From NCBI GenBank assembly GCA_030654015.1, contig JAURYI010000076.1, positions 1 to 64,000 on the forward strand: a DNA stretch of 64,000 bases, in the 5' to 3' direction. The position numbers and the translations under genes were made by a program. The notes under the pieces were generated by a model, which was not told the DNA's origin, searched no databases, and saw only the letters and a program-made list of their open reading frames with translations. Numbering within the stretch: the first letter of the stretch is position 1; each line of letters opens with the position of its first letter. This DNA comes from Methylococcales bacterium (GTDB lineage: Bacteria > Pseudomonadota > Gammaproteobacteria > Methylococcales > Methylomonadaceae). Shown in pieces: positions 1 through 64,000 of the stretch.

Positions 1-82
1 CCATCTCAATCGCTTCGGACTGTTCGAGTTAAAAGAGCGAAATCCACTGCCAGTAGACTATGAAATTATGTTTGGAATGTAG
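1..82 (+). CDS. C-terminal tail of an unidentified protein (partial)
   Basis: The second forward frame is open from the window edge to a TAG at 80-82 and gives 26 residues ending in Asp-Tyr-Glu-Ile-Met-Phe-Gly-Met. Its composition is protein-like, but it is too short to identify. It lies about 50 bases from the point where the neighbouring GGDEF-EAL gene on the other strand loses its homology, so it may belong to whatever DNA was joined there. A transposase tail is possible but not shown. It could also be a chance open frame. Confidence 0.35.
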   Translation, partial: HLNRFGLFELKERNPLPVDYEIMFGM

Positions 83-135
83 GTGCAATAGGGCTTACAG
101 AGGACTAATAGCAATTTACGCACGAATCCTTACGC

Positions 136-1494
136 CTAGCCATTTAACGGGTCTTGCCAACGCACCAAGGCTTCCGCACCGACAATGCGCCCTGTGTTAA
201 TATCGACTTGGGGCTGATAAAACACCCGCAATTCACCTTGATTGATACCGCGTCGTAAACGCACTTCAATGTCCATGCGCAGGCGTGCCGCTTGCGTAAT
301 GGCGACAGAAAAGTATTTAAAACACCCGCGCCCTTGGGATTTGGCGTGATACAAAGCACTGTCTGCCTGTTGCAGTAGTTGTTCGGGTTCATCGCCGTGG
401 TCTGGATAGAGACTGATGCCTACGCTTGCACCAATGCGGACTTCGATATTTTCCGATAGTTGCCACGGTTCGCTTAACACATTAATGATGTCATTGGCGA
501 CTAATGCGGCATCTTCAGGTTGCGACATATCTTCCAGTAAAATGGTAAATTCATCTCCACCTAATCTGCATACGGTATCAACACCGCGCAAACGCGAGCT
601 GAGACGTTGGGCGATTTGTTGCAGCAATTCATCGCCTGCCAGATGTCCGAAACTGTCATTGACTTCCTTAAAACGATCTAAATCCAGCATCAGCAGGGCG
701 AACATTTTTTGTTCACGTTGTGCGATTTTGAGCGCGTGTTCCAAGCGCGACAGCAATAATAATCGATTGGGTAAGCGAGTGAGCGGGTCGTGATGTGCCA
801 GAAAATCGAGATGTACTTCCGATGCTTTAATCTTGGAAATATCAGCAAATACACCGACATAGTTGCTTACCTCGCCTGATTTATCAGTCACTGCACTGAT
901 ACTCAGGAGCTCAGGATACACTTCACCATTTTTGCGCCGATTCCAGATTTCACCTTGCCAATGACCCGTCATGACGATGCTTTGCCACATTTCACGGAAA
1001 AATTCGGCGTTATGGCGACCCGAGCGTAATAAACTGGCGCGTTGACCTATTGCCTCCGCTTCCGTGTAGCCCGTAATATCGGTAAAAGCAGTATTGATGT
1101 GGGTAATGCGTAACTGTGTATTGACCACCATGACACCATCACGGGTATTTTCAAAGATAGTAGCCGCCTGACGCAGGCGAGTATCCGTGATTTTGCTTTC
1201 AGTGATGTCTCTTACACCAATGACATAAGCCTGTGTACCATGCCACACAATGGGCGCAGAGCGTAATTCTGCCCAACCGATACCGCTGGGACGAACCAGA
1301 TTGATTTCTTGTGGAATTGTGGCACTGGGATTGATGGGAATACCCAGTGTTTTGCCGATTAGGTATTCTCGTTCAAAGATGCGTTCCGCACTTTGATTGG
1401 CATAAAGTACTTTGCCCAAGCTATCTACCATGACGACACCATCAGTAATAGCATCAAGTATGAGATGGAGGTTGTCGTGAATTTCTTTAGGCAT
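136..1494 (-). CDS. PAS-PAS-GGDEF diguanylate cyclase with truncated EAL domain
   Basis: A cytoplasmic c-di-GMP signalling protein of 452 residues. Two PAS sensor domains (about 10-95 and 105-220) precede a GGDEF domain (about 228-390). The active-site GGDEF is intact, and an RxxD inhibitory site (RGVD) sits exactly five residues before it, so cyclase activity with product feedback is likely. An EAL phosphodiesterase domain begins (YQPQVD, then the E-A-L of GAEALVRW) but stops right after DPLNG. Roughly 220 residues of the usual domain are missing, and downstream bases do not continue it in any frame that I could follow. The gene starts 31 bases after the response regulator-KaiB gene on the same strand, so the two are probably co-transcribed. 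The protein may now be a pure cyclase. Confidence 0.85.
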   Translation of the reverse strand: MPKEIHDNLHLILDAITDGVVMVDSLGKVLYANQSAERIFEREYLIGKTLGIPINPSATIPQEINLVRPSGIGWAELRSAPIVWHGTQAYVIGVRDITESKITDTRLRQAATIFENTRDGVMVVNTQLRITHINTAFTDITGYTEAEAIGQRASLLRSGRHNAEFFREMWQSIVMTGHWQGEIWNRRKNGEVYPELLSISAVTDKSGEVSNYVGVFADISKIKASEVHLDFLAHHDPLTRLPNRLLLLSRLEHALKIAQREQKMFALLMLDLDRFKEVNDSFGHLAGDELLQQIAQRLSSRLRGVDTVCRLGGDEFTILLEDMSQPEDAALVANDIINVLSEPWQLSENIEVRIGASVGISLYPDHGDEPEQLLQQADSALYHAKSQGRGCFKYFSVAITQAARLRMDIEVRLRRGINQGELRVFYQPQVDINTGRIVGAEALVRWQDPLNG

Positions 1495-1525
1495 AGTAAA
1501 TGACTCGATTTATGAGGTATTCATT

Positions 1526-2209
1526 TCACATCACAATAGTATCTGAACCAGCATCGTGTTGAGAGGTAATCGCCGCGATGATGGACGGCATTTTCGATAA
1601 ATCACCTAACACGCGCAACACGGGTTCGGGTAATTCGCGTACCAGCATGGGGGTTGCAAATACATCATTCGCCAGAGCTTTTTCCGGTACATACAGCACT
1701 TCAATCACCTCTAATTTCCATTCTTCTGGTTGATACGTTACCTTTAAAACAGCACTGAGCCGATCAATAAATTGTTTGAATTCCTCATTCAGCGACACGA
1801 CATATAGAGTTAATATCAGTTTGTGGTGCTTTTTTTCTGGCTCCGCAATAACAGAACTGACAATTTGTTTAATCTGTGTCGATGATAACGGTTTACTGGC
1901 TATTTGAAAGCGCAACCCTTCATCATGAGCAATTTTGAGTTGATCCATATACTCGTTGGCAAACGCAGTCACAACGTAAATGTTAAGGCTGTCATCAATC
2001 AACTTTAACCGCCGCAAAGTTTCAACGCCGTCAATACCCGGCATACGCAAATCGAGAAAAATCAAATCGGGACGGTTTTGCTTGACCATTTCGATGCCTT
2101 GTAAGCCGTTCTCAGCTTCATGCACCTCATAACCAGCATCTTCCAGTATTAAACTGAACGCACCGCGTACAGCAGGGTCATCATCAATTATCAGTATCTT
2201 GTGCATCAT
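1526..2209 (-). CDS. response regulator receiver fused to a KaiB-like domain
   Basis: 227 residues. Residues 1-115 form a CheY-like receiver with the acidic pair near D9-D11, phospho-acceptor D53 (LIFLDLRMPG), T81 and K106 (SKPL). Residues 130-220 match the KaiB fold: a beta strand LILTLYVVS, then EVIEVLYVPEKA, then the diagnostic cis-proline segment FATPMLVRELPEPVLRVLGDLS. KaiB in cyanobacteria binds KaiC in the circadian clock. Non-cyanobacterial KaiB-like proteins are linked to stress and to histidine-kinase signalling. No KaiC gene lies in this window. The likely partners are the downstream GGDEF protein (same operon) and the divergent partner-switch genes. The domain calls are strong; the partner and output are inferred. 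Confidence 0.85.
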   Translation of the reverse strand: MMHKILIIDDDPAVRGAFSLILEDAGYEVHEAENGLQGIEMVKQNRPDLIFLDLRMPGIDGVETLRRLKLIDDSLNIYVVTAFANEYMDQLKIAHDEGLRFQIASKPLSSTQIKQIVSSVIAEPEKKHHKLILTLYVVSLNEEFKQFIDRLSAVLKVTYQPEEWKLEVIEVLYVPEKALANDVFATPMLVRELPEPVLRVLGDLSKMPSIIAAITSQHDAGSDTIVM

Positions 2210-2352
2210 AATATCTTTAGTGTTGTGCGATTTAGCGTGAGTAGATTATACAGTCTGAGCCAACTTTAAAGAAATTAGGGTTTTCAACATCTATTTTCCA
2301 TCTTTCAGTTATTACGACATTTTATTTTCATTAAAGTGTCACACTGTCCAGC

Positions 2353-2358
2353 TATAAT
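2353..2358 (+). promoter_or_regulatory. candidate -10 element before the CBS-phosphatase gene
   Basis: A perfect TATAAT lies 43 bases before the ATG at 2401, in the divergent spacer between the KaiB fusion and the phosphatase gene. No good -35 hexamer is seen at 17 bases, so this is only a plausible start site. Confidence 0.4.
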
Positions 2359-2400
2359 TTCCCTTATTAAATTGGCACACACACTTAATTTGAATATTTT

Positions 2401-4482
2401 ATGATTGAGAGGCAAAAAAGTAGTCATCCTTCACGTTCCTTGGCATTTTCCGCTCCCTGCGTACACGAATTAATGTTGCAGGTTATAGCCATTCCGCTCA
2501 GCACCCACGTTTTAGATGTACTCACGCTGTTTCAGACTCATGCGGATATACCTGCATTTCCTGTTATAGACAGTAATAATCAATATTTCGGCATTATTAC
2601 CCGTCGTAATTATCTTAATATCATGAGTCGTGCTTATGCGCGTGAATTGTTCGCTAATAAAGATCTCGTTACGTTACTGAAAATTAATCCTGATATTTTT
2701 GTCGCGCCGTTGATAGTGAATACCGATGACCGTATCGATCAGGTGATGCTGGATTTTTTGAGCCATGATCCTGAAATGGCTTTTGAAGCTCTGCCTGTTA
2801 TCGGTGCTACGGAGGGTATGGCTATTGTTAAAATAGCCGACATGATGTTGCAGTTATCAAAATCACAGCACTCACTGATTGACACAATGGAACAGATGAG
2901 TGTGCGCTTAAAAGAAGAAGTCGCCAGTGCCGCCACCCTGCAACGCAATTTATTACGCCCTGAGCGCATTAACCTCCCCGGTGTACGCGGTTTATCAACA
3001 CTGATTACCTCCAGTGAAGTCGGTGGCGATTTTTATGATTATTATGTCGTGGATGAGCGTTGGGTTGTCATGCTGGTCGGTGATGTCAGTGGTCACGGTG
3101 TTGCGGCAGGAACAATGGTAAGTGCTGCTAAAGCAGGTGTGAATCTGTTGGAAGCGGACAAAGAAAAAGAACCGCACAAAATTCTGGCACGGCTTAGCGA
3201 TACTATTTTACATACTGCACGCCAATCGCTGTTAATGACGATGGTTGCACTATGCCTCGATACTAAAACGGGCGAACTGACATACTCCAATGCAGGACAT
3301 CAATTTGCGTATGTGTATCGCTCTATTACAGGAATGCTGGATGTGTTGGAAGTCGGCGGTTTACCTCTGGGTAAAGAAGAAAGCATCGTGTATGAACAAT
3401 GCCAGACTGAAATGGATGTCGGGGATCGTTTATTTCTGTATACCGACGGTATAGTTGAAGAAGAAAATGCCGATAGCGAATGTTTCGGTTATGAACGCTT
3501 GGAAGAATTACTCGCTATTCATGCTGAAAGCGATCCCGAAACACTACGCGACAGTCTATTGGAAAGTTTAGCGTCCCATGTCGGACGCAGTAATTTTGAT
3601 GATGATGTGACTATTTTTTTCGTAGAACATTTTGAACGCCATCACAAAAAAACCAAAATGCTTGAGACAGAACAACACGAATTTGATTTACTCCGCATAG
3701 TGGACAGTTTTTATCGCGCTGAACCCAATTCCATTGCGCCGAATATCATGCGGCAAAATGTCGTTTTTTTGGCAGATGGTCATTTTTCCGATTTAATACC
3801 CAGCCTGTCAAAGCAAGGTGTGCGGCGGATGCTGCCGCGCAATCACGCCATTAACGCGCAATTGGGCTGGAATAATTTACTAAAACAACACCAGCATATT
3901 ACCAACGATGATTTAGTCGCCTATCTGCCGCACCCAACCCACCACCGCGAATTTTCTTTCAGCCACAGTGATGACAAAGCCTTTGTCTTGAACGAGGTGG
4001 AATCATGGTTGCAGGATATTTCTCTACCCAATCCAGACCGTTTAGATGCCGTCGTTTTATTGCTGGATGAATTGATTGAAAACGGGCTTTATGCTGCACC
4101 GCGTGACGGTAAAGGGCGACAGCTTTATGCCAAAGGTACGGTACGCGATTTGGGTGCAGGCGAAACATTACGTTTAAGCCTATCAATTCAGGAGCATCTG
4201 CTGGGCATTTCTCTGATAGACAACTGGGGAACACTCACGCCGACTGTATTTCTTAATCGGCTGACCCGTCACATTCAAGGCAGCGGCTTAGATGCTGGTG
4301 TGGGCGGCGGCGGACTCTATTTAATATGGCGTATGTCCGATTATTTGCAATTGCGCGTCATGCCTTACAAACAAACTCAAGTGTGTGCTTTTTTGGATTT
4401 AAACAATCCTTTTGATGATGAAGCTGAAAATGGCTTTCAATTTCTTTATCACAACGAAGTTCACGAAACCGTCAACAGCTAA
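2401..4482 (+). CDS. CBS-domain, RsbU/SpoIIE-type phosphatase and anti-sigma-like ATPase in one protein
   Basis: 693 residues with three modules. Residues about 20-150 resemble a CBS pair (FPVIDSNNQYFGIITRRNYL), which usually binds adenine nucleotides. Residues about 180-410 are a PP2C-like SpoIIE/RsbU serine phosphatase with the metal-binding motifs EVGGDFYD (near 208), GDVSGHG (near 227), YTDGIVE (near 346) and DDDVT (near 401). Residues about 520-670 look like a GHKL ATPase of the RsbW type, with DELIENG (N box) and a glycine-rich GVGGGGLYL lid. The protein therefore carries both the phosphatase and the kinase of a partner-switching pathway. The STAS partner follows 20 bases downstream in the same operon, with an apparent ribosome site ACGGAGC before it. 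It acts in the cytosol; the final target is unknown. Confidence 0.85.
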   Translation: MIERQKSSHPSRSLAFSAPCVHELMLQVIAIPLSTHVLDVLTLFQTHADIPAFPVIDSNNQYFGIITRRNYLNIMSRAYARELFANKDLVTLLKINPDIFVAPLIVNTDDRIDQVMLDFLSHDPEMAFEALPVIGATEGMAIVKIADMMLQLSKSQHSLIDTMEQMSVRLKEEVASAATLQRNLLRPERINLPGVRGLSTLITSSEVGGDFYDYYVVDERWVVMLVGDVSGHGVAAGTMVSAAKAGVNLLEADKEKEPHKILARLSDTILHTARQSLLMTMVALCLDTKTGELTYSNAGHQFAYVYRSITGMLDVLEVGGLPLGKEESIVYEQCQTEMDVGDRLFLYTDGIVEEENADSECFGYERLEELLAIHAESDPETLRDSLLESLASHVGRSNFDDDVTIFFVEHFERHHKKTKMLETEQHEFDLLRIVDSFYRAEPNSIAPNIMRQNVVFLADGHFSDLIPSLSKQGVRRMLPRNHAINAQLGWNNLLKQHQHITNDDLVAYLPHPTHHREFSFSHSDDKAFVLNEVESWLQDISLPNPDRLDAVVLLLDELIENGLYAAPRDGKGRQLYAKGTVRDLGAGETLRLSLSIQEHLLGISLIDNWGTLTPTVFLNRLTRHIQGSGLDAGVGGGGLYLIWRMSDYLQLRVMPYKQTQVCAFLDLNNPFDDEAENGFQFLYHNEVHETVNS

Positions 4483-4502
4483 TAAAAACGGAGCAATTTA
4501 TT

Positions 4503-5657
4503 ATGTTACAAATTCAACCACCACCCTCAACACATGAATCAGTACAACAATTTACCCTCATGGGTACGATTGATGTCGAAGCCATTGCCAGTTTGGAAAC
4601 GCTGTATGTGTTGCCTGCCGACAGCATCGTAGAATTGGATTTCGCTTTAGTGCAACGTGTTAATTCTATGGGATTGGCGCAGATACTCAAATTATTTGAA
4701 CACTGGCAAAAACAACAGATCACTATCAGTATTACCAATGTAAATCGTATGATTGGTGTATTGTTTAAAATGACAGGTTTAACGCGTTTTCTCGATGATG
4801 GACAACAAACAGCCCCCGTTTCCCCTACGGCTGTTGCAAAATCAGCCCCTGTTGCGAACATTCAATCAGAACAGCGAGCCGACGACGGCAAACTCAAGCT
4901 GTGGGTACACGCGCAAAACAGTCATCAAATGAATGGCTGGTACTTTTTCAATACTTATCTGCAACGCCATACAGGACGAGATATACAGCTGGAATTAGTT
5001 CATGGGGCGATGAGCGAACAGGGCAGTAAAATCGAGGATATGGACATCGTGTTTACCAAGCCGTTTGATGCCACGCGCTTATTGATAGAAAACCAATTCC
5101 GCCCCTTATTACATCCGATTAATCAAACCGATGAAGTGACTTTATTAGTCCGCGCCGATGATGCACGACAAAAAATCAGCGACTTTCTCGGTGGTAAAGT
5201 GATTACCGCGACTGCTGATAATTTCGTCTATCTATTAGGTCGTTTCTTATTGGAAGAATCGGGCAGTACACAGTGGGATTATAATTTTTCCGGGCATGAC
5301 ATCAAAGCCCTGCAAATGTTGCTCAAAGGTCAGGCAGATATGTTGTTTCTGTCAACCGAAACCTATCGCGGCTTATCCAGTTTAACGCGCAATATGCTAC
5401 GCGAAATAGATCAAAGCGAAACGGGTTTTGCGTTTCATTTATTTTGTGCCGCGCCGCACTGTACCGATGTGGGCAATGCGGTTACCGAAGTATTGTTGAA
5501 TATGGCGCAGGACAGCCAAGGGCGACAAGTGCTGGCTGATTTAGGTTTAGAAGGCTGGAGCAGACCAAAACAAGATGAAGTCGATATGCTCGCTATGTTG
5601 TTTAACCGCTATATGGCTGATGTGCCACAAGACGCTATTGCGGTAGGTTCAAAATAA
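4503..5657 (+). CDS. STAS-domain anti-sigma-antagonist fused to a PhnD-like substrate-binding domain
   Basis: 384 residues. Residues 1-100 are a STAS domain of the SpoIIAA/RsbV kind. The phospho-acceptor serine is probably in VNSMGLAQILKLF, the substrate expected for the upstream kinase/phosphatase. After an Ala/Pro/Val linker (about 105-125), residues 130-370 resemble a periplasmic phosphonate-binding-like (PhnD/TAXI) fold, with strands such as KLKLWVHAQNS and DIVFTKPFDATRLL and a helix-rich end. There is no signal peptide, so this half probably works in the cytosol as a ligand sensor rather than in transport. It is the last gene of the operon; a hairpin follows the stop. The STAS call is firm; the ligand-domain assignment rests on general pattern and is moderate. 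Confidence 0.75.
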   Translation: MLQIQPPPSTHESVQQFTLMGTIDVEAIASLETLYVLPADSIVELDFALVQRVNSMGLAQILKLFEHWQKQQITISITNVNRMIGVLFKMTGLTRFLDDGQQTAPVSPTAVAKSAPVANIQSEQRADDGKLKLWVHAQNSHQMNGWYFFNTYLQRHTGRDIQLELVHGAMSEQGSKIEDMDIVFTKPFDATRLLIENQFRPLLHPINQTDEVTLLVRADDARQKISDFLGGKVITATADNFVYLLGRFLLEESGSTQWDYNFSGHDIKALQMLLKGQADMLFLSTETYRGLSSLTRNMLREIDQSETGFAFHLFCAAPHCTDVGNAVTEVLLNMAQDSQGRQVLADLGLEGWSRPKQDEVDMLAMLFNRYMADVPQDAIAVGSK

Positions 5658-5663
5658 AACGCA

Positions 5664-5686
5664 TGGTGCAGTTTCATACTGCACCA
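5664..5686. terminator. hairpin between convergent genes
   Basis: A perfect nine-base stem (TGGTGCAGT / ACTGCACCA) with a five-base loop lies between the stops of the STAS gene and chrA, which converge here. No clear U-tract is present, so it may act as a weak bidirectional terminator. Confidence 0.6.
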
Positions 5687-5691
5687 GCACC

Positions 5692-7041
5692 TTACGCCAG
5701 TAATAAAGAAGACAACCATCCCGCCGCGCCACATCCTGCAATCACAGGAATAATACCGACTTTATAACGAAATAATGCCAGTGATGCCAAAACCGTGATT
5801 AACGCGGCAACGGCATCAAACGCACCTGTTACACCCTGCGGGAAAAGAATATGCCCTGCAAAAAATACCGCTAAATTAACAATCACACCGACCACAGCGG
5901 CTGTAATTGCCGATAACGGCGCGGTAAATTTCAAATTGCCGTGGGTTGATTCAATCAATGGCGCACCTGCCAAGATAAACAAAAAACTGGGTAAAAAAGT
6001 GAAATACGTCACAACTACTGCCGCTATCACGCCCGTTATTAATGCCGAATCAGCACCTAGCGGCAACGCATTCCAGCCGCCCAAAAAGCCGACAAACGTG
6101 ACAATCATAATTAACGGACCGGGTGTCGTTTCACCCAATGCTAAACCATCCATCATTTGGGTCGCGCTCAACCAATGAAAATGCTCTACCGCACCTTGAT
6201 ACACATAAGGTAATACCGCATACGCGCCGCCAAACGTCAGTAATGCGGCTTTGGTAAAAAACCAGCCCATTTGTGTCAGCGCACCGTTCCAGCCATATTG
6301 AGCGCATAGAAAACCCATGACACTGCCCCATAACAGCAAGCCAATGCCGACAATCATCAGCAAGCGCGACCAGCGAAATTGAGCATGATCTGGAATCGGG
6401 GTGTCATCATCAATCAGTGCTTTGCCAAAACTGTGTTTTGTCGCACCGTGTCCGCCACCTACAGCAAAATATTGCGGTGTAAATCGTCCACCCAGCGCAC
6501 CGATTAAGGCGGCAATCAAGACTATCAACGGAAACGGCGCGTGCAGGACAAAAATCGCGCCAAACGCTAATGCCGCTAACGTCCATAACACGGCATTTTT
6601 CAATGCTCGTGAACCAATGCGGTAGGCGGCAAATAATACGATAGCCACTACCGCAGATTTAATGCCATACAGTACCGCAGACACCGCTGGCAGTTGCCCA
6701 AAACGCAGATATACCCAGCTTAACAAAATCAACAGCACCAGCGAGGGCAAAATAAACAGTAAGCCAGCGATAATACCGCCTGTGGTACGGTGCATTAACC
6801 AGCCCAGATACGTCGCCAATTGTTGTGCCTCAGGGCCGGGCAATAACATACAGTAATTGAGTGCGTGCAAAAACCGCCGTTCAGAAATCCACCGTCGCCG
6901 TTCGACCAATTCTTCGTGCATGATAGCGATTTGTCCCGCAGGGCCGCCGAAGCTGATAAAGCCCAGTTTCAACCAAAACAAAAATGCTTCTTTGATACTG
7001 ACGGAGGGTGGTGGTTGATTATTTTGAGGCGATTCGCTCAT
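5692..7041 (-). CDS. chrA: chromate transporter, ChrA family
   Basis: 449 residues with about ten to twelve membrane segments arranged as two homologous CHR halves. The N-terminal half carries FWLKLGFISFGGPAGQIAIMHEELVERRRW and NYCMLLPGPEAQQLATYLGW. The second half repeats the pattern with FFTKAALLTFGGAYAVLPYV and GLALGETTPGPLIMIVTFVGF. This is the long two-domain form of the family, an inner-membrane exporter of chromate. It follows a small secreted-protein gene with a one-base TAATG overlap, so the two are translated together. Substrate is assigned by family; some members transport other oxyanions. Confidence 0.9.
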   Translation of the reverse strand: MSESPQNNQPPPSVSIKEAFLFWLKLGFISFGGPAGQIAIMHEELVERRRWISERRFLHALNYCMLLPGPEAQQLATYLGWLMHRTTGGIIAGLLFILPSLVLLILLSWVYLRFGQLPAVSAVLYGIKSAVVAIVLFAAYRIGSRALKNAVLWTLAALAFGAIFVLHAPFPLIVLIAALIGALGGRFTPQYFAVGGGHGATKHSFGKALIDDDTPIPDHAQFRWSRLLMIVGIGLLLWGSVMGFLCAQYGWNGALTQMGWFFTKAALLTFGGAYAVLPYVYQGAVEHFHWLSATQMMDGLALGETTPGPLIMIVTFVGFLGGWNALPLGADSALITGVIAAVVVTYFTFLPSFLFILAGAPLIESTHGNLKFTAPLSAITAAVVGVIVNLAVFFAGHILFPQGVTGAFDAVAALITVLASLALFRYKVGIIPVIAGCGAAGWLSSLLLA

Positions 7042-7538
7042 TACTCAGCCCCCGCACCAAGGAATATGCTGGTGACTTTATGTTGTTTGAAAGTAAAAAC
7101 TAAGCCGCCATAAATAGAACCTGCCACAAACATTTGTTTGTTGCTTTCGGCATCAGCGGCTTTGTCATGACCGTAGGCTTTCATCACGGCTTGTTGACTG
7201 CTGCCGATGTGAATGCCGCGTTTGGTTTTTAGTACGCTAGGTGCGGTGACGGTAATACCATCAACTGATTTACTGCCGCTTTTTTGTACTGAACTCATGC
7301 TGAAACTCAGCCCGCAAGCAGGATAATGCCAGACTTGATGATAGATACCATCCGCGCCCCACAATTGTTCTTCTTCCCGTTTTAACGGGCAAGATACTTT
7401 CTTTTTCAAATCGGTTTCAGACAGCCCCATTTTAAAATCACCTAGTTTTTCTTCATTAAGCAGTGAAAATTCATCGGCAACGGCAGGAAGTACAGCGACG
7501 AGTGAGAACAGCATTAGCAGTGGAATTTTTTTAAACAT
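7041..7538 (-). CDS. small exported protein of unknown function
   Basis: 165 residues with a clear signal peptide (MFKKIPLLMLFSLVAVLPAVADE, cleavage probably after AVA). The mature part has two cysteines (SCPLKR and PACGLSF) that could pair in the periplasm, and ends in a beta-rich segment (SIYGGLVFTFKQHKVTSIFLG). I do not recognise the family. Its stop overlaps the chrA start by one base, so it heads a two-gene operon. A role with the transporter is guilt by association only. Confidence 0.65.
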   Translation of the reverse strand: MFKKIPLLMLFSLVAVLPAVADEFSLLNEEKLGDFKMGLSETDLKKKVSCPLKREEEQLWGADGIYHQVWHYPACGLSFSMSSVQKSGSKSVDGITVTAPSVLKTKRGIHIGSSQQAVMKAYGHDKAADAESNKQMFVAGSIYGGLVFTFKQHKVTSIFLGAGAE

Positions 7539-7641
7539 AGTGCCTTCTTGTCATAAATTTAGTTTTTTATGGATTTCCATAGCGTGGCTATTGCTGTTAA
7601 TTCGGCAACAGCTGAAATGGTTTTACGCCTGTGAAAAATGG

Positions 7642-10600
7642 TTAATTGGTTTTTAACGATAATAAACTGGTAATCTCATTGTCGTCTCTTTTGGGGTCAA
7701 TCACGGTATCGAGAATAAACACTTGTGTATTCGGTACGCCTTGTTGAATAAGATAACTGGCAATAGCTCGCGCTCGTTGCACTGCCAGTTTTTTAAGTCG
7801 TGATTGTTCGCGGCTGAGTGAGATACTCAGATGTTGTTTGGCAATCTCGTAAAAATCGCCCGATTTGGCATCAATCAGTTCAGGTGTGCCGAATAAGGAT
7901 TTTTTCGCCAGTTTGGGGAATTTTTCGATGAATAATTGTGCCAGCAGACGTTTGTAATCGGCATCTGATAATTCGACATATTCCGCCAGAATTTTTTTGT
8001 CGCTGTCTCGGTTGATTTCCTCTGCGCGTAGTGTTTTCAGTTGGTCATAGAGTGCGGCTTCACGCATGGCTGTCCAGTCCTGTTTTTCAAATGCCGTGCC
8101 TTTGATGCTCAAGGTTAGCACTGAATGGTCTTTGAGTTCCTTGGCTAAGGCGGTCAATTTTACATATTGGGCTTTGTTCAATACGGCACTACCCGCGCTG
8201 AAGGTGATGGTGCTTAGGTCTTCATCGCTATCAGCCAGAGAGGCGAGGGCGCGAAACGGTGAGCTGATGACTTTACTGAGTGAATTTGCCAAGGCATCCG
8301 CGATAATCGCGCCAATATCAAACTGCGGGGCATTCAAATTTCCCGTAATCGGCACGTCTATTTTAATTTTACCATCGCTGTCTTTCAGCAATGCCACCGC
8401 TAATTCCAACGGTAAGGAGACCGCATTGGGATTATCGACTTTTTCACCCAGTTCAAATTGATCTATCAATATATTGTTGCTGGCAGTCAGTTCATCATTG
8501 ACCACTTTGTACTTTAAACCCAGTGACATTTTGCCTTTTTCAACTTTATAACCCGCAAATTCCACCATATAGGGCGACATTAACGGCATCGGCATTCCTT
8601 TAAAATTCAAATTTAAATCGTAATCCCCCAGATAAGGGCTGATAGATCCATCAATATCAACGGGGGAAAAATCGTAAGCGTTGCCTTTCAGGGATACTTT
8701 AATGGTGGACTTTTTCTCGGAGGAAATATCGCTCGCGCCACCGTCTAGGCTTTTGACTTGCGCGGAAAACGGCATAATTAATGAGTTGTCAGAAAAATCA
8801 GATGAGCCATCAATCACTTGTACTTTATTCAATTTAAAATAGGGTTGCTGCACTTTGGCGACGGTTTTAACGGCTGTACTGTTGGGTTCAGGAGCAGTAA
8901 TGAAAATGTCGGAGAAGTTAATGGTTTTGTCTTTTCTGATGATAACTCTGGCATAAGGTTTATCAATAATCTGTGCGTCGGCGGTATAGCTGTCTTTTTG
9001 TAAATTCACCGCTACGCCTTTTAAGGAGAGATTTTTCCAAGTGATAAAGTCTTTGTGGCGTTTTTGGTCGCGGGTGATGAATTGATTGATGTTGCTGTCA
9101 CCCGTAAAGAGAAGATCCAGTGGTTTAGTGTCCGACATTGCCATTGTCAGTTTGCCCGTCATACTCAGTTCACCTTCAATAATGTCCAAATGCGCGATTT
9201 TTTCCAGATAGGATTGAAACGGCTCTAAGTTAATCGTTTTAGCATTAATTGCTAAATGACTGACAAACGGTTCAAAGATTGCATCGCCGTTGACTTCGAT
9301 TGTTCCTGTGTTATTCACACCTACATCTAACCGAAAAGGCAGTTTTACGCCTACTTTATTGCTATAGCCTGTCAGTTTGAAGTTGACAGGTTTCAGCGTC
9401 ATCATCACGGGTTTACTGAGTGTTTTATCTTCAAAGGTCGTGGCAAAACGGGTCAGGTCGATGTGCCTGATATTGATAGCCCACGGTGGTGTTTTTGCTT
9501 CGACAACGGGGCGAGTTATTGTTGTAGTTTTGATTTTGGGGTCAGTGAACAGTGTTTGATAATTGAACTGTCCATCTGGGTTTAACCAAGTACGAAAATC
9601 TGCACCGTCAGCGATGATGGAATCAATGCCAAGGCTTTGTGTGTTCAGATTAAAGTTAATGTCATTGACTGTTAAGCTGGGAATATCAACCAGTGGTTTA
9701 GTCTGATTTTTTTCAAATAACTGTATATCACGACTAACCAGTTTGCCTTGCTTTGCTATAAATTGCACATTCTGGTTATCGGTCATAATATCAAAACTGC
9801 TTGCCACTGATATGGCTGGAATGTTAACGGCGGTATTTAAATAGGTAAGTTCTACAGCATGAGCATCCGTGGTGCTGTTATTGATGAGAAATTGCCAATT
9901 TTTCTGCCCATAACTGATTTTAAACGCCGCTTGGTGGTTAAGTTTGGGTATTTTTATATGATTTTTAGTTGGTAGGGTTTGGGAAAATTCAAAGCTATTC
10001 AAGTCAATTGCAGAGTGCTTGCCTGTAAATAACCAAGTGTCATCGACGTTGGTTATTTTAATATCGGTTTCGACACTAAAATCAGTCGCCTTAGCAATAA
10101 TGGGGGTTTTGTTTTTTTCGGCATACCGGAAATCATGTAGTGAGAGTTTGCTTTTATCGGCAGTTAAGGTGAAATGCTGGTTGTCATAACTGAGATGATA
10201 ATCACCGTCAAAGAGTTCATAGCCACTCAAACTAAAGCCCATGGGCTCTGGAAAAGTCACCGCTAACAGGTGTTGCAGTTTAATATTATTGAGCGTGATA
10301 TGTCCTTTTGATTGTAATGGCTTAAGAGTGATTTCACCTTGCCACTGTGCTTGACCACCTGATTCTAGTTCCAGTTGTAACATAAACTTCGATTGTCTAT
10401 CAGCGAAGATACTGAGATTTTCAGCGGTCAGATTAATGGGCTGCACAGTCTCTTTGATAACGGGATCTTCCCATATTAATTTACCAGTCGATAGTGATAA
10501 CTGAGCAATAGTAATCGGGAGAGCAGCAGTTTGTTGATTATCTGCTTTTTTAGTAAATAAACTGTCAAAGTTAAACGTACCATTTTGTTGTTTAGCAATG

Positions 10601-10932
10601 CGTACCACAGGTTTGACTAAGGTAAGTTTATCAATTACTACCGCCGATTGTGCGAAAGATTGCGTGATGTTCACCTGCATATAAGCACTATCAACACTGG
10701 CAAATGGCTTGCCATCGGTTTCTTGAAGTGCAAAGTTCTGTAGTTGAATAGACAGGGGCAAAAGTGCGAATTGCACACTTGCAAGCGAGGCTTTTCTTCC
10801 CGTTTCCTGCTGAACAATAGCGAGTATTTTCGACTTTAAAAAGGGCTGCACACTGTAAACCAGCAATGCCAATAGGCTACTCACTATAAGCAAAGTTATT
10901 GTGATGCGAGTGAGTAAACGTTGGTTTATCAT
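7642..10932 (-). CDS. DUF748/AsmA-like envelope protein
   Basis: 1096 residues. A single N-terminal membrane segment (about 8-30) is followed by a very long beta-rich region typical of AsmA-like proteins, with repeated short strands and phrases such as VVIDKLTLVKPVVRI and IDVPITGNLNAPQFDIG. The part around 760-900 (YLGDYDLNLNFKGMPMPLMSPYM, FELGEKVDNPNAVSLPLELAVALLKDSDG) is the hallmark of DUF748 proteins. The last 180 residues (FSAGSAVLNKAQYVKLTALAKEL) resemble the start of an OmpA-like peptidoglycan-binding unit. AsmA-like proteins are thought to move phospholipids across the periplasm or support outer-membrane assembly. It stands alone, with 100-230 bases of spacer on either side. Confidence 0.8.
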   Translation of the reverse strand: MINQRLLTRITITLLIVSSLLALLVYSVQPFLKSKILAIVQQETGRKASLASVQFALLPLSIQLQNFALQETDGKPFASVDSAYMQVNITQSFAQSAVVIDKLTLVKPVVRIAKQQNGTFNFDSLFTKKADNQQTAALPITIAQLSLSTGKLIWEDPVIKETVQPINLTAENLSIFADRQSKFMLQLELESGGQAQWQGEITLKPLQSKGHITLNNIKLQHLLAVTFPEPMGFSLSGYELFDGDYHLSYDNQHFTLTADKSKLSLHDFRYAEKNKTPIIAKATDFSVETDIKITNVDDTWLFTGKHSAIDLNSFEFSQTLPTKNHIKIPKLNHQAAFKISYGQKNWQFLINNSTTDAHAVELTYLNTAVNIPAISVASSFDIMTDNQNVQFIAKQGKLVSRDIQLFEKNQTKPLVDIPSLTVNDINFNLNTQSLGIDSIIADGADFRTWLNPDGQFNYQTLFTDPKIKTTTITRPVVEAKTPPWAINIRHIDLTRFATTFEDKTLSKPVMMTLKPVNFKLTGYSNKVGVKLPFRLDVGVNNTGTIEVNGDAIFEPFVSHLAINAKTINLEPFQSYLEKIAHLDIIEGELSMTGKLTMAMSDTKPLDLLFTGDSNINQFITRDQKRHKDFITWKNLSLKGVAVNLQKDSYTADAQIIDKPYARVIIRKDKTINFSDIFITAPEPNSTAVKTVAKVQQPYFKLNKVQVIDGSSDFSDNSLIMPFSAQVKSLDGGASDISSEKKSTIKVSLKGNAYDFSPVDIDGSISPYLGDYDLNLNFKGMPMPLMSPYMVEFAGYKVEKGKMSLGLKYKVVNDELTASNNILIDQFELGEKVDNPNAVSLPLELAVALLKDSDGKIKIDVPITGNLNAPQFDIGAIIADALANSLSKVISSPFRALASLADSDEDLSTITFSAGSAVLNKAQYVKLTALAKELKDHSVLTLSIKGTAFEKQDWTAMREAALYDQLKTLRAEEINRDSDKKILAEYVELSDADYKRLLAQLFIEKFPKLAKKSLFGTPELIDAKSGDFYEIAKQHLSISLSREQSRLKKLAVQRARAIASYLIQQGVPNTQVFILDTVIDPKRDDNEITSLLSLKTN

Positions 10933-11162
10933 AAAATTTGAACAGTCCGTGCGCTTTGATAGTGGCTATTTTAAACAATAAAGTTGACCATTCACCGTTT
11001 TTTAGACAGTAATTTAAAAATCAGTGAGAGTTACTGTTTAAATAAAGTTATTTATTTTATGGCACGTTCGCTTTTTTGTGCTTTCAAGGCTACGCTTAGT
11101 GTTACTATTAAGATATTGCTTGTAATCATTATCTAATTATTTAACTTACTTCGGAGGAAAAA

Positions 11163-11756
11163 ATGAGATTTACACTGATTATCTTGGGATGTTTTGTTTC
11201 TTCCTATGTATTTGCGGCTAACAGTATTTATAAGTGTGTTGATCCTGCGGGTAAAAAGAATTATCAATCCAGCCCCTGTCGTCCAGGATTTTCCATCATG
11301 ACGCTCAATATCGTAACAGGTGGCTCTACTAATGTGGATGAGGAAAAAAAGCAGCAGGAGTTGAAACAAAAAACAGAGCAGGCGAAGCTCGAAGAGCAAA
11401 AAATGACCGAACAACAGCGAGCGGAAAGGCAGGCTAATATCAATAAAGAAGCGATTGCTGAAAGTGAAAACAATCAGACATTGATTAGAAGTGAGCCGCA
11501 AAAATACTCAGCATTTGCTATTCCACCTTACATACCCGACAAGTTATCCGATATAGTCAAACCCTTTCAGGACAGACTTGCCTCTATTGAACGCTTTAGA
11601 AGGTCGGCGGCTCAAAAAGCATTGGCTTCTGGTCAATGTGAGCGTGTTGAAGCAGCGGAACTGGATGTTAAAAGCACGAAAGAGATGCTGCATTTTTTAG
11701 TCAATTGCAGTACAGGTAAAACCTTTAATTTTACTGAGCAGGATTTGCAAAAGTAA
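11163..11756 (+). CDS. exported DUF4124-like protein with coiled coil
   Basis: 197 residues. A signal peptide (MRFTLIILGCFVSSYVFA) is followed by the DUF4124-type opening NSIYKCVDPAGKKNYQSSPC, in which two cysteines likely form a disulfide. Residues 60-105 are a charged Glu/Lys/Gln-rich coiled coil; the C-terminal third has two more cysteines (GQCERVEA, VNCSTGK). A strong ribosome site, GGAGG, precedes the ATG. The gene lies eight bases upstream of the dehydrogenase gene and is probably co-transcribed with it. Function in the periplasm is unknown. Confidence 0.75.
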   Translation: MRFTLIILGCFVSSYVFAANSIYKCVDPAGKKNYQSSPCRPGFSIMTLNIVTGGSTNVDEEKKQQELKQKTEQAKLEEQKMTEQQRAERQANINKEAIAESENNQTLIRSEPQKYSAFAIPPYIPDKLSDIVKPFQDRLASIERFRRSAAQKALASGQCERVEAAELDVKSTKEMLHFLVNCSTGKTFNFTEQDLQK

Positions 11757-11764
11757 TCACCCTC

Positions 11765-12595
11765 ATGACAATAGCAAAAACGATATTAATCACAGGTTGC
11801 TCCTCAGGCATTGGTTATGATGCCGCTGTCGCGTTAAAAAATCGAGGATATAACGTCATTGCAACCGCACGAAAGCCAGAAGATGCAGCGCGTTTAGGTA
11901 AACAAGGCTTCACCAGTCTGCAACTGGATTTGGCAGACAGTCAGAGTATCCAACAAGCAGTCACACAAATGCTGGAACTGACAGATGGACGTTGTGATGC
12001 ACTATTTAATAATGGCGCGTTCGGTCAGGCAGGTGCTGTAGAAGATTTAAGTCGTGATGTATTGCGCTATCAATTTGAAACCAATTTATTTGGTACACAT
12101 GAATTAACCAATTTACTGCTTCCTGTGATGCGTAAGCAAGGACATGGGCGTATTATTTATAACAGTTCGGTATTGGGCTTGGTCGCTATGCGTTATCGCG
12201 GTGCGTATAATGCCAGTAAATTTGCCTTGGAAGGCTTGGCGGATACCTTGCGTTTGGAACTGTATGGCACGAATATTCATATTTCTCTGATAGAGCCAGG
12301 CCCGATTTTAACCAATTTCAGACAAAACAGTTTAGCGTTGTATAAGAAGAATATTGATGCTAAACACAGTGTGCATCAAGCAGCCTATACGGCTATGGAA
12401 GCACGCTTGGAAAAAGAGGGTGCGGCAGTGATGTTTACGTTACCTGCTGAGGCGGTGACTAAAAAAGTCATCCACGCATTGGAAACCAACCGCCCTAAAA
12501 TACGTTATTACGTTACCTTTCCCACTTACTTATTCGCCACACTGAAGCGTATCCTGCCCGTGTCTTGGCTGGATAATCTGCTCAGAAAAGTTTGA
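11765..12595 (+). CDS. short-chain dehydrogenase/reductase
   Basis: 276 residues of classical SDR type. The cofactor motif TGCSSGIG is at 10-17, NNGAFG (the NNAG position) near 82-87, the catalytic Ser near 134-135, Tyr148 and Lys152 (YNASK). ARKPED after the second strand suggests NADP(H) preference. An active-site tail with a GPILTNFR motif follows. Substrate cannot be told from sequence; relatives act on steroid-like alcohols, retinol or quinones. It converges with the UPF0182 gene downstream across a hairpin. Confidence 0.85.
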   Translation: MTIAKTILITGCSSGIGYDAAVALKNRGYNVIATARKPEDAARLGKQGFTSLQLDLADSQSIQQAVTQMLELTDGRCDALFNNGAFGQAGAVEDLSRDVLRYQFETNLFGTHELTNLLLPVMRKQGHGRIIYNSSVLGLVAMRYRGAYNASKFALEGLADTLRLELYGTNIHISLIEPGPILTNFRQNSLALYKKNIDAKHSVHQAAYTAMEARLEKEGAAVMFTLPAEAVTKKVIHALETNRPKIRYYVTFPTYLFATLKRILPVSWLDNLLRKV

Positions 12596-12612
12596 TTCAT
12601 AGCTAAGCTGTG

Positions 12613-12635
12613 GAGACGTTGCATGGCAACGTCTC
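12613..12635. repeat. palindromic hairpin between convergent genes
   Basis: A perfect ten-base stem (GAGACGTTGC / GCAACGTCTC) with a three-base loop sits between the stops of the dehydrogenase and UPF0182 genes. It may serve as a shared transcription stop. The same kind of GAGACGTTGC palindrome occurs as a dispersed repeat in many bacteria, so it may be a copy of a repetitive element. Confidence 0.65.
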
Positions 12636-12648
12636 TATCATATACTGG

Positions 12649-15297
12649 TTAGTTTACTTTCGGATTTGTTCCTGTACCACCACGCTCAGCGGCGGTTTTT
12701 GCATACAGTTGTTTTAATTTTTCAAAGGCAGACCATAGCGAAGTATCCCAAACTACCTGATTGCCCATAGAAACAATTATGCGGGTTAATTCAGGGATTT
12801 GGGTGTTAGTCGAAGTCATATACACAGGCTGAACATACAGAATGGTGTTGCCCATCGGTAATATCACCATACGCCCCATTGCTACTTTTGAACCATGCTG
12901 ATCCCATAGCGTCATTTTTTCGGAAAATTCCGCATTTTGGTTAATCAACGCTTCAACCTGTGCAGGGCCGTTGACTTGTACATCTTTAGCAAACTTATAA
13001 ACGGTAATGTTCGGTTTGTAATCCAGATTGCAATTGGCTCTGTCCAATATCCCTGCCACACCAATCATACTGAGGTTGTTTCTATTAATCGGGGTCATCG
13101 GATTAATCATGACAAACTCTTCCCTGTCATTACAATTACCAAAATCCATGGTCTGATAATAGGGCATGACAGGTTGGTGTCTTACATTGGCAAACTGCCA
13201 TGTTTCACCTTGTTCATAAAACAGTTCAGGCGTATTTTGATGATATTTTGCATACACTTTCATCTGCATATAAAAAAGATCACGCGGATAACGCAAGTGC
13301 GCTCGTAATTCCGCCGGCATGGTGTTCATGTCTTTCAATAAGCCGGGATAAGCACGATTATAGGTTTGAATAATGGCATCAGAGGGATCGGCTATATAAT
13401 AATCAACGGTGCCATCAAACGCATCAATCACCACTTTAACGGAATTACGGATGTAGTTGAATTTGTCATCCCCCGCTAAATAATCATCCGCAGCAGGTTT
13501 TGAGGCAGGGTACATATTGGATATAGTGTACGCATCCAAGATCCAGTAAAACCTGTCTTTCGCTCCAACCAGATAAGGGTCTTTATCCAATCGTAGAAAA
13601 GGGGTGATTTCATGAACGCGCTCAACAATATTGCGCCGCATCATGAGTTGACTATTGTTGGTAATATTGGGTGAAAAGAATATTTTGAACTCTTTGAAAT
13701 AGATCGAGAACAAGGCTTTTTTTAGAATACTGGAAATGACTATGCCGCCTTTACCCGTGTAGTCTTTCTCTTCGACTTGATCAGAACCGTCAATACCCAT
13801 TATTTTAAGATTATTAGGAACGATGGCATAAGTGTATTTTTCTTCACCGAAATAAATATCTGGTTTTTTATCGGCACCTTTAAGATCAATACCTACATCT
13901 GAATTTAAATTCAAATCGCGTAAATACCAGACTAAGGGCTTGCCCGCATCTTGAGCGGCAGGAGACATGACTGCACCAACGCCGTGTGTATAGCGCAAAT
14001 GGGTGTTTTCCCAGTTTTGTGCGGCTTTAGGCAGACGGGAAATATTGACTTCTCGGGCCGCCAGATTGACCTGACGGATATGTCCCAGCAGATTGTAGCG
14101 GTCTTCATCAACGGAATTGAATTGATAATAAGGTCTGATTTCCTGTAATTGCTGATAAGAATTAATCAGAATCTCTCTGTCCCAGACGGGAATATTCTCA
14201 AAGCGTTTTTGCGTTGCCCACGATTCAATATCGGCTGTAGCATCTTGTTTTATATCTAAATCTTTAATAGTAATTTTATTTAAATCATAAGCCGCTAAGG
14301 TTGAATCAATGTTCGCTTGTATAAACGGTCTTTCTAAAGCAACGGGATTTGGAATGACCAGAAATTTTTCGATAAGTTGTGGTAAAAACTCCACTTCCGA
14401 TAACCCTAACATACATAAAAAAGCGGTTAATGACACTAGGAACGGGGCTTTGATACGGTGTTTCTGGGAAAAAATAAATAAACTGGCTGATAATGCAGTT
14501 GCTAGAAATGTACCTATGCCCAGCCAGATAATCGGTAGCCGATAACGCATCTCTATAGCACCAGGGCCATAGAAAACAGGCTCATGTGAGGTGGTGTAAA
14601 GTAAAGAAAAGCGTTCCAGCAAAAAACCCCACACGACAAAAATGACGACAAAACTGATTAAAACGGTCAAATGAATTTTCGCACCTGCCTGATATTCCTT
14701 ATGCTCACTAGGAACAAAAATATGTTCCAGCCAATACAAAAGACCTACAAAAACGAAGACGAGAATAGCGGTTACCAATAGCTCTTGTTGAATGAGCATA
14801 TACATCGGATAAGACAGCATATAAAAACTGACATCATTGTTATAAATAGTCTCAGTGACCCCTGAATCACGCCCAAAGAAGTACAGTAAAGCCAATTCCC
14901 ATTGCTTATAAAAGGGCAGGGCAACGAAAACAGCCAACACTAGCGATATGGGCGTGTATATTTTCACTGACCACTGCATAAACATATCGGCGATACGTTG
15001 AAAACGCAGACGTTTAGCTACGTTATCAATAATGTCATCAGGCGGATTCAAGCCCAGATAACGCGAGGCAATCCAAAAATGCAGGAAGAAAATGACGAAG
15101 AAAAACAGTGTCACCCCACAGAAAATGAGAAACTTGTACAGCAGTCTCAGCCAGAAATACGGCTCAAGTTTTAATGTGTCGTACCACCACAGATCAACAA
15201 TGAGATCAAGAAAAAAGTAGTGGAAGCCGACAAATAAAATAACAGCAATGACAAGTGCAGTTCCAATCAACGCGGGTAAAGACGTAAGTTTCCGCAT
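12649..15297 (-). CDS. UPF0182 family membrane protein
   Basis: 882 residues. The first 300 residues contain about seven membrane segments (for example LIGTALVIAVILFVGFHYFF, FVVIFVVWGFLLERFSLLY). A large soluble domain of about 550 residues with UPF0182 signatures follows: RPFIQANIDSTLAAYDL, YNLLGHIRQVNLAAREVN, HLRYTHGVGAVMSPA, YFGEEKYTYAIVP, RAYPGLLKDMNTMPAELRAHLRYPRDLF. Length agrees with the family. Function is unknown in all members that I know. The gene is monocistronic, with 98 bases to the next gene upstream. Confidence 0.9.
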   Translation of the reverse strand: MRKLTSLPALIGTALVIAVILFVGFHYFFLDLIVDLWWYDTLKLEPYFWLRLLYKFLIFCGVTLFFFVIFFLHFWIASRYLGLNPPDDIIDNVAKRLRFQRIADMFMQWSVKIYTPISLVLAVFVALPFYKQWELALLYFFGRDSGVTETIYNNDVSFYMLSYPMYMLIQQELLVTAILVFVFVGLLYWLEHIFVPSEHKEYQAGAKIHLTVLISFVVIFVVWGFLLERFSLLYTTSHEPVFYGPGAIEMRYRLPIIWLGIGTFLATALSASLFIFSQKHRIKAPFLVSLTAFLCMLGLSEVEFLPQLIEKFLVIPNPVALERPFIQANIDSTLAAYDLNKITIKDLDIKQDATADIESWATQKRFENIPVWDREILINSYQQLQEIRPYYQFNSVDEDRYNLLGHIRQVNLAAREVNISRLPKAAQNWENTHLRYTHGVGAVMSPAAQDAGKPLVWYLRDLNLNSDVGIDLKGADKKPDIYFGEEKYTYAIVPNNLKIMGIDGSDQVEEKDYTGKGGIVISSILKKALFSIYFKEFKIFFSPNITNNSQLMMRRNIVERVHEITPFLRLDKDPYLVGAKDRFYWILDAYTISNMYPASKPAADDYLAGDDKFNYIRNSVKVVIDAFDGTVDYYIADPSDAIIQTYNRAYPGLLKDMNTMPAELRAHLRYPRDLFYMQMKVYAKYHQNTPELFYEQGETWQFANVRHQPVMPYYQTMDFGNCNDREEFVMINPMTPINRNNLSMIGVAGILDRANCNLDYKPNITVYKFAKDVQVNGPAQVEALINQNAEFSEKMTLWDQHGSKVAMGRMVILPMGNTILYVQPVYMTSTNTQIPELTRIIVSMGNQVVWDTSLWSAFEKLKQLYAKTAAERGGTGTNPKVN

Positions 15298-15395
15298 AGA
15301 ATCCTCTTTGTAAGTAGAATGGTGTATTGGGTGAGAGAGATTGAACCCTATCTTAATGTTGCTATTCTAACACCCTATAATCTGTTCGTAATGAT

Positions 15396-18200
15396 TTAGC
15401 GCGTAGTGAGCTTGATTGCCAGCTTACGACACTCTTCAAAAATCAGCACTAATGAGGCGATGCCCGTAGCCAGTACCCAGTCCATTGCTGTTAACGCCGT
15501 AGTATGAAAAATAGTGTGCGCAGCAGACCACTGCACAATGGTTATTTGCAGCACAATCACCCCCGCAATAGATGCCCATAAGAATTTATTGGCAAAGAGA
15601 TGGTGATTAAACGCACTGCTTTTTTCCGTGCGGGCGTTAAATACATTGAACACCTGAAACAGTACGAAGGTAGTAAATGCAAGGCACGTTGCGTGTTGTG
15701 CGGTATTTATCTGTAAATCGAAATACAGCACACCCAGTGTGCCGATAGCCATTGTGAAGCCATAAGTGAACAAATTACCAAAGCGGCGTAACGATAAAAT
15801 ACGCGCATCGAGTTTACGCGGTACTTCGTTCATGCTGTTAACGCGCGTAGGGTCAACGCCTAAGGACATAGCGGGCGGGCCATCCATAATAATGTTAATC
15901 CATAGGAGCTGTATGGCGGTAAACGGCAGGGGCATTTCCAGCAAGGGTGCGCTGGCGACACATAAAATCGCCCCTATGTTGGTGGATAATTGAAAACGAA
16001 TAAATTTAACCATGTTTTCATAAATGCCCCGCCCTTCTTTCACTGCCTTAACGATGGTGGCAAAATTATCATCCGTGAGTATCATGGAGGCGGCTTCTTG
16101 AGCAACGTCGGTGCCTGTAATGCCCATGGCAATGCCAATATCAGCACACTTGAGTGCAGGCGCGTCGTTGACACCATCGCCTGTCATGGCAACGATGTGA
16201 TTAGCCGCTTTTAATGATTCAACAATTCTGACTTTTTGCTCAGGCGCGGTGCGGGCAAAAACCCCAATGCTGTTAATACGCGCTGTTAAAGTGGCATCAT
16301 CCATTGCCGTTAATTCAATGCCGTCCACAATATCACCGACCAGACCAATTTCTTGTGCAATGGCTGAGGCAGTGATTTTTTGGTCGCCCGTAATCATTTT
16401 AACGGCGATACCTGCCTTGTGACATAAGGAAATTGCCTCGCGCACTTCTGCTCTAGGAGGATCTATGAGACCGACCAGCCCGATAAAGGTCAGTTCATTA
16501 ATGTGGCGAAATAAATTATCGTCCCGTGAAAAATCAGCAGTTGGAAAGGTTCGTTGTGCTAAAGCCAGAATCCGCCGCCCTGTACTCGCCATTTGAACAT
16601 TTTCCTGCAACAGCGTGTCACGTTCAATGGCAACTTGGTTGCCGTTTTTATCGAGGGCTGATTGACAGAGTTCCAGCAATACTTCGGGCGCACCTTTAAT
16701 AAAGACAATAATCTCGCCATCCTGACGATGAAAAGTCGCCATAAATTTATGCTTGGCATCAAACGGAATTTCAGCAATACGCGGCAGTTTTGCATTTGCC
16801 TGTTCTTTACTCAGTCCGCCTTTCGCTGCCAGTACCAGTAACGCGCCTTCCATCGGATCACCGACTACCTGATTATCCTGTAAGTTGCTGTCATTACACA
16901 AAGCCAGTGGCAATAATAAAGGCGATAATTCTGCCGCTGAACCAGCAGGAGTAATCTCACCTGTTCGATCATAGCCTTCGCCGCTGACACTGTAGAGTTG
17001 TTCCCGATAGTATACAGATCGCGCGGTCATTTGATTAACGGTCAGCGTTCCTGTTTTATCGGTGCAAATAACAGTGGTACAGCCCAAAGTTTCTACCGCC
17101 GACAAGCGTTTAACAATGGCGCGTTGGCTTGCCATGCGGTGCATACCCAGTGCGAGTGTCACGGTAACGACAGCGGGCAAGCCTTCAGGAATTGCCGCCA
17201 CTGCCAGAGCAATTGCGGTAAAAGCCGTGTCAACGGGCGATTCACCACGCAGTATGGCACTGACAAACAAGACGATTACCACCAGCAAGGCAAGCAATGC
17301 CAAGCGTTTGCCCAGACTGTCAAGCTGTCGTTGTAACGGGGTGGACTCATCTTCGGTTTGTGCGAGCAGATGAGCTAATTTACCTATTTCAGTATCCATA
17401 CCTGTTGCGGTTACCAGCATTTCTGCACGACCACGCACCACCGCATTATTCATGTACAGCATATTGACGCGTTCTGCCAATGGTGTAGCAGGGTTTCTCA
17501 GCTCTTGTTTTTGCTTGGCAACAGGCACAGATTCACCTGTGAATGAAGATTCATCTACTTCCAGACTGCTAGCGGCAACAATACGCCCATCGGCAGGTAT
17601 TTTGTCGCCCGCATTGAGAATAACAATATCGCCCGGCACCAGTTGCTCGGCAGATAGCTCATATATCTGTTTATCACGGCGCACTTTGGCTTTTAATGCC
17701 AGCATTTTTTTCAATGCCGCCAAAGATTTGTTTGCCTGAAATTCCTGATAAAAACCGAGTCCTGCGTTAATAATGACCACAATCAGGATAACCACGCCAT
17801 CGGTTATATTGCCGATAACAGCTGCCAATATAGCCGCCATAATCAGCACAACGATGAGAACCCCTTTGAATTGTGACAGCAATAAATGCAGCGCGGATTC
17901 AGGTGGCTTTTCATCCAGACGGTTGAAGCCGTAATACTCTTGGCGATTTGCTACTTCTGCATGACTTAAACCGCTATTTAACTGCGTTTCTTGTTTATGC
18001 AGTGCCTGAGCCACTGACAAGGTATGCCAGTCGTAGTCAACAGCGGCGGCTTCTTCTTCTGGCTGGTTGTTTTTTTTAATAACAGACAGCAATTTTGATG
18101 CTAGCCATAAAATAACAAGCAGACCCATTACGCTTAGTAATACTGCCATTATTATAAATGCGTAATTAGCCAAGAAATCGTTGTAATCTAACATTGTCAT
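15396..18200 (-). CDS. P2A-type cation ATPase (Ca2+/Mn2+, SPCA-like)
   Basis: 934 residues. The phosphorylation site CTDKTGTLT is near residue 381; the actuator loop has TGES, the nucleotide domain KGAPE and the hinge TGDGVNDAPAL. The M4 ion site is AIPEGLPA, as in calcium pumps, and M6 reads NIIMDGPPAMSLGVDP, the form seen in secretory-pathway Ca/Mn pumps. An N-terminal cation-ATPase domain (about 60-130) is present. An extra hydrophobic segment (about 12-38) precedes it, giving one more membrane pass than usual or an uncleaved signal anchor. It sits in the inner membrane and exports Ca2+ or Mn2+. ATG codons at residues 1 and 3 are both possible starts. Confidence 0.88.
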   Translation of the reverse strand: MTMLDYNDFLANYAFIIMAVLLSVMGLLVILWLASKLLSVIKKNNQPEEEAAAVDYDWHTLSVAQALHKQETQLNSGLSHAEVANRQEYYGFNRLDEKPPESALHLLLSQFKGVLIVVLIMAAILAAVIGNITDGVVILIVVIINAGLGFYQEFQANKSLAALKKMLALKAKVRRDKQIYELSAEQLVPGDIVILNAGDKIPADGRIVAASSLEVDESSFTGESVPVAKQKQELRNPATPLAERVNMLYMNNAVVRGRAEMLVTATGMDTEIGKLAHLLAQTEDESTPLQRQLDSLGKRLALLALLVVIVLFVSAILRGESPVDTAFTAIALAVAAIPEGLPAVVTVTLALGMHRMASQRAIVKRLSAVETLGCTTVICTDKTGTLTVNQMTARSVYYREQLYSVSGEGYDRTGEITPAGSAAELSPLLLPLALCNDSNLQDNQVVGDPMEGALLVLAAKGGLSKEQANAKLPRIAEIPFDAKHKFMATFHRQDGEIIVFIKGAPEVLLELCQSALDKNGNQVAIERDTLLQENVQMASTGRRILALAQRTFPTADFSRDDNLFRHINELTFIGLVGLIDPPRAEVREAISLCHKAGIAVKMITGDQKITASAIAQEIGLVGDIVDGIELTAMDDATLTARINSIGVFARTAPEQKVRIVESLKAANHIVAMTGDGVNDAPALKCADIGIAMGITGTDVAQEAASMILTDDNFATIVKAVKEGRGIYENMVKFIRFQLSTNIGAILCVASAPLLEMPLPFTAIQLLWINIIMDGPPAMSLGVDPTRVNSMNEVPRKLDARILSLRRFGNLFTYGFTMAIGTLGVLYFDLQINTAQHATCLAFTTFVLFQVFNVFNARTEKSSAFNHHLFANKFLWASIAGVIVLQITIVQWSAAHTIFHTTALTAMDWVLATGIASLVLIFEECRKLAIKLTTR

Positions 18201-18520
18201 TGAAACTCTATAAGAATGAATGGAACGATGGAGGTGTTATTATGGTGATTATTCAGTACAGTCAGTATACATAAAGTGTACTCGATACAGACTCAATAAA
18301 TAGCACGTTTAAAAGCTATTCTACACTTAATAGTTGCCGGTCAAATAGTTAGAAACTTAAGTGCGGTAGTAAAAATACTGTAATTAAGCCTTTGTCTGGC
18401 GGTGTATCAGTATAAAATAAGCACAGTTTTTATATGCGCCTACCTTGTAACCGCTAAAAGTGCTTATGTTACGAGGGTACGCTTTCCTAATTTGATGACT
18501 TAAAAATAGATAATCTCATT
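18201..18520. other. divergent intergenic region, AT-rich
   Basis: 320 bases separate the P-type ATPase and moxR, which are transcribed apart. I see no gene. A possible sigma-70 promoter for moxR is TTGTCT (18392-18397) and TAAAAT (18413-18418), with a short 15-base spacer. Confidence 0.35.
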
Positions 18521-19507
18521 ATGTCAGAACACACTACAAGCTCCGCTCAATCGGCATTTAACAGCCTGCAACACTTTATCAATCAAGGCATTATCGGACA
18601 GGATGTGCTGGTGGAACGGATGTTAATCGGCTTATTAGCCGATGGGCATATTTTGGTAGAAGGTGCGCCTGGTCTTGCTAAAACCCGTGCCATTAAAGTG
18701 TTAAGCAAAGGCATTGAAGCCGATTTTCACCGTGTACAGTTTACCCCCGATTTATTACCTGCTGATTTAACAGGTACGGAAATTTATCGCCCCCAACAAG
18801 CCGCGTTTGAATTTCAAAAAGGGCCGCTGTTTCATAATCTTATTTTAGCGGATGAAATCAATCGCGCTCCTGCCAAAGTGCAGGCGGCATTATTAGAGGC
18901 AATGGGCGAGCGGCAAATCACCGTCGGGTTGGCAAGTTACCCGTTACCGTCTTTATTCTTAGTGATGGCAACGCAGAATCCTATCGAGCAGGAAGGGACA
19001 TATCCGTTACCCGAAGCGCAGCTGGATAGATTTTTATTACACGTTAAAGTCGATTATCCGCCCGCTGAACATGAAAAAAGTATCCTGCATTTAGCACGAG
19101 CGGAAGCACGCAATGAGATAATCAATGAACAGCAAGCCTTTGAACCGCTGAGTCAATACACCTTATTTCAGGCACGCAATGAAGTGCTGGATTTACATAT
19201 CGCCGACAGTTTAGAAGACTATTTACTGCAAATCGTCTTGGCAACCCGAAACCCTGAAGCGTATGGCAAAGACTTGGGCGCGTGGTTGCGTTATGGCGCA
19301 AGTCCACGAGCCAGTATTGCGCTTGACCGTTGCTCCAGAGCCAAAGCGTGGCTGGCGGGACGTGATTTTGTTGCACCTGAGGACATACAGGACATCGCCT
19401 TCGATGTGTTGCGCCACCGTTTAATTTTATCTTATGAAGCCGAAGCCGAAGGCATTACTCCAGATCATGTCATTAAAGAACTGATTGCCCGTATTGCCGT
19501 CCCTTAA
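18521..19507 (+). CDS. moxR: MoxR-type AAA+ ATPase
   Basis: 328 residues. Walker A is GAPGLAKT at 48-55, Walker B LILADEINRAP with D110-E111, and sensor 1 the MATQNPIEQEGTYPLPEAQLDRF stretch characteristic of MoxR. A C-terminal lid domain completes the family length. MoxR ATPases act as chaperones, often for metal insertion into VWA-domain partner proteins, here those encoded downstream. In methylotrophs a relative helps mature methanol dehydrogenase, but the Bat-like context here suggests the aerotolerance or stress branch. The DUF58 gene starts three bases later. Confidence 0.92.
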   Translation: MSEHTTSSAQSAFNSLQHFINQGIIGQDVLVERMLIGLLADGHILVEGAPGLAKTRAIKVLSKGIEADFHRVQFTPDLLPADLTGTEIYRPQQAAFEFQKGPLFHNLILADEINRAPAKVQAALLEAMGERQITVGLASYPLPSLFLVMATQNPIEQEGTYPLPEAQLDRFLLHVKVDYPPAEHEKSILHLARAEARNEIINEQQAFEPLSQYTLFQARNEVLDLHIADSLEDYLLQIVLATRNPEAYGKDLGAWLRYGASPRASIALDRCSRAKAWLAGRDFVAPEDIQDIAFDVLRHRLILSYEAEAEGITPDHVIKELIARIAVP

Positions 19508-19510
19508 GCT

Positions 19511-20410
19511 ATGTCAGAACAATCAACTGTTGTTATCAATGAACGGGTTTTTGTCTCGTTAAAAAACCTGATTGATCTGGCAAAACCTGCGTCCAGTTTA
19601 AATTTAAAACGCCTGTCTATTCGTTCGCAACAAAGCGGCGGCTATGTATCGCCTGTAAAAGGGCGCGGCATGGACTTTGAAGAGTCGCGAATGTATCAGG
19701 CAGGGGATGATATTCGCAGCATAGACTGGCGCGTCACCGCGCGTACAGGTAAAACCCACACCAAAGTGTTTCGTGAAGAACGTGAACGCCCCGTGTTCAT
19801 TTCCGTTGATAACCGCACCGCTATGCACTTTGCTACACGCGGCGTGTTTAAATCGGTATTAGCGGCTAAATTGGCAGGTTTACTGGCATGGGCGGCGCAA
19901 CACCAAGGTGACCGCATCGGCGGGCAATTATTTTCCAACGGACAGTGCAGCGAATTAAAACCGCAAAACGGCAGACACTCGGTATTACGGTTTTTAAATA
20001 TGCTGGTGCATAAAGATGAGCCGACTCAAAGCGCAACAATCACCTTGGAGCGCGTCTTGGCTCGCTTGGTGCAACACGCCCATCCGGGCAGTCTGGTGTA
20101 TATCATCAGCGATTTTCGCGGCATGAATGACGCGGCGGAGCTACATCTAACTAAATTGTCGCAACATTGCGACGTGGTATTGGTGTTTGTTTATGATGCT
20201 CTGGAACAGGATTTGCCAACCAAAGGTCACTACCGCTTTACCGATGGCAGTCGTGATGTGGTCATTGACACCAACGATACGCAATGTCTGGCAAGTTATC
20301 ATGAACATTTTGAACACCGCCAACAGCAATTAGAGCAACTGGCAAAAAAGAGGCGTATGACCTTTATACAATGCAGCACAACAGATGAACCCATACAACG
20401 GCTAAGATAG
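19511..20410 (+). CDS. DUF58 domain protein
   Basis: 299 residues. It carries the DUF58 core GRGMDFEESRMYQAGDDIRSIDWRVTARTGKTHTKVFREERERP (about 55-97), followed by a VWA-like fold (VFISVDNRTAM, GSLVYIISDFRGM). No membrane segment is evident. DUF58 proteins are constant partners of MoxR ATPases and membrane VWA proteins. It is co-transcribed with moxR (three-base gap), but the next operon member is now 3.7 kb away because a patatin gene lies between. Confidence 0.9.
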   Translation: MSEQSTVVINERVFVSLKNLIDLAKPASSLNLKRLSIRSQQSGGYVSPVKGRGMDFEESRMYQAGDDIRSIDWRVTARTGKTHTKVFREERERPVFISVDNRTAMHFATRGVFKSVLAAKLAGLLAWAAQHQGDRIGGQLFSNGQCSELKPQNGRHSVLRFLNMLVHKDEPTQSATITLERVLARLVQHAHPGSLVYIISDFRGMNDAAELHLTKLSQHCDVVLVFVYDALEQDLPTKGHYRFTDGSRDVVIDTNDTQCLASYHEHFEHRQQQLEQLAKKRRMTFIQCSTTDEPIQRLR

Positions 20411-20442
20411 CCTTCAGTTGCTGGTTTTATAGCGTGATTACA

Positions 20443-20469
20443 GGAGTCAAACAGCCTGTTTTTGACTCC
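20443..20469 (+). terminator. hairpin after the DUF58 gene
   Basis: Perfect nine-base arms GGAGTCAAA and TTTGACTCC with a nine-base loop begin 33 bases after the DUF58 stop. A second small hairpin (GGGTAT / ATACCC, 20484-20500) follows. Together they could end the moxR-DUF58 transcript before the patatin gene. No U-tract follows the first stem. Confidence 0.5.
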
Positions 20470-20769
20470 ATCACATCCTCATCGGGTATTTTTTATACCC
20501 ATTTTATATCCATTAATACTCCATTCTAAGTCATTGCTTCTTACACCTTTGCTAAGTGAAAATAACAAAGGGGTAACATCCATTCAAAAATACTTTTCAG
20601 TAGTCCTAAACACTGAGTGATGTTTATATTTTTGATAGCGAGGAGTACAAACCTAGGTTTGTACTCCAATTACTCAATGTTTATCACTGCCAAATTCCGT
20701 AAGACTTCTTGGTTTTTATTTATATGATAAATATAAAGACCAATCTCAAACTCAATCCAAAATTAATAT
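20470..20769. other. AT-rich spacer with palindromes before the patatin gene
   Basis: No gene is seen. The spacer holds a small hairpin at 20484-20500 and a perfect 26-base palindrome at 20642-20667. The rest is low-GC sequence like the patatin gene that follows. Confidence 0.5.
20642..20667. repeat. perfect 26-base palindrome
   Basis: The 13-base arms GGAGTACAAACCT and AGGTTTGTACTCC meet without a loop, about 115 bases before the patatin start. The outer bases resemble those of the hairpin at 20443 (GGAGTCAAA). It could be an operator for the patatin gene, a repeat copy, or a terminator stem; the sequence alone does not decide. Confidence 0.7.
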
Positions 20770-20781
20770 ATGGAGAGCAGT

Positions 20782-23700
20782 ATGAACAAATTCAATAAGG
20801 TTCTTAAAGAAGAGCAAGATGTTATTAATGAATCGCGTAAACACAATGCCAGATTAGGAACATCGCAAGTCGATGGCGACTATGTAGGTCTTGCCTTTTC
20901 TGGTGGTGGAATACGAAGCGCGACATTTAACTTCGGCGTATTAAAAGCATTAGCAGATTTAAAAATTCTCAAGCATTTTGATTATCTTTCGACGGTTTCT
21001 GGAGGCGGATATATAGGCAGCTGGCTGACCGCTTTTCTCCATAATCATCACCATGATATTAATTCAACTAATAATATTGACGACATTATCGCCAATGCTT
21101 GTCAAGAAGCTACCTCAAAACCCAATGAGTCAATGTGGTTTTTAAGAAGTTATAGTAATTACTTAACGCCTAATTTAAGTATGTTCAACGCGGATACTTG
21201 GACGGTTTTTTCGACCTATATGCGTAATTGGATTTTAAATTTAACATTATTATTTTTCTTTTTAACATCTTTACTATTATTCGTGCATCTGACCGAGATA
21301 TTTGGCATAAACTTTATAAAAAATTTAAGCAGTTATAGGGGGTTAGGCGGCTTTGTATCATTAATAATCTTTCTTGCTGCTGGCTATTTTGCATTTAAAT
21401 CAGTAAACGATGATAAGGAGACAGATAATATTTCAATATTGGATAAGAAAGACAGCAATAATTTTTGTTTATATTGCATTGTTTGCGTTGTTAGTGGCGC
21501 ATTATTCGGTAGTTTTTTTCTATTAAGCAATAGTGCAACTGTAGCGCATGATATGCCACAGTCACCCTTATTAATTCTTGCACTTTTATTTGTACTGGTG
21601 GGTATTTTTTTCTACATTGGTTTACGCAGTGAAAGCCCTTCTATTAATTCATCGGAAACGGTGAAAATAAAGAAAAATAACATAGAATTACTAAGCCGTT
21701 TTGGTGCTGGGTTGTGGATATTAACGGTTATCTGGTTGCTTGCGTTTATTTTTTACAATCCATCAGCAATACCAGAGATTGATATTGCACACAGTGTGAT
21801 ATGGATACCGCCTTTGCTAATAATTCTAGTGATGTTGGCAGTGGTTTTCTACATTGGTTTTGGGAGTAAAACATTTATAGATTCACCAAAGCTGGAATGG
21901 TTTAGCCGTTTAGGTGCTTGGCTATTGATTTTTATTGCAGGTTGGGCAAGTGCATTTTTATTGGCTTTTTACAGCCCATTATTAGTTAATGAAATTCATG
22001 GTTGGCTAAGAAATACTATTTCATTAGCGTGGATATTACAATCGGGTGCAGGTTTATTGGCGGCGCAAAGCTCAAAAACAACATCATCGGTTGGAAAACA
22101 GACTAATAAAGCATTGGAAATTTTTCTGAAAGTGTCCCCTTATATTTTTGTGATTGGGATATTTGTTTTTATTGCGAATTTATTAGTAAAATTCTTTTAC
22201 TCATCGTGTAATCAAGATTATTTTTATTGTCTAAATAATTTAGAAAATAACGACATTACTATCAGACTTGTTTACGCTTTCTTTATTTGTTTAGCAATGA
22301 CTCTTTCTCTAGGACTTGTTCTGGATATTAATAAACTTTCTATCCATTATTTTTATCGTAATCGTTTAATTCGTTGCTATTTAGGCGGCGCAAGAAAAGG
22401 TGATAGAAATCCTAATGTATTCACTGGTTTTGATGAAAAAGACAATATTCAACTCAATGAGTTATTAAAAAAAGACACTACGGGAAAAGAATATATTGAC
22501 GGTCTGTATCCTATTATTAATGGCACATTAAACTTGGTCGCAGGAAAGCAATTAGCGTGGCAACAACGCAAAGGGGCTTCTTTTATTTTTTCACCCAAAT
22601 ATTGTGGATATAGCATAAGGGAAACCAATAAGAAATCTGATGATGGACAACGTCATTGTTATCAAGAAACTAAGAAGGACAATTTTAAATACGGGGATGG
22701 AGTTAGTTTGGGGATGGCTATGGCAATATCTGGAGCGGCGGCAAGTCCTAATAGCGGCTATCATTCTTCGCCTGCGATGTCGTTTTTAATGACGGTTTTT
22801 AATGTGCGTTTGGGGCAGTGGCTGCCTAATTCTGATGTAGCTAGAAACAGAGTGCGTCCAATGTTTCCGCTGTGGTATTTATTATTAGAATTATTTGGTC
22901 AAACAAATGAGGATAGAGATTTTATTTATTTATCCGATGGTGGACATTTTGAAAACTTAGGTATTTACGAACTGGTGCATCGTGGTTGTCGTTTTATTCT
23001 TGCTTCTGATGCTGAGCAGGACGGTCAATTTGCTTTTGAAGGTTTGGGAAATGCTATTGAAAAGTGCCGCATCGATTTAGGTGTCAATATTAGTATTGAT
23101 GTAGAGCAGATTCGTCCCGATGCCAATAATAAAAGTAAATGTCATTGTGCGGTGGCAACGATTGAATACTCTAAAAACAGTCAGACAGATGACCATAACA
23201 AGAGAATTTATCCAGAGGAAGATGGTATTTTAGTGTATTTAAAATCATCGCTGACAGGTGATGAATCAACCGATGTCTTGCATTATTCCTTGCAAAACCC
23301 CGATTTTCCGCATGAATCGACCGCAGATCAGTGGTTTAGTGAATCGCAATTTGAAAGTTATCGACAATTGGGTGAACATATTTGTAAAGAAACGTTTGAG
23401 ACGTTTGGCACTCTTGATAGTACAAAATCTATCGAGGGAATTTTTATTGATTTACAAAACCGCTGGTATCCGCTGCCCATCGGCTTTGATGCTTTTACCA
23501 AACATACAAGAACCTTGGATAAACTTTTAGAACGGCTTCGTAAAGATCAGGATTTGGCATTTTTGGATGCTGAATTATGTGGAGAAATGTGGGACAAAAT
23601 CGTGGCTGGGGAACTTGGTTTAACGTTTCCTAATAGCAGTCATACTCATCCTGCAAATTATAGCGAATTCCATAACGCCTTTTATTTTTGTAACTCATTG

Positions 23701-23916
23701 ATACAGTTAATGGAAAATGTCTTTTTAGAGTTGAACTTTGAAGTGGATGAATATTTTAAACATCCTCATAATGAGGGATGGCGTAATTTATTTAAACTAT
23801 GGGCAAAAGCACCCACCGTGCAGAAAACTTGGGAAATAAACAAGTTGACCTACAGCAAAAGATTTAGAGAATTTGCCGAAGGTAAAGCCATGGGTATCAA
23901 TAGTCCACGCTCATAA
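20782..23916 (+). CDS. large membrane-embedded patatin-like phospholipase
   Basis: About 1044 residues. The ATG at 20782 is chosen over 20770 because GGAGAG lies just before it and overlaps the earlier ATG. The patatin fold is split. The oxyanion loop SGGGIRS (about residue 42) and nucleophile segment STVSGGG (about 72-78, in place of the usual GxSxG) are near the N-terminus. The catalytic Asp-Gly-Gly (YLSDGGHFENLG) lies near 718. Between them are about 400 residues with eight or more membrane segments. It probably cleaves membrane lipids at the inner membrane. Its low GC and its position inside a MoxR/VWA operon suggest later insertion. Some large patatins act as effectors or in defence; that is only a possibility here. 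Confidence 0.8.
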   Translation: MNKFNKVLKEEQDVINESRKHNARLGTSQVDGDYVGLAFSGGGIRSATFNFGVLKALADLKILKHFDYLSTVSGGGYIGSWLTAFLHNHHHDINSTNNIDDIIANACQEATSKPNESMWFLRSYSNYLTPNLSMFNADTWTVFSTYMRNWILNLTLLFFFLTSLLLFVHLTEIFGINFIKNLSSYRGLGGFVSLIIFLAAGYFAFKSVNDDKETDNISILDKKDSNNFCLYCIVCVVSGALFGSFFLLSNSATVAHDMPQSPLLILALLFVLVGIFFYIGLRSESPSINSSETVKIKKNNIELLSRFGAGLWILTVIWLLAFIFYNPSAIPEIDIAHSVIWIPPLLIILVMLAVVFYIGFGSKTFIDSPKLEWFSRLGAWLLIFIAGWASAFLLAFYSPLLVNEIHGWLRNTISLAWILQSGAGLLAAQSSKTTSSVGKQTNKALEIFLKVSPYIFVIGIFVFIANLLVKFFYSSCNQDYFYCLNNLENNDITIRLVYAFFICLAMTLSLGLVLDINKLSIHYFYRNRLIRCYLGGARKGDRNPNVFTGFDEKDNIQLNELLKKDTTGKEYIDGLYPIINGTLNLVAGKQLAWQQRKGASFIFSPKYCGYSIRETNKKSDDGQRHCYQETKKDNFKYGDGVSLGMAMAISGAAASPNSGYHSSPAMSFLMTVFNVRLGQWLPNSDVARNRVRPMFPLWYLLLELFGQTNEDRDFIYLSDGGHFENLGIYELVHRGCRFILASDAEQDGQFAFEGLGNAIEKCRIDLGVNISIDVEQIRPDANNKSKCHCAVATIEYSKNSQTDDHNKRIYPEEDGILVYLKSSLTGDESTDVLHYSLQNPDFPHESTADQWFSESQFESYRQLGEHICKETFETFGTLDSTKSIEGIFIDLQNRWYPLPIGFDAFTKHTRTLDKLLERLRKDQDLAFLDAELCGEMWDKIVAGELGLTFPNSSHTHPANYSEFHNAFYFCNSLIQLMENVFLELNFEVDEYFKHPHNEGWRNLFKLWAKAPTVQKTWEINKLTYSKRFREFAEGKAMGINSPRS

Positions 23917-24157
23917 AGTGCATAAACAACCCGCTAAATGAATATTAGTTACTGGAATTCACACGCCAAGGATGGCAATTTACTATTCACCTTTCTGTAG
24001 CCATAGCTTTGTTATTTTTGTACATGACAAAAATTGCTAATGAGTCAAATCTCATAATCGCTATATAATCACCAGTATGACCTGCTCGCGGATAGCACTT
24101 ACCGACAAGCGATACGCAGCACAATAGCATTTATCAAAAAATCACTAAAAACCAACT

Positions 24158-24625
24158 ATGCCACCCAGCCAACTTCCGCTTAAAGACTTACATTTACCCG
24201 ACCCCATTCATTGGTTTCCTCCCGCTATCGGTTGGTGGCTGGTTATTGTGTTGATACCTGTGCTTATTGCCTTAAGCTATTGGCTTTATCGTCGTCTGAC
24301 CCGAAAAACTGCCTTGAAAAGCGCGAAAATCCTGCTGATAACTATTAAAGCCAGCCCGATGGATAACGCACAAAAACTCGCCGAACTATCTGCTTTATTG
24401 CGCCGTGTGGCGATGAGTGTCGCGCCACGCGCAGAAACCGCAGGTTTAACAGGGCAGGCGTGGCTGGCGTTTCTCGATAGTTCGTTAATAGGCTCACCGT
24501 TTACTAAAGGGGCAGGGCAGTGTTTAGCCTCTGCACCTTATCGCCCGTCCGCACCGTCGGAACAGGAAATTTCTCAACTCATCAGCCTGTGTGAAGACTG
24601 GCTGAAAGCGCAAAAATTATCATGA
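24158..24625 (+). CDS. DUF4381 membrane protein
   Basis: 155 residues. It opens with the DUF4381 signature LKDLHLPDPIHWFPPAIGWWLV, followed at once by one membrane helix (about 26-48) and a cytosolic helical domain. This small protein is regularly encoded between DUF58 and VWA genes of MoxR clusters. Its stop overlaps the next start by four bases (ATGA), so translation is coupled. The 240 bases upstream contain no gene and probably a new promoter, since the operon is interrupted by the patatin gene. Confidence 0.85.
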   Translation: MPPSQLPLKDLHLPDPIHWFPPAIGWWLVIVLIPVLIALSYWLYRRLTRKTALKSAKILLITIKASPMDNAQKLAELSALLRRVAMSVAPRAETAGLTGQAWLAFLDSSLIGSPFTKGAGQCLASAPYRPSAPSEQEISQLISLCEDWLKAQKLS

Positions 24626-25608
24626 TTCATTTTGAATGGCTCTGGGCTTTCCTCGTCTTACCGTTACCTGTATTAATACGCTGGTTATTACCCGCACATC
24701 AACCCATTGAACAAGCGGCATTAAAAGTACCGTTTTTGGAAGACATGGCTGAACTGGAAACGCCGCGCGTGCTAAAAACCGATTCATGGTCGCTATGGGT
24801 GGCGGCGGTTGCGTGGGTATTATTGGTGCTTGCTTGTGCCAGACCGCAATGGCTGGGTGAACCGATTGAACAAGCGGTCAGCGGACGCGATTTAATGATG
24901 GCGGTGGATTTATCAAAAAGTATGGAAGCCCCCGATTTTATGCTAAATAAGCAGTCTGTGGATAGATTGACCGCCATTAAAGCCATTGCCAGTGATTTTA
25001 TTAATCGCCGCGTGGGCGATAGAGTCGGCTTGATTTTATTCGGTACGCAAGCCTATTTACAAACGCCGTTGACCTTCGACCGTAAAACTGTGCGGACGCT
25101 GCTTGATGAATCGGTGATTGGTCTGGCGGGTGAGAATACCGCGATTGGTGACGCTATCGGCTTAGCGGTTAAACGACTGAAAAATCAACCCGCCGACAGT
25201 CATGTCTTGATTCTGCTCACTGATGGTGCGAATACCGCAGGAGAAATTTCACCCTTAAAAGGGGCTGAATTAGCGGCGGCGAATGGCTTGAAAATTTATA
25301 CCATTGGCGTGGGTGCTGATGAAATGATTGTGCCTAGTCTATTCGGCAATCGTAAAGTGAATCCCTCGCTGGATTTGGATGAAAAAACCTTGATAAAAAT
25401 TGCTGAAAGCACAGGCGGGTATTATTACCGCGCTAAAAATACCGATGAATTGAATAACATTTATATGCGTTTGGATGAACTGGAACCTGTGGAAAAAGAT
25501 AAACAATATTTTCGTCCACGCACTGAATTGTATATCTACCCAATGGCGTTGGCATTGGGCTTGGTGACATTTTTGTGTGGCTCAAAACTGAGGTGGTCAT
25601 GGAACTAA
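24622..25608 (+). CDS. batA: VWA-domain membrane protein, BatA-like
   Basis: 328 residues. Two N-terminal membrane segments (about 5-23 and 57-75) precede a VWA domain (about 88-290) with an intact metal-ion-dependent adhesion site D96-L-S98-K-S100, a LLTDGANTAG strand and a last helix near 308-325. The fold faces the periplasm in Bat models. It pairs with the next gene and with MoxR in aerotolerance or envelope-stress operons. The symbol is by resemblance to Bacteroides BatA; the physiological role in this organism is not shown. Confidence 0.82.
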   Translation: MIHFEWLWAFLVLPLPVLIRWLLPAHQPIEQAALKVPFLEDMAELETPRVLKTDSWSLWVAAVAWVLLVLACARPQWLGEPIEQAVSGRDLMMAVDLSKSMEAPDFMLNKQSVDRLTAIKAIASDFINRRVGDRVGLILFGTQAYLQTPLTFDRKTVRTLLDESVIGLAGENTAIGDAIGLAVKRLKNQPADSHVLILLTDGANTAGEISPLKGAELAAANGLKIYTIGVGADEMIVPSLFGNRKVNPSLDLDEKTLIKIAESTGGYYYRAKNTDELNNIYMRLDELEPVEKDKQYFRPRTELYIYPMALALGLVTFLCGSKLRWSWN

Positions 25609-27428
25609 CCGACTTTCATTTTATAAGACCGCTGTGGTTATTAGCGATAGTACCTATGATGGTTATCGCTTTTTTTCTGTGGCGCAATAAACTCAGTCGC
25701 GGTAATTGGGTGGCGTGTTGTGATGCTGAACTGCTACCTTTTTTATTGGAAGAAAACGCCGCTAATCACAGTCGCGTATGGTTGATAACAGGCGTTATCG
25801 CTACTTTGCTGGTTATTATTGCCTTAGCGGGCCCGACGTGGCAACGCTTGCCGTCACCTGCATTTAGAAATGAAGCGGCGTTAGTGATAGCGTTAAATTT
25901 ATCGCCGTCAATGGATGCCGCAGATATTAAACCCAGTCGCTTGACGATTGCCCGCTACAAAATCGCCGATATTTTAAAGCAACGCAAAGACGGGCAAACT
26001 GCATTACTGGTGTATTCAGGCGCGGCATTCACTGTGACACCGCTCACCAATGACATTAACACCATCGACAGTCAATTATCCGCGTTAACCACTGATATTA
26101 TGCCCACCGAGGGCAATAATACTGCCGCCGTATTGGAAAAAGCTGTTGCACTGTTTAAACAAACAGGCTTACAAACAGGTCAGATATTGCTGGTTACTGA
26201 CGCGATTGATTTAAATGTTGCCTTGTCAGATGTAAAAGACATGGATAACTTTCAATTATCCATTCTAGGTGTGGGTACAGAAGACGGCGCACCGATTGCT
26301 TTACCCGAAGGCGGTTTTTTGAAAGATGAGCAAGGTTCAATTGTGATAACTAAATTAAACGTGGCTGATTTATCGGCATTAGCGCAAGCAGGGCATGGTC
26401 GTTATCAAACCATTACCGCTGATGATAGCGACATACAAGTATTATTGAGTACGTTTGATAAATCTGCACAACAGCAAAATAAAGAAGACAGCAATTTGAA
26501 ACTGGAACAATGGGATGATAAAGGCGCGTGGTTGTTATTGCTGGTCTTGCCATTAGCGGCTGTTTTTTTCAGAAAAGGCTTTTTAATGGTGGCGTTCGTA
26601 CTGTTATTACCGTTACCGAAAAACAGTTACGCTTTCGATTGGCAGGATTTATGGCAACGTCCAGACCAGCAAGCACTCAAAGCCTATCAACAACAGGACT
26701 ACACCAAAGCCGCCGAAAAATTTGAAAATCCTGATTGGCAAGCCGCCGCGCATTACAAAGCAGGCGAGTATGATAAAGCCTTAAAAACCTATCAAAGCGC
26801 GAGCAAGCAAACGTCCGATAATTTCTATAATCAGGGTAATGCACTGGCACAATCTGGAAAACTGAAAGAAGCCTTAGCTGCGTATGAGAAAGCACTAAAG
26901 CTGAATCCTCATAACGAAGATGCTAAATCTAACAAAGAGCTTGTAGAAAAAGAGTTGGAAAAACAAAAAGAACAACAGCAACAAGAAAAGCAGGATAAAA
27001 AAGACGGTAAGGATGAGCAGGGTTCTGACGAAAAAAAATCGGGCAAACAACAAGGTTCGGACAATAAAGACCAGCAAAATCAACAGCAAAACCAGAAATC
27101 TGAGCAAGACCAGCAAGCGAAAGAAGATCAGAATACGAAACCTGAAGAAGAGCAGCAAGCGCGAAAGCAGGAAAAAGGGCAGGAGGACTTAGCCAAACAA
27201 GAAGAAGTAAAGTCAAAAGAACAGTCCAAGCAGCAAGAGCAGCAACAAGCCGCCGAACAGAAAAAAGACGATGCGCAAAAACCGACTGAGCAAGCCGCCA
27301 AACTAGGCGATGCACCTGCAAAAGATGAAAAACAACAAGCCAATGAACAATGGCTGAACCGCATTCCCGATGATCCTGCGGGCTTGTTAAAACGGAAATT
27401 TAAATATCAGTACGGTCGTGAACAGTAA
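25599..27428 (+). CDS. batB: VWA and TPR protein, BatB/BatC-like fusion
   Basis: About 609 residues from the ATG at 25599, preferred over an in-frame GTG at 25575 because GAGGTGG lies just before it; it overlaps batA by ten bases. Two membrane segments (about 10-28 and 60-78) precede a VWA domain. Its adhesion-site motif reads N100-L-S102-P-S104, with Asn in place of the usual first Asp. Another membrane pair (about 305-345) is followed by two or three TPR units (FYNQGNALAQSGKLKEALAAYEKALKLNP) and a long Gln/Lys/Glu-rich tail of low complexity (about 440-580). This joins the roles of BatB and BatC. The missing acidic residue may weaken metal binding. Confidence 0.85.
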   Translation: MELTDFHFIRPLWLLAIVPMMVIAFFLWRNKLSRGNWVACCDAELLPFLLEENAANHSRVWLITGVIATLLVIIALAGPTWQRLPSPAFRNEAALVIALNLSPSMDAADIKPSRLTIARYKIADILKQRKDGQTALLVYSGAAFTVTPLTNDINTIDSQLSALTTDIMPTEGNNTAAVLEKAVALFKQTGLQTGQILLVTDAIDLNVALSDVKDMDNFQLSILGVGTEDGAPIALPEGGFLKDEQGSIVITKLNVADLSALAQAGHGRYQTITADDSDIQVLLSTFDKSAQQQNKEDSNLKLEQWDDKGAWLLLLVLPLAAVFFRKGFLMVAFVLLLPLPKNSYAFDWQDLWQRPDQQALKAYQQQDYTKAAEKFENPDWQAAAHYKAGEYDKALKTYQSASKQTSDNFYNQGNALAQSGKLKEALAAYEKALKLNPHNEDAKSNKELVEKELEKQKEQQQQEKQDKKDGKDEQGSDEKKSGKQQGSDNKDQQNQQQNQKSEQDQQAKEDQNTKPEEEQQARKQEKGQEDLAKQEEVKSKEQSKQQEQQQAAEQKKDDAQKPTEQAAKLGDAPAKDEKQQANEQWLNRIPDDPAGLLKRKFKYQYGREQ

Positions 27429-27437
27429 CAGCGATGG

Positions 27438-28400
27438 CTAAGTCCGCAAGCGAGCCATTAATTCCTCCGTCAAAGGTACAATATCGCCATCGGTAATGAA
27501 TACTAATCGTCCGATAGTGTCATCTGATTCTCTCGCGGCTAACACAACAGGCGGGTATAAGCGTCCGTTCGCGCCCTGTATAATTAATGGCTCAGGCTGT
27601 TCGAGGGTATAAACAACGCCTTTTAAACGCACTAACTGTTCACTGTATGTTTGTAATAATTCACTTAAAACAGCTTCTAAATGTCGCCGAGCAACGCGCT
27701 GTTCCAATTGCAGGCTGATACTTTTAAAACGGTGCGCCGTTAAATCAGCAGAATTATTGTCAGGCGTATAACGACTTTTTTGCGGGAATGCCAATAACAA
27801 ACTCGGCAGCACTGCGCCATGCACGGCATTTATTTTGCTTGCCGTAGGTGCGAGTTGTTTTAGCGTGGATGTTAAGTCGGAAATTTGTGCATTATTCGCT
27901 AAATCGGTATGCGTTATCACCACGGTATCCGCCCACGCGAGTTGTGCATGAATCTGTGGAAATCGCCTTAAAGTATCCGCGTTCATCGTTGCTGATACAG
28001 TTGCAATTAAGCCTTGCAACCGATAACGGGCCGATAACCAGCGTTGTCTTAATAAAATATCCAGCACAGGTTCAGGATTTGCCACACCACTGGTTTCGAT
28101 AATCACACAATCAAAAGGTTTTTCGACATTGGCTTCCCACGCCATGCGTAAATTTTTTAACATGGGCATCAGTGCATCGCGGGTTTGGCAACATAAACAA
28201 CCGCCGACTAAGGTTGCCACAGGCATTCCCTGTTTTTTGAGTAATTGTTGGTCGATAGGTGTTACACCAAATTCGTTGATAATCACCGCCGTTTTTGGCA
28301 AATGATTGAGCAATGAATTGAGCAGCGTGGTTTTACCGCTCCCCAAAAAACCGCTAATCACAATAACAGGAATTTGCTCGATGGTTTTAGCTTGATTCAT
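27438..28400 (-). CDS. G3E GTPase, COG0523/CobW-like (third copy in operon)
   Basis: About 321 residues from the ATG at 28400, which overlaps the end of fhcA by 14 bases; earlier in-frame ATGs reach further into fhcA. Walker A is GFLGSGKT (17-24) and the metal motif is GGCLCC (66-71, C-x-C-C). SGVANPEP and the base-recognition region THTDL follow; a shorter CobW C-domain ends the protein. G3E GTPases deliver or insert metals such as Zn, Ni or Co. This copy lacks an obvious histidine-rich metal tail. It is the last gene of the Zur-like operon, directly coupled to fhcA, so it is a fair candidate for metallating FhcA. Confidence 0.88.
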   Translation of the reverse strand: MNQAKTIEQIPVIVISGFLGSGKTTLLNSLLNHLPKTAVIINEFGVTPIDQQLLKKQGMPVATLVGGCLCCQTRDALMPMLKNLRMAWEANVEKPFDCVIIETSGVANPEPVLDILLRQRWLSARYRLQGLIATVSATMNADTLRRFPQIHAQLAWADTVVITHTDLANNAQISDLTSTLKQLAPTASKINAVHGAVLPSLLLAFPQKSRYTPDNNSADLTAHRFKSISLQLEQRVARRHLEAVLSELLQTYSEQLVRLKGVVYTLEQPEPLIIQGANGRLYPPVVLAARESDDTIGRLVFITDGDIVPLTEELMARLRT

Positions 28401-30048
28401 AAGGTTTTCCACAGGCATGACTGACGAATCGTTCACTGTCGGGTTGTTGGAAACTGACATCTTCGACAGTAAAATTATGCAAACTCAGGTTATAAAAACG
28501 GTCGTAATAGGCTTGTACATCGCGCTCAATCTGGGGTTCAAAATGGGCTTGGATAGTTTGTGTTGTACCGTTGCGGCGTGTCTGTACCTCGCCGTTTTTT
28601 ACCACCAAGTCACCGTTTTTAAATACTAAATCTGCATGACTGAACATTGCTTCTTTATCCGCTTGCGGCTTATAAACAGCAATATCGGCAATTGCACCTG
28701 CTTTTAGATGCCCTCTGTCTGTTAAACCCAACATTTTTGCGGCGGCGGTGCGGGTCATAATGGCAATTTCATAGAGCGAAAATTCTTTTTTCAAGTCTTT
28801 TAATAAACTCATCGCCACTGCTTCAGGATGTAGTTGCGCGATACATTCCAAGCGATAGTCATAATCCATCAGTAAGCGAAGTAACTGTGGATAACGGGTG
28901 AACGGCGCACCATTGGGATGGTCGGTGGTAAAAAATAATCGCCACGGATCTTCAGCCAATAAAAACAGTTCTAAGCCTATCAGCCACTGCAAACTGTTCA
29001 CAAAGCTCTTTTCTTGATAACGATACGGCACAACGCCGCCGCTACCTTGACATTCAGCATCCCACGTCACCCATTTATTAGGTGTGGCATCGTGTCGGCG
29101 ACTGTATTGAGCAATCACATCACCCGAAATAGTCACGGTTTGCCCAAATAACACTTGCCCTACGTCCATCGTAATATTGCGGTGTTTATTAAAGCCATCA
29201 ATCAATTTTGCTGCCGCCGATGAAAAACCGCGACTGCCTTCGTTGCCGTAACCGTAAAATTGAATATGCGCCAAGTGCATCGGCAAACCTTGTGCGGCTT
29301 CCATTGTTGCAATCGCGGTATCTACGTTGTTGGGTATGCCTAAATTATTACAATGGACGTGAACAGGATGCGGTAGTTGAATATCACACGCCGCCCGTTG
29401 CAGGGTTTGTAAAATGTGCCGTGAACTTACGCCGTAATCAGGCACAATATCATCTAAATCAAAGCTGCGAACGTTGGCTTTAAAGGCATTCGCGCCGCCT
29501 GCGTTTATCACTTTCAACCCTAAACATTTGGTCGCGTGTAACGTCCATGCCACATAGTCATTGATTTGATTCTGACCCGCTTTAGCACGCAATAAGCGCA
29601 ATAAAAAATCATCGTTGCCCAAAATGGCTAAACCAGCGGTATCAATAATGGGAATATCCGCCATTTGTAAATGTGCGTCTAAGGCATTGACGGGCAAAAT
29701 GGCGGGTTCAACCACGGTGGTATACCCCATTTGTGCATAACGATAGCCGATTTCGGTACTTGACCAGCGAGCCGTGCTGAACGCATGATTGAGATTTCGA
29801 GCCATAAAATTTCGATGTTGTTCAGGCAATAACAAACGGGCAGTATTGACGTTGCCGCCTGCAATATGGCTGTGAATATCAATCGCCCCTGCCATGACAA
29901 TGTTGCCCGATATATCAATATCATAATCGGGGCTTGCATCGCTAGGCGGTGCGATAATGCGTCCGTTTTCAAACCATATATCCTGCACTGCGCAGTTTAA
30001 CTGTTGGGCGGGGTCAACCACACAACCGCCTGTTAAGCGTGTTTTCAT
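28387..30048 (-). CDS. fhcA: formyltransferase/hydrolase complex subunit A (formylmethanofuran dehydrogenase subunit A family)
   Basis: 553 residues, full length for FhcA/FwdA. This amidohydrolase-fold subunit hydrolyses formyl-methanofuran to formate in the methylotroph Fhc complex. Metal ligands look intact: H59-S-H61, K179 (the position of the carboxylated lysine), H230-V-H232, H258 or H261 nearby, and D376 in [14 protein letters not shown]. The enzyme family binds two zinc ions. Normally it is encoded with fhcB, fhcD and fhcC. None of these is in this window; instead it overlaps a G3E GTPase on each side (4 and 14 bases). It may be the only copy, moved, or a zinc-stress paralogue. Confidence 0.9.
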
Positions 30049-31037
30049 TTATTCACCAAACAACTGTCTAAGGCATCTAAAATGTATTGTTTAGGCAGAT
30101 TGCGCCCGATAAATACCAACACTGATTCTGGCGTTTCATGGTATTGCCATGCTGAACCCAGTGTTTCGGTGAGTAACATATGCACGCCTTGATAAATCAG
30201 GCGTTCTTTTGTGCCAGAAATATATAAAATGCCTTTGTAGCGCAATAAATCAGTGCCGAACTCACCAATCATGATGTGCATGAATGCTAAAATTTTTGCG
30301 GCATTAAAGGGTTGATGATGGCGATATACAAACGAGCTAATCTCATCATCGTGTTCGTGACTGACATCCTCAAGAAAATCAGGTTCAATGTCTAAAATAG
30401 CGTTCAGATTAAAGCCGCGAATATCGAGAATGTCATCAATCGCCGTTTTGCCAAAATGAACGTGAGCAATCGGCGCACGCGCATTAATGGCGCGTAAGCG
30501 GGCTTCTACTGTGGCAATGTCTTCGGCAGATATTAAATCGGTTTTCGATAATAACAAACGGTCGGCAAAACCCACTTGTTCTTCCGCTTCATGACAGGCA
30601 TCGAGTTGCTGGTGTGCGTGTTTTGCATCAACCACGGTAATAATCGCATCAAGCAGATAATAGTCACTAATGTCTTGTTCAACAAAAAAGGTTTGTGCGA
30701 CAGGCGCAGGGTCTGCCAAGCCTGTGGTTTCAATAATCACCCGTTCAAAATGCAGTTCGCCGTTGGTACGTTTTTCGGCTAACTCGCCCAGAATACGCAC
30801 CAAATCGCCCCGCACAGTGCAGCAAATACAGCCATTATTCATTTCCACGATTTGTTCTTCGCCTTGAATCAGTAAATCACTGTCAATGCCTGCTTCACCG
30901 AATTCATTTTCAATCACCGCAATACGTTGTCCATGTTCCTCCGACAAAATGCGATTTAACAGCGTGGTTTTTCCAGACCCTAAAAAGCCTGTCAAAATGG
31001 TTACGGGTACAGCTGAAAAACGACTTTCATCCAACAT
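30045..31037 (-). CDS. G3E GTPase, COG0523/CobW-like (second copy in operon)
   Basis: 330 residues. Walker A GFLGSGKT is at 17-24, the metal motif NNGCICC at 68-73, the GTPase switch [10 protein letters not shown] follows, and the guanine-specificity segment SKTDL. A short histidine/acid stretch (DVSHEHDDE) lies before the CobW C-terminal domain (about 240-325), a likely zinc-binding linker. The protein resembles YjiA/ZagA-type zinc GTPases that pass metal to client enzymes. It starts 24 bases after the DUF1826 gene and overlaps fhcA by four bases. Confidence 0.9.
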
Positions 31038-31061
31038 AAAAACCTCTTGTTTATTTAATGA

Positions 31062-31730
31062 TTAAGCAAAATCCAGCGTCAACAATAAGCGGCGTGGCGA
31101 TTTTGCTGATAAATGCGGTGAGCGGTGTACCGCGCCGTGTTGTTCGTTGCCTTCCCAGCGTGTGCCTTTTAATAAACCAATAGCATAATTGGGCATTGTG
31201 CCGATGGCATCAGCATCTAAAATCAAGCCTGATTGTTCATCACTTAAGCCGCCTGAACGACTGCCTAACTTACTGCGGTCAACATAAGCATCTTCCAGCC
31301 ATTGCGTACCGATACCGCCGTAAGTACACACTAACCGACAGGGAACGTGGTCAATATGAAAGCGCGGACACATGGCTTTATCCAGAATTCCCAAGCGCAA
31401 GCCAATCGCTTCCAGTTCAAATAAATCGCTGAACATATCAATGACCTGTGCAATATCAGCACAAAAGGCTTCGTAACCTTGCAAATGCAGGTGTTGCGGC
31501 AATAACGTGAGGCTATTAAATGACTGCACATTGATGGTTTCAATGACATTAATAGTGTGTGCTGCTGATAATAAATGCGTCACAAACGTCTCTATTTCAC
31601 TGGAAATACTGCGTTCAACCACGCACAAATTAATCTCAGGGCGGTAAATTTCTGCTAAATCCGCTATGTGTTTAGACAGATAAGTGAATGAATAACTGGG
31701 TTCTAGGTTAAGGGCGAGTGAAGTATTCAT
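31062..31730 (-). CDS. DUF1826 protein
   Basis: 222 residues. The central part CPRFHIDHVPCRLVCTYGGIGTQWLEDAYVDR matches DUF1826, with a His-x-Asp-His and two cysteines that could bind metal or iron. The tail GNEQHGAVHRSPH is also rich in histidine. DUF1826 genes recur beside COG0523 GTPases in zinc-limitation clusters of proteobacteria. Its chemistry is unknown. It lies between the ZIP transporter (ten-base gap) and the second GTPase. Confidence 0.82.
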   Translation of the reverse strand: MNTSLALNLEPSYSFTYLSKHIADLAEIYRPEINLCVVERSISSEIETFVTHLLSAAHTINVIETINVQSFNSLTLLPQHLHLQGYEAFCADIAQVIDMFSDLFELEAIGLRLGILDKAMCPRFHIDHVPCRLVCTYGGIGTQWLEDAYVDRSKLGSRSGGLSDEQSGLILDADAIGTMPNYAIGLLKGTRWEGNEQHGAVHRSPHLSAKSPRRLLLTLDFA

Positions 31731-31740
31731 GGCTTAAAAT

Positions 31741-32526
31741 TCAAGGAAGTAAAAATTGTTCAACAACGACAATGGATTGCATAAAACCGATACCCGCCGC
31801 GAGAATGGCGGTTTGTCCAAAGACGTGGCGCAATGTGGAATGTTCATGCAATGCAGGCATCATGTCGGTGGTGGCGATATAAATAAATCCGCCTGCGGCA
31901 ATCGGCAGTAAAAACACTAACGATGATTCGGCTATTTGACTGAGTATAAGGGTGAAAACAGCACCCAGCACCACACTCAGCGAGCCATAAAAGTTATACA
32001 AAACGGCTTTTTTCGGCGCAAAGCCGCCGTAGATTAACGCGCCGACATCGCCGATTTCCTGCGGAATTTCGTGAGCAATAATGGCAAATGTAGTGGTTGC
32101 GCCAATCACGGGATCAACTAAAAAACTCCCTGCGATTAAAATGCCATCGACAAAATTATGAATGGCATCACCGACTAAATTCATTTTTGCCATCGGACGA
32201 ATGGCGTTTTTTTCGGGATTGGTAAAATCAAAATCATGGTCATGTCGCCAACGCACCACTTTTTCCAGCACGAAAAAAATAACCACGCCCAGCAACACCA
32301 TTAAACACACGGTTGACACTGAACCTTGACGGGCAACGGCATCGGGAATCAAATGAATAAAGGCATCACCCAATAACACACCCACTGCTAAGGCAACGAG
32401 GTACGGAATTAGGCGTTGTAAGCGTTCGGGTTGTATCCATAAGACGAATAAACCACTGAACGAGCATAAACTCACCAGCAGACTTGCGGTAATTGCACCC
32501 GCATAAACCTCAAATGCAAGTGTCAT
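31741..32526 (-). CDS. ZIP family zinc transporter
   Basis: About 261 residues from the ATG at 32526, one base after the stop of the upstream GTPase; an ATG at 32556 inside that gene is the alternative. Seven to eight membrane helices are visible. Numbering from the longer start, helix IV carries HNFVDG (133-138) and helix V HEIPQE (162-167), the paired zinc-site motifs of ZIP importers. A histidine-containing loop (RWRHDHDFDF) precedes them. It should bring zinc across the inner membrane, which fits the operon's Zur-like control. Confidence 0.9.
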   Translation of the reverse strand: MTLAFEVYAGAITASLLVSLCSFSGLFVLWIQPERLQRLIPYLVALAVGVLLGDAFIHLIPDAVARQGSVSTVCLMVLLGVVIFFVLEKVVRWRHDHDFDFTNPEKNAIRPMAKMNLVGDAIHNFVDGILIAGSFLVDPVIGATTTFAIIAHEIPQEIGDVGALIYGGFAPKKAVLYNFYGSLSVVLGAVFTLILSQIAESSLVFLLPIAAGGFIYIATTDMMPALHEHSTLRHVFGQTAILAAGIGFMQSIVVVEQFLLP

Positions 32527-32527
32527 G

Positions 32528-33853
32528 TCAACTGCGAGAAGCGGTTGATGACGCATGAATCACAACCAAAGTCGCCGCTGTGTAGACATTAAAATGCTTC
32601 AACGGACTTGTTAGTGTGTCAATGAAGGTGTATTTCATATTGTATCCTTCGATTTCTTCCATAAACCACACAGGAAAATCATCACGATAGCTTTGCCAAA
32701 CCGCTACACCCGCCGCTAATTCGGCATCGGTCAATAAACAGGCGTTCAATTGTGCAATGGCTTGATCCTGATTGATATTCTGCCCGATAAAGACCAGTTC
32801 CTGTCGGCAATCACCAAACGGTGCTTGCCAGTTAGCGCGTATATCAGCGGCGTGTTCAGGCGACCATTCGCTTTCGGGTACAGAAGCCCACCAGCGACCC
32901 GCGCAACCGTGCTGCATCGTGCCGCCTGCTTGTGACCACGAACCGACCCAATCAGGGCGTGATGCTAACCAAAAGAAGCCTTTCGAGCGCAATAACGTGC
33001 CGTTTTCCCAGTCATCACGGTGCAGATAATCATAAAAACGGGCTGGATGAAACGGACGGCGTGCTTGATAAATAAAGCTGCTGATGCCGTATTCTTCGGT
33101 TTCAGGGATGTGCGTACCGCGTAATTCTTGCAACCAACCTGCCGCCTGTTCTGCTTTGGCAAAATCAAACCGCTGGGTATTCAGCAGTTCGGCTAAGGGT
33201 GCGTTGCCCATTACCATCGGAATAATCAGCGCGTCTCGATTAAGATTGGTTAAAATCGCGGTTAAGTTGTCCAGCTCATCACGGCTGATTAAATCGACTT
33301 TGGAAATTAACAGCACATTACTGAATTCAATTTGCTCTACTAATAAATCGGCAATATTGCGTTCGTCTTCTTCGCCTAATTCAGCGTTGATGTCTTTCAG
33401 CGATTGGGCTTCTAAATAATCGCGCATAAAATTAACCGCATCAACCACAGTCACCAGCGTATCCAAACGGGCAATATCCGATAAACTCACCCCGTCTTCA
33501 TCACGAAAGGTAAAGGTTTCGGCAATCGGTAATGGTTCGGCAATGCCTGTGGATTCAATTAATAAATAATCAAACCGCCGTTCTTTTGCCAATTGCGCCA
33601 CTTCAATGAGTAAATCTTCACGCAAGTTGCAGCAAATACAGCCGTTGCTCATTTCAATCAATTTTTCTTCGGTGCGATTTAAAGTCATTTCATTTTTGAC
33701 CAGCGCGGCATCAATATTGATTTCGCTCATATCATTGACAATAACGGCGATTTTTAAACCGTCACGATTGGCAAGAATATGATTGAGTAACGTGGTTTTA
33801 CCCGCGCCTAAAAAACCAGATAGAACAGTAACAGGCAGTAGCGTAGAGGACAT
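32528..33853 (-). CDS. G3E GTPase, ZigA-like zinc metallochaperone
   Basis: 441 residues, the long form of COG0523. Walker A GFLGAGKT is at 13-20, metal motif SNGCICC at 69-75, and [14 protein letters not shown] is the family's switch segment. A CobW C-terminal domain (about 265-400) contains [12 protein letters not shown] and [13 protein letters not shown], typical of ZigA/YciC-type zinc metallochaperones induced by zinc starvation. It is the first gene behind the 28-base palindrome; its ATG lies 28 bases after the palindrome edge. No clear Shine-Dalgarno is seen. Confidence 0.9.
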
Positions 33854-33880
33854 AGAGAGTATGAGTAGTCAGAGTTGAAG

Positions 33881-33908
33881 TAATTGTTATGTTATAACAT
33901 AACAATTA
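33881..33908. promoter_or_regulatory. Zur-like operator, perfect 28-base palindrome
   Basis: Fourteen-base arms meet without a spacer; the core is ATGTTATAACAT, the TGTTAT-ATAACA pattern of Zur operators. It covers the predicted -10 and start region of the six-gene zinc operon, as expected for repression by zinc-loaded Zur. No zur gene is in the window. The operator assignment is inference from the motif and the content of the operon. Confidence 0.78.
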
Positions 33909-33918
33909 CTAATAACAA
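33891..33918 (-). promoter_or_regulatory. promoter of the zinc operon overlapping the operator
   Basis: On the minus strand TTGTTA (33918-33913) and TATAAC (33896-33891) are 16 bases apart. The -10 element lies inside the palindrome, so repressor binding would block RNA polymerase directly. Confidence 0.55.
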
Positions 33919-34103
33919 GGCGTAATACAGAATTTGTGTCACGCAGGTGCTAAGCACTTATTTTTAGCACTTCCCATGATGAATAAATTAAAATCGCTTA
34001 TTAATGTATAGAAAGATGCCATACAAAATAATGATGTTAGTATTTCCCACGTCTTAATTTCACTTATACCCTGTGCAAACAGTCTTAAATTACTCATAAA
34101 ACC

Positions 34104-35108
34104 ATGTTGAACCCGTTAGAATCGTTACCTGCACACTTACCAGCGCATCGGTTTTCCGTTGCCCCGATGCTCGATTGGACTGACTCACGCTGTCGTTATT
34201 TCCATCGCTTATTATCACGGCACAGTTTGTTATACAGCGAAATGGTGACCACTGGCGCGTTGATTCATGGCGATGCGCACCGCTTTTTACAGTGTGACCG
34301 TGCAGAAAATCCTGTGGCATTTCAACTAGGCGGTAGCAATGCGCGGGACTTGGCATTGTGTGCCAAGATGGCAGAAGACTACGGCTATGACGAAGTGAAT
34401 TTGAATGTCGGTTGCCCCAGTGACCGTGTACAGAATGGACGTTTTGGCGCGTGTTTAATGGCAGAACCTGAGTTAGTGGCCGACTGTGTAGCGGCAATGA
34501 ATCAGGCGGTAAACATTCCTGTCACGGTTAAATCACGCATCGGTATTGATGACCGCGACTCTTATGAAGAATTAGTGCATTTTATCGACACCATAGCCAA
34601 AGCAGGGTGTGCTACGTTTATTGTTCATGCGCGTAAAGCGTGGCTCAGCGGCTTATCACCGAAACAAAACCGTGATGTGCCGCCGTTACGTTACGATGTG
34701 GTGTACGCGCTGAAACAACAGTTTCCACACCTGAACATTATTATTAACGGCGGCATTACCACCTTGGAACAAGCCGAAACCATGCTGGAACAGGTTGATG
34801 GTGTGATGCTTGGGCGCGAGATTTATCACAATCCCTATTTATTAGCCGAAGTCGATCAGCGGCTGTACGGTGCGACTTATCCACCCGTGTCGCGTCACCA
34901 AGTAGTCGAGTCATTAATTCCTTACATACAACAACAGCTAGCATCGAGTAATCAGGTGCGTTTAAACAGCATCACACGGCATATTTTGGGCTTGTTTCAT
35001 GGCGAATACGGCGCACGCTTATGGCGGCGGCATCTCAGTGAAAACGCCACTCGAACGGGCGCGAATGAGCAGGTTGTATTGGATGCTTTAAAATTCACCG
35101 TGCAGTGA
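34104..35108 (+). CDS. dusA: tRNA-dihydrouridine(20/20a) synthase DusA
   Basis: 334 residues. The DusA opening [41 protein letters not shown] is clear; [25 protein letters not shown] holds the catalytic cysteine, and [24 protein letters not shown] and NGGI bind FMN and substrate. It reduces uridine 20/20a in the tRNA D loop. It diverges from the zinc operon and converges with a degraded helicase. The 5' end of dusA is a known phage and island integration site; here the degraded DNA lies at the 3' side. Confidence 0.95.
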
Positions 35109-35146
35109 TAGATAAAATAATGGCGATCGAAACTGGCATATTCAAT

Positions 35147-37743
35147 TCAGCCCTGTAAAAACTGCTCTGCCGCTTGACGGTTTAAGTGCTGCAAACAAAA
35201 ACGGGTATCAAAACCTAACAAACAGTTTTGACACACACCTGCACAACTGCAATGCAAATATCCCCGCGCCTTAACAAACATATCTGCAAAAAAAGGCGGC
35301 GCGGCACAGGAAAAGCCGCCGCCACTGCACACATCGTAAATAACAATAGCCGCTACGGCTTGCGAACAATCGGCTAAGGCTTGGCGCAATACCATGGCTA
35401 ATGTCCACGCGATTTGTGCATCGGTTTCGTTGTTGTGATTCAGATATTCATCGTTAGGGTGTTTTAAATACAGTTCCAAGACATCGGTGTTATCTACATA
35501 ACCCAAATGCAGATTGCGTTTAATGGAAAAATTCTTTTCGTTGCCATCACAGAATTTTTCCAATTTACTACCAGCACCAAAACTGCCGCGTAATTTTTGA
35601 TGCGGTTTTGAAAAAACATCGGGCAGTTTGTCATCTTGTGTCATGGATTCTGCCCGTCCGCAACACCAGCACAAGGCGTAACCGAATCCTTCTTCACCTG
35701 AACTGTGATAAAAAATACTGCCTTGCGTGTCAACGCGATAACTGCCAAATGTTTCATGACAAAGTTCACTGTTAGCTGTCACCCAAGGTTCTTGTACGGG
35801 AACATAGTGCTGCATAGACACATCGGTGGTCGGCGTACTGTGAAAATCGACTGCGAAACCAGCAGGTTCAATAAATTCACGGCATTCTATCGGTGAAAAT
35901 GCCGCGCCGCACTGACAGATTTTAGGAAATTGACTACCAAAGCTGTGTTTCATCGCACCGCACTTGTTACAACGTCCTATTTTCATCAGCTTTTGCGTTT
36001 CCCGCATTTGACCGCTGGGTGTGTGCCAATTCAAGGTTAAACCTGCACTGCGATACACCAGTCCATTTAACACAATGTCATTACTGGGCGCGTATTCTCG
36101 AATCGCAATCGATAAATCACGAGTCGGTTTAGCGCGGCTTATCGACAGATTATCATCGCGTTGTTTGTCTTCCCGTTTTGAGTGTTTGTAATCATCAATA
36201 CTGTATAAATTAAAACTGGCAATACCAGCTGGAAAACCATAGCTGGGCAAAAAGCCGCGTGTGGCTAAATCGCTTAACAAGTATTCGCCTGTTAGTCGTT
36301 CTAAATCGCGTTTTACCCGTTTTGCGTAGGGGTCGGTTAAATTAGCGGCAGTTAGCGTGGCGTGTTCTTGTTGTGAAGGTTCATATTCAGTCAGCCATTT
36401 ATCCGTTACGTTTGTAATTGCCTCGACCGCGTTTTTTAACAGCGTCGCGGTGTGCTTGCCGTGTAAGCCACTGCCTTTAATCAAGGCTCTTAAGCCTTTG
36501 CCTAGAGCTTTATGGTCAGCAGATGATTCTAACCATGCGCAAAAATCCTGCACAGTGTCGATAAAAAACCAGCCGCTGGTCAGTTTTAAGTTGTTTGTCT
36601 GTTCGGCAACGTGTTTTAAAAAAGAACTCAGTAACTTGGGCTAAAATCGCACGCGGGTGTATGGTCATACCTAGCCAATTTTTCCAATCCAACGGCACAC
36701 TGACAAACGCGCCACGCACATAAAAATCTAAACAGATTTTTAGAAAGTCTCGCCATTCATTCAGTGATAACTCAAGTTTTAGCCATTCTTGCGGGACTTG
36801 GGTAAGTTGTTTTAAAGCGGGATACTGGACTGACACTAAACCTAATGTTTCAAGGCTGTTGGCGCGTTTGGGGCGATTGTAAAACACACGCAGCATCAAC
36901 ATGGTGGCAAGCGTGCGCCTGTCTGCAAACACCTCACGATTAAGACTGTGATAATAATCAAACATAAAGTTAGCAAGGTCTGGCTGATTTTGCAGTTCGT
37001 TAATCATGTCCTGCCATGTTATCGGTTGCGGTTCGCTTAACTGCTAACCATGCCAAAGTATCTTGTTCCGAGGTATTCAGGGTATCGCTTAACTGGGTTA
37101 AAGTTTTGGGTGTGCCGTCACAGGTAAATTGTTCGCGTAGGCTTAAACTAGTGGGGTGTGTGGCTAAGGCATAATAACGGGTTTTGTCGTCACTGATTGC
37201 TTGCAAGTCTGGCAAACTCGACGCTGAATAATTTTGCGTGATGTTTTTGGGTAAATCGGGAATGGCGCGTTTGCCGCCTATCACCGTCACTCTGTAAATG
37301 TCTATGCCTGCTAAATATTTTTGTAAAACGCCGTTGTCTTTATCGCCAATGGTTGCAGACGTGGCAACAAAGCGCACATCATCGGCATTCACGCCGAAAC
37401 TGTGTAACACGCGGCGAACAACGACAATTCCGCCGCTTGTGAACCTAGATAGCTGTGCGCTTCATCAATAATAATCCAGCGTAACTGCCCTTGTGATTTT
37501 TGCAGAATGGGCGCGTCCACTTGGCGTACCAGCATATATTCCAACGGGGTTTCGTTTTGAAAAGGGGTGGCGACTTTTTCCTCGGTGTTGCCGTTGTATA
37601 AACAAAAGCGAATATTGTCCTCAAAGGCGTGTGTCCACGAGCATAAGCGGTCGCGCTGGCTGTTAATCAAGGCATTTAACGGATAGATGAATAAGGCTTG
37701 TACACCAAATCAACCGCTGTTGTTGCTGGTCATAACGGCGCAC
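35147..37743 (-). pseudogene. remnant of a DUF1998-type superfamily 2 helicase
   Basis: One broken gene, read 5' to 3' from 37743 down to 35147. Pieces in different frames join logically: YPLNALINSQRDRL (helicase motif Ia), IIIDEAHSYLGSQAAELSL (motif II), then after a one-base loss near 37410 RRVLHSFGVNADDVRFVATSATIGD (motif III). Another shift lies near 37040 and another at a T-run near 36625; shifts may also occur near 37711. The last 468-residue open piece carries CNKCG and CQCG cysteine pairs and the C-terminal CSCAGVCQNCLLGFD of DUF1998. Walker A and the N-terminus are absent; an IS element lies at the 5' edge. Relatives include MrfA, DISARM DrmA and DpdJ; the last fits best but weakly. 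Confidence 0.8.
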
Positions 37744-37746
37744 TAA

Positions 37747-38586
37747 GAACCTGTTCAAAATTTACGTTAACTAAGTGATAATAGCGGGATGAGAAAAAGT
37801 TATCCCAGTGACATTAGTCGAGACCAGTTTGAACAGATTCGTGAACTATTGGAAAGTGCGAGAAAGAAGACGCGGCCGCGTCAAGTTGATTTGTACGATG
37901 TGTTTTGTGCGGTGCTGTACCTGCTGAAAAGTGGTTGTCAATGGCGGATGCTACCGAGTGATTTTCCGAAATGGCGGACAGTGCATCATTATTTTTCGCT
38001 GTGGAGTGAGAAACCAGAAGACAAAGACAGCCTGCTAGAACAGGCATTAAAAAAATCAGGTTGGCGTAGCGCGTACTAAACAGGGACGCAACGTCAAAAC
38101 AAGCTTTTGCATCGTTGATGGCCAAAGTGTGAAAAATACCGATTGCGCAAAACACAAAGGCTATGATGCAGGCAAGAAAGTCTCTGGCATCAAGCGGCAT
38201 ATTCTGGTCGATACACAGGGCTTACCTCATGCGATAGCGGTAACCACCGCTGACGTAACTGACCGTCAGGGGGCATTAAACGCCATCGGACAACACGCTG
38301 AGAATTTATCAGCCGTTTCGATCCTACTGACAGATGGCGGCTATACAGGACAGCCCTTTGCGGATGCCGTCTTGACACTGATCGGAGCGGAGGTACACGT
38401 CGTCAAACGCTCTGAACTGCCTACTTTTTCAGTCATTCCCAAACGCTGGGTGGTCGAAAGGTCATTTGCTTGGCTGGAAAAGTGTCGAAGGCTTTGGAAA
38501 AATACGGAACGATTACTCAACACCAGTCTGCAATTCGTCAATCTGGCTTTTTTGGCTTTGTTACTACGAAGATTTTGAACAGGTTC
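37747..38586 (+). mobile_element. IS5-family insertion sequence, 840 bases
   Basis: The ends carry inverted repeats GAACCTGTTCAAAAT (15 identical bases), flanked by a TAA direct repeat at 37744-37746 and 38587-38589, the target duplication expected for this family. Two overlapping-frame transposase pieces fill it. It landed in, or at the edge of, the already degraded helicase gene. Ends and flanks look undamaged, suggesting a recent insertion. The two-frame layout resembles the IS427 group. Confidence 0.92.
37789..38578 (+). CDS. IS5-family transposase in two frames (orfA 37789-38079, orfB visible to 38578)
   Basis: OrfA (96 residues) has the IS5 N-terminal domain (LYDVFCAVLYLLKSGCQWRMLPSDFPKWRTVHHYF). 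The DDE core continues in another frame: CIVDGQSVKN (first Asp), LLTDGGYTG (second Asp) and RWVVERSFAWLEKCRRLWKNTE (Glu). The frames can be joined at a run of seven A at 38049-38055; orfB's frame is open from just there. Slippage at this run could make a full-length enzyme, as is proposed for IS427-group elements. An ATG at 38129 would give only part of orfB. Whether fusion occurs is not visible. Confidence 0.88.
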
Positions 38587-38598
38587 TAAGAGGTATTA

Positions 38599-38919
38599 AT
38601 GACAATTTTAGAAGCACAGGCTAAGCGGTGGACAGATCCAGAAGCGCGGGCAAAGCAAGCGGCGAAAATTAAAGACTGGCAACCGTGGAAACAATCCACA
38701 GGCGCGAAAACAGAACAGGGTAAGGCTACCAGCTCAATGAACGCCTGTAAGGGCTACCAGCGGGCTATTTATCGCAATGAGCGGCGTATTATGTCGCACG
38801 GACTACGCGCTATTATTGCATTGAACAAATTACCCGAAGACCAACAGCCTAGGCATTTAGTGGCGGCTTGTTGGGAGTTATCGCATTATCTGGAAGGGGT
38901 AAGCAGTGGTAAGGGCTAA
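38599..38919 (+). CDS. small hypothetical protein with STGAKTxxGK motif
   Basis: 106 residues, very basic. It contains WKQSTGAKTEQGKATSSMNACKG, a version of the STGPKTxxGKxxSSxNAxKHG motif found in many small proteins of mobile elements and phages. A good ribosome site (AAGAGGT) lies just before the ATG, right beside the IS right end. The gene probably belongs to the degraded island. No function is known. Confidence 0.6.
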   Translation: MTILEAQAKRWTDPEARAKQAAKIKDWQPWKQSTGAKTEQGKATSSMNACKGYQRAIYRNERRIMSHGLRAIIALNKLPEDQQPRHLVAACWELSHYLEGVSSGKG

Positions 38920-39502
38920 ACGCGGCTAGAATCGCATTATTTAGCCCTTGCCTGAATTATCTGAGTCGCATTAAAAAGGGCGGCTAACTTTCACCCCTTA
39001 AAAAGAGTTTTTCCCGATAATAAAAGGCGGCTAACTTTCGGCACTATAAAAGAGTTTTTCGGTATCATAAAAGAGCGTGCTAACCCGAATTATCCAACGC
39101 TATAAAAAGAACGGTGTTGTTCTGTACAAATGCGTGATTTTACACTGTACATTCTAGTCAAGTATGTACATTAGAAAACTAAAGCCGCGCCACTGTAAGG
39201 CTACATAGTTTTTTTGTACCAGTGTTTAAATTCTGGTACACGCATTGGTACATATTTTATTCATGCACCAACGGTATTAAACCTTAATTATCTGAGTCGA
39301 TAAAAAACGTGCTGTTCTGCACAGGAAAAAACAAGTTTGGTTAAGCCTGTCATCAACGCGCCAGAATAGCGGCAATGATTGCAGGTAATTTGATTTTTTC
39401 GATATGCAGTCAATAACTTTCAAATGCTATCCCGATTGCTATCCCGAAACCGCTATTTTGAGTTTTTGCTAAAATCTTAATTTCATAACTTATTGATTTT
39501 AT
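38920..39502. repeat. repeat-rich non-coding stretch beside tRNA-Pro
   Basis: No convincing gene. TAAAA(A)G-type units recur every 21-34 bases (38972, 38999, 39021, 39047, 39068, 39102), with GGCGGCTAACTTTC twice (38979 and 39026) and AAAGAGTTTTTC twice. TGTAC/GTACA half-sites occur at 39123, 39146, 39164, 39215, 39234 and 39246; those at 39146/39164 and 39215/39234 form inverted pairs. A 12-base tandem repeat TGCTATCCCGAT lies at 39425-39448. Such arrays occur in control or recombination regions of integrative elements; here it may be a relic. Confidence 0.6.
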
Positions 39503-39579
39503 TGGTCGGAACGACAGGATTTGAACCTGCGACCCCTTGTCCCCCAGACAAGTGCGCTACCAAGCTGCGCTACGCTCCG
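39503..39579 (-). tRNA. tRNA-Pro (GGG)
   Basis: 77 bases with encoded CCA. The acceptor stem CGGAGCG pairs with CGTTCCG (one G-U), discriminator A. The anticodon stem CTTGT/ACAAG holds loop CTGGGGG, anticodon GGG, reading CCC/CCU proline codons. The T arm is CGCAGGTTCAAATCCTGT-like and intact. Its 3' end faces the repeat-rich island, as is usual for tRNA integration sites. Confidence 0.95.
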
Positions 39580-39606
39580 ATTATTTTTTTGGTGATTTTA
39601 TTGAAT

Positions 39607-39626
39607 GAGATTGTGAACACAATCTC
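39607..39626. terminator. small hairpin upstream of tRNA-Pro
   Basis: GAGATTGTG and CACAATCTC form a perfect nine-base stem with a two-base loop, between merR and the tRNA. It may be a processing or pausing structure in the tRNA leader. Confidence 0.4.
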
Positions 39627-39638
39627 TGGTAAAGCAAG

Positions 39639-39664
39639 AGGGCGGATTATACAGCATCCGCCCT
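39639..39664 (-). terminator. hairpin downstream of merR, overlapping a tRNA promoter -10
   Basis: AGGGCGGAT and ATCCGCCCT form a nine-base stem 12 bases after the merR stop. On the minus strand its loop side contains TATAAT (39651-39646) followed by a GC-rich CCGCCC, the discriminator type of stringently controlled tRNA promoters. It could therefore both end the pheST-ihfA-merR transcript and start the tRNA-Pro transcript. Confidence 0.55.
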
Positions 39665-39675
39665 GTTTTTGTAGC

Positions 39676-40026
39676 TTATTTTAGTAATTCTAAAATATCT
39701 TCGAGATCGGCGACCATTTGATGAATAAGCTGTTTGGTGATGGTGGCATTGTCTTTGTTGTCATCACTGCTTAAATGCGCTCGTGCGCCGCCGATGGTGT
39801 AGCCTTGTTCGTAGAGTAGTGAACGAATTTGCCGTATCATCAGCACATCATGACGCTGATAATAGCGGCGATTACCGCGTCTTTTTATGGGGCTGAGTTC
39901 GGTGAATTCTTGCTCCCAATAGCGCAGTACATGAGGCTTGACTCCGCACAATTCACTGACTTCACCAATGGTGAAATACCGTTTTGCGGGAATGACGGGC
40001 AAATCATTATTACTCGGATCCAACAT
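39676..40026 (-). CDS. MerR-family regulator downstream of ihfA
   Basis: 116 residues. The helix-turn-helix [25 protein letters not shown] and wing [32 protein letters not shown] are MerR type; a short helical tail lacks metal-binding cysteines. This small regulator follows ihfA in many gammaproteobacteria; its target is not settled. It overlaps ihfA by 17 bases and belongs to the pheS-pheT-ihfA operon. Confidence 0.88.
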
Positions 40027-40306
40027 ACGCTTCTACTCGGGCTTTTAGTTTTTGACCTGAACGGAATGTTACCACACGCCGTGCTGTAATGGGTATTTCT
40101 TCGCCTGTTTTTGGATTTCTTCCCGGCCGACTGCTTTTGTCGCGCAGTTCGAATTTACCAAACCCAGAGATTTTTACTTGCTTTCCTTGTTCTAGGGAGC
40201 TTTTGATTTCTTCAAAAAAGAACTCCACCATGTCTTTTGCTTCGCGTTTGTTTAAGCCTAGCTCGTCAAACAAGGTTTCCGCAAAATCTGCTTTTGTTAA
40301 TGCCAT
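40010..40306 (-). CDS. ihfA: integration host factor subunit alpha
   Basis: 98 residues. [32 protein letters not shown] and [41 protein letters not shown] are the IhfA pattern, including the DNA-intercalating Pro in [10 protein letters not shown]. With IhfB it bends DNA at specific sites for recombination, replication and transcription. It starts three bases after pheT, the usual gammaproteobacterial arrangement. Confidence 0.96.
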
Positions 40307-40309
40307 GAA

Positions 40310-42685
40310 TCAATCTCTCAATTTTGCGCCCGTTTTCTGGGTCAATGTGTCTAACAACGTGCTAACTATAGCATCTATTTCTGAATCTGTAAGGGTTTGC
40401 ACGTCATTTTGTAGGGTTATGCTCAATGCCACACTTTTACAGCCTTCTGCTACGCCTTTGCCGCGATATATGTCAAATACGACCACATCTTGCAGCATAG
40501 GTTCATTGCTGTTTTTAATGCAGTCAATCAACTGGTTGGCGGTGATGTCGTCATTGACCAACAAAGCTAAATCGCGGCGTACTGATGGGTATTTGGACAG
40601 CGATTTGAATTTAGCAGGGGTTTTATTCAACACTAAATCTTGTGCCAGTTCAAATAAAAATACTTGGCTGTCAAAGCCCAGTTGTTTTTCCAGATTAGGA
40701 TGCAGCATCCCTAACCAGCCGATACTTTGCCCGTCTTTGTTGCGTATTTCAGCGGTTTGGTACGGGTGCAGGGCGGTTTGTTCTGCGGGTACAAACTGCA
40801 CTTCACAACCAGTTAAACCGAATAAGGCTTCTACGTCAGCTTTAACATCAAAGAAATCGACTTTGCGGGTTTTTTCGCCCCATTGTTCGGTGTACGCGCT
40901 GCCTAAGGCTAAACCTGCGAGCATTTTTTCCTGCTGGGTTTCGCCGTCTCTTTGCACGAAACGCAAGCCTGTTTCAAATAAACGCACGCGGTTTTGTTGG
41001 CGGTTGGTGTTGTGTAATGCTGCTTTGATTAAGCCACACCATAAGGTGGTGCGCATCACTGCCATATCAGCAGAAATGGGATTTTTTAAGCGTACTACTT
41101 CATCATTCGGCGCGATGGTTTGTTGAATGTCTTCATCGACAAAGCTGTAGGTGATGGCTTCTTGATAGCCTCTATCAACGAATAAATCTTTGACTCGGTC
41201 GAGTTCTAACACGCTTTCAGTGGCTAAACCTAATGAAGAGCGCATGAGTAAACTGCTGTTAGGCAAGTTGTTATAGCCCACAATGCGAGCGATTTCTTCG
41301 ATTAAATCGGCTTCGATAGCAATGTCAAAACGAAAGCCTGTGGGTTTGACTTTCCAGCCGTCGGCTAGGGTTTCTACAGCCAGACCCAAGCGTTGAAAAA
41401 TCGACACCACGCGCTCATCGGCAATGGCAATACCTAAGGTTTTTTCCAGACGTTGTTTTCTTAACAATACAGCATCACGGTTGGGTAATGTCGCTTCTGT
41501 AGTGACTTCGGTAATTGCACCGACGCTGCCACCTGCAATATCGACAATCAGTTGCGTCGCACGTTCGATAGCGCGGGCTTGCAAAGTGAAATCCACGCCG
41601 CGTTCAAAACGGTGTGAGGAATCAGTATGCAAACCGAAAGAACGCGCTTTGCCTGCGATGGTTTGCGGGGTGAAAAACGCGCATTCTAAGAAAATGTCTG
41701 ACGTGCTGTCGCTCACCGCTGATTCACTGCCGCCCATGACACCCGCTAAGGCGAGAGCTTGATTATCGTCAGCAATGACTAACGATTCAGTATCGAGTTT
41801 GATGGTTTGCCCGTTTAATAACGCCAACTCTTCATCGGCTTGCGCATAACGCACGGTGATACCGCCTGATAATTTAGCGGCATCAAAGGCGTGTAGCGGT
41901 TGCCCTAATTCGATTAACACATAGTTAGTGACATCAACTACTGCGCCTAAACTGCGCACACCTGAACGGCGTAGACGTTCCTGCATCCATAACGGCGTTT
42001 CGGCTTGTGGATTAACGCCTTTGATTAAACGACCTAAATAACGCGGGCAGGCTTCGGGGGCGTTTACACTGACGGTTAATGATTCAGCATGAGCAACCGC
42101 GCTGTTATCAAACTGCGTTGCTGTCCAGTCCATTTCATTTAATACCGCAACTTCACGCGCAATACCTTCCACGCTTAAGCAATCGGCACGATTCGGCGTT
42201 AAATCGACTTCAATAATCGAATCATTGAGCGATAAATAGTCACGAATATCCACGCCGACAGGTGCGTCATCTGCCAGTTCCATCAAACCGTTGGCATCGG
42301 CGGCAAGTCCGAGTTCTTTTTCAGAACACAGCATTCCAAACGATTCCACGCCGCGCAATTTGGATTTTTTGATTTTAAAATCTTGGGGTAATACCGCGCC
42401 GCATAACGCCGCTGGAATTTTCAAACCCACGCGCACATTCGCCGCGCCGCAAACAATTTGCAGAGGTTCTGCTTCACCGACATTGACACGGCACACGCGC
42501 AATTTATCCGCGTCTGGGTGTTTTTCCATGTCGATAACTTCACCGACCACGACACCGCTGAATACTGCCGCCGCTGGTTCTACGGAATCAACTTCCAAGC
42601 CTGCCATTGTTAATTGCGCGACCAATTCATCGGTCGTGACGGCTGGATTTACATACGTTCTTAACCATGTTTCACTGATTTTCAT
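40310..42685 (-). CDS. pheT: phenylalanyl-tRNA synthetase beta subunit
   Basis: 791 residues, normal length. Order: N-terminal EMAP-like tRNA-binding domain (about 40-150, GEVIDMEKHPDADKLRVCRVNVG), B3/B4 editing region (about 210-390, GVRSLGAVVDVTNYVLIELGQPLHAFDAAKL), B5 (about 400-470), and C-terminal anticodon-binding FDX-ACB domain (KFKSLSKYPSVRRDLALLV). It pairs with PheS as alpha2-beta2 to charge tRNA-Phe and remove mischarged tyrosine. Thirteen bases separate it from pheS. Confidence 0.97.
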   Translation of the reverse strand: MKISETWLRTYVNPAVTTDELVAQLTMAGLEVDSVEPAAAVFSGVVVGEVIDMEKHPDADKLRVCRVNVGEAEPLQIVCGAANVRVGLKIPAALCGAVLPQDFKIKKSKLRGVESFGMLCSEKELGLAADANGLMELADDAPVGVDIRDYLSLNDSIIEVDLTPNRADCLSVEGIAREVAVLNEMDWTATQFDNSAVAHAESLTVSVNAPEACPRYLGRLIKGVNPQAETPLWMQERLRRSGVRSLGAVVDVTNYVLIELGQPLHAFDAAKLSGGITVRYAQADEELALLNGQTIKLDTESLVIADDNQALALAGVMGGSESAVSDSTSDIFLECAFFTPQTIAGKARSFGLHTDSSHRFERGVDFTLQARAIERATQLIVDIAGGSVGAITEVTTEATLPNRDAVLLRKQRLEKTLGIAIADERVVSIFQRLGLAVETLADGWKVKPTGFRFDIAIEADLIEEIARIVGYNNLPNSSLLMRSSLGLATESVLELDRVKDLFVDRGYQEAITYSFVDEDIQQTIAPNDEVVRLKNPISADMAVMRTTLWCGLIKAALHNTNRQQNRVRLFETGLRFVQRDGETQQEKMLAGLALGSAYTEQWGEKTRKVDFFDVKADVEALFGLTGCEVQFVPAEQTALHPYQTAEIRNKDGQSIGWLGMLHPNLEKQLGFDSQVFLFELAQDLVLNKTPAKFKSLSKYPSVRRDLALLVNDDITANQLIDCIKNSNEPMLQDVVVFDIYRGKGVAEGCKSVALSITLQNDVQTLTDSEIDAIVSTLLDTLTQKTGAKLRD

Positions 42686-42698
42686 GATGACTTCCCTG

Positions 42699-43757
<1,059 letters not shown>

Positions 43758-43777
43758 TTATCACGGGATGGCGACAT

Positions 43778-43810
43778 AAACCTGCGAGGTTTTAAAAACC
43801 TCGCAGGTTT
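43778..43810. repeat. perfect-arm palindrome between flavin reductase and pheS
   Basis: AAACCTGCGAGGTTT and its complement flank a short A/T loop, giving 14-15-base arms. It could stop transcripts of the flavin reductase gene's upstream neighbour or act as a dispersed repeat; CCTGCGAGGTTTT-type palindromes are common repeats in many genomes. It is three bases from the flavin reductase stop. Confidence 0.7.
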
Positions 43811-43813
43811 GGG

Positions 43814-44284
43814 CTAGGCATACAGTTCATCACTACCATCCATGTCGCCTGTTTGGTTGTACAACAACGGTTTGCCTTGATTAAGAATCGCCCCTGCAAT
43901 CACGTTGCACACCACGATTTTATGATCGCCCGCTTCGGTATCATGACTGACCTGACAATCAAAATACGCCAGCGCGTCCGCCAATACGGGCGCGGTCGAT
44001 AAACCTTGTTGCCACACAAAGCCTGCCATTTTGTCTTTATCGTGTGAACGACCAAAATGCTCGGCAATGCGCATTTGATGTTCTCCCAACACATTGACGG
44101 TACACACGCCGCCTTCTTGCAACAGGCTGTAAGAATAATGCTCGGGGTTAATGCTGATTGCCAATAACGGCGGATCAAACGATACCTGCATCACCCACGC
44201 GGCAGTGAATGCGTTGTGATGTACGCCGTCACTGACGGCGACCACATACACGCCGTGCGTCAACTGCTTAAATAACTCATTCAT
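43814..44284 (-). CDS. flavin reductase-like FMN-binding protein
   Basis: 156 residues with the flavin-reductase fold: [44 protein letters not shown] is the N-terminal FMN site, [11 protein letters not shown] and [21 protein letters not shown] follow. These proteins use NAD(P)H to reduce FMN or serve as flavoprotein partners. The start overlaps nadC's stop by four bases, so it is translated with an NAD biosynthesis gene; a direct link is not established. Confidence 0.88.
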
Positions 44285-45117
44285 GATTGAAACGCCAGTT
44301 TGATGCGCATTGATAAATCCACCGCTTTGATGTGTTTGGTCAACGCGCCTATGGAAATAAAATCCACGCCTGTGTCGGCAATGGTGCGGATATTGGTTAA
44401 ATCAATATTACCCGAAGCCTCCAGTTCTACGCTACCTTGTGTTAAGGCAACGGCGGTGCGTAAATCGTCCAGACTAAAATTATCGAGCATTATACGGTCG
44501 GGCGCGGCGGCGAGTGCTTCCTGTAATTGGTCAAGCGATTCAACCTCCACTTCCACCGCCACGGTGCTGAGTTCACGCGCGGTCTGTACCGCTTTAGCAA
44601 TCGAACCTGCCGCCATAATGTGATTTTCTTTGATTAACACGCCGTCATACAAGCCGATACGGTGGTTATAACAGCCGCCGCACTTCACCGCGTATTTTTG
44701 CGCATCACGCAGGGCGGGAATAGTTTTACGGGTATCCAATACTTTGCACCTTGTACCTTGTACCTCCTCAGCATATTGTCTGGCAACGGTTGCCGTTGCT
44801 GATAAGGTTTGTAATAAATTTAACGCGGTGCGCTCACCTGTCAATAACGCTCTGGCAGAACCTTGGAGTTTACACAGCAAGGTATTTTTAGCTACGTTGT
44901 CGCCGTCCTGAACCTGCCAGTCAATCTGAATATCAGGATTCAATTGTTTAAACACCGCATCAAACCACGCCTGACCGCACAGCACCATGTCTTCACGCGT
45001 AATCACTTCCGCTTCGGCATAAGTGGCTTCTGGAATAATCGCGGCGGTAATGTCGCCTGTGCCGATGTCTTCGGCGAGATAAGGCGTGATGTCGATGGTT
45101 TTTTGTAGGCTATTCAT
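44281..45117 (-). CDS. nadC: nicotinate-nucleotide pyrophosphorylase (carboxylating)
   Basis: About 278 residues from the ATG at 45117; an in-frame ATG four codons earlier is possible. [70 protein letters not shown] and [11 protein letters not shown] are quinolinate phosphoribosyltransferase motifs holding the PRPP and quinolinate contacts. It makes nicotinate mononucleotide from quinolinate in de novo NAD synthesis. It forms an operon with the flavin reductase. Confidence 0.96.
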
Positions 45118-45167
45118 AAGGGGAATCATCTAGTTATTAAGTATGTAGTAATAAGTTTGCGTGTGTT

Positions 45168-45212
45168 TGGAGTGCAAGCTACGCTTGCAAGTCAGGCGAA
45201 GCCTGACCTCCA
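45168..45212. repeat. three-way-junction-like palindromic element
   Basis: Outer arms TGGAG and CTCCA enclose two adjacent perfect hairpins: TGCAAGC-TAC-GCTTGCA and GTCAGGC-GAA-GCCTGAC. The design is compact and probably a dispersed repeat copy (REP/MITE-like) upstream of nadC. Confidence 0.75.
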
Positions 45213-45287
45213 GTGTTCAGCAATACATCCTGATTTATTGCTAAGAACTTATTGATAACCCCACTATATTGAGCGGCTCTGTTGATG

Positions 45288-45830
45288 TCAATTTTCCACA
45301 ACGTGTTTTATCGCTGACCACGCGCTGAGTTTTTGCTCAACCGTTAAACTTGCCATCGCAGGACTGGTAGACGGCAAGCGCGTACACGCCACCATCTGCC
45401 ATTGCTGGGCAAGCGTCGGCTTAACACGTTTATGGTATTCCTGATACGCACAACTGCCGTTGAAAAAAATATGTTGTATGTGCCGATGTTCGGCAAAAAA
45501 AACTGCAAAATCATTGCTGATAATGGACGCATTACTAATACGACTGTCCAAACTGCCCTCACGTTCACACCGTTGAATCACATCCCACAGAGCAAGTTTA
45601 TGTTGTTGTAACGCCAGCAATCTATCGGCATAAGCCATATCCGCATTAAAACCAAACAACTGTGCCATTACTTTCCAGAACGCATTACGCGGATGCGCAT
45701 AATACTGATGCTGCGCCAATGACAGTGTACTGGGCATAGAACCGAGGATTAATACCCGCGCATCGGCACGAGCAACAGGTGCAAAGCTGATTAGCTCATC
45801 AGGGTTTTGTGTGGGTTTTTCTGTATTCAC
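45288..45830 (-). CDS. DNA-deoxyinosine glycosylase (uracil-DNA glycosylase superfamily)
   Basis: 180 residues. SFAPVARADARVLILGSMPSTLSLAQHQYYAHPRNAFWKVMAQLFG is the signature of the hypoxanthine-DNA glycosylase branch of the UDG superfamily; FFNGSCAYQEYHK and LPSTSPAMASL are the later motifs. It removes deaminated adenine (hypoxanthine) from DNA. It stands alone on the minus strand, with a 158-base repeat-bearing spacer to nadC. Confidence 0.88.
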   Translation of the reverse strand: MNTEKPTQNPDELISFAPVARADARVLILGSMPSTLSLAQHQYYAHPRNAFWKVMAQLFGFNADMAYADRLLALQQHKLALWDVIQRCEREGSLDSRISNASIISNDFAVFFAEHRHIQHIFFNGSCAYQEYHKRVKPTLAQQWQMVACTRLPSTSPAMASLTVEQKLSAWSAIKHVVEN

Positions 45831-45857
45831 TCTGAATCGCGGGATATTGGCAGTTAA

Positions 45858-45920
45858 GTAGGGTGCGCTGTGCGTCCGTTAAATCGCTAATTATGGAAAG
45901 GTACGCACAGCGTACCCTAC
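45858..45920. repeat. imperfect inverted repeat (18-base arms)
   Basis: GTAGGGTGCGCTGTGCGT (45858-45875) and its complement with one mismatch (45903-45920) surround 27 bases. This type of GTAGGGTGCG repeat is common as a small non-coding element. It lies exactly where the PIN gene loses its N-terminus. Confidence 0.75.
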
Positions 45921-46093
45921 ACGACTTACCGCTCATTCGTAACCCCGACGATCAAAAATTTTTAATTTTAGCGGTAGTCGGACAAGCTGAAGTATTAGTC
46001 ACAGGCGATGCCGATATTCTCGCCATTCAATCCAGTTTTCACACACCACCGATTATGACCTTAGCTGAGTATAAGGATTGGTTAAAGTTATAA
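45863..46093 (+). pseudogene. C-terminal fragment of a PIN-domain toxin (VapC-like)
   Basis: The readable part, LPLIRNPDDQKFLILAVVGQAEVLVTGDADILAIQ, is the second half of a PIN nuclease, with the acidic cluster DPDD-like and TGDADIL. A normal protein is about 135 residues; the N-terminal half with the first catalytic Asp is absent and the frame runs into the inverted repeat. No antitoxin gene is adjacent. It is probably inactive. Confidence 0.75.
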
Positions 46094-46109
46094 AAGCGGC
46101 AGCGAAAGT

Positions 46110-47798
46110 TTAAGTCGTATTTTGTGTGAGTAAGGGCTTTTCTTTGGTTAAGACTTGCTCACGCAATGCTTCAATTTCCGGTGATTGTCCGTAGATGCGG
46201 GCTAGTTTATCCAAGTCATCCAACAAACTATCAATATCGTGTTGTTGATAAATCGTGGTTAAAGCCTCTTTCAGTTCTTTGTCAGCGACTGGTGCTTGTC
46301 CATCAGCAAGTAACGTTAAAGCAAACATGGCGCGGACATTACCATCTGCTGGACGTTGTGCCAGTGTTTGTTGGCAAAGTGTTACAGCTTGCGTGGGTTG
46401 TTGTTGCCAAAGGGCGAGTGTGGCTTTGTGTAACAAGGTATAAGCTGGGTCTTTACCCATTGTTTCAGCTTGTTTTATATCGGCTTCGGCTTTTTCGTAA
46501 TCATCCATTTTTGTATGTATAAAAGCACGGTTTTGATAAAAACCTACTTCATCAGGGAAAATTTTTATTGCCTTATTCTCCATCACCAATGCCTCTGCAA
46601 ATTGCTTTTGTTGTTGATAAATAGTTGCTAAATCATCAAAACAATTAGCCTCACCAGATTTAACACCGATTTGTTCATAAATCTGTGCGGCTTGTTGTAA
46701 GGTGATAATTGCTAATCCTGTTTGCGATTGTGCGCCCTGCAATTGCCCTAAACATCTAAAACAATTTGCCTCACCTAAACGACTTTTAATTTGTTGATAA
46801 ATCAGCAACGCTTGTGAATAATAATCCTGCGCTTGTTCGTATTCAGCTAAATATTTATGTATATCACCAAAGCCTTGAATACAACTCGCTTCGCCTACTC
46901 GACCATTTTCAAACTGTTTATAAATTGATAAAGCTTTTTGATAACAGTTCCCCGCCTGTTTATATTCGGCTAAAGACAAATGCACATCACCAAGAGATTG
47001 AATACAATTCGCTTCTTCTCCACGAATATTTTTGATTTTTTGATAACGAATTAAAGCGCGTCGGTAACAGTCTCGTGCTTGTTCATGTTCGGATAAATGG
47101 TAATGCACATCACCTAGGTATTGAATACAATGTGCCGTTAAAATTTCATTAGTTTTTTGTTGTAAAGCTTGCTGTAAAAAACTTTGTGCTGATGAATATC
47201 GGCTATAAAGAATATCTAAGCGTGCTTGCATAAATGCCACTCTAGCCGCAGCTTCCCCTGTGATAAACCCACTATTTACGGCACCTAAAAGTATTTGAGT
47301 TAAGTTTTCTAACTTATCGTATTGAAAGCTATTCAGCCAATCTACACCTTGAATAATAAAATTTTCTTTAGCATTTAGATTGTTAGCCAATAAACCATGA
47401 TAAAGCGTCTCTACGCGCCAAGCTGTAATGCTTTGGTCTTGTTTTTTACAATAAGCCGCCGCTCGTTTGCTGAGTCTTTGATAACGGGCTTTGTTAGTTG
47501 TCCATAATTTATCTAATAACAATTTGCGACTGCGTTCATGAACATTAAAACCGCGTTCTGGAAATACTTCTACAAAAGATAGTTCTTTTAACGTTTCAAA
47601 ATCGCTGTCTTTTAATGGATTCGCTAAGATGGCATTCAGAAAATCGCGGTCAAACCAGTGTGGAATTGCCGCAGCCCACACCGCTTGTTGTAAGGTTTCG
47701 CTGAGGTTTTGCAAACTCATTTCCATGATTAACCAATCACGCTCAGATTCGTTAGCGTTTTGTAGTTTGGTTAAAAAATCTGTGGATTTATCGCTCAT
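46110..47798 (-). CDS. winged-helix and TPR protein, C-terminal half of a split STAND system
   Basis: 562 residues. Residues about 30-125 (LQQAVWAAAIPHWFDRDFLNAIL, RGFNVHERSRKLLLDKLW) resemble the winged-helix region that follows the ATPase in STAND proteins. From about 180 on there are at least five nearly identical 40-residue TPR units (GEANCIQSLGDVHLSLAEYKQAGNCYQKALSIY) and then further degenerate TPRs to about 540. The start overlaps the ATPase gene by 11 bases. TPRs in such systems sense ligands or partners. The exact family is unknown to me. Confidence 0.75.
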   Translation of the reverse strand: MSDKSTDFLTKLQNANESERDWLIMEMSLQNLSETLQQAVWAAAIPHWFDRDFLNAILANPLKDSDFETLKELSFVEVFPERGFNVHERSRKLLLDKLWTTNKARYQRLSKRAAAYCKKQDQSITAWRVETLYHGLLANNLNAKENFIIQGVDWLNSFQYDKLENLTQILLGAVNSGFITGEAAARVAFMQARLDILYSRYSSAQSFLQQALQQKTNEILTAHCIQYLGDVHYHLSEHEQARDCYRRALIRYQKIKNIRGEEANCIQSLGDVHLSLAEYKQAGNCYQKALSIYKQFENGRVGEASCIQGFGDIHKYLAEYEQAQDYYSQALLIYQQIKSRLGEANCFRCLGQLQGAQSQTGLAIITLQQAAQIYEQIGVKSGEANCFDDLATIYQQQKQFAEALVMENKAIKIFPDEVGFYQNRAFIHTKMDDYEKAEADIKQAETMGKDPAYTLLHKATLALWQQQPTQAVTLCQQTLAQRPADGNVRAMFALTLLADGQAPVADKELKEALTTIYQQHDIDSLLDDLDKLARIYGQSPEIEALREQVLTKEKPLLTQNTT

Positions 47799-48612
47799 TT
47801 TTTTGCTCTACATGAATAGCTTCTAGCTGTGTAGAAACGGGGAAGTTGGCTTTTATCCATTGAACAATCTTGTCTGGATTGCCTTTGAAGATACTGCACC
47901 CTGCGGCTAAATACGTTAATAGCGGTTCCTCTGGTGCTTTGCGCCCCATTGCACCAACAACAGGTATCCATTCTGCCGCATCATGCACACCAATTAATTC
48001 TTTAAAATCGCAACAATGTTCCCATTCAAGACTTTCTGGCACGTTCTGCCCTGCAATCATCACACGCAATTGCCCAGATTTGGCAGCGCAATTTAAAAGG
48101 TCGCCGTCTATCCATAATTTGATTTCACTACTGGCTTTTTCATATACGTCAATCAGCAAAATGCACAAACTATTGAGATTGTTTATTTCCTTTGTCCATG
48201 CTTTGGTTAAAGCTGTATAACGGTCGGCACGTTGTTCTAGGGTGGTGTTCTCAAATAAGGCGTTTAACTCTACATTAAGCGTATTATTATCACCTTTCAG
48301 TGTATTACCATTGATGTTGATATTGATATTGAATCGTCTATTTAAGTCATCTACTTGCCGCTTGAAATTATCAAGCTGCTCTGCGGGTAAACACTCTGTC
48401 AATTTGTAAAAAATTTGCAGAACGTTGGTAGTGCTGCGTAAATCAACTAAAACATGAATAATATTATTATCAATTTGGGTTCGGCAATGCCGTATCAATG
48501 TGCTTTTCCCCATACTTGATTCGCCTTTAAACAATAAAATCGGCTTATCACAATCTTCTTTTAATAATGCACTAAACGCTGCGCGATGTTCTGTGTAATT
48601 GGCAATACTCAT
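47788..48612 (-). CDS. P-loop ATPase, N-terminal half of a split STAND system
   Basis: 274 residues. Walker A GESSMGKST is at 30-38 and Walker B CILLIDVYEKA at 150-160. Between them, residues 101-114 hold an Asn/Gly-rich motif, N-G-N-T-L-K-G-D-N-N-T-L-N-V, matching repeats in the membrane protein encoded upstream. ATPase-plus-TPR architectures occur as single STAND proteins in defence and programmed cell death; here they are two overlapping genes. It starts 16 bases after the membrane protein gene. Function is inferred. Confidence 0.75.
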   Translation of the reverse strand: MSIANYTEHRAAFSALLKEDCDKPILLFKGESSMGKSTLIRHCRTQIDNNIIHVLVDLRSTTNVLQIFYKLTECLPAEQLDNFKRQVDDLNRRFNINININGNTLKGDNNTLNVELNALFENTTLEQRADRYTALTKAWTKEINNLNSLCILLIDVYEKASSEIKLWIDGDLLNCAAKSGQLRVMIAGQNVPESLEWEHCCDFKELIGVHDAAEWIPVVGAMGRKAPEEPLLTYLAAGCSIFKGNPDKIVQWIKANFPVSTQLEAIHVEQKNER

Positions 48613-48628
48613 GTTTTAATTTTCCAAT

Positions 48629-48937
48629 TTAGCCGTTGCGGTTAGATTTTGTCGTATTGGTATTCACACTTATTTTATTTTTGTTACCTTCCAAAAGATT
48701 ATCTTCCAAAGTCACATTATCTTTTCTAACATCAATTTCATTTTCATCGCCAGATAAAGTATTGCGAGAAACATTATCAGCAGTGTCTTGATGGCGTTCC
48801 ATTTTTGCACTTATTTGTTTTTTACTAGCTGAGAAATTAAATATATCTAGCCTGTCTTTGAACATCCACAACCCAGCTACCAGTACAACAGTAATACTAC
48901 CCACAACAATTAAAGCAATTTGTACATTTTCAGTCAT
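48629..48937 (-). CDS. small membrane protein with two N-x-L-x-G-x-x-N-x-I-x-V repeats
   Basis: 102 residues. One membrane helix (7-27) is followed by a cytosolic tail containing NTLSGDENEIDV (59-70) and NLLEGNKNKISV (80-91), with a charged linker between. The partner ATPase holds one copy of the same motif. Short Asn/Gly repeats shared by an effector and a STAND sensor recall amyloid-signalling motif pairs; this is inference. It heads the three-gene unit. Confidence 0.65.
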   Translation of the reverse strand: MTENVQIALIVVGSITVVLVAGLWMFKDRLDIFNFSASKKQISAKMERHQDTADNVSRNTLSGDENEIDVRKDNVTLEDNLLEGNKNKISVNTNTTKSNRNG

Positions 48938-49041
48938 TTGTCACCACCCGAAGAAGTTGAAAATCTCCAGAAAAACTGGAGGTTTGAGAATATAAAGCTA
49001 ACGAAGCTAGTTTACAGGATAAGCCGTGTGCGTACCCTAAT

Positions 49042-49833
49042 CTACCGATGCAATATCAATTCCAGCACCAGCTTACTGCCAAAATACGCTAATAACAGCG
49101 AGACGAAGCCGATTAACGTCCATTGGATAGCGAGTTGTCCGCGCCATCCGTAGCGGGTGCGACCTAGTAACAGGCTGGAAAAAATTATCCATGCCAAGAT
49201 GGATAATACGGTTTTGTGGACTAGGTGCTGGGCAAATAAGTTTTCCACAAACATAAAGCCGCTGATTAAGGAGATGCTGAGAAAAAATACGCCGACACCG
49301 AGCATTTGAAATAATAAGGTTTCCATGGTTTGCAACGGCGGCAGGGATTGTATAAAGCGTTTGGGTGGGTGGCTTTTCAGTTGTTGGTCTTGAATGGCGA
49401 GCAGGATGGCTTGTAAGGCGGCAATGTTTAACAGGCTGAAAGCAATGATTGAGGTCAATATGTGGGTACTCATTTGCCAGTTATACGCTTGTAACAAATG
49501 CAGTTTGTCATCAAAATTCAAATCTAAGGCGAGCATCAGCGCGGCAATCGGTAACACTGCCAGCCCTAATTTTTCCACAGGTTTATTGAGTGCGGCAATC
49601 AGCAATAACAAGGCGACAATCAGGGCAATCAACGAGCCTGTATTGAAAAAACTAAAGCTGAATCCGTCATGTTGTAACCACGCCAAAACAGTATAGCTAC
49701 TGTGTGTCAGCACCGCCGCCCACGCTAAATACAGGGTGCTGCGCTGAATATGCTGATGAATATGCGTAACAATGAGCAGGGTGCTGCCTAAGTAGGCGCA
49801 AATGGAAATAATGGCAAGTGCAGTCGCATTCAT
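49042..49833 (-). CDS. ypjD: YpjD/CcsA-like inner-membrane protein
   Basis: 263 residues with about eight membrane segments in the cytochrome c assembly (CcsA/HemX) pattern, including WILL/WIIFSSLLLGRTRYGWRG near the end. In gammaproteobacteria this gene lies beside and divergent from ffh, as here, and is called ypjD or corE. Its role is uncertain; relatives handle haem or divalent cations. Confidence 0.85.
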   Translation of the reverse strand: MNATALAIISICAYLGSTLLIVTHIHQHIQRSTLYLAWAAVLTHSSYTVLAWLQHDGFSFSFFNTGSLIALIVALLLLIAALNKPVEKLGLAVLPIAALMLALDLNFDDKLHLLQAYNWQMSTHILTSIIAFSLLNIAALQAILLAIQDQQLKSHPPKRFIQSLPPLQTMETLLFQMLGVGVFFLSISLISGFMFVENLFAQHLVHKTVLSILAWIIFSSLLLGRTRYGWRGQLAIQWTLIGFVSLLLAYFGSKLVLELILHR

Positions 49834-49992
49834 GAGTGTGTTTTATGGGCTGTGTGCAAGAGACGTGGAGTTGACTTAATCGCTTTGCGGGTGTGCAAAG
49901 GTCTCAATGGCTATGGTAATATAGACGGTTAAATAGTCCTAGCGCATTTATATGAGCTGGTGTTCCTCACTATCAACAATGAAGACGTAGAT

Positions 49993-51348
49993 ATGTTTGA
50001 TAATTTAACCGATAAATTAAGTAGTACGCTTAAAAAACTGAAGGGTCAAGGTCGCCTGACTGAAGACAATATTAAGGACACCTTAGGCGAAGTACGCACA
50101 GCTTTACTAGAAGCCGACGTATCGCTACCTGTGGTAACGGACTTTATTGAACGTGTCAAAGAAGGTGCGCTAGGGCAGCAAGTTCAAAGCAGTCTGACTC
50201 CCGGTCAGTCCATGATTAAACTGGTTCAAGCTGAGCTGGTTAAAATGATGGGCGTGGCGAATGAAGATATTAATCTTCGTGCAGTGCCGCCTGCGGTGAT
50301 TTTAATGGCGGGTTTGCAAGGGGCTGGTAAAACTACCACCGTTGCTAAATTGGGCTTGTGGTTAAAAAAGAATAAAAAGAAAAAAGTCGGCGTGGTCAGT
50401 GCGGACGTGTATCGCCCTGCGGCGATTAAACAGTTGCAAGTATTAGCGGAAGATTTGGATTTAGTTTTTTTTGAGAGCGATTTAAGCCAAAAACCTGTCG
50501 ATATTGCGCTGGCTGCTATTGATGCGGCGAAACGAAAATTTCTGGATGTCATCATCATCGACACCGCAGGTCGTCTGCATATTGATGATGAAATGATGGG
50601 CGAAATTAAAGCCCTGCACGCCGCGATTAACCCAATTGAAACGCTGTTTGTGGTTGATAGCATGACGGGGCAGGATGCCGCGATTACCGCTAAAGCCTTT
50701 AATGATGCCCTGCCGTTGACGGGTGTAATTCTGACTAAAGCCGATGGTGATGCGCGTGGCGGGGCGGCATTGTCTATTCGTCATATCACAGGTAAACCGA
50801 TTAAATTTATCGGTATGGGCGAAAAACCCGATGCTTTAGAGCCGTTCCATCCTGATCGTATCGCGTCGCGTATTTTAGGCATGGGCGATATGCTCAGCTT
50901 GATTGAAACGATTGAACAAAAAGTTGACCGTGAAAAAGCGGAAAAATTTGCCCAAAAAATCAAAAAAGGGCAAAGTTTTGATATGAACGATTTTCGTGAA
51001 CAGTTGCAACAAATGGAAAGCATGGGCGGCGTAAGTGCCATGCTGGACAAATTGCCGGGTGTCGGTAATGTGTCGCAAGAAATGCGTGACAAAGTCAATG
51101 ACAAAGCCTTGGCGCGACAAATTGCGGTAATTAATTCCATGACCAAACAGGAAAGACGATTTCCTGATTTGATTAAAGGCAATCGTAAAAAACGTATCGC
51201 CGCAGGTTGTGGTCAGGAATTACACGATGTTAATCGTATGCTGAAACAGTTTTTGATGATGCAAAAAATGATGAAAAAAATGAAATCGGGCAATATGGCG
51301 AACATGATGCGCGGCATAAAAAGCAACATGGGCAGTCTGAGAAAATAA
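49993..51348 (+). CDS. ffh: signal recognition particle protein Ffh
   Basis: About 451 residues from the ATG at 49993 (MFDNLTDKL, the usual Ffh start; an in-frame ATG 33 bases upstream is less likely). The N domain is followed by the SRP GTPase: GLQGAGKTT, DTAGRLHID, TKADGDARGG, GMGEKPDAL. The Met-rich M domain (LKQFLMMQKMMKKMKSGNMANMMRG) binds 4.5S RNA and signal peptides. It targets nascent inner-membrane proteins to FtsY. Confidence 0.97.
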   Translation: MFDNLTDKLSSTLKKLKGQGRLTEDNIKDTLGEVRTALLEADVSLPVVTDFIERVKEGALGQQVQSSLTPGQSMIKLVQAELVKMMGVANEDINLRAVPPAVILMAGLQGAGKTTTVAKLGLWLKKNKKKKVGVVSADVYRPAAIKQLQVLAEDLDLVFFESDLSQKPVDIALAAIDAAKRKFLDVIIIDTAGRLHIDDEMMGEIKALHAAINPIETLFVVDSMTGQDAAITAKAFNDALPLTGVILTKADGDARGGAALSIRHITGKPIKFIGMGEKPDALEPFHPDRIASRILGMGDMLSLIETIEQKVDREKAEKFAQKIKKGQSFDMNDFREQLQQMESMGGVSAMLDKLPGVGNVSQEMRDKVNDKALARQIAVINSMTKQERRFPDLIKGNRKKRIAAGCGQELHDVNRMLKQFLMMQKMMKKMKSGNMANMMRGIKSNMGSLRK

Positions 51349-51406
51349 ATTTCTTGCCGATTTAAGCCATTTTTACGCGATGTACTTGATTTTTTTTAAT
51401 TTATTC

Positions 51407-51434
51407 TTCACTTATCAATAAAATCGCGTAGAAT
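51407..51434 (+). promoter_or_regulatory. candidate sigma-70 promoter of the rpsP operon
   Basis: TTCACT (51407-51412) and TAGAAT (51429-51434) are 16 bases apart, 42 bases before the rpsP start. Confidence 0.45.
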
Positions 51435-51475
51435 AGGTGGATTAACAATACCAAATGTTTTTTTGAGGATACCAG

Positions 51476-51727
51476 ATGGTTACCATTCGTCTTTCCAGAG
51501 GTGGTGCAAAAAACCGCCCGTTTTACCAAATTGTTGTAACTGATAGCCGTAGCGGTCGTGATGGTCGTTATATTGAACGCGTTGGTTTTTTCAACCCATT
51601 AGCGCGTGGCAATGAAGAAAAATTACGTTTAGACAGCGAGCGCGTTGCCTATTGGAAAGCTAACGGCGCACAAACTTCTGAGCGCGTTGCACAGTTGATT
51701 AAAGTTGCTCAAAAAGCTGCTGCGTAA
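51476..51727 (+). CDS. rpsP: 30S ribosomal protein bS16
   Basis: 83 residues: [43 protein letters not shown] is the S16 signature. It binds 16S rRNA early in 30S assembly. GAGGATACC before the ATG is a good ribosome site. First gene of rpsP-rimM-trmD-rplS. Confidence 0.97.
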
Positions 51728-51732
51728 TCTGC

Positions 51733-52239
51733 TTGACTGAACAACAGCATATACACGTTGGAAAAATTTCCGGCGTTTTCGGTATCAAAGGCTGGGTAAA
51801 AGTTTTTTCCTATACCGATGATAGAGCGAATATTCTTCGTTACTCGCCGTGGATGCTGAAAAAAGCGGGCGAGACCAAAACGCTTAAAGTAATCACTGGA
51901 AACCTGCAAGGTAAAGCCGTTGTTGCGCAACTTGAAGGGATTCAGGACAGAGATGAAGCGGCAAGCCTGATGGGTTGGGATATTTTTATCAGCCCAGAAC
52001 AATTGCCCAAAGCCGCTAGTAACGAATATTACTGGTCTGATTTGATCGACTTACAGGTTGAGAATACTGAGGGCGTTGCGTTTGGTGTCATTACCGGCTT
52101 ACTGGAAACAGGGGCTAATGATGTCATTATTGTTCAGGGTGAACGCGAACGGTGCATTCCGTTTTTACAGGGAAAAACCGTAGTCAGTATTGATTTGAAC
52201 GCCGCTAAAATGATTGTCGATTGGGATGCTGATTTTTAA
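51733..52239 (+). CDS. rimM: ribosome maturation factor RimM
   Basis: 168 residues. The N-terminal [21 protein letters not shown] and the PRC-barrel half ([36 protein letters not shown], ending IVDWDADF) are typical. It assists 16S 3' domain folding with S19. The start is TTG, five bases after the rpsP stop, with no ATG fitting better; translation is probably coupled. Confidence 0.95.
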
Positions 52240-52247
52240 AGAGCCTT

Positions 52248-53006
52248 ATGCGCTTTGACGTAATCAGCTTGTTTCCCGACATGATAACGGCGGCAGCCAG
52301 TGTCGGTGTGACAGGTAAAGCACTGGAACGCGGCATAACGAGTTTGTCAGTCTGGAATCCTCGTGATTATACCCACGACAAGCACAAAACGGTTGATGAT
52401 CGCCCTTATGGCGGCGGGCCTGGCATGGTAATGAAATACCAGCCTTTGCATGATGCGGTTAATGCCGCAAAACAAGCAGGCTACACCAATACCAAAGTGG
52501 TGTATTTAAGTCCTCAAGGACAGCCGATTACTCAAGCCTTGTTATCGAGCATTGCTCACGATTCGCAACTTATTTTAGTCGCAGGTCGTTATGAAGGTAT
52601 TGATGAACGCTTTGTTGACTTGGATTGCGATGAAGAATGGTCTATTGGCGATTATGTCATCAGCGGTGGCGAATTAGCCGCGTTAATAGTCATTGATGCA
52701 ATAACACGGTTATTGCCCGATGTACTCGGCGATGAACAATCTGCCGAACAAGATTCTTACTCCGATGGTTTGCTGGACTGCCCGCACTTTACCAGACCAG
52801 AAGAGATAGCAGGACACACTGTGCCAGCGGTGTTAATGAGTGGTAATCATGCCGATATAGAACGCTGGCGCATGAAACAAGCTTTGGGGCGAACGTGGCA
52901 GAGACGACCCGATTTATTAGAAAAAAAAACGTTAAATGCAGAGCAAAAGCAACTGCTGGAACAATTCAAAGTTGATGTTAAAAGGTGTGGTAATGAATAT
53001 TATTGA
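52248..53006 (+). CDS. trmD: tRNA (guanine-N1)-methyltransferase
   Basis: 252 residues. [33 protein letters not shown] and [23 protein letters not shown] are the SPOUT-knot motifs binding AdoMet and tRNA. It methylates G37 of tRNAs reading CUN, CCN and CGG codons. It begins eight bases after rimM and overlaps rplS by 14. Confidence 0.97.
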
Positions 53007-53331
53007 TGTATTAGAACAAGCACAAATGAAACAAATCCCTGATTTTAATTCAGGCGATACTGTTGTTGTACAAGTTAAAGTAAAAGAAGGCGAGCGCGAA
53101 AGAATTCAGGCGTTTGAAGGCGTTGTGATTGCAAAACGTAATCGCGGTTTAAATTCTGCTTTCACCGTTAGAAAAATTTCTCACGGCACAGGCGTTGAAC
53201 GTGTTTTCCAAACACACAGCCCAATGATTAGCGAAATTAAAGTTAAACGTCGTGGTGATGTTCGTCGTGCTAAATTGTACTACTTGCGTGACTTGACTGG
53301 TAAAGCAGCGCGTATTAAAGAAAAACTTTAA
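52993..53331 (+). CDS. rplS: 50S ribosomal protein bL19
   Basis: 112 residues from the ATG at 52993 ([53 protein letters not shown]). Longer frames upstream belong to trmD. L19 lies at the subunit interface. AAAGGTGTGG before the ATG gives a ribosome site. Last gene of the operon, followed by a strong terminator. Confidence 0.97.
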
Positions 53332-53353
53332 TTCATTCGCTTTATCGAGTAAT

Positions 53354-53382
53354 AAAAAAAGGCAGCCTAGGCTGCCTTTTTT
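53354..53382 (+). terminator. intrinsic terminator after rplS
   Basis: A perfect AAAGGCAGCCT/AGGCTGCCTTT stem flanked by A- and T-runs ends the rpsP operon and can also serve sdaA from the other side. Confidence 0.92.
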
Positions 53383-53406
53383 GTGTCTGACATTTTTGCT
53401 ACGCGC

Positions 53407-54786
53407 TTAACATTCGATAACATTCACCGCTAAACCGCCGCGTGAGGTTTCTTTGTATTTGGTTTTCATGTCCGCACCCGTTTCGCGCATGGTTTTGATG
53501 ACTTTATCCAGCGAAACAAAATGCGTTCCATCCCCGCGTAACGCAATGCGTGCCGCGTTGATGGCTTTTACTGATCCCATTGCATTGCGTTCGATGCAGG
53601 GGACTTGTACCAAGCCGCCGACGGGATCGCAGGTTAAACCCAAATTATGTTCCATGCCAATCTCGGCGGCATTTTCGACTTGTTGCGGTGTGCCGCCTAA
53701 TACTTCGGCTAACGCACCCGCCGCCATTGAGCAGGCAACGCCGATTTCACCCTGACAGCCGACTTCCGCACCCGATAATGAGGCATTTTCTTTGTACAAG
53801 ATGGCAATTGCAGCGGCAGTTAATAAGAAGCGAATGACACCTTCTTCATTCGCGCCTTCACAAAATCGCCAGTAATAATGCAATACCGCAGGAATAATAC
53901 CCGCCGCACCGTTGGTAGGTGCGGTAACGACGCGCCCGCCGATGGCATTTTCCTCGCTCACCGCCAAGGCAAAAAGATTAACCCAATCCAGTGTACCGAC
54001 GGGTACACCTGCGGTTTGCGGGGCAATCTCGCCAATGAGTTGTTTATAGATATTGGCGGCGCGGCGTTTGACTTTCATGCCGCCCGGCAAAGTACCTTCT
54101 TGATGCAAGCCTGTTTCTACGCAGTCTTGCATAACTTGCCAGATATGCAGCAGATTGTTACGCACTTCTCTTTCACTCAACCATGCTTTTTCGTTACTCA
54201 GCATTAAGGTGCTGATTGACTTATTATGAATGGCACATAGTTTCAGCAGGGCATCACCAGATTTAAAATGATAGGGCAAACAAGTGTCATCATCCGTCAA
54301 ACGATCAGTAGCAGCGGTGTCTTCGGTGACCACAAAACCACCGCCGACCGAGTAATAATCTTTCTGCATCAATTCATTGCCGTTGTTATCAAACACGCTA
54401 AAGCGCATACCATTGGAGTGGTAAGGCAATACTTTGCGGTGAAACAGCAGATGGGCTTTTTCCTCGAAACGCACTGACCAGCGTTTTAATAATTGGATTT
54501 GCCCTGTTTGGCGGATGTGTTCCAGTCTGGCTGGAATAATGCTTGGATCAATCAGGTCGGGTGCTTCACCTTCCAAGCCAAGCATCACGGCTTTGTCGCT
54601 ACCATGCCCCTTACCTGTCGCCCCCAAAGAGCCGAATAATTCAACGGTAATTTTATCGACTTTCTCAAGGATACCTGTTTGTTCTAACGTGGTTGCAAAT
54701 GTCATTGCAGCACGCATCGGCCCGACCATGTGCGAGCTTGAAGGGCCTATGCCTATTTTAAAAATGTCGAACACGCTGATAGCCAT
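53407..54786 (-). CDS. sdaA: L-serine ammonia-lyase, single-chain iron-sulfur type
   Basis: 459 residues. [25 protein letters not shown] opens the beta domain; [16 protein letters not shown] and the alpha domain end [24 protein letters not shown] hold the Cys residues for a 4Fe-4S cluster. It deaminates serine to pyruvate and ammonia. Normal single-chain length; monocistronic, 120 bases downstream of hemW's stop on the same strand. Confidence 0.96.
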
Positions 54787-54907
54787 TATTGATTCCTGAC
54801 AAATTGAGTTGGTTTTAATTGTAGCTCAATTTTTCGGCGTACTATAAGGTTTTACTTGGGAAGGACTGCGATACTAATGACTCTGAAAGTAAATTAATAC
54901 GCTACCT

Positions 54908-56044
54908 TTAATTCGTTTGGATAAACTTTTCTAAGATACTATCCAAAAAATTCCAGCCTTGTTCTGAACAGCGATAATAACCATCTTGCTGAATAATTAA
55001 CTGTTGTTTTAAGCAATCGGATAAAGCGGGTTCTAGTGTATCAATCAATAAGCCTGTGGTAGTTTGGTAGTTTTCCACTGTAAAGCCTTGTTTCAGCCGC
55101 AAATTATTCATAATGAATTCTAGCGGCAGTTCGCTACTGACGACTATTTCACTGCCGCCGTTATTCTGCGGACCCTGCAAATACTGTTCTGGGCTTTTGG
55201 CTTTAAAACTGCGGGTAATGGATTGCGGTAACTGATGGCTGATTTTGCCGTGTGCACCTGCACCTATGCCTAAATAATCCCCGAATCGCCAGTAGTTGAG
55301 GTTATGTTGGCATTGCCGCCCTGTTCGACCGTAAGCCGATATTTCATATTGTTGATAACCATACTCTGCCAGTTGTTGTTGACAGCGTTGCTGCATGGCA
55401 AAAATACGGTCGTCATCAGGTAGTTGCGGCGGAAATTTGTGAAAATAGGTGTTGGGTTCTAGGGTGAGTTGATAAAAGGAAATGTGCGCAGGTTGCAGGC
55501 TGATGGCGGTTTTTATATCGTTGATGCTATCAAAATCATCATCGGGCAAGCCGAACATCAGGTCGATATTAAAATTGTCAAAACCTGCTTGATGGGCGAT
55601 TTCAGCGGCACGCTGGGCTTCGCCTGCGGAATGTACGCGTCCCAGTTTGGTTAAGAGTGTGTCGTTAAAAGTTTGTACGCCGATGGATAGGCGGTTGATA
55701 CCCAAGGCGCGATAATCGGCGAATTTTTGACTTTCAAAAGTGCCGGGATTGGCTTCTAGGGTTATTTCGATATTTTCTTTCAGTGTTACCTGTTGCTCTA
55801 CACCACGCAATAAACGATTCAGCGATTCAGCGGAAAATAAACTGGGTGTGCCGCCGCCGATAAAAATACTGTGTATCGGTCGAGTGATTGCATAACGTTC
55901 TATATCGGTGGCTAAATCGAGCAGTAAGGCATCAATATAACGCGCTTCTGGCGTGTCGGTTTTTATGGCATGGGAATTAAAGTCACAATACGGACATTTT
56001 TTAATACACCAAGGAATATGAATATAGAGGCTAAGTGGTGGCAA
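54908..56044 (-). CDS. hemW: radical SAM haem chaperone HemW
   Basis: 378 residues. IPWCIKKCPYCDFNSHAI carries the CxxxCxxC cluster site with the extra Cys pattern of HemW; GGGTPSL, EANPGTF and GVQTFND are the radical SAM/HemN-like signatures. The HemN_C domain ends the protein. HemW delivers haem to proteins rather than acting as coproporphyrinogen oxidase, the older annotation. Confidence 0.93.
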   Translation of the reverse strand: MPPLSLYIHIPWCIKKCPYCDFNSHAIKTDTPEARYIDALLLDLATDIERYAITRPIHSIFIGGGTPSLFSAESLNRLLRGVEQQVTLKENIEITLEANPGTFESQKFADYRALGINRLSIGVQTFNDTLLTKLGRVHSAGEAQRAAEIAHQAGFDNFNIDLMFGLPDDDFDSINDIKTAISLQPAHISFYQLTLEPNTYFHKFPPQLPDDDRIFAMQQRCQQQLAEYGYQQYEISAYGRTGRQCQHNLNYWRFGDYLGIGAGAHGKISHQLPQSITRSFKAKSPEQYLQGPQNNGGSEIVVSSELPLEFIMNNLRLKQGFTVENYQTTTGLLIDTLEPALSDCLKQQLIIQQDGYYRCSEQGWNFLDSILEKFIQTN

Positions 56045-56074
56045 TGGGGGAGGGCTTTATGTGATAGAAGAGCA

Positions 56075-56104
56075 GGGCAGGTAAACATTGACGTTTACCT
56101 GCCC
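56075..56104 (-). terminator. hairpin between ppiD and hemW
   Basis: GGGCAGGTAAAC and GTTTACCTGCCC form a perfect 12-base stem with a six-base loop, 52 bases after the ppiD stop. The stretch between holds a GTAGGGTGAGCAA repeat-like piece. No U-tract, so the stop may be weak. Confidence 0.65.
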
Positions 56105-56155
56105 TTTGCTGATAAAAGCGGTGGGCAAAAAAATCGTTGCTCACCCTACAGTTTG

Positions 56156-58039
56156 CTACTCAGCAGCTTGTTCTGCTGTGGCTTTCGGTGTGATTTTTAT
56201 ATCAGCACTGGATTGTAAGCTATTAACCACTGCGTTAAATTCGGTTTGACCGAAGGCGTGGGCAATATTCTTTTTTGCCAGTTCCAGTTTTTTCTTATCG
56301 TCGTCACTCATCACACCAGCAGTGACTTTGTTGATACTGACGATAACCTGTTCACCCGTGGGCATTGGCACAATCACTACGCTGGGCTTATCACCTGCGG
56401 GTTTTGCCGCTTTAAAAATAGCATCGGCAAACTGTTCAGGTAATTGCGGCTTGTTGCGTGATAATCCAGTGACTTTTTTGATGTCCAGTTTCTGCTCAGT
56501 TGCAACCGCTTGCATCGCTTCACCCGCCTGTAAACGGGCGGCAATTTCTTTTGCTTTGCTGATAGCCAGTACTTTGGCTTTATCGGCTTGTAAAGCGGCG
56601 ATGATGTCGGCTTTCACGTCTTTCAGTTCGCGTGCGGCAGCTTCTTTGTGTTCCAACTGACGTAATACCACTAAACGATCCGAACCTACTTCAATCGGTG
56701 TGCTGTTGTTGCCTTGTAAGACCTCTTCCGCAAATGCCGAGCCGCGAATTTTGTCTTCTGCGGCAATACCGTCACCTTTGTCTTTGGTGAACAGGTTGGA
56801 TTTTTTAATGGTCAATCCTAAGGTATCCGCAACCGCTTGCAAGCTGTCAGGATGTTCAAAACTCATGCTGGTCAAGGTTTCACCCGCTTCATAGAAACTG
56901 GTTTCTGCCTGTGCCTTTTGATAGCTTTTGGTTACTTCGTCTTTGACGCTATCGAACGGTTTAATATCGCCCGCTGATAGTTCGGTGACTTTAATTAAAT
57001 GGTAGCCGAATTTTGATTTAACGGGCTTGGATACTTCATTCAATTTTAATGCGGTCGCCGCATCTTCCAGCGGTTTTTCCATCGCGCCTACATTGAATAA
57101 GCCTAAATCGCCGCCTGTTTTTGCGGTTAATTTATCCTCAGACATTTCTTTGGCTACGGTAGCAAAGTCTTTAGCGGCTAATTCCTGTTGCGCTTTAACG
57201 GCTTTTTCCAAAGCGGTTTTGTCATCAATTTTGTCATTGACCATGAACAGAATATGACTGATTTTGCGACGTTCAGGGGTGGTGTAGGTGTCTTTCTGCT
57301 CGTCATAGAACGCTTTCAGTTTGTCATCGGAAACGGCTACTTTGCTGGCTAATTCAGGCAATGACAATTCAACATATTCCACAGACAGCTGTTCGGGTAT
57401 CTGGAATTTTTCTTGATGCTGTTGATAGTAACTGGAAATATCCGCATCTGAAGGCTGCTCGGTTAATACAGGCAGGGCAACAGTTAGATAATCCGCATCA
57501 CGCTGTTGATTTTGAATTTTGAAAAAACTTTCCACATCGTAATCAGTCGCAAAACTGCTGTTGATAATGCTGCCTTGCAACTGCTCCATTATAATGGCGT
57601 TTTTGATGCGGTTGACAAACTCGGCAGAGGTCATTCTTTGCGAATTGAGCAGGGCTTTATATTGCGCCTCGCTAAACTGTCCATTAACTTGGAAGTACGG
57701 TAATGTCTTGATAAAGTCGCGTGTACCCTCATCAGTAGCAACCAGACCTTGCTTGCGAACATATTGCAGCAATACTTCATCACTGATGAGTTTTTCCAAG
57801 GCTTGATTTTTCAGGCTCTGTTCATCAATACCCATGCCTTGAAATTGTTGGCTGTACTGCTCATAGGCTTTATTCACATCGCGTTGATAAAAATCTTTAT
57901 CACCCACTGAGGCGACGGCTGTTTCTTTGCTGCTATCCGTGTAGCTTTCGATACCCCATAAGCCAAAGAGTACACACATACCTAACAACAACACTTGCGC
58001 AAAAATACCATGCGCTTTCTCTCTAATTTTTGTCAGCAT
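56156..58039 (-). CDS. ppiD: periplasmic folding chaperone PpiD (SurA-like)
   Basis: 627 residues. One N-terminal membrane helix (about 14-33) anchors the protein. The SurA-N-like region (about 40-180) is followed by a parvulin domain (about 255-355, RKISHILFMVNDK, GGDLGLFNVGAMEKPLEDA, SKFGYHLIKVTEL) and a helical tail. It helps outer-membrane and secreted proteins fold as they leave SecYEG. Order ppiD-tRNAs-hupB-lon is standard for the group. Confidence 0.93.
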   Translation of the reverse strand: MLTKIREKAHGIFAQVLLLGMCVLFGLWGIESYTDSSKETAVASVGDKDFYQRDVNKAYEQYSQQFQGMGIDEQSLKNQALEKLISDEVLLQYVRKQGLVATDEGTRDFIKTLPYFQVNGQFSEAQYKALLNSQRMTSAEFVNRIKNAIIMEQLQGSIINSSFATDYDVESFFKIQNQQRDADYLTVALPVLTEQPSDADISSYYQQHQEKFQIPEQLSVEYVELSLPELASKVAVSDDKLKAFYDEQKDTYTTPERRKISHILFMVNDKIDDKTALEKAVKAQQELAAKDFATVAKEMSEDKLTAKTGGDLGLFNVGAMEKPLEDAATALKLNEVSKPVKSKFGYHLIKVTELSAGDIKPFDSVKDEVTKSYQKAQAETSFYEAGETLTSMSFEHPDSLQAVADTLGLTIKKSNLFTKDKGDGIAAEDKIRGSAFAEEVLQGNNSTPIEVGSDRLVVLRQLEHKEAAARELKDVKADIIAALQADKAKVLAISKAKEIAARLQAGEAMQAVATEQKLDIKKVTGLSRNKPQLPEQFADAIFKAAKPAGDKPSVVIVPMPTGEQVIVSINKVTAGVMSDDDKKKLELAKKNIAHAFGQTEFNAVVNSLQSSADIKITPKATAEQAAE

Positions 58040-58072
58040 ATCGCTCTACCTGAACTTGTATGATTTTAAGCA

Positions 58073-58110
58073 AAAAAAAACCCCGAACCAGTCAACGATT
58101 CGGGGCTTTT
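58073..58110 (-). terminator. intrinsic terminator after tRNA-Asp
   Basis: CCCCGAA (58081-58087) pairs with TTCGGGG (58099-58105); on the minus strand eight T follow. It ends the hupB/tRNA transcript before ppiD. Confidence 0.88.
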
Positions 58111-58115
58111 TGATT

Positions 58116-58192
58116 TGGCGGAGTGGACGGGGCTCGAACCCGCGACCACCGGCGTGACAGGCCGGTATTCTAACCAACTGAACTACCACTCC
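58116..58192 (-). tRNA. tRNA-Asp (GTC)
   Basis: 77 bases with CCA. Acceptor GGAGTGG/CCACTCC; anticodon arm CCGGC-CTGTCAC-GCCGG gives GTC. T arm CGCGGGTTCGAGCCCCGT-like is intact. Six bases from tRNA-Val. Confidence 0.96.
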
Positions 58193-58198
58193 AAAGTC

Positions 58199-58274
58199 TG
58201 GTGGGTGCTGAGGGGTTCGAACCCCCGACCCTCGCCTTGTAAGGGCGATGCTCTCCCGGCTGAGCTAAGCACCC
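58199..58274 (-). tRNA. tRNA-Val (TAC)
   Basis: 76 bases with CCA. Acceptor GGGTGCT with its complement; anticodon arm TCGCC-CTTACAA-GGCGA gives TAC. Directly downstream of hupB (13-base gap), likely one transcript with tRNA-Asp. Confidence 0.96.
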
Positions 58275-58287
58275 GACTAAAGAAATC

Positions 58288-58560
58288 CTAGTTTACAGCA
58301 TCTTTTAAAGATTTACCAGCTTTAAATGAAGGAATTTTTGCAGCCTTAATAGTAATCTCAGCCCCAGTTTGTGGATTACGTCCTTTGCGTTCAGCTCTGT
58401 CCTTTACCGCATAGGTTCCAAAGCCAACTAAAGCGACTGAATCACCGCTGCTTAATGCTTTTGTAACTGCACCAATAAAGCCATCTAATGCACGACCCGC
58501 ATCCGCTTTAGTCAATTCAGCAGACTCTGCTATAGCGTCAATAAGTTCCGATTTATTCAT
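58288..58560 (-). CDS. hupB: HU-beta DNA-binding protein
   Basis: 90 residues. [29 protein letters not shown] and [45 protein letters not shown] are the HU pattern with the conserved RNPQTG turn. A nucleoid protein, in its usual place after lon. Confidence 0.96.
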
Positions 58561-58715
58561 TATTCCCCCTTAGGAAGTCATTTTTTAAAATTATATTCTA
58601 CAAGACCCGCATGATAATTTTTATGCATCCATGGTCAGCGACACAAAAAACTCGGGTATTTATAACAACTGCACTTACGTAGTGTCAAGCATTAACCACC
58701 CTGGAGGCCATGATT

Positions 58716-58752
58716 TTTGCGGTTTTGCCATTTTTTCTGGCAAAACCGCAAA
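58716..58752 (-). terminator. terminator after lon
   Basis: A perfect 15-base stem (TTTGCGGTTTTGCCA and its complement) with a seven-base loop follows the lon stop by four bases. Confidence 0.85.
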
Positions 58753-58756
58753 TTGC

Positions 58757-61189
58757 CTAATGCGCTGTTAAACCCTGATTTACTATTTTAACGGCTTCAG
58801 TTTCATTTTTTCCTGACTCTTCCACTTCTTTTTTTTCAAACGGAACTGGCATATATTGTAAAGCAACTTCCAATACCTCATCTATCCAATGAACCGGCTT
58901 TATTATCAAGTTCTGCTTGATGTTTTCCGGTATTTCAACTAAATCTTTTTCATTCTCAGCAGGTATCAAAACTGTTGTTATACCGCCGCGATGAGCGGCC
59001 AGAAGCTTTTCTTTCAAGCCCCCAATAGGCAATACCTCCCCTCGCAAGGTAATTTCACCGGTCATGGCCACACAAGCTCGAACCGGTATCTTGGTCAAGG
59101 CTGAAATAATGGCCGTACACATACCCACACCGGCACTCGGACCATCTTTTGGTGTAGCACCCTCAGGCACATGAATATGTATATCGTTCTTCTGAAACAG
59201 CTCATTATCGATACCCAGTATTTCTGAACGACTCCTGACCACCGTCATTGCCGCTTCAATTGACTCCTTCATCACATCGCCGAGCTTACCCGTTGCCGAA
59301 TGCTTACCTTTTCCGGGGATTACTGCGGTTTCAATGGTCAATAATTCGCCCCCCACTTCGGTCCAGGCCAAGCCGGTAACTTGTCCAATCTGATCCTTCT
59401 CTTCAGCAAGACCGTAATGAAAACGCTTAACGCCCAAATAATTATCCAAATTTTCAGGATTCACCACGACCTTGGCTTTTCTTGGTTTCAACAATAAATC
59501 TTTCACTACTTTACGACAAATTTTCGAAATTTCCCGCTCAAGACTCCGAACACCGGCTTCGCGAGAGTAATAACGAATCATATCCCTGACCGCGTCTTCT
59601 GTAATCTGAATTTCCCGCTCTTTAAGACCGTTATTTTTAACTTGTTTCGGAACTAAATACCGAATTGCGATATTGATTTTTTCGTCTTCCGTGTAGCCGG
59701 CAATGCGTATAACTTCCATTCTATCCAACAATGCTGGGGGAATGTTCATAGTATTTGCGGTCGCAACAAACATCACATCAGACAAGTCAAAATCCACTTC
59801 CAGATAATGATCTGAAAAAGTGTGGTTCTGCTCGGGATCCAGGACTTCTAATAAAGCCGACGCCGGATCACCTCGAAAATCAGCCGCCATTTTGTCGATT
59901 TCATCTAGCAAAAACATAGGATTGCGTGTTTTCACTTTAGCCAGATTCTGCAAAATCTTACCCGGCATAGAGCCTATATAAGTCCGACGATGACCACGAA
60001 TTTCCGCCTCGTCACGCACTCCGCCCAAGGACATACGCACGTATTTGCGATTAGTTGCCCTGGCAATAGACTCGCCTAGCGAGGTTTTTCCTACGCCTGG
60101 AGGTCCTACCAAACACAAAATCGGCCCTTTGAGTTGTTTTACTCGCTGCTGAACAGCAAGATACTCAAGAATACGCTCTTTAACCTTATCTAAACCATAG
60201 TGCTCGGCCTCTAAAACCTGCTCAGCAACCTTTAGATCATGCCTTACTTTAGTTTTTTTCTTCCATGGCACATTGACCATCCAGTCAATATAATTACGCA
60301 CCACGGTTGCCTCAGCTGACATAGGTGACATCTGTTTAAGCTTATTAAGCTCAGCATCCGCTTTTGCTTTAGCTTCCTTAGACATACCCGCATCTTCAAT
60401 CTTCTTCGCCAACGCTTCAATTTCATTAGGCACTTCATCCATATCCCCTAATTCTTTTTGAATCGCTTTCATCTGTTCATTCAGATAGTATTCCCTTTGA
60501 TTCTTTTCCATTTGCTGCTTAACGCGCACGCGAATTCTTTTCTCCATCTCCAGAAGATCAACCTCTCCTTCCATTAAGGTCATTAAATCTTCAAGGCGCT
60601 TTTCAATATCTGCCGTTTCAAGGATAGCCTGTTTTTCATTAACCTTTAAAGTCATATGAGCCGCCATCGTATCGGCAAGCCGGCTTGGATCATCAATGCC
60701 TGCTAACGAATTCAACACTTCTGGCGGAATCTTATTATTGAGCTTAACGTATTGATCAAACGAATTAATGACCGTCCGCTGCAACACATCCTGCTCTTGC
60801 TCGGTTAGCTTTAAAACGTCGAAAATTTCCGTTACGACCGCAGAAAAATAGCTTTCTGTCTCCTTATAGTGCAATACTTTGCTGCGCTGAACCCCTTCAA
60901 CCAAAACCTTGACCGTTCCATCCGGCAACTTAAGCATTTGCAGGATATTAGCCAGAGTCCCTACCTCATAAAGATCAGCAACATCGGGATCATCAACTTC
61001 TGCTTCTTTTTGCGCAACCAACAATATTTGTTTGTTGTCCTTCATCGCAGCATCCAAAGCATCAATCGATCTTTCCCTACCGACAAACAAGGGAATGACC
61101 ATGTGCGGATAAACCACGACATCTCTGAGCGGCAAAACTGGAATCAGTACATTTATTTGTTGTAACTCTGTCATTTTGTGCGTTTCCAT
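58757..61189 (-). CDS. lon: ATP-dependent protease La (Lon)
   Basis: 810 residues. N-terminal substrate domain (about 15-210), coiled middle, AAA+ domain with Walker A GPPGVGKT and [29 protein letters not shown], and C-terminal protease domain with catalytic Ser in [15 protein letters not shown] and Lys in [14 protein letters not shown]. It degrades misfolded and regulatory proteins. The first ATG (61189) has AAGG upstream; an ATG at 61174 is the alternative. A heat-shock-like promoter precedes it. Confidence 0.97.
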
Positions 61190-61225
61190 AAATGGAACCT
61201 TATAACAATTTTCTTGAAAAAGAGA

Positions 61226-61253
61226 TTATGGGGTCGTTAATTAGAATAGCAAG
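61226..61253 (-). promoter_or_regulatory. sigma-32-like heat-shock promoter of lon
   Basis: On the minus strand CTTGCTA and CCCCATAA are 13 bases apart, close to the RpoH consensus CTTGAAA-N13/14-CCCCATNT, about 40 bases before the lon start. This matches heat induction of lon in related bacteria. Confidence 0.72.
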
Positions 61254-61297
61254 GATGCCACCTAAAAATAGTACCTTTGATTATCTACAGCACAAAA

Positions 61298-61329
61298 AAA
61301 GGGAGCTTTAAAAAATAAAAGCTCCCTTT
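61298..61329 (-). terminator. intrinsic terminator after clpX
   Basis: AAAGGGAGCTTT and AAAGCTCCCTTT form a 12-base stem; on the minus strand seven T follow. It separates clpX from lon. Confidence 0.92.
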
Positions 61330-61347
61330 ATCATCCATCAATAATCT

Positions 61348-62625
61348 TTAAGACTCCGCAGAAGCCTTTTTCTTTTCGGTTTCATAAACCAAAATAGGCT
61401 CTGACTCACCTGAAATAACACCACCATCGACAACAACCTTGGAAATATTATCCGCAGACGGCAACTCATACATGGTGTTCAGCAGAACATTTTCGACGAT
61501 AGTTCTTAGCCCTCTCGCCCCTGTTTTTCGCTCCATCGCTTTGCGAGCAATTGCAATCAGAGAGTCATCCCGAAATTCCAGTTCAGCGCCTTCCATTTCA
61601 AATAAATGCTTATATTGCTTGATTAGCGCATTTTTAGGCTCGGTCAATATTTGCACCAAAGCCTTCTCGTCCAGCTCTTCTAAGGTAGCAATAACAGGAA
61701 GACGACCCACAAATTCAGGAATCAAGCCGTATTTAATCAGATCTTCAGCCTCGACTTCGGCAAACAGTTGCCCAATATTTCTAGTCTCATCTTTGGTTTT
61801 TATTTCAGCTGAGAAACCTATTCCGCCTTTTTCGGAGCGATCTTTAATAACTCGATCCAAGCCGGCAAAAGCACCGCCTACTATAAATAGAATATTAGCC
61901 GTATTAACTTGCAAAAATTCCTGCTGGGGATGTTTGCGCCCGCCTTGAGGCGGAACCGAAGCAATAGTTCCTTCAATCAGCTTCAACAAAGCCTGCTGAA
62001 CGCCCTCACCTGAAACATCTCGAGTAATTGACGGGTTATCTGATTTCCTGGAAATCTTATCGATTTCATCAATATAAACAATACCGGTTTCAGCCTTCTC
62101 TACATCATAATCACATTTTTGCAGAATCTTCTGAATAATATTTTCTACGTCTTCACCGACATAACCCGCTTCTGTCAACGTAGTTGCATCAGCAATAGTA
62201 AACGGCACATCCAGTAATCGAGCTAAAGTCTCAGCCAGCAAAGTTTTCCCTGAACCGGTAGGTCCAATCAACAAAATATTACTTTTTGCCAATTCAACGC
62301 TATCTTTTTTAGACTTACTACGTAGGCGTTTATAGTGATTATAAACAGCTACTGCCAAAATCTTTTTCGCATTTTCCTGCCCGATAACATAGCTATCAAG
62401 CTCTTCTTTTATCTCTTTTGGCTTGGGCAACTCACCGCCACCAAAAGAAAAAGAAGATTCATCCTGTAATTCGTCTTTTATAATGTCATTGCAAAGATCT
62501 ACACATTCATCACAGACATAAACCGATGGCCCAGCAATAAGCTTTCTGACCTCATGCTGACTTTTACCGCAAAAAGAACAATAAAGCAGTTTGTCATCAT
62601 CTTTGCTATTCTTGTCATTACTCAT
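61348..62625 (-). CDS. clpX: ATP-dependent Clp protease ATP-binding subunit ClpX
   Basis: 425 residues. The N-terminal zinc finger CSFCGKSQ...CDECVDLC binds adaptors; the AAA+ unit has [32 protein letters not shown] and the ClpP-binding IGF-like loop region. It unfolds substrates for ClpP. 89 bases after clpP in the expected order. Confidence 0.97.
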
Positions 62626-62714
62626 AAATTAGACTCCCGCAACCATCCAGAGATGATGTTTTTTTACTTTTGATGGAATAAAGAATATAGCGAAATACAA
62701 AAAAATACCAACCG

Positions 62715-63362
62715 TTATTTCTCAGCAACAACCGTTCGGCTCGATAATACTTGATCAATCAAACCATACTTAACAGAATCATTTGCACTTAAAAAGTTAT
62801 CCCTATCCGTGTCCTGCCGAACCTTTTCTATCGGTTGGCCGGTATGATCAGAAAGAATTTTATTCAACTTTTCTCTGATTGACAAAATTTCTTTGGCATG
62901 AATATCAAAATCGGAAGCCTGCCCCTGAAAACCGCCCAATGGCTGATGAATCATCATTCTTGAGTGAGGTAAACAATACCGCTTGCCTTTTGCTCCACCC
63001 GTCAGAAGCAGTGCTCCCATACTGGCAGCTTGTCCAATACACATAGTACTGACATCAGGCTTAATAAACTGCATAGTGTCATAAATTGACATGCCAGCAG
63101 TCACCGATCCACCTGGCGAATTGATATATAAATGAATGTCTTTATCAGGATTTTCCGATTCTAAAAAAAGCAACTGGGCGACAATTAGATTAGCAGAATA
63201 ATCTTCAACCTGCCCCACCAGAAAAATGACGCGTTCTTTCAATAATCTTGAATAAATATCAAAAGAACGCTCACCTCGAGCAGTTTGTTCAATAACGATA
63301 GGAACCAACCCACCCGCTGCTTCTGGAGCAATCACTTGATTTTTTATGTACTGGTTATGCAT
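62715..63362 (-). CDS. clpP: ATP-dependent Clp protease proteolytic subunit ClpP
   Basis: 215 residues. Catalytic Ser in [11 protein letters not shown], His in [13 protein letters not shown] and Asp in DRDNFLSA are intact; [22 protein letters not shown] is the family core. A short N-terminal propeptide precedes the mature start. The ATG directly abuts the tig stop. Confidence 0.97.
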
Positions 63363-64000
63363 TTAAACCCCTTGACCATGCTTACTCATCGCATCACTAA
63401 AACTTATAGCTTCATCCGACACTTTTGCTTGAGCAACCAGCCAATTGATGGTCTGATTTTCCAAAACCATCTGCCGTACATCGTTCAATCGGCTTTCATC
63501 AGAATAATACCACGCTATAACGTCACTAGGACGTTCATAGCTTTTTGCCATATCTTCAATAGTAGAACGTACTTTATTATCGTCCAGCTTGATGTTATTT
63601 TTATCAATAATTTCACCCAAGATAAGTCCAAGCGCCACTCGACGCTTTGCCCGCTCTTCAAATAAATCTCTTGGCAGCTTCACATCTTCCGGCTTCATTT
63701 TCTGTCTTTTAGCATTCTCGATGTACGGTTTCATCATACTTTCGACTTCCTGATCGACTAATGCATTTGGCACAAGGATCTGGATTTTTTCATACAAAGC
63801 GTCCATCACTGCATTTTTAAGCTTAGCGTGCAATGCCTGCTCAAGCTCACCCTCCAAGTTACTTTTAATATCTTCACGGAAAGCCTCTACCGAACCCTCA
63901 ATACCGTATGCTTTAATAAAAGCATCGTCAATTTCCGGCAATATTGGCTCTTCAACGCTAATGACCTCAACTTCAAACTCAGCCACTTTACCGGTCAACT
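63363..64000 (-). CDS. tig: trigger factor, C-terminal part (partial, cut by window edge)
   Basis: The frame is open to the window end, giving about 212 residues. FEVEVISVEEPILPEIDDAFIKAYGIEGSVEAFREDIKSNLEGE is the end of the PPIase domain and start of the helical arms; the chaperone C-domain follows. The ribosome-binding N-terminus lies outside. It is co-transcribed with clpP (no gap). Confidence 0.93.
   Translation of the reverse strand, partial: LTGKVAEFEVEVISVEEPILPEIDDAFIKAYGIEGSVEAFREDIKSNLEGELEQALHAKLKNAVMDALYEKIQILVPNALVDQEVESMMKPYIENAKRQKMKPEDVKLPRDLFEERAKRRVALGLILGEIIDKNNIKLDDNKVRSTIEDMAKSYERPSDVIAWYYSDESRLNDVRQMVLENQTINWLVAQAKVSDEAISFSDAMSKHGQGV

Follow-up and report, generated by a model that had tools for sequence, protein, structure and literature searches.

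A response regulator fused to a KaiB domain in Methylococcales, a candidate for two-component signalling without KaiC

Introduction

KaiB (PF07689) is a circadian clock protein, a free-standing chain of about 100 amino acids that, according to the available text of PMC5520375, occurs in Bacteria and Archaea only alongside full-length KaiC. Related domains are found inside two-component proteins, namely SasA and other KaiB-like sensor histidine kinases; in SasA the domain is N-terminal, binds KaiC and belongs to a kinase (PMC6378743, in the part available). Cyanobacteria also have elongated KaiB proteins, among them KaiB-4, with an N-terminal extension of about 150 amino acids (PMC5520375; PMC10808063); the accessible sections of PMC5520375 describe this extension as restricted to cyanobacteria and as having no recognised domain. 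The KaiB of Legionella (Lpp1115, 4kun), a free-standing chain of 91 residues, is not circadian and has been implicated in stress responses (PMC10808063, accessible sections). Outside cyanobacteria, kaiBC genes mostly precede a gene for a histidine kinase or a GGDEF/EAL protein (PMC3164672, as far as its available text goes).

Here we describe a protein that shares features with each of these and matches none. It is encoded in the window, by which we mean the whole stretch of 64,000 nucleotides analysed, from the assembly of a Methylococcales bacterium. Its KaiB domain has the family and motifs of the clock protein and a model nearest to KaiB crystal structures, but it is the C-terminal domain of a response regulator, falls on a separate branch of the KaiB tree and comes from a genome in which no KaiC was found. 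Like SasA it places a KaiB-type domain in a two-component protein, although at the C terminus and in a response regulator, and SasA ranks well below KaiB in the fold lists for its model. Like elongated KaiB it has a long N-terminal extension, which here is a canonical receiver. The fusion family thus departs from both statements in the available text of PMC5520375, that KaiB occurs only with KaiC and that the extension lacks a known domain. Titles and the beginnings of abstracts in the open-licence literature yielded no description of a receiver–KaiB fusion, and no paper on Methylomonas with KaiB was found in that literature. Receiver–KaiB proteins are likely to be listed already in domain databases.

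Results

The fusion protein has an intact receiver and a KaiB domain

The gene and its parts are as follows.

1526..2209, minus strand: response regulator–KaiB fusion, 227 aa, a single open reading frame with Pfam Response_reg and KaiB matches both above cut-off
1850..2200, minus strand: receiver (REC) domain, residues 4–120, by Pfam and by residue conservation in 44 of 44 proteins
2051–2053, minus strand: codon of the phospho-acceptor D53, within the receiver together with T81 and K106
1565..1822, minus strand: KaiB domain, residues 130–215, by PDB sequence search, comparison of a model with KaiB crystals, and tree
Residues 185–190 and 202–205 (numbering of the fusion): KaiB-domain motifs ATPMLV and GDLS

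A preliminary description of this DNA, based on the letters alone, had placed the gene correctly and had proposed that a receiver and a KaiB domain are joined in one protein with D53, T81, K106 and the ATPMLV segment intact. This proposal was borne out, and the gene lies on the minus strand. Pfam matched Response_reg at residues 5–117 (3.8e-25) and KaiB at residues 153–206 (4.7e-9; 36.3 bits against a curated cut-off of 27). When the C-terminal 105 residues alone were searched against PDB sequences, the top 11 rows were all KaiB, from 4kso (E 9e-9, spanning residues 9–91 of the query) to Legionella KaiB, the last and weakest (E 2.8e-4), and SasA was absent from the 16 rows at E ≤10. FATPMLVR and LGDLS of the fusion align with LATPTLAK and IGDLS of KaiB. 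We aligned 44 fusion proteins (the window's and 43 other ORFs, with one genome represented twice): D53, T81, K106 and G202 never vary among them, nor do T and P of the ATP at 185–187; its A is kept by 43 of the 44, and position 203, in GDLS, has D in 37 proteins and N in the remaining 7. The protein thus has the phospho-acceptor aspartate and the conserved threonine and lysine of a response regulator, and Pfam found neither HisKA nor HATPase_c in its 227 residues, so that it does not have the architecture of SasA. Compared with four relatives, both domains show pN of 0.09–0.15, far below a pS of 0.51–0.71 that is itself near saturation. Rfam gave nothing at gathering score in window positions 1–12000, and a promoter and terminator scan of 1450–2500 gave nothing above chance.

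The preliminary description had named an unrelated thioredoxin-like fold as the outcome that would speak against KaiB. The fold list of a full-length model consisted of receivers throughout and was uninformative on the KaiB part, so we modelled that part separately as a single chain (AlphaFold2 from four sequences; mean pLDDT 76.5, weakest at model residues 53–56 with pLDDT <50). The first 17 Foldseek rows were KaiB crystal chains, with a best E of 7.8e-6 and 24–31% identity, at a TM score of only 0.47–0.57; fold-switched KaiB, SasA and Legionella KaiB followed at E 0.05–0.3 amid unrelated rows. VIA-align scored KaiB crystals at Z 6.9–7.3, KaiB from a KaiCBA model at 6.1, SasA at 5.3 and the best unrelated chain at 5.1; the best alignment (Z 7.3, with an rmsd of 4.3 across 88 residues) is only moderate, as are all with Z <8. 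KaiB crystal structures therefore head the matches and the unrelated fold did not appear, and sequence and model together identify the C-terminal part as a genuine KaiB domain. The model resembles the ground state. This is no proof of the real state, as the four-sequence alignment is too shallow to tell, and single-sequence AlphaFold2 wrongly predicted KaiB-4 as ground state (PMC10808063, in the part available).

A giant kinase gene accompanies the fusion

In relatives, the gene upstream of the fusion encodes a protein of about 1700 aa with a protein-kinase-like part, AAA_16, a long linker, GAF, HisKA and HATPase_c. At 41 of the 43 fusion loci outside the window, the fusion is preceded on its own strand by this kinase gene or by one homologous to the histidine-kinase part (a few loci are cut by contig ends, and Methylomonas lenta is included twice, as L051 and L195), with a median gap of 34 bp and a largest gap of 705. 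The two exceptions are L172, at a contig edge, and L169, in genome G175, whose kinase lies elsewhere (C20:20015–25105), making this a second genome, besides the window's, with the two genes apart. Of the 46 fusion genomes, 44 have a kinase match of at least 60% identity, against 12 of 255 others (p 3e-39, a value that ignores kinship; matches at E ≤1e-280, two candidates scored per genome, some partial). Several of the matches in those 12 genomes are partial, and one of the genomes is G300, which has a split form of the fusion.

The window's own genome has the kinase whole on contig C118, 1735 aa long and 81% identical to that of G007, with the histidine-kinase motifs HEINNP and GTGLGL. Where active protein kinases carry HRDxKPxN, the window's genome and two relatives have HGGVKPHN in the protein-kinase part (L161 6131–11338; P0005; P0006). 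Because the catalytic Asp of that motif is lost, this part is probably a pseudokinase, tied to a histidine kinase that looks active. HstK-type dual kinases similarly combine protein kinase, histidine kinase and GAF in one protein (PMC1262709, as far as its available text goes); the partner kinase here differs in having a probably inactive protein-kinase part and, in addition, AAA_16. Gene linkage and intact motifs make the giant kinase the likely phosphodonor of the fusion.

Two output types share one PAS domain

The gene that follows the fusion at the 43 loci encodes a PAS-GGDEF-EAL protein in 30 cases and a PAS-HisKA-HATPase_c protein in 11 (L030, L031, L165–L168, L171, L173–L175 and L177), and is missing in two (G003 and G006). 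GGDEF and EAL were called by alignment and motif, with Pfam checks in L027 (P0007), L052, L169 and L170. A terminal receiver is present in 8 of the 11 kinase-type proteins (L031, L167, L168, L171, L173, L174, L175 and L177); L165 and L166 have none, and L030 is cut by a contig end before any receiver could show. The shortest kinase-type protein, L175, is 41–68% identical to five GGDEF-EAL proteins over approximately residues 6–110, and four others are 26–41% identical to GGDEF-EAL proteins over about 230–290 residues, with one pair at 43% over 93. By these alignments the first PAS domain is constant, while the remainder of the protein is exchanged between GGDEF-EAL and a histidine kinase. We infer that this PAS is the likeliest contact site for the fusion. 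Because a GGDEF-EAL gene is missing from that place both at the 11 kinase-type loci among the 43 and at G003 and G006, c-di-GMP is not the general output. The second histidine kinase could itself be the phosphodonor at the 11 loci that have it.

The same two kinds of next gene follow kaiC or kaiB in non-cyanobacterial kaiBC clusters (PMC3164672, available text), from which the fusion cluster differs in lacking KaiC and in having the giant kinase gene in the upstream place. We considered whether the KaiB domain might act independently of phosphate and serve only to dock the receiver to the kinase, for example to AAA_16, with no target downstream. In favour, no partner is as constant as the kinase (44 of 46 genomes), whereas the downstream gene varies in type and G003 and G006 lack it; moreover, KaiB in its fold-switched state attaches to the CI ATPase portion of KaiC (PMC6378743, in the part available). 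Set against this, a downstream gene with the same N-terminal PAS is conserved at 41 of 43 loci, and we regard such a purely docking role as quite unlikely.

Split forms and the tree of KaiB domains

G090 and G300 have a similar operon in which KaiB is a gene of its own, and their complete KaiBs group with the fusions (99/96). The split KaiB is adjoined by a first-half KaiB domain placed in front of a receiver (G090 L203 6597–7106; G300 L200), which scored 27.2 and 16.7 bits with a custom KaiB profile; Pfam detects no half-KaiB domain in L203. By alignment the half domain comprises beta-alpha-beta, and it is possibly an out-of-phase tandem duplication that was kept in two genomes.

We built a tree of KaiB domains that left out the two half-KaiB rows and response-regulator rows more than 93% alike; it has few columns, long branches and unsettled bootstrap values. 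Fusion and split KaiBs together are separated from KaiC-linked KaiBs by a branch of length 3.29 (support 99/96). L170 is placed, though weakly (93/20), outside the split forms. A group of the fusions alone takes two changes, with L170 and the split KaiBs basal, and one change is seen in 2% of bootstrap trees. The fusion may have had a single origin, with which the starred branches are compatible.

Most genomes that have the fusion show no KaiC above cut-off

The window's genome (3.66 Mb in 141 contigs, 99.96% complete) contains the fusion as its only KaiB match in a genome-wide search. KaiC was not found among the four candidates scored: the best match of the family has an E of 3.0e-17 and stays below the 408-bit cut-off, and, judged by frame length, the PF06745 matches appear to be RadA/RecA/DnaB-like. 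The genome check for kaiC that the preliminary description had called for thus goes against its clock-like switch. A place in a Kai clock, KaiBC or KaiABC, is rejected for the window's genome on the grounds that no KaiC was found. The accompanying remark that the organism is not known for a Kai clock applies to the window's genome, but it does not extend to the order, since KaiC exceeds the family cut-off in 53 of 301 sampled genomes (four candidates scored per genome).

KaiB matches are carried by 89 of the 301 order genomes and the fusion by 46, of which 42 were read in sequence and four (G093, G165, G184 and G194) were assigned by score and frame length only; within the genus, four of seven relatives have it. 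A KaiC scoring above cut-off is encoded by 13 of the 46, compared with 40 of the 255 genomes that lack the fusion (p 0.056). Of the 33 fusion genomes without it, 31 are at least 90% complete (G004 and G228 are below this); among the 33, G233 encodes a KaiC-like ATPase that scores 244 bits. We note two further KaiB arrangements in the order. In a number of genomes with KaiC, for example G183:C29, G186:C1 and G189:C33, a tandem kaiB pair adjoins KaiC. A divergent group of free-standing KaiBs (L201, L202 and L204, from G064, G118 and G108) lies near large GGDEF-EAL genes; it has support of 100/98 on a very long branch, and G064 has a KaiC gene just upstream.

These data bear on whether the protein is the output of a timer, in which the KaiB domain would bind KaiC and the receiver would tune that binding within a KaiBC system. 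The domain is a genuine KaiB, the order has both KaiB and KaiC genes, 13 of the 46 genomes with the fusion also encode KaiC, so that a link with it may exist there, and the kinds of gene behind the fusion are those found behind kaiB in kaiBC clusters (PMC3164672, available text). However, 33 of the 46, the window's included, have no KaiC over cut-off, the association with KaiC is weak compared with the very strong one with the kinase, and the long supported branch sets this KaiB apart from the KaiC-linked ones. We therefore judge a role in a KaiBC timer very unlikely.

Beyond the order, a Comamonadaceae MAG among the matches listed shows the same gene arrangement, with a shorter histidine kinase of 576 aa followed by a fusion that is 58% identical and then by a GGDEF-EAL gene. 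A draw of 369 genomes from the class gave one match at 1e-35, the window's own (at most seven candidates per genome, few genomes of the order sampled). In a draw of 398 genomes from the phylum, 38 had KaiB matches; none of those below 50 bits lies in a frame longer than 200 aa except the window's own, and six stronger matches (59–97 bits) lie in frames of 201–360 aa. A scan of named genomes gave at least 80 loci, and the spread outside the order is undersampled. Four stretches of viral contigs match a pattern and none codes for a relative of the fusion; a protein search of plasmids gave no match at 1e-20.

The operon is broken in the window

The surroundings of the fusion in the window differ from those in relatives.

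1..141, no strand: end of a Tn3-family transposon that cuts the EAL part, with a 38-bp terminal repeat at 104–141
142–146, no strand: 5-bp target duplication ATTTA, repeated on both sides of the transposon insert
136..1494, minus strand: 452-aa PAS-PAS-GGDEF protein whose EAL domain stops after ~41 residues (660 aa in relative G007)
2210..2400, no strand: intergenic, with a divergent gene on the far side, where most relatives read have the kinase directly upstream
2401..4482, plus strand: CBS–PP2C (SpoIIE) phosphatase with a weak HATPase_c_2-like C terminus, by Pfam; probably outside the system
4503..5657, plus strand: STAS and phosphonate-type substrate-binding domains, by Pfam; probably outside the system

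The GGDEF neighbour that the preliminary description had reported does lie on the same strand as the fusion, but it is really a GGDEF-EAL protein shortened by the transposon. The truncated frame retains both PAS domains and the GGDEF domain by Pfam, and the remainder of the EAL domain is at G000:C90:118–747. A full Tn3-family transposon is present on C128 (3839 bp, with a transposase of 994 aa at 1.1e-138, a resolvase of 208 aa and 38-bp ends), and such ends recur at several contig ends (window 1–146; C128, C90, C111 and C76).

The kinase of the window's genome adjoins a GlnRS gene, named by sequence, as it does in G003, G006 and G007, while the fusion and the GGDEF gene adjoin the CBS–PP2C/STAS pair. 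The preliminary description had read the divergent pair as a phosphatase/kinase/STAS partner-switch module beside the fusion. Phosphatase and STAS are present and divergent; the 'kinase' is only a sub-threshold HATPase_c_2 match of the phosphatase (16.4 bits against 27.4), and the STAS protein has in addition a periplasmic domain of the phosphonate-binding type. In four relatives (G003, G006, G007 and G011; a partial copy in G004 was left out) the pair has a different upstream gene each time and never the fusion, and blastp among these four upstream genes gave no mutual match. These neighbours therefore look incidental, and among the compared genomes the fusion stands beside the pair only in the window's genome, where the junction may be a misassembly. 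The STAS protein (4503–5657), an unusual soluble sensor-antagonist, lies beside CBS–PP2C in those four relatives too. An association with a partner-switch stress module of the Rsb/SpoIIE type was rejected by this neighbour comparison.

That the receiver–KaiB protein controls the divergent pair as a stress switch is accordingly hard to credit. The two are adjacent and divergent, with 191 bp between their starts, and both are regulatory; yet the pair's upstream gene differs in all four relatives, and it is the kinase and the PAS protein that are the conserved neighbours of the fusion.

The damage to the operon also raises the question of whether the fusion is a functionless relic in this genome. 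The kinase is on another contig and the EAL domain is interrupted by a Tn3-family element, and pN/pS would bear no trace of a recent break. On the other hand, fusion and kinase are both whole, pN is low relative to pS in both domains of the fusion, and G175 likewise holds kinase and fusion apart. We consider loss of function unlikely. With the operon split and one gene cut, the pathway in the window's genome may be decaying, even though the fusion gene itself bears no sign of this.

Discussion

We favour, at somewhat better than even confidence, a two-component phospho-switch that is independent of KaiC, in which the KaiB domain is a protein-binding output and, in the window, controls c-di-GMP. 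The giant kinase would sense a signal and autophosphorylate on histidine; the phosphate would pass to D53 of the fusion, as gene linkage and intact motifs suggest; and phosphorylation would alter the presentation or folding of the KaiB domain, which would then bind a partner. The likeliest partner would be the protein of the next gene, bound through the N-terminal PAS to which the observed domain exchange points. Where that protein is of the GGDEF-EAL type, as in the window, the outcome would be a change in c-di-GMP. KaiC would be unnecessary, a statement that holds for gene content rather than for function. The kinase of the window's genome would have to work from its separate locus, and with EAL lost the pathway there, if still active, would lean towards c-di-GMP synthesis. 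The phosphorylation-controlled switch of the preliminary description thus survives as the natural reading, now with a likely kinase, while its clock-like part is unsupported in this organism.

A more specific version is that the phosphorylated receiver gates a fold switch of the metamorphic KaiB joined to it and so carries a histidine-kinase signal of methanotrophs to the PAS of exchangeable outputs, either c-di-GMP enzymes or a second kinase. We offer this as a doubtful but conceivable extension. Contact between receiver and KaiB has a precedent in CikA, whose pseudo-receiver binds KaiB (PMC12632262, available text). If true, the fusion would be an intramolecular version of the receiver–KaiB contact in the cyanobacterial clock, taken out of the clock.

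With receiver and KaiB covalently paired, whether phosphorylation controls the KaiB fold switch becomes directly testable. Our analysis suggests that in this methanotroph, and in many bacteria related to it, KaiB has been recruited to everyday signalling, a case of a clock part working, or having worked, outside a clock.
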